This document shows positions 1 to 43,940 of a stretch of 43,940 bases of DNA, piece by piece. Numbering within the stretch: position 1 is the first letter of the stretch; the number at the start of each line of letters is the position of its first letter. Made by a program: the position numbers and the translations under genes. The notes beneath the pieces were generated by a model. It saw only the letters and a list, made by a program, of their open reading frames with translations, was not told the DNA's origin and did not search any database. Origin of the DNA: a virus; the IMG/VR virus record IMGVR_UViG_3300045918_000395, positions 1-43,940 of that record; one strand, 5' to 3'.

Positions 1-243
1 CAGTTCCGCCGTTGGCAGTTAGTAAAGAAGTTCCAAATGTAGTAGCAGTTCCATTGCCACCAGCAGATCCAGAAGATGCATAGTTTGAACTTCCAGCGCC
101 ACCTCCGCCGGACATTCTTACTTTAATCATTGAACAGCCGTAAGGAAGTGTGTAAGTTGCTGCAGTTCCAGAAGTTAAAATTTGAGTTGTTATTTTGCCA
201 GTTGACCCATACCCGCCGAACGCTTGTGGTGCTACTTTGAATT
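1..243. repeat. Terminal direct repeat, left copy (circular overlap)
   Basis: This stretch matches 43698-43940 base for base except at one position (C at 117, T at 43814). Both copies carry the same part of the adhesin gene in the same frame. This is what an assembler leaves at the ends of a circular or circularly permuted molecule. The unique unit would be 43,697 bp. A true 243-bp terminal redundancy cannot be excluded. Confidence 0.95.
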
Positions 244-1423
244 TACCGAAGTAAAGATTGTACGCTAATGCTGAAGATGTCGCACAGTGAATCATTAATC
301 TATACGAAGTAGACGTTGCACTTGTTTGAAACGAAGCATTAACTTGTCCAGTTAGCGTTGTAGATGAGGTAAGAAACTTAAAGTTTTGTGGCTCAATAAT
401 TTGAGAGTTAGTTACATCAAAAATGCTCACGATTAAATCTGAGTCTGTAGTGTTTGATCCAGCTACAAATGTACCACTTACAACAATGTATGATAAATTT
501 AATGACATCACTTTGGCTTTATCATCGCCGTCAATTGAGAAATCGTAGCTAACACCCTCACCTTGAGTATTTGATGCTGGCTTAATAAATGATAACGCAC
601 TAGCTGATCCAAAAGCCGTATACGCTGTACAAATTGCTGCCAACGAGCTTGATCCGCCACTTCCAGTAACAGGTCTAGACTGCGCTGTATTTTTATATGT
701 GTAATATCCAGTTGGAAGTCCTGTATCAAAGTTTGAATTTAATATGTAATTCTCGCCACCACCGCTACCACTTCCAACAGCAGTTAAACTTGCACCATCA
801 TCAATGTATGCTTTTTTAGTATCAGTAGCGTAGATTAGTGTAGCTTCTTTTCTAGTTAATCCATCAAGCGTAGCCTTAGTAGCCTTTGGCAAAGTTAAGC
901 GTGAGGTGTTCGTTGCTGTCCCACCATCTATATCTTTTAATGTTACAACTTTAGCATTTGTTGTTGTTAATAGAGTTGAAGTGTCAGCAATACCATGCAC
1001 AGAAGTTGTAGCACTTGTATGAGTACCTAAATTAGTGCTTACAGTAGTTACGTTTCCATTAGTCGTAGAAAGGTCGCTAGCCAGCGCACGAGTATTTACA
1101 TCAGACTGTAGACCGCGAGTATCAATATCGCTTTGTAGCTCGTTTAAAGCTGTTTGAACGTCACTTGCAGCAAGATTACCAAGTGGAGTATTTACGATAT
1201 TCGCCGCTGGCACATTATTTACAGTATTTGTTGCACCACTAATCGTCTTGTTGGTTAAAGTAATCGCATTGTCAGCAGTCGCCACCACCTTTACAACACC
1301 ACCAATTACTTTCTTAATAAGGCCACTAGTAGTATTTAACCACATTCTACCATCAGGCAAGTTAGTAGGGTCCGTGGTTAAGTTTTCTAGCTGTGCATCT
1401 TTTAGCTGACTCTTGATTTTCAT
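1..1423 (-). CDS. Tail fibre / adhesin, N-terminal part (runs off window start)
   Basis: The ATG at 1423 is preceded by a GTAGGTAG ribosome site. The frame is open to base 1 and continues in phase at 43697 across the terminal repeat, so the whole protein would be 898 residues. The N-terminus (MKIKSQLKDAQLENL, then GRMWLNTTSG) looks like the virion-binding start of phage tail fibres. A helical, Asn/Thr/Ser-rich stretch follows, then a motif with YIDDG at about residue 200, and a beta-rich domain (GGENYILNSNFDTG onward) typical of carbohydrate-binding fibre modules. It should sit at the tail tip or side and contact the host surface. The receptor is unknown. Its first gene neighbour upstream is a small membrane protein ending 6 bp before it. 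Confidence 0.8.
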   Translation of the reverse strand, partial: MKIKSQLKDAQLENLTTDPTNLPDGRMWLNTTSGLIKKVIGGVVKVVATADNAITLTNKTISGATNTVNNVPAANIVNTPLGNLAASDVQTALNELQSDIDTRGLQSDVNTRALASDLSTTNGNVTTVSTNLGTHTSATTSVHGIADTSTLLTTTNAKVVTLKDIDGGTATNTSRLTLPKATKATLDGLTRKEATLIYATDTKKAYIDDGASLTAVGSGSGGGENYILNSNFDTGLPTGYYTYKNTAQSRPVTGSGGSSSLAAICTAYTAFGSASALSFIKPASNTQGEGVSYDFSIDGDDKAKVMSLNLSYIVVSGTFVAGSNTTDSDLIVSIFDVTNSQIIEPQNFKFLTSSTTLTGQVNASFQTSATSTSYRLMIHCATSSALAYNLYFGKFKVAPQAFGGYGSTGKITTQILTSGTAATYTLPYGCSMIKVRMSGGGGAGSSNYASSGSAGGNGTATTFGTSLLTANGGT

Positions 1424-1429
1424 TTCTAC

Positions 1430-1573
1430 CTACTTTTTGAAATATAATATTGCGATAATAATTGTTAAAATTAGTTGAACATAAGCAATCGTCTTATAGC
1501 TCTTTGCTTGTTGCTTATAGATGTACACAATCTCTGCATTTGTTTTATTTTCTCTTTGATGCCATCTAGCCAT
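1430..1573 (-). CDS. Small membrane protein, 47 aa
   Basis: The ATG at 1573 overlaps the stop of the upstream virion gene as TAATG, and the TAG stop lies 6 bp before the adhesin start. The N-terminal half is polar and basic (MARWHQRENKTNAE). The C-terminal half is one hydrophobic helix (YVQLILTIIIAILYF) ending in KK, so it is probably a single-span protein with a soluble N-terminus. Translational coupling on both sides argues that it is real despite its size. The function is unknown. A holin role is possible because of the size and single span, but a membrane-cluster candidate for lysis exists at 40.7-41.9 kb. Confidence 0.65.
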   Translation of the reverse strand: MARWHQRENKTNAEIVYIYKQQAKSYKTIAYVQLILTIIIAILYFKK

Positions 1574-2028
1574 TATACAAGTACCTTATGAAGTTTATAG
1601 TTTACAGCGATAGTACGAACGCCAGGCTCTTCACAAGCCTCATACTTTACTCTTAGGATAAGTCCAGTCATTAACTTTGCAGGGTAAGCATTTTCTAGCT
1701 CAAATTGCTTTTGTGAATCTTCACATACTCTGTAGTTAGAGACATATTCATTAAGTATTCCAGCAGTAGGATGGCAGACTTGCATAGAAATCTTATCAGC
1801 CATTTTTCCACCTTTAACCATTAGAATACCGCCTGATAAAAGCGTGTCTTCTAGAACTTCTAAATCAATGTGTAATTCTTGATTAGAAAATACGGCTGGG
1901 TTTTGGTCTGTAGCAGCACTCACTTCGTGAACATCACATACGCCGATAGCACCTTGACCATGAAAGTTAAGTTTATCAGCTGTAAATTCAGCGTTACTTA
2001 GAGGTTTAAATAAAGTATTTGAAGGCAT
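1573..2028 (-). CDS. Putative virion-associated protein, 151 aa
   Basis: The ATG is preceded by AAGGAGTAAAA. No family is recognised. The sequence is mixed alpha/beta with several Cys residues (GVCDVHE, QVCHPTAG, YRVCEDS, YEACEEPG), which is unusual among its neighbours. The C-terminus is strand-rich (LKMTG-like turn, then RTIAVNYKLHKVLV). It lies in the cassette between the major capsid and adhesin genes, 9 bp after a pair of paralogous structural genes, so a role in the capsid surface or tail appendage is inferred from position only. Confidence 0.6.
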   Translation of the reverse strand: MPSNTLFKPLSNAEFTADKLNFHGQGAIGVCDVHEVSAATDQNPAVFSNQELHIDLEVLEDTLLSGGILMVKGGKMADKISMQVCHPTAGILNEYVSNYRVCEDSQKQFELENAYPAKLMTGLILRVKYEACEEPGVRTIAVNYKLHKVLV

Positions 2029-2037
2029 TTTTACTCC

Positions 2038-2664
2038 TTATATTTCTTCCCAGTATAAAATTACGTTTAAAACATCGCCTATTACCCCAGCGTTTGGCGA
2101 AATTATTCCTAGTGCTTGTCCTGGCAATATTTCTAAATCACGGTCAAAATAACAGATTGTCTTTTTGCTTGTTAGAGATCGAGGATTTATCGCATTAAAT
2201 ATAGACTGAGCTGGTGCAGAAATTTGAGAAATTGTTGCAGCAAGTGGAGTTGTCGCAGTCCCATCTGCCATAAATATTTGTGTCATACTTGTTGCATTCG
2301 TTGATAGTTCAGGAATTGCAGTAAGAGAAACACCAGCAGAAACTGAAGTGAAAAACCCTACGGGGTATCTTTGTAAAGTATATTGTTGGTTACTTGCAGC
2401 AGCAGTTCCATAGAATGAAACTATGAAATCACATTTTTTTAACTTAATACGCTTAGTCGACGAAGTGTTTCTCATAACAAATTGATAAGCACCTGCACCG
2501 CCTCCTGTTAGAGACCAAACCATGTCAACGCTTACCATATACTCAGGGTATGCTTCTAACAATTCCGTCTCAGCATTAGTTTCATACTCTGTGAATCTAG
2601 CTGCCTTTGATGTTGCATCCACTGAAAGTAAATCAGCAGATGCGCCACTTTTAAGTTGTGACAT
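2038..2664 (-). CDS. Putative virion protein, paralogue A, 208 aa
   Basis: This protein aligns over its length with the next gene upstream (2664-3275). Shared blocks are KSGAS-DL-SVD followed by SKAAR-T-Y, EYMVS, then FYGTAAA/FCGTAAA, and a C-terminal block with GVIGDV and LYW-E. The beta-rich, Gly/Ala-rich composition suggests a decoration or fibre-base protein. Its start overlaps the stop of its paralogue as TAATG, so the two are translated together. Divergence is high outside the shared blocks, which implies an old tandem duplication. The exact function is unknown. Confidence 0.65.
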   Translation of the reverse strand: MSQLKSGASADLLSVDATSKAARFTEYETNAETELLEAYPEYMVSVDMVWSLTGGGAGAYQFVMRNTSSTKRIKLKKCDFIVSFYGTAAASNQQYTLQRYPVGFFTSVSAGVSLTAIPELSTNATSMTQIFMADGTATTPLAATISQISAPAQSIFNAINPRSLTSKKTICYFDRDLEILPGQALGIISPNAGVIGDVLNVILYWEEI

Positions 2665-3275
2665 TATTTTTCACCCCAATATAAATTGATAGCAAATACG
2701 TCTCCAATTACTCCGGTCGCATAAGGATAAAGAACAAGTCCTTCATTAGGAAGCAGCTCAACATCTTTATCGAAGACGTAGTTAATTGAAGCACCAGTCA
2801 CAGATCTTGGGACTACAGTTATAGCCACAGTGCCGGACTTTGTTACACCTGTTAGAGTCAACCCAGTACCCGCAACACATACTCTACAATCTGCAACGGT
2901 AGACGCTGACATGCCAGAATTCTCAGCTGGAAATACAGTTATTGCAGTACCGCCCGTTGGAGTCGTCGAGCCAGCAGTGAATCTATCTAAACCGATTTGT
3001 AGGGCGGTGGCAGCAGCGGTTCCGCAGAACGCGCTAAAAATACTTACTTCTTTTAGTACCATGGTGCGAGTCGCGCCATTTCTTATAGTAAAGAATCCAA
3101 CCGTTGTAGCGAGCGCAGCAGTAGTTAGAATTGATGCGCTTACCATGTACTCAGCAATAAACTCAGTATTTAATAAAGTTCCATCAGTTTTATACTGTGT
3201 AACCCTTGCAGCTTTACTCACTGGGTCTACTGTCATTAAATCTGTACTTGCACCACTTTTTATTTCTCTAGCCAT
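2664..3275 (-). CDS. Putative virion protein, paralogue B, 203 aa
   Basis: This is the tandem paralogue of the gene at 2038-2664, with the same N-terminal block (MAREIKSGASTDLMTVD, then SKAARVTQYKTDG) and the same ending (ATGVIGDVFAINLYWGEK). The start is set by a GGAGTAAGAA ribosome site just downstream of a fibre-like gene. The fold looks like an all-beta sandwich. Paralogous pairs of this kind on phage particles usually make homologous appendages with different partners, but that is inference here. Confidence 0.65.
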   Translation of the reverse strand: MAREIKSGASTDLMTVDPVSKAARVTQYKTDGTLLNTEFIAEYMVSASILTTAALATTVGFFTIRNGATRTMVLKEVSIFSAFCGTAAATALQIGLDRFTAGSTTPTGGTAITVFPAENSGMSASTVADCRVCVAGTGLTLTGVTKSGTVAITVVPRSVTGASINYVFDKDVELLPNEGLVLYPYATGVIGDVFAINLYWGEK

Positions 3276-3284
3276 TTCTTACTC

Positions 3285-4367
3285 CTATGCTACCGAGTAG
3301 CCTATTTTATAATTTCCAAATAAAGTTCCACATTCTTGCTCAACATAAATAGTAAACCCTGTGCTTGCTACTACATTTCCACAAGTTATTTTAGGTGGAT
3401 CTATAGTTAAATCATCAATGTCATGATCGCTTGTTGCTTCTATAACTAACCAGCAGTTTACAATATTTGTAGATAAAATTGTTGGTACTGATATGCTTTG
3501 TTCATAGTAATTTGTTACAGTTCCAATAGTACCAGTGTTTAAAGTAGCAGAGCTATACGCTATACTTCCGCCGCCACCACCACTTGAAGGAAGCGATGAA
3601 ATAAGTATTTTCTTTTTATTAAATAAATTTGCACTATCCTCGATTAAAAGAACATCAGCACCTACTGGTGTAGCCTTGCTAGTTAATGAATTAATATCAC
3701 CAGCCGCTAGTTTTAGCTGGGCATCATTTGTTACATTACCTAATCCTACTTGTGCAGCGGTAGTAGAATGTGGGTTAGAAGTATTTCCGGTATGAGTATT
3801 TAAATTAGTTTGAACTGTGCTAGAAGATCCAATTGCATCATAAGCGGCACTTCCTTCAGCACTAGTTAAATACTGAGTGTGTGGGTCTAAAGCAGAAACG
3901 TGAGCAGATAAAGCACTTGAAGCAGTACCGCTTGCATCAGCACCAACATCACTTGCAGTAATACTCACATTAGAACTTAAAGTATGTCCATTAATCGTAG
4001 TAGTTTTAGTGACAAGTACACTCAAGTCCTGATCACCAGAATTTGTACCACTTTGATTTGCTATAGTAGTTAAATTAGCATCGGTTACAAATCTTTTATT
4101 AAATGAATCTGTAATATTCATAGTCGTTGTTGTATCTGCATTCACAACATTGCTTAGACCTATGTCTGTCTTATTAATAACTACAACACCAGTTTTACTA
4201 TTAACAGAGTCAACTGCACCACCTAGAGTTAGCTTTTGCCAGTTAGCAGACGATGTAATCCCATTAGAAATATACACATCACCTGTAACTAAATCAGTGT
4301 AAGACGCTCCGTAAACTAATGGAGTAGTTCCAGGTGCGCCACTTCCTTTAAAATAATATTGAGACAT
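3285..4367 (-). CDS. Fibre-like virion protein, 360 aa
   Basis: The ATG overlaps the upstream stop region at 4367. The N-terminus (MSQYYFKGSGAPG, then TGDVYISNG) is an attachment-like segment. The central part has fibre signatures: a GLSNVVNADTTTTMNI block, SGTNSGDQDLS, NPHSTTAAQVGLGNVTND and LTSAEG repeats, all common in phage tail or head fibres that trimerise. A Gly-Ser run (about residues 265-272) links to a beta-rich C-terminal domain with two Cys residues (ITCGNVV, EQECGTLFG). It is most likely a structural fibre. Whether it sits on the head or tail is not visible. Confidence 0.7.
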   Translation of the reverse strand: MSQYYFKGSGAPGTTPLVYGASYTDLVTGDVYISNGITSSANWQKLTLGGAVDSVNSKTGVVVINKTDIGLSNVVNADTTTTMNITDSFNKRFVTDANLTTIANQSGTNSGDQDLSVLVTKTTTINGHTLSSNVSITASDVGADASGTASSALSAHVSALDPHTQYLTSAEGSAAYDAIGSSSTVQTNLNTHTGNTSNPHSTTAAQVGLGNVTNDAQLKLAAGDINSLTSKATPVGADVLLIEDSANLFNKKKILISSLPSSGGGGGSIAYSSATLNTGTIGTVTNYYEQSISVPTILSTNIVNCWLVIEATSDHDIDDLTIDPPKITCGNVVASTGFTIYVEQECGTLFGNYKIGYSVA

Positions 4368-4576
4368 TAATCTCCCCTCACGATGTTGCCATTACAATCC
4401 GTTACGACATTTCCATCGTAATCAACAGCAAGGGAGTCCTCGTTAAAGGTTGCTCCCCCACCGCTAATGCCACCAGTAAAGCCAATAAAGGTTAGAGCAG
4501 ATGCTAAGTCCATCTCTGTAGGGTAGTCGTATTCTACCCCGTCCTTTTCTAATATTGTGATCTTTAATGTAGGCAT
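4367..4576 (-). CDS. Small hypothetical protein, 69 aa
   Basis: This short acidic protein (MPTLKITILEKDGVEYDYP onward) ends in DYDGNVVTDCNGNIVRGD and has a glycine-rich centre (FTGGISGGGATFNEDS). It is packed between two fibre-like genes with tight spacing (15 bp upstream, shared boundary downstream). No family is recognised. It may be a chaperone or linker for the adjacent fibres. Confidence 0.55.
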   Translation of the reverse strand: MPTLKITILEKDGVEYDYPTEMDLASALTFIGFTGGISGGGATFNEDSLAVDYDGNVVTDCNGNIVRGD

Positions 4577-4591
4577 TTATCCTCTATCTAA

Positions 4592-5968
4592 TTACGCATT
4601 CTTTTTAACAAATTTAATATTTACATGAAGGTCTGTAGCATTTGCAGCAACACCTAATTCCCAAACATGTGAGCCTGACCCACTTGGAATAGTTTGAGTT
4701 AAAGCTGTACCACTCCAATAAACTGGCATTCCAACTACAGCGGCACTTAACACTCCTGTAACTAGAACATCGTCGAAAATAGCTTTTACAGTTTGACCAT
4801 TAGTCAAAGTCGCATTAGCAAGTCCTACGATTCGTTTATTGTTAGTTAAAGCACCAAACTCAGTTACAGTGTTCGCAGCACTTACATAGATTGGAAAACC
4901 TTTAGTTACACCACCAGCCGCTACAGTGTAAGATACACCAGACTCGTGAACTAAACTGAAAAGCTCTTGTATTGCACTCTCTACTTCAGTGTTAGCAGTG
5001 TAACCACCAGCATCAGCGATAGGAATACTTGCAGCTTTAACTTGTCCAGCACCAGTACCGAAATCAATTTTAGCAGCTTTTACACCAAGATCTTTTAATT
5101 GTAGAGCGTCTGAAACTACCTCAACACCAACACCGTCTACTTTTACATCTAGTACACCAGCAGTAAGACCTAATGCGGCACCAGCAACACCTGAAGCTAA
5201 TGAAATGTCTACACCAACTTTTTGCAAACCACCTGATGCAGTTGTGCTCTCAAACGCTTGTACTTGCCAAGATACGCCACCGAATAAGTAGATACCTGTA
5301 GAGTCACTATTTACTGACAACATATTACCAGCAACAGGTACAGTGAATACCCAAGCAGACCCACTCCATTGAGCAATTTGAGTCTCTTTACCAGCGAAAG
5401 CACCAGTAGCAGTAGCGATAACTAAATATCTATCACCAGCAACAGGAGACCCTGGAGGTGTAGCTACTTTGCTAATTACAGCGTTTAACCAAGTAGATCC
5501 AACTTGCAAATCATCAACATACTTTTTATCAACTAACTGAGTGTTAGAAGAAAATGTTGGGTGAGTAGCATAAGATTGAATCGCACTTAGATTGCGAGAT
5601 CCATCAGCTTTTAAGTACATTGTATGATCATCAGCACTTAAGTTAGTTAATGAGCTATGTGATAAAGCTGCATTTAAAGTAGTGTTGTTAATTAAATCAT
5701 TCAAGTAACCAGCAGCGTTTGTTTTAACAGGCTTTGCAGCATCAGCCGCCCCTGCGCTTGTGTTAATTGCTTCACTCTTTTTGAAGTAAGCAGCATCATG
5801 CGTGTGGCGTCCGTTAGCATCAACACCACCAACTAAATCCGATAAAGCGGCGTCTGTAAGTGATGCATTGGCAGTATCAAAACTTGCCATCTTAATGCTA
5901 TCACCAGCCTCACTGTGTTCTTGGTCAAATCCATCTGCATTTTTAAATAATACCTTAATTAGAGCCAT
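4592..5968 (-). CDS. Fibre-like capsid-associated protein, 458 aa
   Basis: The start ATG at 5968 follows GGAGGGTAATAA. N-terminal residues (MALIKVLFKNADGFDQEHSE) are followed by HTHDAAYFKKSEA and LSADDHTMYLKADGSRN, blocks known from phage fibre shafts. Next comes VDKKYVDDLQVGSTWLNAV with PPGSPVAGDRYLV, a module common in tail-fibre and head-fibre proteins. The C-terminal 130 residues (FPIYVSAANTVTEFG, then KAIFDDVLVTGVL and GMPVYWSG) form a small beta domain resembling phage capsid-decoration domains. Position between the capsid and adhesin genes supports a particle-surface role. Confidence 0.7.
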   Translation of the reverse strand: MALIKVLFKNADGFDQEHSEAGDSIKMASFDTANASLTDAALSDLVGGVDANGRHTHDAAYFKKSEAINTSAGAADAAKPVKTNAAGYLNDLINNTTLNAALSHSSLTNLSADDHTMYLKADGSRNLSAIQSYATHPTFSSNTQLVDKKYVDDLQVGSTWLNAVISKVATPPGSPVAGDRYLVIATATGAFAGKETQIAQWSGSAWVFTVPVAGNMLSVNSDSTGIYLFGGVSWQVQAFESTTASGGLQKVGVDISLASGVAGAALGLTAGVLDVKVDGVGVEVVSDALQLKDLGVKAAKIDFGTGAGQVKAASIPIADAGGYTANTEVESAIQELFSLVHESGVSYTVAAGGVTKGFPIYVSAANTVTEFGALTNNKRIVGLANATLTNGQTVKAIFDDVLVTGVLSAAVVGMPVYWSGTALTQTIPSGSGSHVWELGVAANATDLHVNIKFVKKNA

Positions 5969-5985
5969 TTATTACCCTCCTTGGG

Positions 5986-6372
5986 TTATGTTACGATTAT
6001 TTCACCAGTAGTGTCGTTATAACCAACCGATGTTGAGTTTGGATCAAAGCCATATCGTGCCCACATATCTTCAACGTAGAGTCGATACATCTTCTTTTCA
6101 TTCTCGTAGCTTTCTGCTTTTTCTCTTACTAATAATCTTTGTTTTTCAATTTTGTTTTTTAATAATTCACTCTCTAGAATCATATTTCTCAATGATTGCT
6201 CTTCTAAATTCATTAATAGTCTTGAGTTAGTAATATCTCTAGATAACGTTTCACACTTAAGTAAATCATCAGATGAAAGTTTTTCGACCTTTGCCTCAGT
6301 CAATACTATTCCTGTATCAACCGCTACATCTTCAATTATCTCTTTAGCTTTTCTTCTGCTATTTGTTGCCAT
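5986..6372 (-). CDS. Coiled-coil protein, 128 aa
   Basis: The protein is almost fully helical and highly charged. Heptads run from about residue 45 to 95 (NLEEQSLRNMILESELL, then KIEKQRLLVREKAE), and a short segment with YGFDPNSTSVG precedes a beta hairpin at the end. It resembles small phage structural or chaperone proteins that precede fibre genes. No family is recognised. It lies 10 bp after a virion gene and 17 bp before the 458-residue fibre gene. Confidence 0.6.
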   Translation of the reverse strand: MATNSRRKAKEIIEDVAVDTGIVLTEAKVEKLSSDDLLKCETLSRDITNSRLLMNLEEQSLRNMILESELLKNKIEKQRLLVREKAESYENEKKMYRLYVEDMWARYGFDPNSTSVGYNDTTGEIIVT

Positions 6373-6382
6373 TACCTAACTC

Positions 6383-6871
6383 CTATAATTGCACTGGCTT
6401 TTGTATTGAAACAAATATGTCGTTACCACCAAGTGATGATCCAACTATTGTCATAATACTTCCAGTTGACGGTCTCACATCTGAAATCGCGCCATTAATA
6501 TCTAAAAACAATAAACTATTAACTAAGAACACAGAGAATGAAGGATCGTTTACTACCCCCATCAATGTTATGTTTACATTTGTGTCCATTGCGGCATCTG
6601 CATCAGCAAAGCCAAGCACAATACTATTTCCGATAGGTCCATTCTTTGTAGCTAGAGTGACGTAGGTGCTATTAACAGCACGAACAGCCTCACCACGCAG
6701 AATATTTACACTTGCTTTACGAGTAATCTTTAATGCCGCTGCATAACTTGCGACCACACTTCTTTGAGCCACTTCTGCCATTGCATCTTGTAAATTCGTA
6801 GCTGTAGTACCACCACCCGAGTTATCGAATGGGATTGCTTTAGCTACAACAGAGGCAAAGTAATTACGCAT
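6383..6871 (-). CDS. Putative virion protein, 162 aa
   Basis: The start overlaps the end of the upstream gene by 8 bp. The N-terminus (MRNYFASVVAKAIPFDNSG, then TATNLQDAMAEVAQRS) has the pattern of phage fibre attachment segments, in which a short helix follows TNLQDA. The rest is beta-rich (SIVLGFADADAAMDTNVN). No named family is recognised. A trimeric appendage component is the likeliest reading. Confidence 0.55.
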   Translation of the reverse strand: MRNYFASVVAKAIPFDNSGGGTTATNLQDAMAEVAQRSVVASYAAALKITRKASVNILRGEAVRAVNSTYVTLATKNGPIGNSIVLGFADADAAMDTNVNITLMGVVNDPSFSVFLVNSLLFLDINGAISDVRPSTGSIMTIVGSSLGGNDIFVSIQKPVQL

Positions 6872-7478
6872 TCTCTGTTACCCTCACGTCGTTAGTACCA
6901 CTTGCTGCAATCAAAAAAATATGAGTAGACGCACCAACATTCCAACCAACCATCTGTGAAGCAAATATTGGCGTCCCTGTTGATGTTGTTACTGATGAGT
7001 TATACCCCCAGTAAATAGTCTGAGCAGAGTTATTAAATGCAGTTAAGCTCTTTCTATTAGTTAAAGTAGAAGTGCTCACCTTAGCCTCTGTAGCAGTAAT
7101 ACCAACGCTCACAGCACCTTGAGTACCGCCTGAGTTTGGTGTTGCACTTGATGTTAGTGAGTTAAGTAAAGCCACAGCCTGAGCATCTACTATATTCGCC
7201 GTACCATCAGCGTTTACTGACATCTTATTGGTGCCATCTCCTATTGATACAGAGTCGTTTTGATGCATTAAAGTAATATCAGTGACATTTACATCTAATG
7301 ACTTTTTACCAGCGACATCTGTAATAGTAGCAGTGGTCGTACCATCAGTTATTTTGACAGTACCAGCACTACCACCAACACTGCCCGCGACAATAAGCTC
7401 ACCAGCGGCATTCGTCTTTGGATGAACGAAATTACCACTTGGATCTTGGCCTATTGATGGAGCTACTGCTGATGACAT
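6864..7478 (-). CDS. Putative capsid-decoration or fibre protein, 204 aa
   Basis: This protein is the first gene after the capsid terminator. It has the Gly/Ala/Thr-rich strand repeats (VKITDGTTTATITD, SVSIGDGTNKMSV) seen in phage head-decoration or fibre proteins. Its C-terminal part (YWGYNSSVTTSTGTPIF, MVGWNVGASTHIFLI) reads like a small beta barrel. The ribosome site is weak (CGTGAGGTCAA). The location directly after the major capsid gene supports a particle-surface role. Confidence 0.6.
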   Translation of the reverse strand: MSSAVAPSIGQDPSGNFVHPKTNAAGELIVAGSVGGSAGTVKITDGTTTATITDVAGKKSLDVNVTDITLMHQNDSVSIGDGTNKMSVNADGTANIVDAQAVALLNSLTSSATPNSGGTQGAVSVGITATEAKVSTSTLTNRKSLTAFNNSAQTIYWGYNSSVTTSTGTPIFASQMVGWNVGASTHIFLIAASGTNDVRVTENA

Positions 7479-7490
7479 TTGACCTCACGA

Positions 7491-7518
7491 GAAAAAGGGG
7501 GTAGCGTGTACCACCCCC
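7491..7518 (-). terminator. Rho-independent terminator after major capsid gene
   Basis: On the minus strand a GC-rich hairpin (GGGGGTGG ... TACCCCC) lies 19 bases after the capsid stop and is followed at once by TTTTT. In a late operon this would act as a partial terminator that gives more capsid message than downstream fibre message. Confidence 0.7.
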
Positions 7519-7536
7519 AGAAAACGATTGTTTTTA

Positions 7537-8790
7537 TTAAGCGATTGCAGAAGCGATTTTTAGTCCGCCCATATTGGCTGGGGCTTTTACAATTAGCTCA
7601 AATTCGGCCATTTTATCCACAATATACTGGTAGCCAGTAGTGTTTCTGATTTCGAATGCCTCTAGTGGAGACATAGGATTGGCTTTCTTAATTAGCTCGC
7701 CACGAGAAGCAATTGTTATTGCATCGTAATCGATTAAGAATGCTTTATCAGAAGGAATACCGCGAGCACTTCTTACTTTTAGTGATCCATGAGGACCAGT
7801 AAGCTCTACAGTAGAAGAACCGAAAGTAGTCTCAGTTTTTCCCATTTCAAACTTACGGAAAGTCTCAGTAGCCTTAGCGATAGATTTGAAAGCTTGGTAT
7901 GGCACTAATACTTCTTTCATGATACCTCCACGGCCCATTTCTTCAGCTTCGTAGAAAGCATCGTAAAGAGCAGCAAGGAAAGTAGCACCAGTAGTAGCAG
8001 CAGAAAGGTCAGCAAAGTATGGTTGGAATACTGGACTTGCAGACTTAACCATTGCGCCACCGTATAAACTGTCAGCACCACCGTTTGCAGCAGAGAAACA
8101 GATTTGTACTAATGAAGTAGGTCCACTGTTCATTGCGTCTACAACATAAACTTTTGCAGCTTGTACAGTAGTGTATGCAGAAAGATCTACAACAGCGCCA
8201 CCTGTAGCAGCATTGTAAAGACTGAATGTACCAGCGTTTACATCGATACCGCGAACATAACCAGCAACAGCTACAGAGTCAGCGTCTTTGATTTGGATTT
8301 TCTCACGCTCTGTGAAAAGAGTAACTTTAGTTTTACCTACAGTCACTAAACCACCAACAGTACCATTTGCAGTTAATGGGCAGATAGATCCATCACCAAG
8401 AAGTGACAAGTTGATTTTCTCAGACATGCGCTTAGTGAATTGGTTTACCTTTTGTGGAAGGATAGACAAGAAAGACTTTTTAACATCGCCTTGATGTCTT
8501 AATAAATCCATTTGGTCAAAAATCATTGATCCTAAAAGCTGCTTAGGAGCAGATACATAAGGCTTAGCGTATTGAGCCAAAGGAATATCATTTGCTGCTG
8601 GTAAAGCACCCCACTCAAATCGGCTATTTTCAGACAATTCTACTGGGATTTGGTATTGACCTAGAGGCCAAGACTTATCTTTGTTTACTTTGTCCAAGAA
8701 CCAGTTGATACGCTTTACTTCGTTCATTAGTAGCTCATTTGGGGCATACTCTCTTAACATCACGTCGAAATTCGACACTAAATTTGACAT
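7537..8790 (-). CDS. Major capsid protein (HK97-like), 417 aa
   Basis: Order and size (TerL, portal, scaffold, then a 417-residue protein) identify this as the coat protein. It has an N-terminal arm, an insertion-like region with KIQIKDADSVAVAGY (a small beta subdomain at about 165-215), and a long helix with FLAALYDAFYEAEEMG. The C-terminal part reads as an A-domain (KAFLIDYDAITIAS, then ATMG-like GYQYIVDKMAEFELIV). No protease gene is present, so assembly probably relies on the separate scaffold. The start has TAGGAG five bases upstream of ATG. Confidence 0.85.
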   Translation of the reverse strand: MSNLVSNFDVMLREYAPNELLMNEVKRINWFLDKVNKDKSWPLGQYQIPVELSENSRFEWGALPAANDIPLAQYAKPYVSAPKQLLGSMIFDQMDLLRHQGDVKKSFLSILPQKVNQFTKRMSEKINLSLLGDGSICPLTANGTVGGLVTVGKTKVTLFTEREKIQIKDADSVAVAGYVRGIDVNAGTFSLYNAATGGAVVDLSAYTTVQAAKVYVVDAMNSGPTSLVQICFSAANGGADSLYGGAMVKSASPVFQPYFADLSAATTGATFLAALYDAFYEAEEMGRGGIMKEVLVPYQAFKSIAKATETFRKFEMGKTETTFGSSTVELTGPHGSLKVRSARGIPSDKAFLIDYDAITIASRGELIKKANPMSPLEAFEIRNTTGYQYIVDKMAEFELIVKAPANMGGLKIASAIA

Positions 8791-8803
8791 TTTTAACTCC
8801 TAG

Positions 8804-8820
8804 GCGGGTAGTTATCCCGC
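8804..8820 (-). promoter_or_regulatory. Stem-loop just upstream of capsid ribosome site
   Basis: GCGGG and CCCGC arms flank a 7-base loop, directly before the TAGGAG of the major capsid gene. No T-run follows in the minus direction, so it is not a terminator. It may stabilise the capsid message or be a processing site. Confidence 0.45.
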
Positions 8821-8847
8821 AATAGAAAAGGTTGTTTGTTTTTTTAC

Positions 8848-9828
8848 TTATAAATTACGATATAGCTCTTCGAGATCGGCAACGGTGCTAACTTTCTTTT
8901 TAACAACATTTCCACTTCCCTTAGTGGCTGGTAGTACGGGCTTTTCTGTTTGAGCAACGATTGCATCTACTGGATTTGCTTGTGGTGCCGCTGCTTGATT
9001 TTGCATGAACGGCTTGTAAAACCCAATAAGTTGGTCGATCACCTCACTAGCAGACGCATCTTTGCCTGTTAGCTTATGGTGCTGCTTACCAGCCTCGATG
9101 ATTGCATTCCTGAAAGAACCCTCACCGTAAACTGTCTCAAATCTATCCTGTACCGATTTAACCTCTGGACGTGCTAGTGAGGATTGAAGCTCCGCACCCA
9201 GTGCTTGTGTTTTGTATTGTTGAACTTGCGCAGCGTAAGTCTCTCTCTCGGCCTGAAATTGTGCCGCTAGACGCTCTTGCTGGTTTAGCTGATCATATAC
9301 TTGCTTTTGTTCTTGGGGCAATGAGTCAAAATCTAGGTTTTCTAGTGCTGCCTTATACAAAACGTCTTTTGGTAGCTGAAATAACTCAAAAGCTTTCTTA
9401 AATTTACCTTCTTTTACTAAACCGTTGAATAATTCAAAGCTCTGTTTGTAATTACCTAGCTCTTTTGCTTTAGGCTCATACTCTGCTTTGTACTTTTCAT
9501 ACTCTTCAGATAGCTTTTTAGACCCCTCTACACGCTCAAATAACCTAACAATCTTCTTTTGCTCCTCCTCAGACTTAAGGAATGCCCTATATGAGTCTGG
9601 GATTTCATGCTCCATGCCGTTTGCTTTAAACTTATAGCTTGGTGCCCATGCTGGCTTAGCTAGTGCTGCATTCGTCGATTCTGGTGCGTTTACGGCTGTT
9701 TTATCGCTAAGTGTAGGTGTACTTTCAACAGGTGTTTGTACATCTTTAACTGTACTTTCTACCGATGGAGCGGCCTCAACCGCTGCTGGTGTTTCTACTA
9801 CTGCATCTTGTATTATGATTTCATCCAT
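8848..9828 (-). CDS. Capsid scaffolding protein, 326 aa
   Basis: This acidic, helical protein lies between portal and capsid genes, where P22-like phages encode their scaffold. The first 60 residues are low complexity (Val/Glu/Ala/Pro/Thr). Residues about 75-130 are heptad-rich (LKSEEEQKKIVRLFERVE, EEYEKYKAEYEPKAK), and 175-215 have a second coiled coil (QKQVYDQLNQQERLAAQFQ). A short basic C-terminal tail (GSGNVVKKKVSTVADL) resembles the coat-binding end of other scaffolds. The start overlaps the portal stop as TAATG. Confidence 0.75.
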   Translation of the reverse strand: MDEIIIQDAVVETPAAVEAAPSVESTVKDVQTPVESTPTLSDKTAVNAPESTNAALAKPAWAPSYKFKANGMEHEIPDSYRAFLKSEEEQKKIVRLFERVEGSKKLSEEYEKYKAEYEPKAKELGNYKQSFELFNGLVKEGKFKKAFELFQLPKDVLYKAALENLDFDSLPQEQKQVYDQLNQQERLAAQFQAERETYAAQVQQYKTQALGAELQSSLARPEVKSVQDRFETVYGEGSFRNAIIEAGKQHHKLTGKDASASEVIDQLIGFYKPFMQNQAAAPQANPVDAIVAQTEKPVLPATKGSGNVVKKKVSTVADLEELYRNL

Positions 9829-12095
9829 TATCTAACTCCTTGTGGCATTGGTTGATGTTGTGGTGCTTGCTGTTGTGGTGGTTGACCTTGTTGCTGCTGA
9901 GCTTGTTGCATCTGCATTTGAGCAATAGACGCTTGATCACCTAAAGATAGGCCGTGCATTCTCTGCTGACTCAATCCTTGCTGTGTAAGCTTATCGTTTA
10001 CCCACATTAAAGCATCAGTTGGCAGCATTAGACGAGACTGCTTTCCATCAACCATAGTGTAAACGTCACACTTACTCATCACACCTGTTTGTGGGATTTG
10101 TCCTTGTTCAGCCATTTGAATCTGCTGTTGTTGCTGTGCCATGATTTGCTGATGTTGCTGAAGCTTTGCTGCGTACATTTGCTGTATCTGTGGACCAAGC
10201 AATTTGAAATCAGGTGACTTCATTCTGTTAGTTAAAGCTTTGATATTGAAATCATGATTGTCATTCGGTGCAGCTTGACGAGGCTCACCACGATCCATAG
10301 CTAACATGTCATTCTCAGCGTTTTTAGTATCTAACAATAACGGCTTGAATATCTGTGCGCTGTTAGCAAAAGGTAGATTACTTAAAACATTACCTAAAGC
10401 TTCAGGTGGCAAAGATTTACCAACATACTGCAAAGCATATTGAAGATACATCGCCTTACTCATCATTGAATCTGAATCTTCAGCTTGCTCAACTAATTTA
10501 ATCTGTACGTCTAACTCTTTAGCATTCTTAAACTCAGCAAAGTTAATAGCCTCATTTGCGCCAACACTTCTAATGTAACGATTCTCATCGAAATAGTTTT
10601 TAGCTAAACGAAGATAAATCCAGTACACGTCCTTAAGAAAAGCTTGAAACGATGTCGCATATTTTCCATACTTTTGCTTACGTTGTGCTGATCTAAATAA
10701 CATAGAGTACGGGTCAAGCTGTGCTGGTGCATCTGCCATTCCAGAATCTTCATCAACAATTTGGTACATCTCTGCAATAGTAGCTTGATATGGTGCTGTG
10801 AATTGATCACCAGTTCTCCCTGGAATAACAATTGGAGTGCCAGCCGCAGTAAAGTGCTGAATACCTTTTGCGCTAAGGTTAGCACCTTGAGACATCTTAA
10901 TGCCTGGTGGTGTAATAATCTTGTCCATTCCATGCACGATTTGTGTCTCTACTTGAGCAGAGCTAAGCCTGTTAGCCTCGTATTGCAAAGGACGAATAAT
11001 CTTAATCTTACTTCTACCACGAGCATGAGTCGGTACTTTATCAAACGCACGCCAAGCAATTGGGAATACACCATAAGGCAATTCGCTACCCTCAAATAAA
11101 ATACCTTCGCTAGTAAAATGCTTGTAGCACCCTTTTGGAAACTCATAGCTTGGTCTGAAGTAAATTTCTTTCATCATTACTTTGCCACGCTCATCATCGT
11201 AAGTACCCTTAGTAGTGTTAAACACTTTGTAAGTTTGCTCAGCAGATGCCTCTACAAATGATTTCTTTTTCTTGTAGTCTGGGTCATTCTCATCAAGCAT
11301 TGATAGCACTTCATCACGCTCAATCATTTTTCTAACGATAAGATATGGTGACTCTTCCATACTCTCAGCCGATGGGTCGCGAAGTAAGTTAAATGGGTGA
11401 ATCGTTTCAAATACAAAATCACCGCTGTACACTGGCTTATTCATATCCGGTGCTGGCTTATTTTCACCAATAGGTGTTGGTACTGGCTCACCTGTAACTG
11501 GATGTGGTTGAAGTTGAATATTTTGCTGTTGATCAGTAATCTCACCATTAGCGTCTAAAAATAGTGGAGCATCTGACTCTTCATGCACAAGTTGATTGTA
11601 CCCGACAATGTCACCACGGTTTTTATACCATAGCACTTTAGTCGCGCACTCACCCATGTTTACAAACGATCTTAGCCACTCTTCACGCTTATCAGCTAAA
11701 TTATACCTCTCTTTACCGTAATCTAATACTGAATCGTACAACTCAGCAGACTTCTTACAGCTTAATTCATTCTCTAAAGCTGGATGTACTTTAAGACCTG
11801 GTGATAATGAGGCAATACCATCCTCAATCTTTTGCATAATACGAGCAGTGTGATTCTTAGTGATCTTAATCTTAGGACGCTGCTGCTCACTTAATCCATT
11901 GTAGCTAGAAGTATCACGAGAATAATATGACTCACTGGTTTTACGAAAGTGCTCGCTAGATACTAACAACACATTACTGCGCATCTCTGAAAACATTGTA
12001 GCATCAGCAGAGTCAGCATCAGTGTACATCTCATTAAGCTTAGCGACATCATACTTATCTTTTTTTACTTCTTTAGTTGGTTTATTTTCTATCAT
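9828..12095 (-). CDS. Portal protein (podovirus type), 755 aa
   Basis: The large protein follows TerL and precedes scaffold. It begins with a charged helix (KEVKKDKYDVAKLNEMYTDA). The portal core includes RPKIKITKNHTARIMQKIED, PFNLLRDPSAESMEESPYL and RSKIKIIRPLQYEANRLSSA, which match podovirus portals of 700-750 residues. The final 120 residues are Gln-rich (QQHQQIMAQQQQQIQMAE, then QQQQGQPPQQQA), like the barrel region of P22-type portals. It makes the dodecameric ring at the packaging vertex. It overlaps the preceding gene by ATGA. Confidence 0.85.
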   Translation of the reverse strand: MIENKPTKEVKKDKYDVAKLNEMYTDADSADATMFSEMRSNVLLVSSEHFRKTSESYYSRDTSSYNGLSEQQRPKIKITKNHTARIMQKIEDGIASLSPGLKVHPALENELSCKKSAELYDSVLDYGKERYNLADKREEWLRSFVNMGECATKVLWYKNRGDIVGYNQLVHEESDAPLFLDANGEITDQQQNIQLQPHPVTGEPVPTPIGENKPAPDMNKPVYSGDFVFETIHPFNLLRDPSAESMEESPYLIVRKMIERDEVLSMLDENDPDYKKKKSFVEASAEQTYKVFNTTKGTYDDERGKVMMKEIYFRPSYEFPKGCYKHFTSEGILFEGSELPYGVFPIAWRAFDKVPTHARGRSKIKIIRPLQYEANRLSSAQVETQIVHGMDKIITPPGIKMSQGANLSAKGIQHFTAAGTPIVIPGRTGDQFTAPYQATIAEMYQIVDEDSGMADAPAQLDPYSMLFRSAQRKQKYGKYATSFQAFLKDVYWIYLRLAKNYFDENRYIRSVGANEAINFAEFKNAKELDVQIKLVEQAEDSDSMMSKAMYLQYALQYVGKSLPPEALGNVLSNLPFANSAQIFKPLLLDTKNAENDMLAMDRGEPRQAAPNDNHDFNIKALTNRMKSPDFKLLGPQIQQMYAAKLQQHQQIMAQQQQQIQMAEQGQIPQTGVMSKCDVYTMVDGKQSRLMLPTDALMWVNDKLTQQGLSQQRMHGLSLGDQASIAQMQMQQAQQQQGQPPQQQAPQHQPMPQGVR

Positions 12096-12406
12096 TGAAC
12101 ACCACCATTAAGCATTTGACGATCCCACTCTACTGGGTCAAGTAACGCTAAATCATCCATAGCATCTTGACTAAATTTTGGAGTCCTTACTTCAGTAGTC
12201 TCACTTGCTTGTGTATTGTCTTGTTCAACCACTGGTGCGCTGAAAGTATTTTGTGTTAAAGGAAATTCAGCAAAGCGATTAATAAACTTCACCTCAATAC
12301 CATTAACACTCAAACTCTCTACGTTATTCTTGTTACACGTCTCGATTAGTTTTGCTAAGGCACCGAGTGACCTAGCGTCTGTTGTTTTAATATCCATAAT
12401 ACTCAT
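12092..12406 (-). CDS. Small protein between TerL and portal, 104 aa
   Basis: The start ATG at 12406 is preceded by AGAGGAGTGGA and lies 20 bases inside the terminase gene. The sequence has a helical N-terminal half (RSLGALAKLIETCNKNNVES, then SVNGIEVKFINRF) and an acidic tail (SQDAMDDLALLDPVEWDRQ). Position between TerL and portal is typical of small uncharacterised head proteins. No family is recognised. Confidence 0.6.
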   Translation of the reverse strand: MSIMDIKTTDARSLGALAKLIETCNKNNVESLSVNGIEVKFINRFAEFPLTQNTFSAPVVEQDNTQASETTEVRTPKFSQDAMDDLALLDPVEWDRQMLNGGVQ

Positions 12407-13955
12407 TCCACTCCTCTATTAATGATTGTGTTTCATCTTGTTGTTTATATTCATTACGAGCCTGATGTATTTGTCTTTGCACTGAATCGAATGCTGCTTG
12501 TTCTTCGCTAACTTCAGTGTCTTTAACTTTAATAACGTACTTGTCTGAAATATTAGACATATCCCATTGGATTGAGGTGATAATATATCGGCAAGAATCA
12601 ATAGAATCGTCTACAGCTTTTGTTTTTTTAGTTTCATTCTTTAGCGAAAGTAATTCGTTAATTAAGCCTTGATTCATCGGCGTATCGTCAATGTCGAGCA
12701 TACAGTTTTTAAATAAAGTATTAAGCATACCCTCGCCACGCTCATGAGACTTGTCAGCCTTTTCAAAGAATAAACTATTACGCTCTGAAAGTGTTGCCAT
12801 ATCTTTGTCAGCCCAATCGTATCTAGTAGAGATTACTTCTCGAGTACCCTTCATCTTTAAATACTGCTCTAATATGTCACCAGTCGTGGTAAACTCTATG
12901 CCAAGATCTTGCAGAGATTCACGATCACCACGCCAAGCCTCTACTACACGTCCATGATTCATTTCTGGGTTTACAGCGATGAAACAAATTGCCGCTGGAT
13001 GATTGTAACCACCCGAGCCTGAGTCGATGCCACAAAACCATAGCCAATCTTTTGGTACATCCTTAGCTGGTTTAACATTACGAGAACGAGTAAAGCTTGG
13101 GTACTTAAGGCCAGCACGCGATATAATAAATCTACCGTAAACACGCCGCTGTATTTCATCGTCACTAGGAAGTGAGTTAATAATTTGAGTGATACGCTCT
13201 TTAGTCCAATGTGAAGCTGTGCCGTCCTCATACTTCTGTGAATCATACAAACTAACAGTAAGCTTATGTGCAGTTTTAAAACGCTCAGTCATTTGACCAC
13301 GGCGCTCCATAACGTCATACCAAAACTGTTGGCTAAGAGTAGGAGTAAATACGCCGACTATATTACCGGAAGTACCAGCCACACGCATGACTATTTCAGG
13401 CCATAACTTTTCTGGCATCTCTTCATCAAAAGCCAAGTAATGTACTGACCCAGTTTGAAGTAGCGTTTCATTTGTCATGTACGACTTAAAGTAAATAGAT
13501 ACACCAGTATTGAAGTGAATAGCGTTAATTACGTCACCTTCGTTCTCAAAGCGCCAACCATATTGAGGATGAGTACGCATTGGTCCACGAGGTAAAAATT
13601 CAGGCTCCCATTTCTTTTTAACTTCAATCGTAGATACTTTTAGCGAAGGGTAAAGATACCAAAACATTAATGGACGTGTCGGCCATAACTTAGGCCATAG
13701 TTTAGGCTCGGTAGCGAAATGAATTATTTTCCTGATGCTTATTGAACTTTTACCAACTTGGTTTGCGCTGGTAAGAAATAGCATTTTATTAGTAGACTCA
13801 AAAAACTCACGACTCCACTTGTAATGCTTATGCCCATATAAGTGCGGCAAATTCTCACGCATATCAGCTTCGGCTTTTAATACTTCAAGTTTCTTTTGCT
13901 TAAGGAGTTTAAGCTGCTCGTCTCTACTCAATGGTGCTCCCCAATCGGCGGACAC
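12387..13955 (-). CDS. Terminase large subunit, 522 aa
   Basis: This is the ATP-driven DNA packaging motor and nuclease. A Walker A variant SANQVGKS lies at residues 63-70 and Walker B with the catalytic Glu (HYLAFDEE) ends near 178. A coupling motif follows (GVFTPTLSQQFWYD). The nuclease domain begins with GIDSGSGG at about 315 and has further acidic residues (RYDWADKDMA, VDDSIDS). The start codon is GTG at 13955, inside the end of the zinc-ribbon gene, and the frame is coupled to it. Domain order and length are normal. Confidence 0.92.
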   Translation of the reverse strand: MSADWGAPLSRDEQLKLLKQKKLEVLKAEADMRENLPHLYGHKHYKWSREFFESTNKMLFLTSANQVGKSSISIRKIIHFATEPKLWPKLWPTRPLMFWYLYPSLKVSTIEVKKKWEPEFLPRGPMRTHPQYGWRFENEGDVINAIHFNTGVSIYFKSYMTNETLLQTGSVHYLAFDEEMPEKLWPEIVMRVAGTSGNIVGVFTPTLSQQFWYDVMERRGQMTERFKTAHKLTVSLYDSQKYEDGTASHWTKERITQIINSLPSDDEIQRRVYGRFIISRAGLKYPSFTRSRNVKPAKDVPKDWLWFCGIDSGSGGYNHPAAICFIAVNPEMNHGRVVEAWRGDRESLQDLGIEFTTTGDILEQYLKMKGTREVISTRYDWADKDMATLSERNSLFFEKADKSHERGEGMLNTLFKNCMLDIDDTPMNQGLINELLSLKNETKKTKAVDDSIDSCRYIITSIQWDMSNISDKYVIKVKDTEVSEEQAAFDSVQRQIHQARNEYKQQDETQSLIEEWNEYYGY

Positions 13956-14104
13956 ATGTTACAACTTACGACTTTTACTTTTCGCTTAATCACTTTTGTC
14001 CTTAAAAAAGCCCATTTTCGGGACTTACACTTTGGGCACAACTCTTTGCCCGGATGAGTATCTATATTTAAAATATCAAGACTTACTTTTACTACTTGAG
14101 ACAT
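13928..14104 (-). CDS. Zinc-ribbon protein, 57 aa
   Basis: The ATG at 14104 lies inside the end of the TerS-like gene and the stop inside the beginning of TerL, a double overlap. Two CxxC pairs (CPKC at about 34-37 and CNMC near 49-52) bracket a basic stretch (KSRKWAFLRTKVIKRKVK), a treble-clef or zinc-ribbon pattern that suggests nucleic acid binding. A role in DNA recognition during packaging is inferred from position only. Confidence 0.6.
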   Translation of the reverse strand: MSQVVKVSLDILNIDTHPGKELCPKCKSRKWAFLRTKVIKRKVKVVSCNMCPPIGEHH

Positions 14105-14756
14105 CAATTTGCTTTGGGGTGTTAAGTTTTGCCTCAAGACGTTTAATTTCCAAATCAATGTCATCAACTGTACGCTCCGCTTGCTGCTCCACATTTACAT
14201 TCAAACTTTGTGACTTCATTTCAATACGCTGGACGGTTGACCCACGCTCACGATTTATTACATCAGTAATAGCACTAAGCTTAACAGCCGCGACTTTAGG
14301 GTTTACTTTGCCATTTTCATCATAGATGGGCATTTCAAGGATTTCCCTTAAAGCATCAAGTGATAAAGTAAGCATTTCGTTAAGAGCAATTTTGTAATCA
14401 ACAGGTGGCGTAAGAATGTACGCAAGCTTAAAGGAATTAAGAGTCACACTTTTCTTAAAGTAATCTTCACTACAAACACCACGGAAGACATCAGTCATAG
14501 ACATAGTTTTACGCTTACTTTGAGCAACACCATATTCTAGCCAAAACGAATGCCGTAAACGCTTGTCGATAACGTCAACTCGACCTTGCTTAGCTAAATC
14601 ACCTTCGTTCATTTCAAATATATCTTGGGGAATTACTTCAATTCGCTTAGAAATATAGATAGGCACAAGGTTGATAATAGAACGAGGATTGTCTTTAGTA
14701 CGTAAGTCGATGTCTGAATGATTTGCTACTAATAGCTCGTTATGGCTAGTCCTCAT
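14076..14756 (-). CDS. Putative terminase small subunit, 226 aa
   Basis: The ATG at 14756 lies 10 bases before the end of the upstream gene, with AGAGGG as its ribosome site. A longer GTG-start version (14777) is less likely. The sequence is helical. The block RLRHSFWLEYGVAQSKRK with DVFRGVCSEDYFKKSV and LTPPVDYKIALNEMLTL resembles small terminase-type proteins I know from podoviruses with P22-like heads. The order TerS, then TerL, supports it. The tail (DDIDLEIKRLEAKLN) is a short coiled coil. No clear helix-turn-helix is visible, so the call is moderate. Confidence 0.6.
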   Translation of the reverse strand: MRTSHNELLVANHSDIDLRTKDNPRSIINLVPIYISKRIEVIPQDIFEMNEGDLAKQGRVDVIDKRLRHSFWLEYGVAQSKRKTMSMTDVFRGVCSEDYFKKSVTLNSFKLAYILTPPVDYKIALNEMLTLSLDALREILEMPIYDENGKVNPKVAAVKLSAITDVINRERGSTVQRIEMKSQSLNVNVEQQAERTVDDIDLEIKRLEAKLNTPKQIDVSSSKSKS

Positions 14757-15552
14757 ACGCAGCACCCTCTGGACCACGAATTACTTCTTCAATAACTCCA
14801 AGGTCCTTTAGATTGTCTGAAATAGTTGGTCGCTCAACTTTTGAACTAATAGGCTTAAGGTCACGCTTGTTGAACTTACTTTTAAATAAAATACGGTACG
14901 TAACTAATGTACGCTGCTTGTTAACCCTTTTTATGAAACGAAGTGGTACGCGAAATCCTGTCATTGATTGAGCCTGATGCTCAGTGATTGGCAATAACTC
15001 AAGTAAACGAGCATCTAAAACTCGCTTGTTTTGCTTTGGTACATAAGTAATAGGCAGCACACGACGAGTGATTAAACCAGAGCGCATGTACTCATATTCA
15101 ACAATTAAGTGAACAGTCTTTGGCACATCGTAACGCTCATAATTTGAACGATTCTTTATGCGAATGTAACGCTGCTTTTCTTTACGTAACTCTTCATAAC
15201 GGAGAATGTCAGTCTTTGTCCAAGTTGATGGATATGAAGGTGGTAATGGCGAAGCTGTAATAGGCGCTAATGGAGGTGGCGGCGCGGGTGGTATATGTTG
15301 AGGCTCACCTTTTTCAAAGAACATTGGATGTACGATTGATGGCTTAGCTTTAGGTGAATTCTCGTCTAAAAGCTGTATAGGAGAGTCGTTAGTGCTTTTT
15401 GGTGTAGACGCTGAGCTAATGGTATTTGGTGGTGTAAAAGCTGTATAGAGTGATTGGTCGTTAAGCTGATTGGTTGGTACATCGTGTGGAGGGTTTTGAG
15501 GTGAATCGATTTGTAGCGAAGGGGATATTTCGACATTTTCGCGTTTATCCAT
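14746..15552 (-). CDS. Proline-rich protein heading the late operon, 268 aa
   Basis: The ATG at 15552 follows AGGGGGGGTACTC. A GTG 24 bases upstream would give eight more residues. Residues 1-110 are low complexity, rich in Pro/Ser/Thr and ending in PPAPPPPLAPIT. The rest is basic and mixed alpha/beta (DILRYEELRKEKQRYIRIK, PITEHQAQSMTGFRVPLRFI, RTLVTYRILFKSKFNKRDL). It is the first late gene after the 530-bp control region. Some phages put a late activator or packaging accessory here. No known domain is visible. Confidence 0.6.
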   Translation of the reverse strand: MDKRENVEISPSLQIDSPQNPPHDVPTNQLNDQSLYTAFTPPNTISSASTPKSTNDSPIQLLDENSPKAKPSIVHPMFFEKGEPQHIPPAPPPPLAPITASPLPPSYPSTWTKTDILRYEELRKEKQRYIRIKNRSNYERYDVPKTVHLIVEYEYMRSGLITRRVLPITYVPKQNKRVLDARLLELLPITEHQAQSMTGFRVPLRFIKRVNKQRTLVTYRILFKSKFNKRDLKPISSKVERPTISDNLKDLGVIEEVIRGPEGAAYED

Positions 15553-15845
15553 AAAAAGAGTACCCCCCCTGGTCACTTCAGCAGCTTATCTATCAATGAT
15601 TACTGCAAACAATTAACTATCAATTCATATACATTAACAATTACATATAGTTACACATGGATTGCCGAGTATGGGTAAAGTCGGTAATGGTATAGAATAG
15701 GTCTATGGCGCAGAATGTTAGCAAAAGAAAAAGCTTTACAAACTCCCTCCCAACCTCTAATCTCTCACCTCGAGTTTTTACTCTATCCCCCTAAAAATCC
15801 ACTAATCGGCTTTTCTTCCACGCTTTTGCTATCAAAATGCTCATG

Positions 15846-15860
15846 TTACAAAACGACACT
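15846..15860 (+). promoter_or_regulatory. Dispersed motif TTACAAAACGACACT, copy 1
   Basis: The same 15 bases recur exactly at 15979-15993. Related forms occur at 20344, 20474 (minus), 30907 and 31026, all but the last of these in intergenic DNA. The binding partner is unknown. Confidence 0.5.
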
Positions 15861-15978
15861 TAATCTTACGGCGTGGCGTATAACTATTACACAGCGTGAA
15901 TAACTTATACAAACCAGTCAATACCATAGTTTATACGATGACTTACTGCAATATACCACACAAATTGTGTCATAAGTT

Positions 15979-15993
15979 TTACAAAACGACACT
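15979..15993 (+). promoter_or_regulatory. Dispersed motif TTACAAAACGACACT, copy 2
   Basis: This is an exact copy of the 15846 site, 133 bp away in the same orientation and just after the ACACAA-A-TTGTGT palindrome. Confidence 0.5.
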
Positions 15994-16084
15994 GTCAAAT
16001 CGTATTAAATGAACAGGCAAGTCGGCATTCCTTTTGCTTAATAAAATAATATACGACGCATCACGATATAAAAGGAGCTAACAA

Positions 16085-16243
16085 ATGATATATCTCTACA
16101 TGCCAATCTCTACAGCTAAGTACGCAATACTCAAACTTCATATCGATGAAACGCTTGAGCTACTTTGCTACGTAACCAGCGAAACATTAGCCGAGAAATC
16201 AGTTGAGCTTTTAAATAGTAAATTAAATTGGTCAAACCTATAA
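16085..16243 (+). CDS. Small hypothetical protein, 52 aa
   Basis: The ATG follows a strong AAAGGAGCTAACAA site. The product (MIYLYMPISTAKYAILKLHI onward) is amphipathic and helical, with a C-terminal segment SETLAEKSVELLNSKLNWSNL. It precedes a secreted small protein by 14 bases. No family is recognised. Because it is the first gene of the rightward block next to the control region, it may act early. Confidence 0.6.
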   Translation: MIYLYMPISTAKYAILKLHIDETLELLCYVTSETLAEKSVELLNSKLNWSNL

Positions 16244-16257
16244 ACAAAGGAGTATCT

Positions 16258-16464
16258 ATGAAAACACTAATCGCCTTACTAATTGTATCAGCATCGACAC
16301 TTGCACTTGCCTCTGATTTTTGCGATGGCTTTGAAGAGGGCTATAAGCTTGTAAAGGGTGACAGCGCATGGGTTCCTTACTGTCCTTATGAGCCATGGAT
16401 ACATTATGGTAGTACGCCACGAAAAGAAGGCATTAAAGCTGGAATTAAAGCAGCACAACAATAA
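16258..16464 (+). CDS. Small secreted protein with signal peptide, 68 aa
   Basis: The start at 16258 follows ACAAAGGAGTATCT. An alternative start 30 bases upstream would spoil the signal peptide. Residues 1-18 (MKTLIALLIVSASTLALA) form a typical Sec signal with cleavage after ALA. The mature part has two Cys (FCDGFEEGYKL, PYCPYEPW) that could form a disulfide and a helical tail (EGIKAGIKAA). The pattern DF-GFE-GY followed by P-CP-P resembles small secreted proteins common in phages and gammaproteobacteria. It could be a periplasmic or envelope moron product. Confidence 0.7.
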   Translation: MKTLIALLIVSASTLALASDFCDGFEEGYKLVKGDSAWVPYCPYEPWIHYGSTPRKEGIKAGIKAAQQ

Positions 16465-16474
16465 TTAACTTATT

Positions 16475-16541
16475 GGGGCCTTGCTAGCACGCTCATGGTT
16501 TGGGTTTATTTGTTTCAACAGCAATAAAGCTAGCTTGGCCC
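16475..16541. repeat. Inverted repeat upstream of short recombinase
   Basis: Arms GGGGCCTTGCTAGC (16475-16488) and GCTAGCTTGGCCC (16529-16541) pair over GGGCC/GGCCC and GCTAGC/GCTAGC around a 40-base loop. It lies between the secreted-protein stop and the recombinase ribosome site. There is no T-run. It could be a recombinase binding site or a stabilising RNA hairpin. Confidence 0.5.
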
Positions 16542-16568
16542 TATTTTATGCGCATAAAGGAAAAATAT

Positions 16569-17120
16569 ATGCATAATAAATATCAAATTACTGAGAATCA
16601 CCACTTAAGCACAATCGAATTGTCCACACTAATAAGTCGATTCAGCAAACCACAGCTAAACCGTAACGAACTAATGATAGCATTACTGCTTATTACTGGC
16701 GCACGTTCTCAAGAGCTTTTAAGCACTCGTGGCTATGACATTGACCATTTGACTAAATCTATACTCATCCATGGACGTAAGGGCTCTAATGACCGCAGGC
16801 TGCCTTTAAACGACAACGTATATGAATCACTTAAATCTTATATAAATGGTGGCGAAAAGCTATTCAGCATCGACACAAGGCAGCTTCGAAATATTGGCTA
16901 TGGATTTGTACAAAGAAAGAAAACAGCTAAAGGTAATATATGCCTACACAGACTGAGACATACATTTGCTATAGAAACGTACAAAAAGTCTAAGGACATT
17001 CTACTAGTAAAGCTTGCTATGGGTCACAAGGACATTAAAAGCACTATGGTATATACGTCTTATGTTGATGGTATTGAATCTCTTAGTATGTTGAGAAATA
17101 ACATCTGTTTTACAATATAG
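16569..17120 (+). CDS. Short tyrosine recombinase (catalytic domain only), 183 aa
   Basis: All catalytic residues are present. They are Arg46 (GARSQEL), Lys71 (GRKGSNDR), His127 and Arg130 (LHRLRHTF), His153 (MGHKDIKST) and the nucleophile Tyr162. There is no N-terminal DNA-binding core domain and only 45 residues precede the catalytic Arg, giving a length like FimB/FimE-type recombinases of about 200 residues. The ATG at 16569 has AAAGGA upstream. A longer frame from 16500 lacks a ribosome site and overlaps the inverted repeat. It converges on, and overlaps, the PAS-like gene by 11 bases. Site-specific inversion or multimer resolution is more likely than integration, since a full integrase lies at 29.6 kb. 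Confidence 0.85.
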   Translation: MHNKYQITENHHLSTIELSTLISRFSKPQLNRNELMIALLLITGARSQELLSTRGYDIDHLTKSILIHGRKGSNDRRLPLNDNVYESLKSYINGGEKLFSIDTRQLRNIGYGFVQRKKTAKGNICLHRLRHTFAIETYKKSKDILLVKLAMGHKDIKSTMVYTSYVDGIESLSMLRNNICFTI

Positions 17121-17565
17121 TTTGGTCATCTTTTACTATCTTAAGTATCCTTGCAAATCTTTCACGCTTTTTAAAGGCAACAGCATATGCAACAAATGAA
17201 GCATCTTCTCTATAGTGAACCTTTGCAGCTTTAATTGGCACAAAGTAGTTTGATGAATAACCATCATCTAGATTGTTTTTTATGTTAAATTCATACTTTC
17301 CACTTACTTCCTTATCAACAGTAACATCTCTCAACATATTGAAATCTAAATCAATGAAAGTATTTAACCTATGTTTAAAAATAGATTCACCATTTTCGGA
17401 TATAAGCTCTATGAAATTTTTGCTAGCAATTACAACATTTACATCTGTGTCTACTACTGCATAATAAAAATCATTAAGTAACCCACCAATAAACGAGTCT
17501 GGTAAAAAATATCCATAGTCTTTTATAGCTTTCTCGAAAGACTCTACTGTTTCAATATTATTCAT
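17110..17565 (-). CDS. PAS-like single-domain protein, 151 aa
   Basis: The segment FYYAVVDTDVNVVIASKNFIEL (about residues 33-54) has the strand-turn-strand and Asn pattern of a PAS domain. It continues with a helix and a strand-rich second half (GKYEFNIKNNLDDGY, SNYFVPIKAAKVHYRE, ASFVAYAVAFKKRE), which fits the five-stranded PAS sheet. No output domain is attached. It has its own control region (17566-17747) and faces the recombinase, so it is an independent transcription unit, probably a moron expressed in the lysogen. The partner and ligand are unknown. Confidence 0.5.
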   Translation of the reverse strand: MNNIETVESFEKAIKDYGYFLPDSFIGGLLNDFYYAVVDTDVNVVIASKNFIELISENGESIFKHRLNTFIDLDFNMLRDVTVDKEVSGKYEFNIKNNLDDGYSSNYFVPIKAAKVHYREDASFVAYAVAFKKRERFARILKIVKDDQTIL

Positions 17566-17747
17566 CTATAACTCTCTCTTTTTATTGGTGAATCGTTTTT
17601 GTGTTTGAGGGTGATAAATTAAAAGTTGTATATTTGCAATTAAGAAAAGTAAATACTCAATAAAAATTCAATATTGGACAACGTGTACATGCGTTAATGC
17701 TTATAAACAAAGCTAAACGTAAATTAAATTATTTCAAAATTGACAAA

Positions 17748-18098
17748 CTACTGCTGCTTAATAAGTAGCGAAAGAAAGTCCTCTAGCGTCAAAGCAACGT
17801 AAATAAATTGCTCTCTATTACGGCTAAACATGACTATTGGCTTAGTATTCTTACCTACAGCATGCTCACGGCTTTGCTTAAGTGCTGCCCATATATTCAG
17901 CGACTCTTGGTTTTTACACTCTATTGCTAAAGGGTAAATTGATTTTGCTAATGGAGACAAATGCAAATCAGGACCGTTAACTCCGCTAGGAACTACGACA
18001 ATGTCATCCTCAACTAATGATGGTGCTTTTGAAAGTAACATTTCTTTTACTTTTTGGGACAGCCTGCGACCTTTTGCCTTGCATGACGATGTTTTCAT
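17748..18098 (-). CDS. PD-(D/E)XK nuclease, Holliday-junction resolvase-like, 116 aa
   Basis: The motif GPDLHLSP (Asp44) followed by YPLAIECKNQ (Glu60 and Lys62) is a PD-(D/E)XK nuclease signature. The preceding basic helix (KAKGRRLSQKVKEMLL) and the segment LNIWAALKQSREHA resemble phage resolvase-type nucleases of about 120 residues. An ATG at 18098 was chosen. A GTG at 18119 would add seven residues. No strong ribosome site is visible for either. It should resolve recombination intermediates together with the Erf/YqaJ module encoded on the other strand. Confidence 0.7.
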   Translation of the reverse strand: MKTSSCKAKGRRLSQKVKEMLLSKAPSLVEDDIVVVPSGVNGPDLHLSPLAKSIYPLAIECKNQESLNIWAALKQSREHAVGKNTKPIVMFSRNREQFIYVALTLEDFLSLLIKQQ

Positions 18099-18499
18099 GC
18101 ATGAATTTTTACTAATCACTTATGCGTTGTCACAAAAATAAGCTGTCCTTGTGACGTGTTATTTACAATTTATTCCCCTCCGAACGACGAGCGTTAGCGA
18201 GGCATTGATCCCTACCATGTCTTCTTTTTTAACTAACTGAATTTGTATTTTGTATTTAATTTAACTACCTTTTACTAAGGTACACTTATCTCTGTTAAAC
18301 ATCATACTTTGATACAAGGGAGGGGACGACCGCTGCTTGCGCAGCTTTCAAGCTATCGCTTGAAGGTATATTTACGTTTAATTAACTAGTACATTCGTAA
18401 GAATGAATACAAATACAAGAAATATTGTATCATAAAACTAGACAAAAGTTGAGCTACGACTCACCGCGAGAACAGCTATTTATGTTCACAGTCCATGTC
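18099..18499. repeat. Non-coding stretch with clustered REP-like hairpins
   Basis: About 400 bases between two minus-strand genes have no supported frame. Three compact hairpins are visible: CCTC..AACG/CGTT..GAGG (18178-18204), CTGC/GCAG near 18333 and CTTTCAAGC/GCTTGAAGG at 18345-18366. A longer pairing TCCCCTCC (near 18174) with GGAGGGGA (near 18321) would bring them together. They could be message-stabilising hairpins or a structured RNA in the leftward transcript. Confidence 0.45.
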
Positions 18500-18796
18500 T
18501 TATTTCTTTTTTACCTTCATACTAAAACACTCGCTAATACCCCTACTTATTTGGTCAATCATTACCTCTTCAAGCTCATGTGGTATGCTTTGCTTAAAGC
18601 TTAAGCGTAGAAATAGTGCATGTAAAAACTCGTGAAGTATTGTTTCATCGAATGGCTGGCCGCTAAGCTCTTTGTTAACACAAATGATTTGCTTGTCATA
18701 ATCACAGTATCCAGCAAGTGATGGGTCAATCTCATCAGTTTTGAATGCATCCCAACTTGATCCAAAAATATCGAATGTAGCTATTTTGCGCATCAT
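18500..18796 (-). CDS. HExxH zinc metallopeptidase (possible antirepressor), 98 aa
   Basis: Residues 55-59 are HEFLH in the setting ETILHEFLHALFLRL, with a downstream Glu (HELEE, 74-78) that could be the third zinc ligand. That makes it a small zincin of about 100 residues. The ATG at 18796 overlaps the TGA of the phosphoesterase gene (ATGATG), so it is translationally coupled. It belongs to the repressor operon. ImmA-type peptidases (ICEBs1) cleave a non-S24 XRE repressor, and the same combination exists here, but the sequence is also like SprT-type or general phage zincins. Function is inferred. Confidence 0.65.
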   Translation of the reverse strand: MMRKIATFDIFGSSWDAFKTDEIDPSLAGYCDYDKQIICVNKELSGQPFDETILHEFLHALFLRLSFKQSIPHELEEVMIDQISRGISECFSMKVKKK

Positions 18797-19503
18797 AGTA
18801 TTTCGCCAATCCATCGACCTTTTTTATCAAGCACCATAGGTACAAGCATTGGCTGGCCGTTTATTATGACCCCAGTGCCGACTATTGGCCTTTTCATATT
18901 TGTAGAATTATAAGCAAATGCTAGGGAATTATCGTCAACCAACGACCCTATTTGCATAGACCAGTTTAAAGCGATGCTATTGGCCCAGTACTGCACGTAA
19001 AACTTCTCATGCAAGTGTCCAGCAACGTGGCACATTCCCATGCTCTGAGAGACTTTAAGAGCGTCACCTTTACTATGGCAAAAGTACACGTCTTGGCCGT
19101 TGTCCATTTTAAGTGTAAGCTCTGGGTACCACTTCCAGCCTTTTGGAGCCTCCAACACATCTCGATATGATTTAAACACCTCACGAGGCAATCCAGCATA
19201 CTTCTGTTTTCTATATACTAGCGACCCATGATTACTTTCCATTACCATCATATTGGGAAAAAGGTCATATATTGGCTGTAAGTGATCTATTGCTTTTTGT
19301 AACTCATCGCTTGGTGAGCTTAAGCCTGGATCAGCACCGTGAAAACTAATTGAATGAAAGTCTACTTCGTCACCTAAAGATACAGTTATTGGATTATTTG
19401 ACCTATTCCAGTACAATTTTTTGATAGCTTTTAAGAATGGTATTGTGTCTGGATGCCCATAAGGTGCGTGTAGGTCAGAGATACACAGTATAAAATCGTG
19501 CAT
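18793..19503 (-). CDS. Calcineurin-like metallophosphoesterase, 236 aa
   Basis: All dimetal motifs are present: Asp10-Leu-His12 (SDLHAPYG), GDEVD at 44-48, SNHG at 90-93 (Asn91, His92), His143 (CHSKGD) and GHLHE with His163 and His165. The ATG at 19503 has TGGGGGTG upstream. A longer frame starting 30 bases earlier is less likely. The substrate is unknown. Such phage enzymes act on nucleotides or nucleic acids. It lies between the repressor and the zinc peptidase and is coupled to the latter. Confidence 0.85.
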   Translation of the reverse strand: MHDFILCISDLHAPYGHPDTIPFLKAIKKLYWNRSNNPITVSLGDEVDFHSISFHGADPGLSSPSDELQKAIDHLQPIYDLFPNMMVMESNHGSLVYRKQKYAGLPREVFKSYRDVLEAPKGWKWYPELTLKMDNGQDVYFCHSKGDALKVSQSMGMCHVAGHLHEKFYVQYWANSIALNWSMQIGSLVDDNSLAFAYNSTNMKRPIVGTGVIINGQPMLVPMVLDKKGRWIGEIL

Positions 19504-19553
19504 TAACACCCCCACAAATAGTATGAGGCACAATGCGCAGCTTATACGCAGCG

Positions 19554-20177
19554 TTATTTAGAAATTAGCTTAGATAAAAGAGTAGTAAGAATCTCTATCT
19601 TTGACTCTAAGGCAGTGACCTTTTCGTTAAGCTTTGAAAGCCTATCTGTCATATGTGAATCTTCAATTTTAGATACAGATATTTCTTTTTCTACAACTGT
19701 AGACTTGTTAACTACATCTTGATCAGCCAATATGTTTTCAGCCAATAACTCTCTTGGTGAAATATTAAGTGCTTTAGATATTAGTATCAGACTTCGGCTT
19801 GATGGATACCTGTAGGCGTATAAGTATGACCTTAATGTACCAATAGAGATTCCTGACTTCTTAGACATAGCCTCTGTATTCCAACCACGTTTTCTCATCT
19901 CTTCGCCAATTCTGCGAGAGGAAATATTAACATTACCTGTTGGGTTGTACTTGTTTTTACCGAAATCAACTAGTGCAGGGTATGTTGTATTAAGTATTGC
20001 ACATACTTTTTTCATCGTCTCTTCACCAAACGATGCGTCACCACACTCTACGTTTGAAACAGAACTTCTAGTTAGACCAAGCTTTTCAGCAAACTCATCT
20101 TGAGTTAAGCAATGAAGCTCGCGCTCTAGCTTAAGTCCTTTCCCGAATAGAATTTTGTTCTGTTTATCATCATTCAT
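19554..20177 (-). CDS. Double-HTH (XRE) lysogeny repressor, 207 aa
   Basis: An HTH lies at about residues 13-65 (LTQDEFAEKLGLTRSSVSNV) and a second at about 90-145 (TEAMSKKSGISIGTLRSYL, then SRSLILISKALNISPRELL). Residues 165-205 form a coiled coil (RLSKLNEKVTALESKIEIL) that probably dimerises it. There is no S24/LexA peptidase domain and no Ala-Gly cleavage site that I can see, so RecA-driven self-cleavage is unlikely. It faces the rightward operon across a region with four GATACGTACTA-type sites. It should hold the rightward promoter and its own promoter in the lysogen. Confidence 0.8.
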   Translation of the reverse strand: MNDDKQNKILFGKGLKLERELHCLTQDEFAEKLGLTRSSVSNVECGDASFGEETMKKVCAILNTTYPALVDFGKNKYNPTGNVNISSRRIGEEMRKRGWNTEAMSKKSGISIGTLRSYLYAYRYPSSRSLILISKALNISPRELLAENILADQDVVNKSTVVEKEISVSKIEDSHMTDRLSKLNEKVTALESKIEILTTLLSKLISK

Positions 20178-20278
20178 AATTTGTAATCGGTTTTTATAGT
20201 ATTTTATTTAGTATACCACAATGATTTTAGTAATAAACAATTCTCAGTGTAACATATTCATATTGGAGCGTACGTGAC

Positions 20279-20298
20279 GATACGTAGTAGTACGTATC
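20279..20298. promoter_or_regulatory. Perfect inverted-repeat operator GATACGTA/TACGTATC
   Basis: GATACGTA (20279-20286), a four-base spacer and TACGTATC (20291-20298) form a perfect dyad, the geometry expected for a dimeric repressor. The right half read in minus direction is GATACGTACTA, identical to 20318-20328. Confidence 0.65.
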
Positions 20299-20317
20299 AA
20301 TATGTGGCGTACTGTAT

Positions 20318-20328
20318 GATACGTACTA
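20318..20328 (+). promoter_or_regulatory. Operator half-site GATACGTACTA
   Basis: This is identical to the complement of 20288-20298, 20 bp from the dyad. Confidence 0.55.
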
Positions 20329-20339
20329 TCTCGACATGT

Positions 20340-20358
20340 AATATTATAATACGACATA
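20340..20358 (+). promoter_or_regulatory. Motif AATATTATAATACGACATA
   Basis: Eighteen of 19 bases match 30903-30921 near attP. It contains a perfect TATAAT, so it may be a -10 box as well as a protein site. No good -35 sits 17 bases upstream. Confidence 0.45.
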
Positions 20359-20376
20359 GTAAGATGTATTAGCCTG

Positions 20377-20387
20377 TAGTACGTTTC
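20377..20387 (-). promoter_or_regulatory. Operator half-site GAAACGTACTA
   Basis: This differs in one base from the GATACGTACTA consensus and has the minus orientation, extending the array towards the rightward operon. Confidence 0.45.
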
Positions 20388-20473
20388 ATTTTGATCTGAA
20401 GTCATTGCAACGCGTCTATTTTAGGTATAAATGGAATCATTGTGTGGCGTTATGTTGTTTTTATATTGAAACT

Positions 20474-20488
20474 ATTGTCGTTTTGTAT
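20474..20488 (-). promoter_or_regulatory. Inverted copy of AAAACGACA motif
   Basis: Read on the minus strand the site is ATACAAAACGACAAT, 10 of its core bases matching the 15846 and 15979 sites. It lies 40 bases before the Erf start. Confidence 0.35.
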
Positions 20489-20528
20489 TCTCTTCAGGTT
20501 ATTAAGAAAATATCATAAAGGGGAAATA

Positions 20529-21044
20529 ATGGACAACATCTACCAAAAGATAAAAAGCATTCAGACAAAGGTATCAGTGAGAAAAGGTGGTAAAAATCCA
20601 CACTTCAAAAGCGATTACATCAAGCTTGAAGATTTAATTGAGGTTGTAGACCCATTACTTCACGATAAAGACCTATTAATAGTTAATATGTCATCTAAAG
20701 ATGGTATTGAAACAAGAATAGTAGATTGCGGTACTCAAGAGTTTGTTGCATCATTCTTTCCTCTATCGTCACAAGATCCTCAAAAAGTTGGCGCTGCCTT
20801 TTCCTACGGACGTCGGTATAATTTGTGCAACTTGTTAAATGTAATATCAGACAGAGACACAGATGCAGAAGACGCTAAAGCACTAGTTAAAGACGCCTCA
20901 CTGTTCTCAGAATGCCTTCATTTAATTGGCACAATCAAACAGCCAGACTTTAACCACGAAGCTGCTCTTAAGGCTTTAAACGATAATAAAGATAATCTTA
21001 TTCGCTTAGAGCAAATGAAAACCAAACTTAAATTATTAAAATAA
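20529..21044 (+). CDS. erf: Erf-family single-strand annealing protein, 171 aa
   Basis: The sequence contains the Erf-superfamily core: KIKSIQTKVSVRKGGKNPHFKSDYIKLEDLI, PLLHDKDLLIVNM, SFFPLSSQDPQKVGAAFSYGRRYNLCNLLN and DRDTDAEDAK. The start at 20529 follows AAAGGGGAAATA. An upstream GTG frame (20442) has no ribosome site and a shorter natural start fits the family. It anneals complementary single strands during recombination and circularisation. It is the first gene of the rightward operon and is followed by an SSB-like protein and a YqaJ exonuclease. Confidence 0.85.
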   Translation: MDNIYQKIKSIQTKVSVRKGGKNPHFKSDYIKLEDLIEVVDPLLHDKDLLIVNMSSKDGIETRIVDCGTQEFVASFFPLSSQDPQKVGAAFSYGRRYNLCNLLNVISDRDTDAEDAKALVKDASLFSECLHLIGTIKQPDFNHEAALKALNDNKDNLIRLEQMKTKLKLLK

Positions 21045-21047
21045 ACT

Positions 21048-21161
21048 GCCAGTGGTGTCTTGGAATACCTTCGATGGGATGTCTTTTGTCCTTAGACCTA
21101 ATCATCCTGATCTTCAGCCGAAGTACACCTTTCTTCCCATTGTGACTGAGACACTGCTGGC
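21048..21161 (+). ncRNA. Structured RNA candidate between erf and SSB-like gene
   Basis: GCCAGTGGTGTCT (21048-21060) pairs over 13 positions, two of them G-U, with AGACACTGCTGGC (21149-21161). Inside, CTTCG/CGAAG (21069 and 21119) enclose GGATG/CATCC (21077 and 21103), which enclose GTC/GAC with a CTTA loop (21088-21097). The closed rod-like fold ends 18 bases before the next start codon. No protein is encoded that I can support (the best frame is 23 codons). No known RNA family is recognised. Confidence 0.5.
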
Positions 21162-21179
21162 CTAATTAAAGGAGACATT

Positions 21180-21593
21180 ATGAAAACAGGATTTATGAAA
21201 GCAAAGCTAATCGGTGCTGGTGTTAGCGAAACTAAAACAGGAAAAGCACGCATCTTTATGAAGTTCGGAACTGAGGACGGCGAAATTTACTGGCAAGGGT
21301 TCATTTCATCACCAAAAGCTGAAGAGATAACTGCACGCACATTAGTACAGTGTGGTTTTATCGGTAATGATTGGGCTGACATGGGTAAAGGTATTGAGGC
21401 TTTTGCAATCCCTGAGAGTGGTCACAAGATTAAAGTTGTAGAAGAAACTTACGAAGGTGTTACGCGATTTAAAGTATCTTGGGCTGGTATCAACTCACCT
21501 AGATCAAAAGCCGTAGTAGCATCTAACACAGGGTTATTCGCACAGATTAAGCAAGATCTTGGAATGAAAAAAGAAGACACATTTAATTTTTAA
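21180..21593 (+). CDS. SSB-like DNA-binding protein, 137 aa
   Basis: The protein has a strand-rich fold (KAKLIGAGVSETKTGKARIF, GEIYWQGFISS, HKIKVVEETYEGVTRFKVSW). It ends in an acidic tail (KQDLGMKKEDTFNF), similar to the acidic C-terminal tails of SSB proteins. The ATG follows AAAGGAGACATT. Between Erf and YqaJ, phages often encode such a single-strand-binding or DUF669-type protein. I see no certain family motif, so the call rests on fold impression, tail and context. Confidence 0.6.
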   Translation: MKTGFMKAKLIGAGVSETKTGKARIFMKFGTEDGEIYWQGFISSPKAEEITARTLVQCGFIGNDWADMGKGIEAFAIPESGHKIKVVEETYEGVTRFKVSWAGINSPRSKAVVASNTGLFAQIKQDLGMKKEDTFNF

Positions 21594-21606
21594 TAGGAGT
21601 TAGCCA

Positions 21607-22488
21607 ATGTCATTAACCGAAGCTGAAATCGAAAAAAAACGTGAAAGTATTGGGTCTAGTGACGTTGGTATTCTTACTGGTGCTCAGGATTACGGTACGA
21701 AGAGATCTTTATATTACGACAAAAAAGGTTTATCAAAGCCACGTCCTAGTAACTACGCAATGGATATGGGAAACAAGTATGAGCCAATTGCTAGAGCTAT
21801 ATATGAGCTTAATACAGGCCTTTCATTCAGCCCTGTGAATATCCAAAGCAAGAATCATCCATTGCTTGTTGCTAATCTTGATGGCTTTAACGAAGAAAAT
21901 AAAATTGTTTTAGAGATTAAATGTGCTGGAAAAGAAGTAATGGACTTAGCTAAAAAAGGTATCGTTCACCCAAAGTACGTTGATCAGCTAGAGCATCAAT
22001 TAGAATGTGCAGACTCAAACGAATCTCACTTTATGGTTTGTACTGTAGACGAAAAGCGTGGCGGCATTGTTGATACGGCCGTAGTTATTTATAAATCAAA
22101 TCCAGAGCGTAAGGCTTTAATGATTAAGGAAGCATCTGATTTTTGGTTTAACTACGTTTTAACTAATACGCCACCACCACTTACTGATGCTGATGAAATT
22201 GAGCGTACTGATGAGAAGTCAGTGTCGTTATTCTCGCAAATGAAAGTACTTAAAGACATTCTAGCAAGGCATGAAGATTTAGCTAAAGAGACTGAAAAGC
22301 AAATTAATGAAATCAAAGAAGAAATAATCAAAAACATGACCCACACTTGCGAAGTATGCGAAGGCATTCGTATTCGTAAATCTAAGCGGCGTGGAGCAAT
22401 TGATACTACAAAGATTGGAAACGATGGAGTTGATATTGAGAAGTACAGAAAGCCAGACACCGAGTATTACACAATAACTCTGGTTTAA
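21607..22488 (+). CDS. YqaJ-type viral exonuclease, 293 aa
   Basis: The N-terminal block RESIGSSDVGILTGAQDYG is the YqaJ signature. Catalytic residues appear as Glu59 (NKYEPIAR), Asp92 (VANLDGFN) and Glu103-x-Lys105 (LEIKCAG), followed by HPKYVDQLEHQLECA. The C-terminal 90 residues are helical (LARHEDLAKETEKQINEIKEEII) and end in a basic segment. It digests 5' strands to feed the Erf annealing protein, giving a complete recombination pair. Ribosome site TAGGAGTTAGCC precedes the ATG. Confidence 0.88.
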   Translation: MSLTEAEIEKKRESIGSSDVGILTGAQDYGTKRSLYYDKKGLSKPRPSNYAMDMGNKYEPIARAIYELNTGLSFSPVNIQSKNHPLLVANLDGFNEENKIVLEIKCAGKEVMDLAKKGIVHPKYVDQLEHQLECADSNESHFMVCTVDEKRGGIVDTAVVIYKSNPERKALMIKEASDFWFNYVLTNTPPPLTDADEIERTDEKSVSLFSQMKVLKDILARHEDLAKETEKQINEIKEEIIKNMTHTCEVCEGIRIRKSKRRGAIDTTKIGNDGVDIEKYRKPDTEYYTITLV

Positions 22489-22564
22489 AAAGTTAGCAGA
22501 CATTTTAGGTAAAATTTAACGCCAAATTAATGGCAAAGGCATTGTATTGCCAAAAGGAGACAAA

Positions 22565-23254
22565 ATGGGAAGTAGCGCGGTTGAGGTATTTAAATTTGAA
22601 GGTAACGAGATAAGGACTCACATTGATGAGAGTGGTAACTCATGGTGGTCTGTCAAAGATGTTTGCGAAGTGCTTTGTATAAAATATCATAGAGACGCTA
22701 CGTCAAGATTGGTTGGAAATGTGACCCGTCGAGTTATAGTCGACGCTGAAGAAATAACCGCTGTTTCTGAGCCTGGTTTATATCAGTTAGTTTTGAAGTC
22801 CAAAAAACCAAACGCATTAAAGTTCCAAGACTGGATTACTTCTGAAGTTCTGCCATCAATCAGGAAAACAGGTGCTTATTCAGTAGTACCAAAAGAAGAG
22901 CTTAGCCCACTTGATATTTTAGAAAACCATGTTCGACACATGAGAAGACTTGAGTCCTCAAATCAGCGCCTTAGTGAAGAAATCAAAGTTGTAGCAATTG
23001 AAGCAAAGCAAGAAAACGACACCTTAACTTACGATCAAATAATGGATCTTGGTAATCTAATTAGCAGCATTAAGCGCGTGTCCAAAGATCCAAAAGACAG
23101 CAGCAGAGCAATGAGAATGATTAAGGCTAGGTTCAACCTTACAGGAATGAATACATGGAAAGAAACACCAAGATACGGATTTAACGAAGCTAAGCTATTA
23201 GTATCTTCATTTAAAGCATCACTAAAAGACCATCAAACAGAGCTAGAGTTTTAG
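22565..23254 (+). CDS. Bro-N domain protein (antirepressor-like), 229 aa
   Basis: Residues about 5-110 contain the Bro-N pattern: FKFEGNEIRTHIDESGN, WWSVKDVCEVLCI, EPGLYQLVLKSKKPNALKFQ and WITSEVLPSIRKTGAY. After a linker, residues 120-160 form a coiled coil (NHVRHMRRLESSNQRLSEEI) and the C-terminal half is a separate helical domain (MRMIKARFNLTGMNTWKE). The ATG at 22565 has AAAGGAGAC before it. A TGGCAA/TTGCCA hairpin (22531-22552) sits just upstream. Bro-N proteins bind DNA and often act as antirepressors or regulators, but here the exact target is unknown. Confidence 0.75.
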   Translation: MGSSAVEVFKFEGNEIRTHIDESGNSWWSVKDVCEVLCIKYHRDATSRLVGNVTRRVIVDAEEITAVSEPGLYQLVLKSKKPNALKFQDWITSEVLPSIRKTGAYSVVPKEELSPLDILENHVRHMRRLESSNQRLSEEIKVVAIEAKQENDTLTYDQIMDLGNLISSIKRVSKDPKDSSRAMRMIKARFNLTGMNTWKETPRYGFNEAKLLVSSFKASLKDHQTELEF

Positions 23255-23263
23255 GAGGTAGCA

Positions 23264-23710
23264 ATGGAAATTACTTTGCGTGAACAGGTCGAGATTCTAG
23301 ATGAAAAAGTTAACAAGCTAATCGCTTATGTTGAAATGTTAGTTTCTAAGTATTCTATTGAAGAAAGTAGGCAATCTTATGAATCTACTACAAATAGAAA
23401 ATACAAATGTAGCCAACAAACTATAGAAGAGAAAATATATTCTATTTATCCGAGAAAAGCAGGAAAAACGGAAGGTCTAAAAAGACTACAGAACCAAATC
23501 AAAAGCGAGTCTGATCTTTTCTTAGTTAAAAAAGCATTGGAAAATTACATACGACACTTAGCTATTGAAGAGACTGATCCAAAATACATTAAAATGTTTT
23601 CAAGTTGGACTAGCACATGGCGTGATTGGTTAGATTTAGACGCTGGAAAAGTGACTGTAATACCTTCAGTACAAAAACCAAAACCACATGGACGAGTCGA
23701 GGATTTATAA
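23264..23710 (+). CDS. Replication initiation / helicase-loader-like protein, 148 aa
   Basis: Residues 70-140 (YSIYPRKAGKTEGLKRLQ, FLVKKALENYIRHLAIE, SSWTSTWRDWLDLDAG) match the C-terminal half of phage O/DnaT-like proteins, in which YP-KxGK is followed by a Trp-rich segment. The N-terminal part is a short coiled coil (REQVEILDEKVNKLIAYVEM) rather than a winged helix, so it may only be a loader. It overlaps the ATPase start as TAATG. The ribosome site TTTTAGGAGGTAG is strong. Confidence 0.6.
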   Translation: MEITLREQVEILDEKVNKLIAYVEMLVSKYSIEESRQSYESTTNRKYKCSQQTIEEKIYSIYPRKAGKTEGLKRLQNQIKSESDLFLVKKALENYIRHLAIEETDPKYIKMFSSWTSTWRDWLDLDAGKVTVIPSVQKPKPHGRVEDL

Positions 23711-24777
23711 TGGCATTCGTTAAATCACATGAAGTGGCTTTTGAAGAAATAGAATTACGTAAAAACGGACGCGATGGATTGCTTAAGTTTGGAATTGATT
23801 ACTTAGATGATGCGAATGTAGGGATTTGCAAGAATGAGTTAATAGTAATTGGCTCAGCCAGCGGATCAGGAAAAACGCAATTGTGTACAAACATCGCTTT
23901 AGCAAACGTAGCTAATGGAAAAAGAGTACACTACATTGCGCTTGAGGCTAGCTATCTTGAAATTGAGCAACGGATTAAGTTTCAGCTTTTCGCTAATGAA
24001 TATTTCTCTGATCCAAATCGACCTACTGGAATTTATATTAACTACCGTAATTGGAAGTTTGGTGATTACCAAGAGTCTTTAGCAAAGTACGAAGCTGCTG
24101 CTGCGTCTAAGTTTATTCATAAAACAAACGGACTTAATGTTTATTATAAAAAAGGTAAGTTTGATCTAAATGATCTTCTATTAACTATCACTTCTATTTC
24201 AAGTGAAACGGACTTGGTCATTTTAGACCACCTTCATTACATGGACCTTGAGTCTACAAATGAGAATAGTGAGATAAAAGAAATACTCAAAACAGCAAGA
24301 GACTTAGCTTTAGAGCTTAGCATACCAATCATTTTAGTTTCACACATGAGAAAGCGTGACAAATTTTCCACAGAGCTTTGTCCAGGACAGGAAGAGTTTC
24401 ACGGCAGCTCTGATATATTCAAGGTCTGTACGCTAGCTATTACATTTGCAACAGGCGCCTATTCAGACAGTGGGAAAGTAGAAACATTCTTTAGGATAGC
24501 AAAAGGTAGAGATGACAGCATGGTAACTAAGGTAATTGGTAAATGTGTTTATTTAACCAAAAAGGGCACTTATGAAAATGGATATAAGATCGGCGACGTT
24601 AACCAAGAACGAGGAAAAGAATTTATTGAGCTTGATAAACATCGTTACCCTGAATGGTCTAGACACGCCAACAGAGACGCTGGAAGTCCTTTTAGCAATG
24701 TTCAAGCATCAACCTCATTTCTTGCGGCATCCAAGCGGGCGAAGTCTATTGAGCCTCGTAAAGACACTGATGGCTGA
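23710..24777 (+). CDS. DnaB-like RecA-fold ATPase (helicase), 355 aa
   Basis: A Walker A (GSASGSGKT, residues 48-56) and a Walker B (DLVILDHLHYMD, about residues 166-177) are present. So is VHYIALEASYLEIEQRIKFQ, a DnaB H2-like stretch. Arg-finger-like residues follow in SHMRKRDKF. The protein lacks the N-terminal DnaB domain, so it is a helicase core like those of small replication modules. The start at 23710 overlaps the upstream stop as TAATG. It should unwind phage DNA with the loader encoded just before it. Confidence 0.75.
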   Translation: MAFVKSHEVAFEEIELRKNGRDGLLKFGIDYLDDANVGICKNELIVIGSASGSGKTQLCTNIALANVANGKRVHYIALEASYLEIEQRIKFQLFANEYFSDPNRPTGIYINYRNWKFGDYQESLAKYEAAAASKFIHKTNGLNVYYKKGKFDLNDLLLTITSISSETDLVILDHLHYMDLESTNENSEIKEILKTARDLALELSIPIILVSHMRKRDKFSTELCPGQEEFHGSSDIFKVCTLAITFATGAYSDSGKVETFFRIAKGRDDSMVTKVIGKCVYLTKKGTYENGYKIGDVNQERGKEFIELDKHRYPEWSRHANRDAGSPFSNVQASTSFLAASKRAKSIEPRKDTDG

Positions 24778-24916
24778 TAAAGATGAAGCGCAAGCGATCT
24801 TACTCGGTCGTAAGCTGTATTTCACTGACAAAGAATTCGATAAAGAAGCTGAAAAGTATTTAAACAAATTAAACGTATATGAAGATATTTTTAACCACGT
24901 AGAGGGAGAACTATGA
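24770..24916 (+). CDS. Small acidic protein, 48 aa
   Basis: The ATG at 24770 overlaps the helicase stop by 8 bases. A longer frame from 24572 lies within the helicase gene and is rejected. The product (MADKDEAQAILLGRKLYF onward) is helical and acidic, with a C-terminal coil LNKLNVYEDIFNHVEGEL. It overlaps the next start as ATGA. No family is recognised. Confidence 0.6.
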   Translation: MADKDEAQAILLGRKLYFTDKEFDKEAEKYLNKLNVYEDIFNHVEGEL

Positions 24917-25176
24917 AAAACAAACAGATTCGAAAAATGATATTCACAGAAATGCTAGAGAATGGAAGCAAGCCAAATGAAGTAAGAAAAATATGGAAGA
25001 TGGCTTACCTAATGGAAGAGAAAGAATTAACTCCAAAGAATGCAAGAGTGAAAATTGGACTTAAATCAAATAACGGTACATACAGCAGAAAATTACACGC
25101 TTCATACGTTCTTAGAAAATACCTTTATTCAGAGTTAAATGTTGTGCAACACGAGAACACTTCTAATCTTTGCTAA
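24913..25176 (+). CDS. Basic helical protein, 87 aa
   Basis: Start and stop are set by ATGA coupling. The protein is basic, with helices at KNKQIRKMIFTEMLENGSKPN, EVRKIWKMAYLMEEKEL and SRKLHASYVLRKYLYSEL. Its helices could form a DNA-binding bundle like those of small phage regulators, but no motif confirms this. It is the last gene before a 113-base leader. Confidence 0.55.
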   Translation: MKNKQIRKMIFTEMLENGSKPNEVRKIWKMAYLMEEKELTPKNARVKIGLKSNNGTYSRKLHASYVLRKYLYSELNVVQHENTSNLC

Positions 25177-25289
25177 ACAATTTTGTAAATGAGAAAAGAC
25201 TAGCGTGCAGTGCCCGTCCATGGGCTTTTCCAAAAGTGTGGTACCGAACTTCTGCACAATCGGTACACCAATTAACACCGAGGTAACAA
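25177..25289 (+). promoter_or_regulatory. Leader with two hairpins before lysozyme-like gene
   Basis: A GCCC/GGGC stem followed by TTTT (25212-25229) could be a weak terminator. A second stem GTACCG/CGGTAC (25241-25266, 14-base loop) lies just before the ribosome site. The pair could separate replication genes from the following enzyme and accessory genes. Confidence 0.4.
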
Positions 25290-26234
25290 ATGACATTATG
25301 GCAAAAGATTAAGAATTTATTTACAGCAAAAAAGCAGAGCAACGTTAGCGTGCCAGTGACACCCCCAAGTGTAGTTGATACTCCTAGCGTTGTTTTGCCT
25401 AAGCCTATTGACTCAAAACCACCAGAGGATTTACTAACAAATTGGACAAAGCGTGCACTAGTAATTTCACAAACATTTGAAGGTAACGATCCATGGGCAA
25501 ACATAACAGGAAACTTTGATGGTGCTGGTTTAACTTGTGGTGCTCTAGGTTGGACTATTAAGTGGGGAAATCAGCAAAGGCTAGTTAAAGAGTATGTTAC
25601 TAACAATGGTCACGCTAAAGCAAAACTACTTATGCCAACAGTATGGACTGAGTATTATCGCATAATTTCTATTCCAAGTGACACTCAAGCAATTAGTGAA
25701 GCAAATCATTGGAGCAATAACACAGCTAAGGTAATCGAGCCTGTTAAGGCTGAGCTTAGAGCTTTTTGGAAATGTCCTGAGATGGTGGCGATGCAGATTA
25801 AGTACGCTGGCATTGATATGGGTCACTTTGCTATGAAACAGTCTTTAGCGACACAAGCCTTCTTTAAAGCACCAGAGAATAAGTTTGCATGGTTTGCTTA
25901 TTATTTTGATATGGCAGTTTTGAACGGTACAGGTCATGTAATTATTCTTGCTGATGCAGATAAGCTTTCTGCAAATACATTATTTAATTCAATGAAAGAT
26001 GAGCACGGTTATTTAGAAAAAGACCTACAAGCTAATATTAAATATTGGTCTCAGCGTGTTGGGTTGAAAGATGTAACCACAGAGCAATTGGTATTGCTTA
26101 AAGCAGCTTACTTAAGATCAGCACTTTCACGTCCAGAATTTCAACCAGTGACACTTTGTCGTAGAGGTACGCTAGCTATGCACAAAGGATTTGTTAATGG
26201 CACCTTCCATGATTTTACTAAGGAGCTTGCATGA
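25290..26234 (+). CDS. Lysozyme/chitosanase-fold hydrolase, possible endolysin, 314 aa
   Basis: Residues 1-45 are a Pro/Val-rich linker without a signal peptide or clear membrane helix. The core (residues 60-110) has FEGN with Glu64, then NFDGAGLTCGALGW with Asp77 and GNQQRLVKEY. This DG-GLT-G-LG-pattern is shared by GH46 chitosanase-like and related lysozyme-fold cell-wall enzymes. Helical segments fill the rest. The lack of a better endolysin in the late lysis cluster makes this the best candidate, though its place in the early operon is unusual. Catalysis is inferred, not shown. Confidence 0.55.
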   Translation: MTLWQKIKNLFTAKKQSNVSVPVTPPSVVDTPSVVLPKPIDSKPPEDLLTNWTKRALVISQTFEGNDPWANITGNFDGAGLTCGALGWTIKWGNQQRLVKEYVTNNGHAKAKLLMPTVWTEYYRIISIPSDTQAISEANHWSNNTAKVIEPVKAELRAFWKCPEMVAMQIKYAGIDMGHFAMKQSLATQAFFKAPENKFAWFAYYFDMAVLNGTGHVIILADADKLSANTLFNSMKDEHGYLEKDLQANIKYWSQRVGLKDVTTEQLVLLKAAYLRSALSRPEFQPVTLCRRGTLAMHKGFVNGTFHDFTKELA

Positions 26235-26446
26235 GCGCCGTAAATCAACACGACATCGAGCACGACAAAGAACAAGTGCAATTCTACTTTCTACGCGACC
26301 AATTTGATAATGAACCAGCAGAAGAGTTAGCAGAGCACGCAATTAAGCGCACGTTTTACTGCACACGATTAGGATATGAGACATTCGCTAAGCTTAAGGA
26401 CGGTACAGTGATTAAGGTGGGGCAAGCTTTTGATTCGAGTGACTGA
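26231..26446 (+). CDS. Small hypothetical protein, 71 aa
   Basis: It is coupled to the preceding enzyme by ATGA. The acidic N-terminal half (MSAVNQHDIEHDKEQVQFY) leads to a strand-rich end (KRTFYCTRLGYETFAKLKDG, then TVIKVGQAFDSSD). No family is recognised. Because it overlaps the putative endolysin, it may modulate it, but this is guesswork. Confidence 0.55.
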   Translation: MSAVNQHDIEHDKEQVQFYFLRDQFDNEPAEELAEHAIKRTFYCTRLGYETFAKLKDGTVIKVGQAFDSSD

Positions 26447-26508
26447 GAGAATCTTAAATCAGCGATGACACGTAAATGGGAAAATATTGGATTTAAAAGG
26501 AATAAATA

Positions 26509-26769
26509 ATGGAAACATCAAACTTATCTAGACACATGACCTACGACATACTTCGTAGACGAAAGCCCGCTGGTGGCGATCCATGTAATAAAGGCTGTGG
26601 ACGCAAAACAAATCATAAGAGTGGTACTTGCATTGATTGTAGAGTCGTAAATTGCCCTAAGTGTAACGTTTCATTTACTCGAGTACGCCTTGATTCAGCC
26701 TTATGCGCTACATGCAATGGCAAAGCAAAAAGTAAGCGTAAAGAATACAGATACGCGGAGGGCATATGA
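26509..26769 (+). CDS. Zinc-ribbon-type protein, 86 aa
   Basis: Nine Cys residues form pairs (CNKGCG, CIDCR, CPKCN, CATCN), a double zinc-binding pattern with a basic tail (KAKSKRKEYRYAEG). A ribosome site AAAGGAATAA precedes the ATG. Such phage proteins usually contact nucleic acid. The exact target is unknown. It overlaps the next small membrane gene by ATGA. Confidence 0.65.
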   Translation: METSNLSRHMTYDILRRRKPAGGDPCNKGCGRKTNHKSGTCIDCRVVNCPKCNVSFTRVRLDSALCATCNGKAKSKRKEYRYAEGI

Positions 26770-26930
26770 TTATCACAAAGGGAGTCGAAGTGACTGCAAT
26801 AGTAATAGTATTTTTTATGGGCATAATGACTGGCAAACAGATTGGCACAAGTGTTGATCAAAAAGATGTAGTTAATGGTAATGAGATACGCGTAGGTAAA
26901 CATTTTTATCAGTGTGAGAGATTGAAATAG
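26766..26930 (+). CDS. Small membrane protein, 54 aa
   Basis: The ATG overlaps the zinc-protein stop as ATGA, which supports the frame despite its short length. One hydrophobic helix (VTAIVIVFFMGIMTG, about residues 9-23) is followed by a polar tail with YQCERLK. It pairs with the next membrane gene, 1 base away. The function is unknown. A lysis or membrane-exclusion role is possible. Confidence 0.55.
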   Translation: MIITKGVEVTAIVIVFFMGIMTGKQIGTSVDQKDVVNGNEIRVGKHFYQCERLK

Positions 26931-26931
26931 T

Positions 26932-27207
26932 ATGGATAATTTTATATTTAATGTATTAGAGTCCGTTTTTTTTGAAAGACTAGCGTCTATAATGATTTTA
27001 GTTGTATTGATTGTTAGTATAGTTGGATTTTTTTCTATTCCATATTTAATTTATGAAGATTATCAAAATAAAAATAAGCCAACATTTGAATTAAAAAAAG
27101 ATGATTGGGAATGCAAGAGGGCTAGGTCATTTGAACAAATGGTATTAGTTGGCAAGACTATGGCGCCAGAGATTAGAACAGAGTGTATTTTGTGGGGTAA
27201 AAAATGA
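26932..27207 (+). CDS. Membrane protein with Cys-rich soluble tail, 91 aa
   Basis: Residues 18-40 (ASIMILVVLIVSIVGFFSI) form one transmembrane helix. The C-terminal part (ELKKDDWECKRARSFEQM, then APEIRTECILWGKK) has two Cys in a DWECxR...TEC pattern that I have seen in small phage envelope proteins. The ATG lies 2 bases after the TAG of the previous gene. It is probably a periplasmic-facing disulfide protein. No enzyme function is visible. Confidence 0.6.
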   Translation: MDNFIFNVLESVFFERLASIMILVVLIVSIVGFFSIPYLIYEDYQNKNKPTFELKKDDWECKRARSFEQMVLVGKTMAPEIRTECILWGKK

Positions 27208-27428
27208 AGCTAGATGTAAACGATCCAAAGTTAGTAGATTACTTAAGGGCACACCTGCAAGAGGGCTGGTCAATAACGAATTTCCACAAATACATTAGCA
27301 AAAAAGATCATCCATACTTTCGCAACGTTGTGTGTGAGCGTCCTGAGTTTGTTGAGTTAAGGGAAAAGCATAGAAAATATTATGTGTCACCTTATGGAAA
27401 AGTTAGACAAAGAAAGGATTTTGCGTAA
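27204..27428 (+). CDS. HTH-like small protein, 74 aa
   Basis: Residues 10-55 (DYLRAHLQEGWSITNFHKYI, then RNVVCERPEFVELREKHR) have the spacing of the HTH-plus-helix found in TerS-like or Xis-like proteins. No convincing match to a family is claimed. It is coupled to both neighbours (ATGA, TAATG). A DNA-binding role is inferred from its basic tail (SPYGKVRQRKDFA). Confidence 0.5.
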   Translation: MKLDVNDPKLVDYLRAHLQEGWSITNFHKYISKKDHPYFRNVVCERPEFVELREKHRKYYVSPYGKVRQRKDFA

Positions 27429-27757
27429 TGTACGAATATAATGCTGTAATAATCAACGCCGTAGATGGAGATACCGTCGATGCTTTAATCGATGTTGGCT
27501 TTAAAATGACCACAGCACAGAGACTAAGAATACTTGGGATTAACACACCTGAGCTTATCGATAAAGACCCAGTTATAAAAGCAAAAGCATTTGAGGCTAA
27601 AGTATTTATCACTAATTTACTTTTAAATAAGCATGTGGTGATTAAAACGACTAAGACTGATTCATTCGGTAGATACTTAGCTGAGATAAATATTGCTGGT
27701 ATTGATGTCGGTACAGAGATGGTTAAGCTTGGTTACGCTGTGGAGTATAGGAAATAA
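27428..27757 (+). CDS. Staphylococcal-nuclease-like (TNase) protein, 109 aa
   Basis: The fold is clear: AVDGDTVDAL (Asp13, Asp15, Thr16), LRILGINTPE (Arg34, Thr40, Glu42), then KTDSFGRYLAEI (Arg82). Compared with staphylococcal nuclease, the Asp equivalent to Asp40 is Asn39, which may weaken calcium binding. No signal peptide is seen, so it acts inside the cell. It may degrade host DNA or restrict invading DNA. The start overlaps the previous stop as TAATG. Confidence 0.85.
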   Translation: MYEYNAVIINAVDGDTVDALIDVGFKMTTAQRLRILGINTPELIDKDPVIKAKAFEAKVFITNLLLNKHVVIKTTKTDSFGRYLAEINIAGIDVGTEMVKLGYAVEYRK

Positions 27758-27766
27758 TCTAACCCG

Positions 27767-27872
27767 CGCCGTTGGTGTGTCGAAAGACGGTGCTTAGCTT
27801 TTAAAAACTATTTGGCATTCAGCCTCCTTAGATAGTTTGAGATTGAAAAAGTATTTACCAACATCAGCGGCG
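27767..27872 (+). ncRNA. Structured RNA candidate after nuclease gene
   Basis: The 5' strand CGCCGTTGGT (27767-27776) pairs with ACCAA (27857-27861) and CGGCG (27868-27872) across a six-base bulge. A GTC-GAAA-GAC tetraloop hairpin (27779-27788) and a seven-base stem AAACTAT/ATAGTTT (27805-27838) sit inside, giving a three-way junction. It lies between two genes of the rightward operon and has no supported frame. No known family is recognised. Confidence 0.45.
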
Positions 27873-27902
27873 TGTGGTTTTTTAAAATGGAAGGTGTGAG
27901 AA

Positions 27903-28241
27903 ATGACAACAAATGAATTTGAAAAAGCGCGTGATGAGGCGGCTGAGAAAAAAATCAAAGATCTATGTGAATATGGAGATGAACCTGATCTAGAGCTTGT
28001 AGAAAATGTTTTTAAAGATGGAGCCAACTTCGGCTACAAATTCGCGCAGAAAGAAATCGAGAAGCTCAAGAAAATGGCTTGTGAAGTAATTGATAGAGAA
28101 AAAGAAATCATCAGATTGAAAAAGCTTGCTTATGATTTAGACGGTTATACGATACATCATAGAAAAAGTAACGACTTGTCCAGATGTTTTGAAAAGTGCG
28201 TCTGCGGGCTTAAGCAATTACGAGAGGAAATTGAAAAGTGA
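27903..28241 (+). CDS. Charged coiled-coil protein, 112 aa
   Basis: Residues 5-35 (FEKARDEAAEKKIKDLCEYG) and 55-85 (QKEIEKLKKMACEVIDREKE) are heptad-rich. The last segment has three Cys (SRCFEKCVCGLKQLREEIEK). The ribosome site GGAAGGTGTGAG precedes the ATG. Coupling to a GTG-start gene follows. No family is recognised. Confidence 0.6.
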   Translation: MTTNEFEKARDEAAEKKIKDLCEYGDEPDLELVENVFKDGANFGYKFAQKEIEKLKKMACEVIDREKEIIRLKKLAYDLDGYTIHHRKSNDLSRCFEKCVCGLKQLREEIEK

Positions 28242-28402
28242 AGCTTTATTGGTGCGAAAGTGCGAACGTAATTTACTTTCGGCGTGGCAAGAAAATCTTT
28301 GTGCTTGTATCTTTCTCAAAACATTGGAGTTGGCTACTTACAGCATTCACACCGGAATATTTTGAGAATGATCCAAGTTTTGAATACATAGGGGAATTGT
28401 AA
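28238..28402 (+). CDS. Small protein with GTG start, 54 aa
   Basis: The GTG at 28238 overlaps the preceding stop (GTGA), and its TAA overlaps the next ATG (TAATG), so both ends are coupled. The product is strand-rich and aromatic (MKLYWCESANVIYFRRGKK, HWSWLLTAFTPEYF). It is too short for a confident domain. No family is recognised. Confidence 0.6.
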   Translation: MKLYWCESANVIYFRRGKKIFVLVSFSKHWSWLLTAFTPEYFENDPSFEYIGEL

Positions 28403-28614
28403 TGAGTAAATTAATACTTGAATTTGATCGCATAGAAGATCGTGAAGAAATGGAAATGGCAATCTCTGCTGGTAAGATGCACTCAGCACTGTGGGACTAC
28501 TCGCAAAAGCTACGTTCTATTCGTAAATACAGTAATGAAGTAAAGCAATTTGACATAGAGGAAATCGAAAAAATGTTCTATGCTATTTTAACTGAAAACG
28601 AGGTTAATTTATGA
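28402..28614 (+). CDS. Small helical protein, 70 aa
   Basis: The protein begins MSKLILEFDRIEDREEMEMA and has a central segment SALWDYSQKLRSIRKYSN, a layout I have seen in small phage accessory proteins. It is coupled on both sides (TAATG, ATGA). No family is recognised. Confidence 0.6.
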   Translation: MSKLILEFDRIEDREEMEMAISAGKMHSALWDYSQKLRSIRKYSNEVKQFDIEEIEKMFYAILTENEVNL

Positions 28615-28817
28615 TACAAAGAAACAGAAATTTAAGATCAACACCGCCAAAAATAGCAAATGATATAGCTTTGGGTCCAAATGAAAAAAACGAAAATGAC
28701 TGGTCAATACTTATACTAACAGACCACAAAAAGAATGCTCAAACATTCAAGCTTACACCAAAGCAAGTAGATGGAATATACAAAGGTCTTGATAAATACT
28801 TTAAGGAAAAAACATGA
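28611..28817 (+). CDS. Small hypothetical protein, 68 aa
   Basis: It starts at an ATGA overlap and ends in another. The protein (MIQRNRNLRSTPPKIANDIA, then NDWSILILTDHKKNAQTFKL) is mixed, with a helical tail (KQVDGIYKGLDKYFKEK). No family is recognised. Confidence 0.55.
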   Translation: MIQRNRNLRSTPPKIANDIALGPNEKNENDWSILILTDHKKNAQTFKLTPKQVDGIYKGLDKYFKEKT

Positions 28818-29428
28818 AATATTTAATTAGATTTTTTATCAAAACAGCAATGTACAAATGGCTTATGGACCACGCAGTACCGTTTATTCGCTTCACTACA
28901 GGATTGCCTAGAATGTCAGGAGCACGCTTCCTTGAGGGCTATGTAAAGCTTAAGCCAGGGCATATTATACTTTGTGTAGATAAGCGTAAGCTATCAGCCT
29001 TGGTAGTGCCAGGTGAGTTTAGCCATGCTGCTTTAGTATGTCGTAATTTGGTGGGTGTAAAGAATCGTAACTTTAGCCAAAGCCATGAAATTGTCGAGAT
29101 GACTCACACTGATTTCACTAAGAGCTATTTCTTTGATATTTGTAAAGAGAGTGACCGAGTGGTGATTTTAGAGTGTACTGACTTCGACGATTCATATGCT
29201 AATGCTGTTGTGGCAAAGGCTGAGGGTTTTGATGGAGTAAAGTACGATGATACGTTTGAACTTGGTACAGAGGCTTTATATTGCTCAGAGCTTATATATA
29301 TGAGTGACTTTGATCGTAGGCTTAAGTTGAGTATTACAGAGGACGCTACACTTGGCATGAAGTACATTTCACCAGACGATTTGTACAAAGCTGAGAATGT
29401 GCGAGTTGTATATGACAGTGGTTATTAA
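28814..29428 (+). CDS. YiiX-like permuted NlpC/P60 cysteine hydrolase, 204 aa
   Basis: The permuted order is visible. KLKPGHIILC is followed by GEFSHAALV with His71, and later EALYCSELIY with Cys157. This is the arrangement of YiiX/YebB-like proteins of the NlpC/P60 superfamily. The N-terminus is basic and amphipathic (YLIRFFIKTAMYKWL), which could bind membrane. The family hydrolyses amide bonds in cell-wall peptides or lipids. The substrate is unknown here. It is coupled by ATGA and is the last large gene of the rightward operon. Confidence 0.75.
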   Translation: MKYLIRFFIKTAMYKWLMDHAVPFIRFTTGLPRMSGARFLEGYVKLKPGHIILCVDKRKLSALVVPGEFSHAALVCRNLVGVKNRNFSQSHEIVEMTHTDFTKSYFFDICKESDRVVILECTDFDDSYANAVVAKAEGFDGVKYDDTFELGTEALYCSELIYMSDFDRRLKLSITEDATLGMKYISPDDLYKAENVRVVYDSGY

Positions 29429-29451
29429 CATCAACAAAACAGGAGGCAACA

Positions 29452-29520
29452 ATGGCTAAAAAAGCTGTAAAAAAAGTTACAAAGAAAGTAACAAAAAAAG
29501 CTACTAAAAAAGCTTGTTAG
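29452..29520 (+). CDS. Lysine-rich microprotein, 22 aa
   Basis: The product MAKKAVKKVTKKVTKKATK (plus KAC) is nearly all Lys, Ala, Val and Thr in a KK-xx period, like the tails of histone H1 or Hc1-type proteins. An excellent AGGAGG lies 5 bases upstream. It ends in a single Cys. It probably binds DNA or RNA. It is short, so coding status rests on the ribosome site and regularity. Confidence 0.5.
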   Translation: MAKKAVKKVTKKVTKKATKKAC

Positions 29521-29569
29521 TGAATTGGCTGGCTATGGCTAGAGGTGGTGGTAGAAATACGCGACTGCT

Positions 29570-30634
29570 TTACTTACCCTGCCCTATTATTCTATTTACC
29601 ATATCAATCTCAACGTCTCTAATTACAAACCCAGCGTAATGTTCTTCAGTAGCCTTTAGCGAGTCACCAATCAAGTTTGCACATTTATCCAACGGTACAC
29701 CCCTAGACAGCATTTCTATAACGTATGAGTGCCTTAAGTCGTGTGGACTTATATGCTTTGATTTGTCTTTTGGGAATGCTTTTTTTGCCGCAAATGTTAA
29801 ATAGTGTGAGCAGTTATTTCTATATTCATTTTTATTCTCAACATCAGACCACCTTTTGAAGCTATCTTTAAACTCACGCAACAATATAGTTCTATAGTTT
29901 TTCTTATTTTTTCTCTGTCTAGTTGAAAAATCTCTAGTTAGCTGCATAGATATATAAATTGACCCATTAGAGCTTAACATGCCTTCATTAAGCTTAAAAG
30001 CCTCACCAAGCCTTACTCCTGTACCAAATAGAGTACCATATAGGCTTGCAAGTACAGGGTCTTTAACAAACGCTATTATTTTATTAAATTCTTTGATAGT
30101 AACATGGCTTATTTCACGATGAGGTACTTGGTATGTCTGAAGCTTAATACGCCCGATATGATTAAGAAGAGAATTTATCCTTCCTACATATCGCCTATGT
30201 TGTATCTCATTAAATACCTTATCTACACACTTCTGAAGATCGTCATTAGATGTACTTATTATTGAGTGATTATCTATAGATTTAAGCGCAAAAATGAATT
30301 GTGAATATGCCGTATCTTTAGATAGCATCTTTTTCTTTTTATAAACAGTATTCCAATATTCATCGAAAAGCTTTTGGTTTTGGATATTAGTGATAGCCCT
30401 AATTTTAGCTGATTCATTTACTTCTCTATCTTTTTTCCAGTCGTTTATAAATACATTAAACCTAATCTCAGCATCTTCTCTGTTAAAAAGACCACTCTTT
30501 AATGCGCTATTTATTGAGTCTAATCTCTCATCTTCAAGCTTTATATATTTAACTTCACCATTGATATTCTCTTTAATATGAACAGAATAAGACCTACGCT
30601 TATCATCAGGTTTTTTAATTGTTAGACCAGCCAT
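29570..30634 (-). CDS. int: Phage integrase, tyrosine recombinase, 354 aa
   Basis: Full-length integrase with an N-terminal arm/core-binding region, then LFGTGVRLGEAF (catalytic Arg), SPHDLRHSY (His-x-x-Arg) and LIGDSLKATEEHYAGF with the nucleophile Tyr. The second His (canonical LGH) is Asp here. The start ATG at 30634 has ACGAGGTGTGT upstream. A GTG-start version (30640) is less likely. It lies 18 bases after the 3' end of a tRNA-Leu gene on the same strand, so both could be in one transcript. It converges on the end of the rightward operon, and should integrate into a tRNA gene. Confidence 0.92.
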   Translation of the reverse strand: MAGLTIKKPDDKRRSYSVHIKENINGEVKYIKLEDERLDSINSALKSGLFNREDAEIRFNVFINDWKKDREVNESAKIRAITNIQNQKLFDEYWNTVYKKKKMLSKDTAYSQFIFALKSIDNHSIISTSNDDLQKCVDKVFNEIQHRRYVGRINSLLNHIGRIKLQTYQVPHREISHVTIKEFNKIIAFVKDPVLASLYGTLFGTGVRLGEAFKLNEGMLSSNGSIYISMQLTRDFSTRQRKNKKNYRTILLREFKDSFKRWSDVENKNEYRNNCSHYLTFAAKKAFPKDKSKHISPHDLRHSYVIEMLSRGVPLDKCANLIGDSLKATEEHYAGFVIRDVEIDMVNRIIGQGK

Positions 30635-30652
30635 ACACACCTCGTAAATAGT

Positions 30653-30739
30653 TGGTGCGAGAGAGGGGACTTGAACCCCTACAATCTTTCGATCGCAGCC
30701 ACCTCAAGGCTGTGCGTCTTCCAATTTCGCCACTCTCGC
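30653..30739 (-). tRNA. tRNA-Leu (anticodon GAG) with encoded CCA
   Basis: The 7-bp acceptor stem GCGAGAG/CTCTCGC is followed by A and encoded CCA at the 3' end. A D stem GCG/CGC, anticodon stem CAGCC/GGCTG with loop TTGAGGT (anticodon GAG), a long variable arm (CGATC/GATTG with GAAA loop) and the T arm AGGGG/CCCCT with TTCAAGT are all intact. The long variable arm is typical of tRNA-Leu. It decodes CUU and CUC. It is intact rather than a remnant, and lies 104 bases from a second, different tRNA-Leu fragment. Confidence 0.93.
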
Positions 30740-30842
30740 ATTTATTTATTTGGTTTTCAGTCTACCACAACCCCTTTTTCAGCTCACACCAATTTGACTT
30801 AAGCTATCGAAATTATACAACTTCATTGTACTTTTTTCAAAG

Positions 30843-30869
30843 ACCTCAAGCTAGTGCGTCTACCAATTT
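30843..30869 (-). other. Putative attP core: fragment of host tRNA-Leu(GAG)
   Basis: The minus strand reads as D arm, then anticodon arm of a tRNA-Leu (AAATTGGTAGACGCA, then CTAGCTTGAGGT) and stops at the anticodon loop. It matches the intact phage tRNA at 23 of 27 bases but has a more typical D loop and a different stem. It lies 104 bases from that tRNA and 209 from the integrase start. Host sequence is needed to prove that it is the crossover site. Confidence 0.65.
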
Positions 30870-30906
30870 GATCATTAACTAAATGTGTTTTATTTTGATA
30901 TGAATA

Positions 30907-30921
30907 TTACAATACGACATA
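30907..30921 (+). promoter_or_regulatory. Motif TTACAATACGACATA near attP
   Basis: With flanks, 18 of 19 bases match 20340-20358. A weaker repeat AATATTACAATTCGCC starts at 31022. It may be a shared regulator site, for example for excision control. Confidence 0.4.
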
Positions 30922-31083
30922 CTTTTAACGGCATGCTGTAATATATTGATGTTCTTTGTTTATTCGCTGTAAGAATGAAAATCAGCTATTAAAGCTGTCC
31001 TCGCGGTGTATTATTGTGAGAAATATTACAATTCGCCTAAAGTTTCTAGACCAAAGTCCGATAAGCACTACATGGAGGTAGTT

Positions 31084-31356
31084 ATGGGAGCAGCAAGAAA
31101 GTTAGACCAAGAAATTCTGGTAAAAGTTAATAAGTCGAAACAAAGCGATAGTAAGAAATCGCCACTTAAATCATTGTTAAAAGCAGTTGGATTGATTGCA
31201 GTAGTCGGCGTCGGATACTGGTCATATCTAGTTTATGAGAATATGTGCTTAATGAGAAATTCGTTAAGAGCAAGCCCATACTATGAGCAAATGAAATCCT
31301 CTATAAAATCTAGTGGTGAAATGACTCTAAAGGATAGATTCGACTTTGCTGATTAA
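31084..31356 (+). CDS. Small membrane-anchored protein beside attP, 90 aa
   Basis: The ATG at 31084 has a strong GGAGGTAGTT site. A longer frame upstream lacks one. A basic N-terminal region (ARKLDQEILVKVNKSKQSD) is followed by one helix (LIAVVGVGYWSYLVY, about residues 38-55) and a polar tail. It lies just inside the attP junction in plus orientation and ends overlapping the last late gene. Genes at this place are often lysogen-expressed morons, such as superinfection exclusion, but nothing here proves it. Confidence 0.6.
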   Translation: MGAARKLDQEILVKVNKSKQSDSKKSPLKSLLKAVGLIAVVGVGYWSYLVYENMCLMRNSLRASPYYEQMKSSIKSSGEMTLKDRFDFAD

Positions 31357-31781
31357 TATCCACTTAACTTAATTTCATCATCAACATTGCCATTTCTAAA
31401 TATCTTTGGAGGTGTAGCGTCTTGCATGTGCCAAGCTGAAAAGTTGTAATCTTTGTATTTTGGGTCTGCTTTTACTTTATTCATCTCGTTATTCCACTGT
31501 AGGCGCTTTTCATAGTCTTTAACATGCCCAGCGTATCTATCAGACCAAAGATCACCCATATCTTTACCATTCTTTGTATCGTTTAATTCCCACCAAAGTC
31601 CAATGTTGCTAGGTCTAAGCATATTACCTGGCATAATTTGGTCATTACCGCTTGCAAGAGCAGTATCAAGCTCTTTATCTTTTAAGCCATACCAAAGACT
31701 TTCCTGCATTTGTCTTTTTCTCTCTTTATCTAATCCAGCAGCAGTATGTGTATTTTGTATTCCATTAATTCCATCACCCAT
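31353..31781 (-). CDS. Hypothetical protein at end of late operon, 142 aa
   Basis: The hydrophilic protein has Gly/Asn-rich N-terminal and Trp-rich central segments (SNIGLWWELNDTKNGKDMGD, then KDYEKRLQWNNEMNK). It is the last gene of the late block and overlaps the convergent membrane gene by 4 bases. Small virion or ejection-associated proteins often sit here. No family is recognised. Confidence 0.55.
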   Translation of the reverse strand: MGDGINGIQNTHTAAGLDKERKRQMQESLWYGLKDKELDTALASGNDQIMPGNMLRPSNIGLWWELNDTKNGKDMGDLWSDRYAGHVKDYEKRLQWNNEMNKVKADPKYKDYNFSAWHMQDATPPKIFRNGNVDDEIKLSGY

Positions 31782-31790
31782 AATTAACTC

Positions 31791-33476
31791 CTATTTACTT
31801 TTATCTCTTAAATAATCCCACGCAGATTGGTCCATAATAGGCCTTGCGAGATCAGCAGGCACATTCCTTCCAACAGCATTAACACCAGCTCTTAAAGGGT
31901 CTGTAGCGCTTATAATGCCACGTAAAACAGGAGGGCTAGCAAACACGTTACCAGCAGCAGCACCAATACCAGCACCAGCCGTAGTTATCATAGGATTACC
32001 GTGACCTATAAAATGACCTGCAATACCACCAATTGTACCACCCAAAGCTGTAGCAGGGATTGTACGGCTTGTAGACGTTGCACCACCCATAGACATTGGA
32101 GTCATTGAGTTACTACCGAAATAATCAGCAGCTTGAATCTTAGTCATGTCACCTGTGAAATCTTGTCCAGTGAGTTTTCCAAGTTTATCGATTGAGTCTT
32201 TAAAAGCAGTCTTTGAGCTATTATCAACATTCTTAAATGAAGTGATTGCAGCTTGATCAGTTTTTAAGTGAGGTGCGATGTTACCTTGCAAGTCCATTAA
32301 ACCACGATATTGATTTTTAAGATCTTGTGAAGCCCCATTAGTTAATGTGCTTAGTTGATCATTAATGTTTGCGTAACCACCAGCAGCTTTATTAGATAAG
32401 TCTTTTTCTGCCTGAGTAGCACTTGAAGCAAAACGAGAATTTACACCACCAGCCACACGCTTAAGATCACCGAAGTCTTTAAGATCCTCTTGAAGTTTAA
32501 ACGCCACACTAGCAGGGACCTCATCAGGAGTGCCTTTGAACATTTGATTGTATGTACTATTTGCTTCAGCAAGCTTTGCATCGTTGATTGCGTTTGGCAT
32601 TGCAGCTTTTTGATTTTCTAGATCACTTATATGTTTTAAATACTGATCTTTAATCGGCTTAAGGTCTACGTTACCACCAGCAGCATCAATTTCACTTCTA
32701 AGAGCGCCACCAACATTTTGTCTTTCACCATTAAGTGCTGATTTTATTTTACCAACTAAGTTATCAGCGAAATCTACTTTAGATCCTTGTGCAAGATCTT
32801 GAATCTCACTGCGAGTAGCTTTGTTTGTGTATTGCTTAACAACATCTTCGCTTGGGCCAAACCACAGACTAGCGGCTTTAGGCATTCCATCTTGCCATGT
32901 TTTTTGTACTAAGCCTTTAGTAGCACCAGTGCCAAGTAAGCCAGCGCCACCAGCACCAATAGCACCAGCAAGTGCCACATCTTTACCGTTTACATCTTGA
33001 GGTATTCCAAGAGACTTACCAATCTTTTGTCTCAAGCCTTCCCAAGCAGCGCTACCTGCACCAGCCCCAGCAATACCACCAGCAACGGCCCCAGCAGGAC
33101 CAGCCAAAGCACCTCCTGTAGCTCCAAGCGCACCACCCACGGCATCTGCAATACCACCAGGAATAGCGTGAGCAACATCAGTAAGGTCACGAATAGAGTT
33201 AATTCCATCGGCATCAAGTTTCCTCCACTGATTAGTGCCTTTCGGCTTTATAAGCACATCACTACCTTGAGCTTTAACGTCCATATCAGGATGCTCTTGC
33301 TGTAAGTATTTCGCTTGTGATTCAAGAGAGTTTGCAAAGTTTTTAGCAATGAAACGATCACCGAAAGAAATACCTGGTGCATCTTCGTTAATAACTTCAT
33401 CAGGCTTTTTCTGTTGATACTTTTCCCAAGGCTTACCAGTTGGCTGGTTTTGGTATTTTTCCCAAGGCTTTCCCAT
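31791..33476 (-). CDS. Ejection-type internal virion protein, 561 aa
   Basis: The start at 33476 overlaps the previous stop as TAATG. The N-terminus repeats GKPWEKYQ twice (GKPWEKYQNQPT and GKPWEKYQQKK), a PWEKY motif typical of podovirus internal proteins. Residues about 105-150 (GGIADAVGGALGATGGAL, then AGAVAGGIAGAGAGSAAW) form glycine-zipper helices that can insert into membranes. A further zipper lies near residue 480. It should leave the particle with the DNA and form a channel in the host envelope. The rest is helical. Confidence 0.7.
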   Translation of the reverse strand: MGKPWEKYQNQPTGKPWEKYQQKKPDEVINEDAPGISFGDRFIAKNFANSLESQAKYLQQEHPDMDVKAQGSDVLIKPKGTNQWRKLDADGINSIRDLTDVAHAIPGGIADAVGGALGATGGALAGPAGAVAGGIAGAGAGSAAWEGLRQKIGKSLGIPQDVNGKDVALAGAIGAGGAGLLGTGATKGLVQKTWQDGMPKAASLWFGPSEDVVKQYTNKATRSEIQDLAQGSKVDFADNLVGKIKSALNGERQNVGGALRSEIDAAGGNVDLKPIKDQYLKHISDLENQKAAMPNAINDAKLAEANSTYNQMFKGTPDEVPASVAFKLQEDLKDFGDLKRVAGGVNSRFASSATQAEKDLSNKAAGGYANINDQLSTLTNGASQDLKNQYRGLMDLQGNIAPHLKTDQAAITSFKNVDNSSKTAFKDSIDKLGKLTGQDFTGDMTKIQAADYFGSNSMTPMSMGGATSTSRTIPATALGGTIGGIAGHFIGHGNPMITTAGAGIGAAAGNVFASPPVLRGIISATDPLRAGVNAVGRNVPADLARPIMDQSAWDYLRDKSK

Positions 33477-34516
33477 TATTGTGCCTTCCAATTATTTGCA
33501 TCAGCCGGATCACCACCCTGGAATACATGACCATCAATAACTTCACCTTTTTGTGGTCCAGAGTTATTTGTTGATATTTGGTCTAATTGCTTAATCTTTA
33601 AATCAGCAGCGTTGTTATAATCACTACCTCTTGATTGATTACCTTTATAGAATGTTTGATGACCTGCTTTTTTCTGTTCAATTTGTGCTTTAGCAAATGT
33701 CTTTTTATTATTAAGCTCCATATTAGCAAGTCCAATAACCTGATTAACCATTTCAGGACTGTAGTTTCTAACGTCCTCAACATTTCCGCTGATAAACTGT
33801 TTTATTCCAGCAGCATTCATTCCTAATGAGTGAAGATAAGTAGCCTCACGCTCACCTACACCACCAGCACCTTTAATGCCAAGGTTAGAACGAACGGCTT
33901 GTTGTAGTTCATGAAACTCTTGCGCACTTGCGCCACCTTGCTGGAAGTTATTAACAGCAGTCTGAAGATTCTGTGCGCTTGTAACTAGCTGTTGCAGATT
34001 CTTATCATTGTCCATAGCATTTAGATTTCTGTTATGGATTACTTCGTCACGTTGATCAGCAACACGTCCATGAAACCCCATAGATGCAGCTAGTATTTGA
34101 GCGCGTAGATCATTAGCATCAAACTTGGTAGCTTCTGTAGATTTCATCTTTAAGTAATCAAGCTGATTTTGACTAAGCTTTTGATCTTCTTTGTCGATGG
34201 TGTTTTGCAGGTGATTAGCCATATTTAAACGCTTATCGATTGGTGTGTACTGAGCAGCAGAGTTAGTGCCAGCCATGCTATCACCGAAGGCTAAGAATGG
34301 TTTAAGGTCCATGTTTGAGAAGTCATTACCTTGACCTTGACCGTACATCTTCGATAGCTTTTCACGCATATCCTCTAGGTAGCCTTTTCTCTTTGAAATA
34401 TCACCAGCTAGCGCATCTTCAGTCATAGTGTCTTTTGCTTTAACAGGAGTGGGCTCAAGCTGCTGCATCTGTAAATCTAGTAGAGCGTTTTGTAACTCTT
34501 CATTATTGTAAGCCAT
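33476..34516 (-). CDS. Internal virion / ejection protein, 346 aa
   Basis: This helical protein begins MAYNNEELQNALLDLQMQQL. Its last residues GEVIDGHVFQGGDPADANNW are a signature I know from internal or ejection proteins of podoviruses and from lytic-transglycosylase-type virion proteins. No catalytic domain is visible. It is packed 8 bases after the 117-residue protein and coupled to the glycine-zipper protein. A role in the internal core or ejection is inferred. Confidence 0.65.
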   Translation of the reverse strand: MAYNNEELQNALLDLQMQQLEPTPVKAKDTMTEDALAGDISKRKGYLEDMREKLSKMYGQGQGNDFSNMDLKPFLAFGDSMAGTNSAAQYTPIDKRLNMANHLQNTIDKEDQKLSQNQLDYLKMKSTEATKFDANDLRAQILAASMGFHGRVADQRDEVIHNRNLNAMDNDKNLQQLVTSAQNLQTAVNNFQQGGASAQEFHELQQAVRSNLGIKGAGGVGEREATYLHSLGMNAAGIKQFISGNVEDVRNYSPEMVNQVIGLANMELNNKKTFAKAQIEQKKAGHQTFYKGNQSRGSDYNNAADLKIKQLDQISTNNSGPQKGEVIDGHVFQGGDPADANNWKAQ

Positions 34517-34524
34517 ATTACCGC

Positions 34525-34878
34525 CTATTTATTAGGATTTGATGCCATGAAGCTTGAAAGATCATCTATATTATCTACTGACTTAGTATTAACATGGGCA
34601 TCACCTTTTCCAAGTCTATCCCATGCTCCTTGCTGGCTCTGCATATTCTTTAACGACTGAGCCATCGCCAAACCTTGCATACCACCACCAACACCAGCCT
34701 CAAATTGGCTAGGAATATAAGACATATCTAGCTGACCTTGCTTACCAGTAATATCGCTGTACTTAGTCATTTCAGCTTGTGCCATATTGTTTTTTTGTTG
34801 CTGCTCATTTTGGTGCTTTGCTTTATTCGCACTAGATACAGCACTAACAGCCGCCACACCAACATTTACCCAACTCAT
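34525..34878 (-). CDS. Small internal core protein, 117 aa
   Basis: The N-terminus (MSWVNVGVAAVSAVSSANKA) is a hydrophobic helix and the rest is Gln/Ser/Asn-rich (NEQQQKNNMAQAEMTKYSD). This layout is common in short podovirus core or DNA-transfer proteins next to gp7/gp14-type ejection proteins. It overlaps the cupin-like gene by ATGA. The exact role is unknown. Confidence 0.6.
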   Translation of the reverse strand: MSWVNVGVAAVSAVSSANKAKHQNEQQQKNNMAQAEMTKYSDITGKQGQLDMSYIPSQFEAGVGGGMQGLAMAQSLKNMQSQQGAWDRLGKGDAHVNTKSVDNIDDLSSFMASNPNK

Positions 34879-35369
34879 ACTAACTCCTTTAATTTTTTAG
34901 TTTCATCTATTAAATTTACTTCACTATAATCTTTAGCAATAAACTCACTCTCAATTTTATCTACATCTGTTTCATCAGTGCCGTGAATAGTTGTCCACAC
35001 AGTGTCCTCGTGAGCATAAGCAAGTCTTTTTACACCAGGTGATGATACAACAGTAAATGGTGCTTTAACTCGCATAACACCATCAATAGATAATATTGAA
35101 ATGTCACCTTTGCTTAAAATGTTTAAGTTTTCATGCTTGTGAATTTTACCAATGATAAAGCTACCCTTTGGTATGAATATCTCACGAGCGTAAACACCTT
35201 TAGAGAAGTGATTAGTAACTGGCACATCAGCCTCAAGGCTCTTGTCTTCATTAACTATAGAAATAGCTCTTTGCTCAATGTCGTGAATAAGTGACCTAAT
35301 ATCATCAGTAGACATGCTATCAAACGAGTTAACTAAATCACTAATCTCTGTAGCTACTAAATCACTCAT
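34875..35369 (-). CDS. Cupin-like virion-associated protein, 164 aa
   Basis: The ATG at 35369 is chosen over a longer frame at 35426 because the upstream gene ends just 4 bases away. Residues 45-130 (SKGVYAREIFIPKGSFIIGK, IHKHENLNILSKGDISIL, PGVKRLAYAHEDTVWTTIHG) are a cupin with H-x-H and later His residues, a pattern frequent in phage genomes near internal proteins. Its ligand is unknown. The C-terminus is acidic. Confidence 0.65.
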   Translation of the reverse strand: MSDLVATEISDLVNSFDSMSTDDIRSLIHDIEQRAISIVNEDKSLEADVPVTNHFSKGVYAREIFIPKGSFIIGKIHKHENLNILSKGDISILSIDGVMRVKAPFTVVSSPGVKRLAYAHEDTVWTTIHGTDETDVDKIESEFIAKDYSEVNLIDETKKLKELV

Positions 35370-35373
35370 CAGT

Positions 35374-35613
35374 TTACTTCTTACTCTTTTTAGCAAATTC
35401 TTTGTCAGCAGCTTTATGAAGATCATCCATACTTGCTACTTTTGGCTCACCTGGCTCTTCTACGCCACCCTCAGCTTTATCTTCTGCTGCGTTTTCTTCA
35501 TCACCTTCAGGCATATTTAAAAGCTCATCTAGCTTATCAGCCATTGCTTGCGTGTGTTTCTTAAGTCCTTTAATGCGACCGATTGCTTCAAATACTCTCT
35601 TTGTGTTTTCCAT
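35374..35613 (-). CDS. Acidic small protein, 79 aa
   Basis: The first 35 residues are helical and basic (RVFEAIGRIKGLKKHTQAMA), followed by an acidic low-complexity stretch (GDEENAAEDKAEGGVEEPGE) and a basic tail (KEFAKKSKK). Such proteins are often assembly chaperones. Spacing to the cupin gene is 4 bases. No family is recognised. Confidence 0.5.
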   Translation of the reverse strand: MENTKRVFEAIGRIKGLKKHTQAMADKLDELLNMPEGDEENAAEDKAEGGVEEPGEPKVASMDDLHKAADKEFAKKSKK

Positions 35614-35632
35614 AATTACTCCTATATTTTAT

Positions 35633-36895
35633 TTAAACTATTTCGCCGTTTGATCTTTTAAATGGATTGTCTGTACCAATTATTCCCCAAACTTTAAGCC
35701 AAAATTTTCCAATTGATTTTGATATAAATCCGTTATTGCTGTTCTTTAAGCTTGCTGATGGTTTAACTAGAGCGTATTTACCAACATAAGATATAACTTT
35801 ACTCTTCTCTACTATTGGAGAAACTGTCTCTGAAAAAATATAATATCCTCGCTTCTGTTTTACAGTCCAAATATTATCTCTAACATAGCGACAGTCTTGA
35901 AGGTCTGAAATTGCCTCCATTGCTTTTTCATCGTACTTATATTTTTCTATTATATATTCAGGATTAATTTTTGTACCGTTAACTATTTCACATGCTTTAG
36001 CTGAATTATGACCACCGAGCGCCGCGCCAGTTATAGCTATAATTGTACAACAACCGCCACCGCCACCACCACCGCCAGCAGAAGCTTGAGCTTGGCTACT
36101 TTTTTCAGCGCCGTATTGATTTAATGCTGCATTATATGCATTACTATTGTATGCATTAAGTCCTTGTGTATCTTTAAGTGCATTACCAATGTCATACCCT
36201 TGAAGTTGACTCATATATGCACGTTGACCTTGGTTAAAATTAGCAAGTGCTCCCTGTCCAGTTTGAGCCTGAGTAAGCATTTGGTTTTTAAGTTGAGCAT
36301 CACCCATCGCAATTTGATTGCTTCCTTGAATGCCTTGATTCTGTAGGTTTTGCCATGATGATGTAGCGTTATTCATTCCATTTTGAGCAATACGCTCACG
36401 AGACCCACTAGATACTCCACCCTTCATAGCCATGTTTTCAGTAGCTTGATTAGTAGACGCAGCATTTGCTTTTACAGCTTGGTTTTGAGCGTTTGTTTGT
36501 TGTGTATTTAAGTTAGCTTGAGCAGCTTGAGCGTACTCTGTAGGACCTATTGATAAAGCATTACTCTGTATTTTATTAAGAGCGTCTGTATTTAGTGATA
36601 CAGGTCCAGTGTCTTGCTTAACTTGAGAAAACTGATCTTTAACAGTACCATCGGCGTTATTATAGCTAAGATAGTCATTACGTATTGGTCTACCTTGAGC
36701 ATCATAAGTTTGTGGAGCTGCAACCTTATTTAATCCAGCAGTTTGAGAATTATACTGTATATTTCCAACTTGAGATTTTATTTGATCTTGTACTTGTGCC
36801 TGTATGTCAGCTTGTTGCTTTGCCGCTGCTTGCTGTTTTGCTAACTCTGCTTGCTGCCTTGCTATAGCTTGATTTTCCTGGTTATCGCCGCTCAT
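35633..36895 (-). CDS. Internal virion protein with Gly8-Cys2 and CFI-box-like end, 420 aa
   Basis: Residues 1-260 are Gln/Ala/Asn-rich and helical (ENQAIARQQAELAKQQAAA), like podovirus internal core proteins. A run of eight glycines (274-281) is followed by Cys282-Cys283 and TIIAITGAA. Then comes CRYVRDNIWTVKQKRGYYIF with SETVSPIVEK. The Cys-x-x-Ile pattern, RDN and YY...SPI resemble a CFI-box-type C-terminal domain, but the match is by eye. It is one base from, and coupled to, the gp4-like gene. Confidence 0.6.
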   Translation of the reverse strand: MSGDNQENQAIARQQAELAKQQAAAKQQADIQAQVQDQIKSQVGNIQYNSQTAGLNKVAAPQTYDAQGRPIRNDYLSYNNADGTVKDQFSQVKQDTGPVSLNTDALNKIQSNALSIGPTEYAQAAQANLNTQQTNAQNQAVKANAASTNQATENMAMKGGVSSGSRERIAQNGMNNATSSWQNLQNQGIQGSNQIAMGDAQLKNQMLTQAQTGQGALANFNQGQRAYMSQLQGYDIGNALKDTQGLNAYNSNAYNAALNQYGAEKSSQAQASAGGGGGGGGCCTIIAITGAALGGHNSAKACEIVNGTKINPEYIIEKYKYDEKAMEAISDLQDCRYVRDNIWTVKQKRGYYIFSETVSPIVEKSKVISYVGKYALVKPSASLKNSNNGFISKSIGKFWLKVWGIIGTDNPFKRSNGEIV

Positions 36896-37566
36896 TAGTT
36901 TACTCCTTGATAAAATGAAATATCTGGTTCAATTGTATTGTCATCGTCTGGTGTACGGCATGTTAATGCTTCCACTAATAATCGTTCTTGCTCTTTTAGC
37001 TCTGCACTAGGTGCTGCGTTTAAGCTTCCACGCTCTTTATTAAGACAAGAGTCCTTTATGTGAGTCATGATGTAGTGGTGAGCTTCAGGTAAATCTATAA
37101 CATCAGCATCAAGTGCGATTTGGCTAACATTACGCAAGTACCACAATGTTAAATAACCACCACTTTCTACAGGTGTTGGGAATAGTGACATCTTAAAACC
37201 ATTAGTTAAGCTGTTAGTGATAATGTACTTGTGCTGGTATCCAGCTTGAGTAAGTTGAGCAGTCTCATCTAAGTTTTTAATGCGCTTAATAGCGTACTTA
37301 GTTTGACCATTATCGTAAATCACTCGACGAATCTTTTGTGCAAATATATCTGTAGGTAAGCTGTAATCAGATTGTCCACTAACTAGAGTGATCGTACTTT
37401 TAACTAAGAAATAATCCTCATACAAATTAATGATAATATTAGCAGCCGTATCAATGGCCTTTTTCGCGTATATTAATAGCTCAGCACTATCAATAAATGT
37501 TTCGTCACGAATATCAAGTTCTGCCTGCACACGAGTCTTTAAATCTAACCAGTTAGTAAAAATCAT
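36895..37566 (-). CDS. Head-tail connector, P22 gp4-like, 223 aa
   Basis: Residues 1-60 (WLDLKTRVQAELDIRDETFI, then AELLIYAKKAIDTAANIIIN) and the beta part (LVSGQSDYSLPTDIFAQKIR) match podovirus adaptor proteins that sit under the portal. Later parts (ALDADVIDLPEAHHYIMTHI) are also typical. It lies directly before gp10-like genes, as in P22-like gene order. It overlaps the upstream gene by ATGA. Confidence 0.7.
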   Translation of the reverse strand: MIFTNWLDLKTRVQAELDIRDETFIDSAELLIYAKKAIDTAANIIINLYEDYFLVKSTITLVSGQSDYSLPTDIFAQKIRRVIYDNGQTKYAIKRIKNLDETAQLTQAGYQHKYIITNSLTNGFKMSLFPTPVESGGYLTLWYLRNVSQIALDADVIDLPEAHHYIMTHIKDSCLNKERGSLNAAPSAELKEQERLLVEALTCRTPDDDNTIEPDISFYQGVN

Positions 37567-37868
37567 GTAGTAATCCTTCCAATTATAAATCTAGCTTTTG
37601 CACCAGCACTGACAGTTATTGAGAATGTAGTTGTAGTAAATAAATCGTAATTAAAGGTGATTGTACCGACCTGTTTAGTAACAATTACGTCCATAGGTTT
37701 AACTGACAAGTGGTGACTAAGTGTGTAAGTACCAGCAGTAGGAAAATCTCTTATAAACGACTCCCACTGACCTGATAATAATGGCTGACTTGCAAACTCA
37801 TTATCGACTTGCTTTAAGTTTTCTCTAATCACCTTATCATCTACATTAGTTATGTCTAAACGCCTCAT
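37563..37868 (-). CDS. Small tail-accessory protein, 101 aa
   Basis: The protein has an N-terminal helix (NVDDKVIRENLKQVDNEFA) and a beta-rich remainder (YTLSHHLSVKPMDVIVTKQV, TTFSITVSAGAKARFIIG). It sits between gp4-like and gp10-like genes with ATGA overlaps on both sides. Its position suggests a tail-hub partner or chaperone. No named family is recognised. Confidence 0.6.
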   Translation of the reverse strand: MRRLDITNVDDKVIRENLKQVDNEFASQPLLSGQWESFIRDFPTAGTYTLSHHLSVKPMDVIVTKQVGTITFNYDLFTTTTFSITVSAGAKARFIIGRITT

Positions 37869-40099
37869 GTAGCACCCTTATACGCCGTTTGCGATGGTGT
37901 TAATGGAGTGTAGATAATTGTGTATGATAAAAGCCTTAACGATTCATCTTTACGATAGCCTTTAAGCTTCCATGCAGTACTTGCTTTAGTAGTTAAAAGA
38001 CCACCAATGTCCTCTACAGTAAGTACAGTATTAGATGTGCGTGCAGTGACTTTAAACTCTTGCACGTAAGCATCATCAGGAAATGAAATGTAATAATCTA
38101 CAGGGTCTTGTAACCAGTTTTGAGTAGTGTCTGTGAAAGTTATTTGCTTTAACGTACCGTCTACATTTACAGTGCCAAAATCTAGTTGGCTGGCTATATT
38201 TGTGTAGGCATTTGTTAAGCTAATTTGTTTGTATGAACATCGAATAGAGTTTTTAGGGAAATATCGTTTACCACTAATAATAGGTGAGTAATTCCATCTT
38301 AAAACTTCATCACCCCAAGTAATACCAGTGTCACCCCACAAGATTGGGCTATTAGATTTAATCTCAGCTAAGTTATTCCATGCACCGATATTATCATTAT
38401 TAGATGATGGCTGAATAGATACTTTAGCAATACCATCACAGTACACGATAAGTTTAGTTACCCATTTTCTTCTAGTTACATCGCCAAAGTCATATGCTGG
38501 TGAAATGTAGTTAAAGATAATCGGTAAATTACTCCACAGCGTAGGTGATTTTGTGGCATCAATTTTAAGGTCATTAAGTATTGTGTGGTCTTGGTAAAAT
38601 AAGTAACCACGAGAATCACCGTGCATTAGCTTATCTATATCAAAGTAAATAGCAGTTGGAGCAAAGTTACTAGGCCAATTACCACCATCAAGAATAAAGA
38701 ACGGCATTACAGGACTTACACCAGCAAATGCATTACAAACGTAAATCATATCATTGTCTGTAGAGCTGACAGATGAGTGACAAGCCCAATATAAACGCTT
38801 TTCAGCAGCATCGTAAGAGCCATATATTCTTGACGCAATTATCTCATTTCCAACAATTGACTGGTAACGAGTCGGTATGTTTTCAGATATTCTTAATACT
38901 TTATATCCATCAGTGAAATAGAAGCCGTCCGTGGCAGTGGCAAAAAACAATCCTTCGTTAGTTTGGATTACTGATTTATGCGATAAAGTACCTACGTTCT
39001 TACTAATCTCTGTTTTAAATATACCACCGTTACCGATTGAATCATAAATGCCATCAAGTCTGTATACGCGGTCTTTGCAGAATATAACGACACTTTGGCT
39101 AGCAACACCCACACCAGTGATTACATCGTCAAACTCTGCAACATTTCCAGCAGGTGCAGCATGAGGCTGTAATGGATTACCTTGAATTAATGTGTTTGGA
39201 GCACCATCTACACCAATGTAATAAACCACACCGTTATGAGAAAATACAAATTTACACTTTGGAGGTCTATCGTAGTTTAAATCATCTGTAGCAGTGTAAA
39301 GAGTCACCCCTGCGATTAAATTAGCATCAGTAGTATTGTCTGTGTAAGTGGCAGTTCCTAATGCTACCTCACCTACTTTATAAAATACTGTTTGAGCAAG
39401 CTGAGTGCGGTAAATCTCTACTTTAACATTAGCAGTATCAAAATTGTCTGTAGTGCCATTAGTAAACGTTGGTAAAGTAACAGTTGTAGTGCTTGCGCCA
39501 CTAATAACCGCACCAGTATATGTAAACCATGAGCTAACAGCAGACCTTACTAAGAAAGTAACACCGTCAATTGAATAAGAATATTTATAAACTAAAGCGT
39601 AAAGATATGAGTTTGTACCAACAGATCCGGTAACACTAATTGAGACTGGCTTTGGCAATCCCATAGATGTAAGAACAAACGAGCTACCACTGCGATAAAG
39701 CATGTTCGGGAATTGGCTAGAGTCATTCGTAACAATAAGATGGTTATTCCATTCACAATATGAGTTTTTATTAAACTGTACGGCCGTAGATGTGAATGCT
39801 TGATTACCAGTAGGGCCAACAATGTTAGTTAAAGTAGAATCGTAAATCTTATTCTTAGTTTGATGTACAAAGTATTGCTTTTTAAACTTGTGAATAGAGT
39901 CAACACGAGTAGGAGTAGTAACGTAAGGCAATTGGTTATGAACAGCATCTACTAACGTCAAACCACCACGAGACTGAGCCTTATCGTCTTTTCCAACAAT
40001 GAGATTACGCACGTCTTGAGCCATGTTAGGTGCAGCACCTACATAGTGATCAGTAATACCACCGCTAAATGATTTTACTTCAAAAGGTATCTCAGACAT
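37865..40099 (-). CDS. Tail hub / DNA stabilisation protein, P22 gp10-like, 744 aa
   Basis: The N-terminus (FEVKSFSGGITDHYVGAAPN, then AQDVRNLIVGKDDKAQSRGG) matches gp10-type hub proteins. Long beta repeats follow (TPTRVDSIHKFKKQYFVHQT, VTGVGVASQSVVIFCKDRVY, GTLSHKSVIQTNEGLFFATA, TDGYKVLRISENIPTRYQ), as in a propeller. The length of 744 residues is longer than P22 gp10 (about 470), so extra domains may have been added at the C-terminus. It should seal the packaged DNA and hold tail fibres. It overlaps its neighbours. Confidence 0.75.
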   Translation of the reverse strand: MSEIPFEVKSFSGGITDHYVGAAPNMAQDVRNLIVGKDDKAQSRGGLTLVDAVHNQLPYVTTPTRVDSIHKFKKQYFVHQTKNKIYDSTLTNIVGPTGNQAFTSTAVQFNKNSYCEWNNHLIVTNDSSQFPNMLYRSGSSFVLTSMGLPKPVSISVTGSVGTNSYLYALVYKYSYSIDGVTFLVRSAVSSWFTYTGAVISGASTTTVTLPTFTNGTTDNFDTANVKVEIYRTQLAQTVFYKVGEVALGTATYTDNTTDANLIAGVTLYTATDDLNYDRPPKCKFVFSHNGVVYYIGVDGAPNTLIQGNPLQPHAAPAGNVAEFDDVITGVGVASQSVVIFCKDRVYRLDGIYDSIGNGGIFKTEISKNVGTLSHKSVIQTNEGLFFATATDGFYFTDGYKVLRISENIPTRYQSIVGNEIIASRIYGSYDAAEKRLYWACHSSVSSTDNDMIYVCNAFAGVSPVMPFFILDGGNWPSNFAPTAIYFDIDKLMHGDSRGYLFYQDHTILNDLKIDATKSPTLWSNLPIIFNYISPAYDFGDVTRRKWVTKLIVYCDGIAKVSIQPSSNNDNIGAWNNLAEIKSNSPILWGDTGITWGDEVLRWNYSPIISGKRYFPKNSIRCSYKQISLTNAYTNIASQLDFGTVNVDGTLKQITFTDTTQNWLQDPVDYYISFPDDAYVQEFKVTARTSNTVLTVEDIGGLLTTKASTAWKLKGYRKDESLRLLSYTIIYTPLTPSQTAYKGAT

Positions 40100-40466
40100 A
40101 AGTAATCGCTAAATTCATCGTGTTGTCGTTAACGGTAATATCAAAGCTAGATGCAGCAGTTTTAACGATAGTTGGAAAAATTTGCTCACTTCCAAGTTGT
40201 ACTTTTACAATCACATTATCAAACAACACTCCAACGGGCATAATAACGCTCTGTTTGAACGATCCAGCCTCACCAGCTACAGCAACCCATGATGTAGAAA
40301 CTAGCGTTGAGGTGGGTTTTACGAGGTTTGTGATATTGATAGCTTCAGAGTCTACGCCGTTATGAGTATGAGCATTAGTTTTAGTGATATTAGTGGCTAG
40401 ATCAGTCCAGAAATTACGATCACCTGTGGCTGGAAGCTTAAAGCCTTTAGATAAAGTTGAGGACAT
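40092..40466 (-). CDS. Small fibre-base/tail protein, 124 aa
   Basis: The N-terminal segment (MSSTLSKGFKLPATGDRNFW, then LATNITKTNAHTHNGVDSEA) is a common start of phage tail fibres (THNGVDS). The rest is beta-rich (GEAGSFKQSVIMPVGVLFDN). It is short for a fibre, so it may be a trimeric base or needle piece. It overlaps the gp10-like start by 8 bases and follows the non-coding 40467-40703. Confidence 0.6.
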   Translation of the reverse strand: MSSTLSKGFKLPATGDRNFWTDLATNITKTNAHTHNGVDSEAINITNLVKPTSTLVSTSWVAVAGEAGSFKQSVIMPVGVLFDNVIVKVQLGSEQIFPTIVKTAASSFDITVNDNTMNLAITYV

Positions 40467-40703
40467 TATTTACCTCTATATTTTGAGAGAGAAGACTTTT
40501 TTGCGCTCTTGTGTGCCTTTACGGTTTAGCCAGTGCTTGATACTCATTAATTTCGAGTCGAATTAGCCATTTTGTTAGAAGGTAGCTCAAGCGCAAAAAA
40601 GCCATATATTATTTATTAAAGAAGTAGGCAGATTGTGGTGCCTGACTCGCATATTCTATTCTATTTAAATTACACTTACTATTTTAACACATTGCGGTAA
40701 CGT
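40467..40703. other. Non-coding stretch with inverted repeat
   Basis: About 240 bases between the tail genes and the lysis-like cluster have no supported gene. Perfect 12-base arms CTTTTTTGCGCT (40496-40507) and AGCGCAAAAAAG (40590-40601) flank an 82-base segment with a TAATT...AATTA stem (40547-40565). The minus-strand RNA would form a long hairpin. No clear terminator T-run follows. Confidence 0.5.
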
Positions 40704-41006
40704 CTATTTAACTAAGCACTTCTTATGTGCATCAGCAAACGAGTATAAATCGTCTACGTAATTAAGCATCAATGTGATGTCGTGTGGGTTAAAGCCGTTT
40801 AAGTTATTACACTCTACAAGCTCTACCACTTTATTAAACTTTACTTTGTATGGATGCACTGACTGAATCTCATACTGTAGGCAGTACGCCACACCTTCAC
40901 GCACAGCAATTGAGTATTGTGTTTTAATGGATGGTGCTGGTGGCAAATTAGAGTTACCACAGCCGACAAGCAATAAACTACCGACCAGAATTGATAAGAT
41001 TTTCAT
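40704..41006 (-). CDS. Lipoprotein, 100 aa (possible outer-membrane spanin)
   Basis: The N-terminus MKILSILVGSLLLVGCGNS is a lipoprotein signal with lipobox LVGC, so Cys16 is lipidated. The next residues are Pro-rich (LPPAPSIK). Two further Cys (YCLQYE, VECNN) may pair. Its start lies 29 bases inside the preceding gene in another frame. A Rz1-type outer-membrane spanin is the most natural guess, since it overlaps a membrane protein with a charged helical tail, but it is longer than most Rz1. Confidence 0.6.
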   Translation of the reverse strand: MKILSILVGSLLLVGCGNSNLPPAPSIKTQYSIAVREGVAYCLQYEIQSVHPYKVKFNKVVELVECNNLNGFNPHDITLMLNYVDDLYSFADAHKKCLVK

Positions 41007-41247
41007 TTGCTTTACCTATTTCTTCTAAAGTTGATTTTGGGTCTTTAGCTACAGTATCTAATTGCTTTTCAGCAGCAGCTTGGTCTTTAGATCGCTTTGC
41101 CTTTGCAATCATGTCCTCTATGGCTAAAAGAGCGTCCTTGCCTAGAGCGCCAACAATTTTGCTAGCAATCCAACCAAGTGGTCCTCCAATATAAGAGACA
41201 ACATATTTAGTAATTATAGACATCAGTACATTAAACAAAGCGACCAT
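40978..41247 (-). CDS. Membrane protein with helical tail, 89 aa (holin or inner spanin)
   Basis: Residues 5-45 form one or two hydrophobic helices with Gly-Pro-Leu-Gly (NVLMSIITKYVVSYIGGPLG, WIASKIVGALG). The rest is a charged coiled tail (AKAKRSKDQAAAEKQLDTVA). Its end overlaps the lipoprotein start. It could be a holin or the inner-membrane partner of the lipoprotein. The ribosome site AAGGAGTAATTT precedes the ATG. Confidence 0.55.
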   Translation of the reverse strand: MVALFNVLMSIITKYVVSYIGGPLGWIASKIVGALGKDALLAIEDMIAKAKRSKDQAAAEKQLDTVAKDPKSTLEEIGKANENLINSGR

Positions 41248-41257
41248 AAATTACTCC

Positions 41258-41482
41258 TTAAACGTTTGGTGAAATATGATCAGCAAGCTTTAAAAGCTCA
41301 GCTTTAACTACTTCATCAATTTTAGCTTTAGCACTTTCAATTGCAGCAATAACGACAGGGTATTTTTCTACTAGCTTTTCAATGGCTTTTAGCTCCATAT
41401 CAATAACTCCATCAGCTTTATCGTTAATCATTTTTTTTGCTGCGATTTCTACGGCTACTAATACTTGTTCTTTTAATGTCAT
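41258..41482 (-). CDS. Small helical protein, 74 aa
   Basis: The protein is alpha-helical and nearly Ala/Lys/Glu repeats (AVEIAAKKMINDKADGVIDM, then AIESAKAKIDEVVKAELLKL), without a membrane segment. It lies in the lysis-like cluster, with AAGGAGTAAAC as ribosome site. No family is recognised. It may assist neighbours. Confidence 0.5.
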   Translation of the reverse strand: MTLKEQVLVAVEIAAKKMINDKADGVIDMELKAIEKLVEKYPVVIAAIESAKAKIDEVVKAELLKLADHISPNV

Positions 41483-41500
41483 GTTTACTCCTTGTTGTTG

Positions 41501-41725
41501 TTACTTACTTATTAGTTGGTCTAATTTATTTTCTATTCTATCGAGTCGTTTTTCTACCATTTGCAAAAGGGATGACTCATGTACTTGATGAAGATTAAGT
41601 GCCTTATCAACGTCCTGTACTGTGGCAAACGTAGTTAGAGCGTAAACTGTGATCGTTACAACAGCCGTAACTAAGTACCAAAATACTTGCAGCGTTGATA
41701 TGTTCTTTGAGATCAGCTTGTTCAT
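41501..41725 (-). CDS. Membrane-anchored coiled-coil protein, 74 aa
   Basis: Residues 14-35 (VFWYLVTAVVTITVYALTTF) form one helix, and residues 36-74 are a heptad-rich tail (LLQMVEKRLDRIENKLDQLI). A single N-terminal span followed by a periplasmic coil is the design of an inner-membrane spanin, though 74 residues is short. It follows, by 3 bases, a 38-residue lipoprotein. Confidence 0.6.
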   Translation of the reverse strand: MNKLISKNISTLQVFWYLVTAVVTITVYALTTFATVQDVDKALNLHQVHESSLLQMVEKRLDRIENKLDQLISK

Positions 41726-41728
41726 ACA

Positions 41729-41845
41729 TCACGGCTTTTCACATATGCTGAAGTTACCGTCTACCTTCTCACAATTTTTCATTACATACTTTGTTGTGCA
41801 TCCAGCGATTATTAAAATTACTGCCACGGCTATTAGTGTTTTCAT
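41729..41845 (-). CDS. Tiny lipoprotein, 38 aa (Rz1-like)
   Basis: MKTLIAVAVILIIAGC is a complete lipoprotein signal with lipobox IAGC (Cys16). Only 22 residues remain after it (CTTKYVMKNCEKVDG and tail), including two more Cys. GGGAGTAAAT lies upstream of the ATG at 41845. Such tiny lipoproteins next to a membrane-anchored coiled coil fit a spanin pair. A second lipoprotein at 40704 makes the assignment uncertain. Confidence 0.6.
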   Translation of the reverse strand: MKTLIAVAVILIIAGCTTKYVMKNCEKVDGNFSICEKP

Positions 41846-41847
41846 AT

Positions 41848-42423
41848 TTACTCCCTTATTTTACTAATTAAATATTCACCAAATTCAGGCTCATTTCTCC
41901 ACCCACAGTAATAGTCACGAATGTTTTGATCTAAGTCTTTTTTAAGCATAATAAGTAACTTCATGTAACCAGGACCAGCGATTTTACAAAGGCACAAAAG
42001 TTGATTGACCTCGTGTTTTTTGTCTACGAATGAAGACCACGCAATTCCTAAAATCAGGTCTAATTTTCCTAATAACTTTGGCTTAAGTCCTGCGCATATT
42101 TTTAAATGATTCACCACAGATGATGAAAGCACGTCGCCATTCGGTGCAATGAAATGTCTGTCTTTCATTTTATTAAAATACATCAATGCAAGTCCTTGAT
42201 TCATAGCACTTACTAATGGCACCATTTGGTCTCTGCTGAAATCACAAGGATCATTACATTCTATAGGATGACGAACTAAGTTGTTATGCTTATCGAAATA
42301 CTTAGCGACAATCGATTTATCAATCCCAGGATATTCAAACGTGATAAGCATCCCTGCGAAGAATGCTGAATCTGCTGCGTCTGAGCTTCCGGTTATAACG
42401 GGTAGGTCGTTAATTAGTTTCAT
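41848..42423 (-). CDS. Conserved phage protein after adhesin, 191 aa
   Basis: The pattern SGSSDAADSAFFAGML, SRDQMVPLVSAMNQG and FIAPNGDVLSSSVVNHLKIC is one I know from phage proteins next to tail fibres and lysis genes, but no function is known to me. The C-terminal half is helical and Cys-rich (NQLLCLCKIAGPGYMKLLIM). Its start follows the adhesin stop directly (TAG ATG), so it may act with it as a chaperone or modifier. Confidence 0.6.
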   Translation of the reverse strand: MKLINDLPVITGSSDAADSAFFAGMLITFEYPGIDKSIVAKYFDKHNNLVRHPIECNDPCDFSRDQMVPLVSAMNQGLALMYFNKMKDRHFIAPNGDVLSSSVVNHLKICAGLKPKLLGKLDLILGIAWSSFVDKKHEVNQLLCLCKIAGPGYMKLLIMLKKDLDQNIRDYYCGWRNEPEFGEYLISKIRE

Positions 42424-43940
42424 CTAGTTGACCTGCTTTATTTCAAACACATTGCCGCCTGCTGCATTTTGCCAGTAGATGGGCGTTGTGACGTTTGTAT
42501 TCACTTTAACCGCTACTGTGTCCCCAGCGACAACTTTAATTGTTGCGGAGGCCGTTGAGCTTAATCCAGTATAATTACCCGTTGCATACCTTCTTTCGAA
42601 AGCAATGCTTGTTGCATTTTGGAATATTGCTATGTCAACAAGAGATGAAGTCGCAAATGTTCCATCAACACTAAATGTTGCATGGATATAGAATTTTCCA
42701 GATACACTAAAAGTGTATAACCCAGTGCTTGAGTTATAACTTCCCGTCGAATCATAAACAACGGTCGGATAAGCTATTTGAGTTTGAGTAGCGGGCGGCG
42801 TTCCCGATGGGCTTGTAGCTCGCATTGATATGTCTTGCCCAGCCATTATGCTCTGTGCGCCGGATGCCAGTGTAATTGTAAAATTATTACGAGAGGCCGT
42901 AGCGAAAGTTGACATGTTTACACTCGGACGTATGTCTACGATGTCACCAACAACAAATGAAGCCGATGTGCTACCTCCTTGAGGAGCATTCGCTGTGCCG
43001 CCAAAACTAAACTCTTTAACTAAAGCTGCGTTTTTATAAATCTGTAAACTACCGCCAGCTGTGGCTGATGATGGATTTACATAAGCTTGTATTGAGTACA
43101 CTCCCGATACTTGGATTGTATATTGACCTGTAGTCGCGTTATATGCTGCATTTGAATCTTTATCGACTGTAGGAAATATTATTGGATTATTTGCAGTAAC
43201 GTTTGCAGGCACTCCACTTACTTGAGCAGAAACCACACGACCGTCATAGTTTGAAATTACTTGTGATGCATAGTATTCTTCTACTATAATAACACCAGAT
43301 CCCCCGGCTCCACCAGGGTATACTCCAGAAGGAGTTTGCGGTGCTCCAGCACCGACTGTATATAAATAAGATGGGGATGGATTGGCTATTGTCGCTTCTA
43401 TGTAACCACCTGCACCTCCGCCTCCGCCAGTAGCGTAGCCGCCGACGTACAAACCGCCTCCGCCTCCTCCACCGCCCGTATTTGCAGCGCCAGGATTTCC
43501 AGCAGAAGACGCCCATCCTCCTCCACCAGCTCCACCGAATGGATTGTTACCGCCAGCTCCTCCAAGACTTCCTCCACTAGTATTTGTACCACCAGACCCA
43601 GTTCCGCCGACAAGAACTATACCAGTGGCTCCAGATCCAATTGTTCCTGAACCACCAGCTCCGCCAGATCCTCCATTTATTGTATTTAGTCCGGCACCAG
43701 TTCCGCCGTTGGCAGTTAGTAAAGAAGTTCCAAATGTAGTAGCAGTTCCATTGCCACCAGCAGATCCAGAAGATGCATAGTTTGAACTTCCAGCGCCACC
43801 TCCGCCGGACATTTTTACTTTAATCATTGAACAGCCGTAAGGAAGTGTGTAAGTTGCTGCAGTTCCAGAAGTTAAAATTTGAGTTGTTATTTTGCCAGTT
43901 GACCCATACCCGCCGAACGCTTGTGGTGCTACTTTGAATT
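42424..43940 (-). CDS. Tail fibre / adhesin, C-terminal part (runs off window end)
   Basis: This is the second part of the 898-residue adhesin that starts at 1423. It overlaps bases 1-243 in phase. After about 40 residues (APQAFGGYGSTGKITTQIL) comes a long glycine-rich domain (GGGGAGSSNYASSGSAGGNG, repeated GGGG blocks for about 150 residues), like polyglycine receptor-binding domains. Two tandem C1q-like beta domains end the protein. Each has the pattern YNxxTGxYTxxVSGxYxIxA followed by a later GDxVxV. The tip should bind a host surface molecule. A Lys/Arg difference exists between the two overlap copies. Confidence 0.85.
   Translation of the reverse strand, partial: FKVAPQAFGGYGSTGKITTQILTSGTAATYTLPYGCSMIKVKMSGGGGAGSSNYASSGSAGGNGTATTFGTSLLTANGGTGAGLNTINGGSGGAGGSGTIGSGATGIVLVGGTGSGGTNTSGGSLGGAGGNNPFGGAGGGGWASSAGNPGAANTGGGGGGGGLYVGGYATGGGGGAGGYIEATIANPSPSYLYTVGAGAPQTPSGVYPGGAGGSGVIIVEEYYASQVISNYDGRVVSAQVSGVPANVTANNPIIFPTVDKDSNAAYNATTGQYTIQVSGVYSIQAYVNPSSATAGGSLQIYKNAALVKEFSFGGTANAPQGGSTSASFVVGDIVDIRPSVNMSTFATASRNNFTITLASGAQSIMAGQDISMRATSPSGTPPATQTQIAYPTVVYDSTGSYNSSTGLYTFSVSGKFYIHATFSVDGTFATSSLVDIAIFQNATSIAFERRYATGNYTGLSSTASATIKVVAGDTVAVKVNTNVTTPIYWQNAAGGNVFEIKQVN
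43698..43940. repeat. Terminal direct repeat, right copy (circular overlap)
   Basis: This is the second copy of bases 1-243. The one difference (T at 43814, C at 117) changes Lys to Arg just before the Met-Ser-Gly-Gly start of the glycine-rich domain. That fits either a population variant or an end-of-contig error. Confidence 0.95.

Follow-up and report, generated by a model that had tools for sequence, protein, structure and literature searches.

The phage analysed here very probably lysogenizes its host in a tRNA-dependent manner, at a tRNA-Leu(GAG) gene that it would break on integration and replace with its own intact copy. The evidence comes from the anatomy of its attP region and from Bdellovibrionota genomes in which elements with related integrases have split host tRNA genes at the same place.

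Anatomy of the attP region

The window (the whole stretch of DNA analysed) is a virus record of 43,940 bases with a GC content of 38.6%. Its last 126 bases (43815-43940) duplicate positions 118-243, so the record is probably a near-complete genome; the repeat suggests a circular or terminally redundant molecule with 117 extra bases at the start of the record. Judged by gene content, the phage is temperate. Besides the genes listed below, it carries an anti-repressor gene, Erf-type and RecE-type recombination genes, a terminase gene and a portal gene (the last a weak match). Near the integrase region, 28814-29428 (+) encodes a permuted papain-like amidase of the YaeF/YiiX family (C92). The features relevant to integration and lysogeny are as follows.

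16500-17120 (+), second tyrosine recombinase, 206 aa, catalytic domain only (sequence match)
19554-20177 (-), CI-like repressor, supporting a temperate lifestyle (sequence match)
29570-30640 (-), full-length tyrosine integrase, probable start ATG at 30634 (PF00589, E 4.7e-9; PHROG 1, E 8.3e-17)
30653-30739 (-), intact tRNA-Leu(GAG), CCA encoded (ARAGORN)
30759-30770 (-), second putative arm-type repeat, TTGTGGTAGACT (position and 24-bp spacing as in genomes G206 and G372)
30784-30795 (-), first putative arm-type repeat, AAATTGGTGTGA (position and 24-bp spacing as in G206 and G372)
30812-30840 (-), sigma-70-like promoter TTGAAA-17-TATAAT, 11/12 (by consensus match)
30843-30869 (-), attP core fragment: 27 nt, D-arm to end of anticodon loop, exactly as in tRNA-Leu(GAG) genes (sequence match)

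Read on the int strand, the order is the 27-nt fragment (30869-30843), a 103-nt spacer, tRNA-Leu(GAG) (30739-30653) and the int ATG (30634), which is preceded by a Shine-Dalgarno-like GAGG. The tRNA, the single one found by ARAGORN in the whole window, ends 12 nt before the integrase reading frame and 18 nt before the probable ATG. A sequence-only reading had described this intact tRNA adjoining int, and a fragment of a different tRNA-Leu(GAG) that holds neither tRNA end and diverges from the phage tRNA at 4 of 27 bases. All of this was borne out (23/27 identical, 85%; nothing 3' of the anticodon loop is present, nor is the 5' acceptor strand), except that the distance between the two features, given as 104 bases, is 103 by our count. 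The promoter begins 3 nt past the fragment and lies between the attP core and the phage tRNA. The catalytic R, HxxR and Y residues are visible in the integrase sequence. Box III of most tyrosine recombinases contains His or Trp, and here (NLIGDS) Asp takes that place. Relatives of the second tyrosine recombinase were seen in a viral contig (G022) and, in two copies, in the prophage region of G165.

The likeness of the fragment to tRNA-Leu(GAG), judged from sequence matches, is not due to chance. The 26-mer AATTGGTAGACGCACTAGCTTGAGGT has at least 119 matching stretches in bacterial genomes; among the matches listed, it sits in tRNA-Leu(GAG)-like genes, where it is followed by GC in place of the CT of the phage. 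The full 27-mer, which the sequence-only reading had proposed to look for in host genomes, occurs exactly in 5/291 Bdellovibrionota genomes, in tRNA-Leu(GAG) genes. The fragment ends at the point where phage and tRNA diverge, and crossover probably falls within the anticodon-loop bases TTGAGGT (30843-30849), a placement based on the split position of host tRNAs in the relatives described below. When model attL and attR junctions were built with a host gene bearing the 27-mer, neither contained a tRNA.

We infer that the integrase would act on the attP core (30843-30869) and on a host tRNA-Leu(GAG) gene, recombining the two in the anticodon-loop region. The host gene would be broken and neither junction would hold a complete tRNA, because the phage DNA to the right of the loop is not tRNA sequence and the fragment to the left has no acceptor strand. 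The phage tRNA would come to lie between the orphaned host 5' half, ~100 bp upstream of it, and int, and would supply the lost function from its own putative promoter (30840-30812); the host tRNA promoter, now upstream, might also drive it. As part of this overall reading, we regard the tRNA at 30653-30739 as, with high probability, the replacement for the disrupted gene, and it would then be essential to the lysogen.

Split host tRNA genes in Bdellovibrionota

The host is likely a member of Bdellovibrionota, because both the distribution of terminase relatives and the integrase relatives (G206, G002 and G372) point to this phylum. Terminase relatives were found in viral contigs and in 5/291 Bdellovibrionota genomes (three of these 44-47% identical) and in none of 274 genomes of Gammaproteobacteria. 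This contrast, taken alone, is modest evidence, and the integrase relatives strengthen the host assignment. The prophage of G165 shares virion genes and a RecE-like gene with the window phage. Bdellovibrio phage phi1422, the top match of the RecE-like exonuclease, was set aside as a possible relative since its annotated genes, including baseplate genes, are those of a myovirus. Different tRNAs (Phe-GAA, Asn-GTT, Arg-ACG, Val-AAC) are found in some of the terminase-related viral contigs (L130, L133, L137, L152, L153, L197, L228).

The whole-genome search for the integrase covered Bdellovibrionota and returned relatives 28-51% identical, among them G206 (43%, full length), G002 (51%, C-terminal part) and G372 (41%). 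None was found in viral contigs or genome contigs with peptide patterns, or in phage records with tblastn. In the integrase tree, the window groups with G206, G372 and G002 with support of 99/98.

G206 provides the firmest case, because it is a single contig (3.26 Mb, 43 tRNAs); many of the genomes used may be metagenome-assembled. Its order is the 5' half of a host tRNA-Leu(GAG) gene (GCGCGGGTGGTGGAACTGGTAGACACGCATGTTTGAGG), 106 nt, an intact tRNA-Leu(GAG), and int. The 3' counterpart (ending CTCGCGCACCA) sits at the far edge of the insert, 112 kb from the 5' half. The insert is mostly 38-43% GC, and the windows at its edges and beyond are 50-64% GC. The element that splits the tRNA occupies C1 424.3-536.5 kb, ~112 kb (L361-L363, L308-L311). 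The structure in G372 is the same, with the two junctions on separate contigs. Both junctions were thus found in both genomes, and the host tRNA-Leu(GAG) is cut after the anticodon loop. The elements share 8-9 bp with the host site, and the host gene is left split. Joined together, the halves give a complete, perfect tRNA-Leu(GAG) in each genome (ARAGORN); therefore the halves, rather than the intact gene, belong to the host. The only intact tRNA-Leu(GAG) in G206 is that of the element, beside the integrase gene. As support for its proposal, the sequence-only reading had asked for a prophage that splits the host tRNA in a genome without a further GAG copy: the relatives provide this (split genes in G206 and G372, a sole intact copy in G206), and no lysogen of the window phage or of a close relative was found among the genomes searched.

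The same left junction was observed at four further integrase-linked loci, G356 and G250 (Leu-GAG), G110 (Ser-GGA) and G287 (Leu-CAG), as well as at G265 (Leu-TAG), where the integrase reading frame is broken. At all five the 5' half stops at or just past the anticodon loop, and an intact tRNA of the same isoacceptor follows 139-160 nt from the half. For G110, G250, G265 and G356, no attR was found in the stretches examined. Scanning 369 genomes for the 5' part of tRNA-Leu(GAG) added at least three loci: in G302 an integrase gene directly adjoins the locus, and in G127 and G393 no integrase was recognised in the stretches read. In total, at least 10 loci in the phylum combine a half tRNA with an intact cognate tRNA (Leu-GAG at least 7, Leu-CAG, Leu-TAG and Ser-GGA), and the distance from replacement tRNA to crossover is 103 to about 174 bp at all loci seen. 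On the integrase tree, where six rows were labelled with the trait and the window row was unlabelled, the split-tRNA/replacement trait requires at least 3 changes.

These loci bear on the view that the window phage integrates in the ordinary way, with one junction restoring the host tRNA and the phage tRNA serving as an unrelated translational supplement or as a defence against host systems that cut tRNA. Other members of the integrase family do adjoin one intact tRNA without a half gene upstream (for example Leu-TAA in G259 and G374, Leu-CAA in G079, Asp in G371), as expected of ordinary integration, and tRNAs in many phages are carried for other purposes. However, the window attP holds neither end of the tRNA, both model junctions are free of tRNA, and the nearest integrases with readable junctions (G206 and G372) leave the host gene split. 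We therefore consider ordinary integration improbable.

The window spacer also resembles those of the two relatives. Its TGGT-containing repeats lie at +51/+75, compared with +52/+76 in G206 and G372, and the same placement arose in 4/20,000 shuffles of the window spacer. This resemblance weighs on a different explanation, in which an earlier imprecise excision left the fragment as a scar and the phage now integrates elsewhere, for example through the recombinase encoded at 16500-17120. The presence of that gene and the absence of both tRNA ends from the fragment would fit such a history; against it, the window phage agrees with the attP/attL of G206 and G372 in its fragment, in the length of the spacer, in the spacing of the repeats and in the order of tRNA and int, and the 16500-17120 frame encodes a catalytic domain only, in contrast to the full-length integrase next to the fragment. 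A scar is, in our judgement, very improbable.

Tyrosine-integrase-mediated, tRNA-dependent lysogeny at tRNA-Leu(GAG) remains the reading we favour, and within it the integrase grouping, the positions of the spacer repeats and the tRNA-free model junctions very likely place the window phage with G206 and G372. Several observations count against it, the lack of a lysogen among the genomes searched being one. Virion-gene relatives of the window phage lack this integrase, and are therefore uninformative about attP. The stretch common to the window and its putative attB is 27 bp, more than the 8-9 bp of G206 and G372 and the published 8-17 bp; though longer, this common core still rebuilds no tRNA. 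Another such observation is the Asp in box III. The earlier proposal that integration destroys the host tRNA and that the phage copy replaces it appears largely right, judging from the integrase relatives and the model junctions.

D-loop-like repeats in attP

The spacers of the integrase family contain two direct repeats 23-24 bp apart, which by their position are probably arm-type integrase sites. These repeats resemble the D-loop of the targeted tRNA: TTGGTAGAC in Leu, TTGGTTGAC in Ser, GGGTTATAAA in Asp and CACTGGTAGACA in Leu-CAA elements. Over 13 elements the match between repeat and D-loop was equalled in only 2/20,000 permuted assignments, in a test in which the elements are related and the repeats were picked by eye and a simple scan. 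The fit was poor for the Leu-TAA element of G259, and no repeat pair was found in the Met and Pro elements. The repeat tends to change with the target (GGTAGAC for Leu, GGTTGA for Ser, GGTTATAA for Asp and ACTGGTAGAC for Leu-CAA).

The 27-bp fragment in the window may be more than a passive remnant: its D-loop part is similar to the two attP repeats, and may itself be a binding site, because the phage side of attR in G206 and G372 also bears TTTGGTAGAC just left of the crossover. A broader proposal, to which we give somewhat less than an even chance, is that the integrase reads the tRNA gene partly through its D-loop, so that the attP repeats and the attB D-loop would be the same kind of binding site and the 27-bp fragment would be functional. 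A change of target tRNA would then go together with a change of repeat. Phage tRNAs depart from GGTAGAC in the window (GGAAGAC), G372 (GGCAGAC) and G206 (GGTATAC). We do not claim that these changes let them avoid their own integrase: GGCAGAC is present elsewhere in the phylum too, and GGTAGAC is retained in G356 and G287.

Relation to known systems and meaning for the phylum

The mechanism agrees with the definition of tRNA-dependent lysogeny given by Guerrero-Bustamante and Hatfull (2024; PMC10865867), and its kind is therefore already known. In mycobacteriophages, deletion showed that the phage tRNA is needed for lysogeny (PMC10865867). The actinobacteriophages Fionnbharth, LeBron and Gaia similarly combine a tyrosine integrase, an attB in a host tRNA gene, a short core that does not rebuild the gene and a phage tRNA of the same isotype; in Gaia, too, a tRNA-Leu is used, but CAA (PMC10865867). 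In contrast to these phages, the present hosts are Bdellovibrionota, the window phage keeps the side from D-arm to anticodon loop, and the attP repeats resemble the target D-loop. The replacement tRNA here lies near the crossover, whereas that of Fionnbharth overlaps an opposite-strand gene, 37, and is served by a tested promoter of its own (PMC10865867). Boilgate and Omega, which integrate into tRNA genes in the ordinary way, likewise use a tyrosine integrase and a tRNA attB; unlike in the window, their attP carries the 3' half of the tRNA and the gene is whole again at attL (PMC10865867).

The same authors asked how common tRNA-dependent lysogeny is outside actinobacteriophages. Cases outside Actinobacteria are mentioned in that paper and in two by Sinorhizobium authors (PMC11476347, PMC12429752). 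As these citing papers describe them, Lactobacillus johnsonii prophage Lj965 and prophage-related sequences of Sinorhizobium resemble the present elements in that the host loses a tRNA, or has it replaced, and a cognate tRNA comes with the element. Our literature search found no description of tRNA-dependent lysogeny in Bdellovibrionota and, with most subscription journals outside its reach, no mention of D-loop-like attP repeats. As far as searched, the phylum, the compact layout with the tRNA beside the attP core, the number of isoacceptors sharing one layout and the D-loop-like repeats look new.

tRNA-dependent lysogeny recurs in the phylum of Bdellovibrio-like bacteria, at four isoacceptors and in at least two supported integrase clades. 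The cassette (half tRNA, short spacer, whole cognate tRNA, usually with int nearby) can be searched for in any genome. It offers a reason for some phages to carry exactly one tRNA, and shows a route by which a foreign tRNA gene replaces a chromosomal one. Since the window phage would break the host tRNA-Leu(GAG) gene and bring its own copy, protein synthesis in the host would come to depend on the virus. Such a dependency device would penalise only decay or deletion of the prophage, because the host gene is restored when excision is precise. The idea that an essential tRNA ties a host to its prophage becomes testable.
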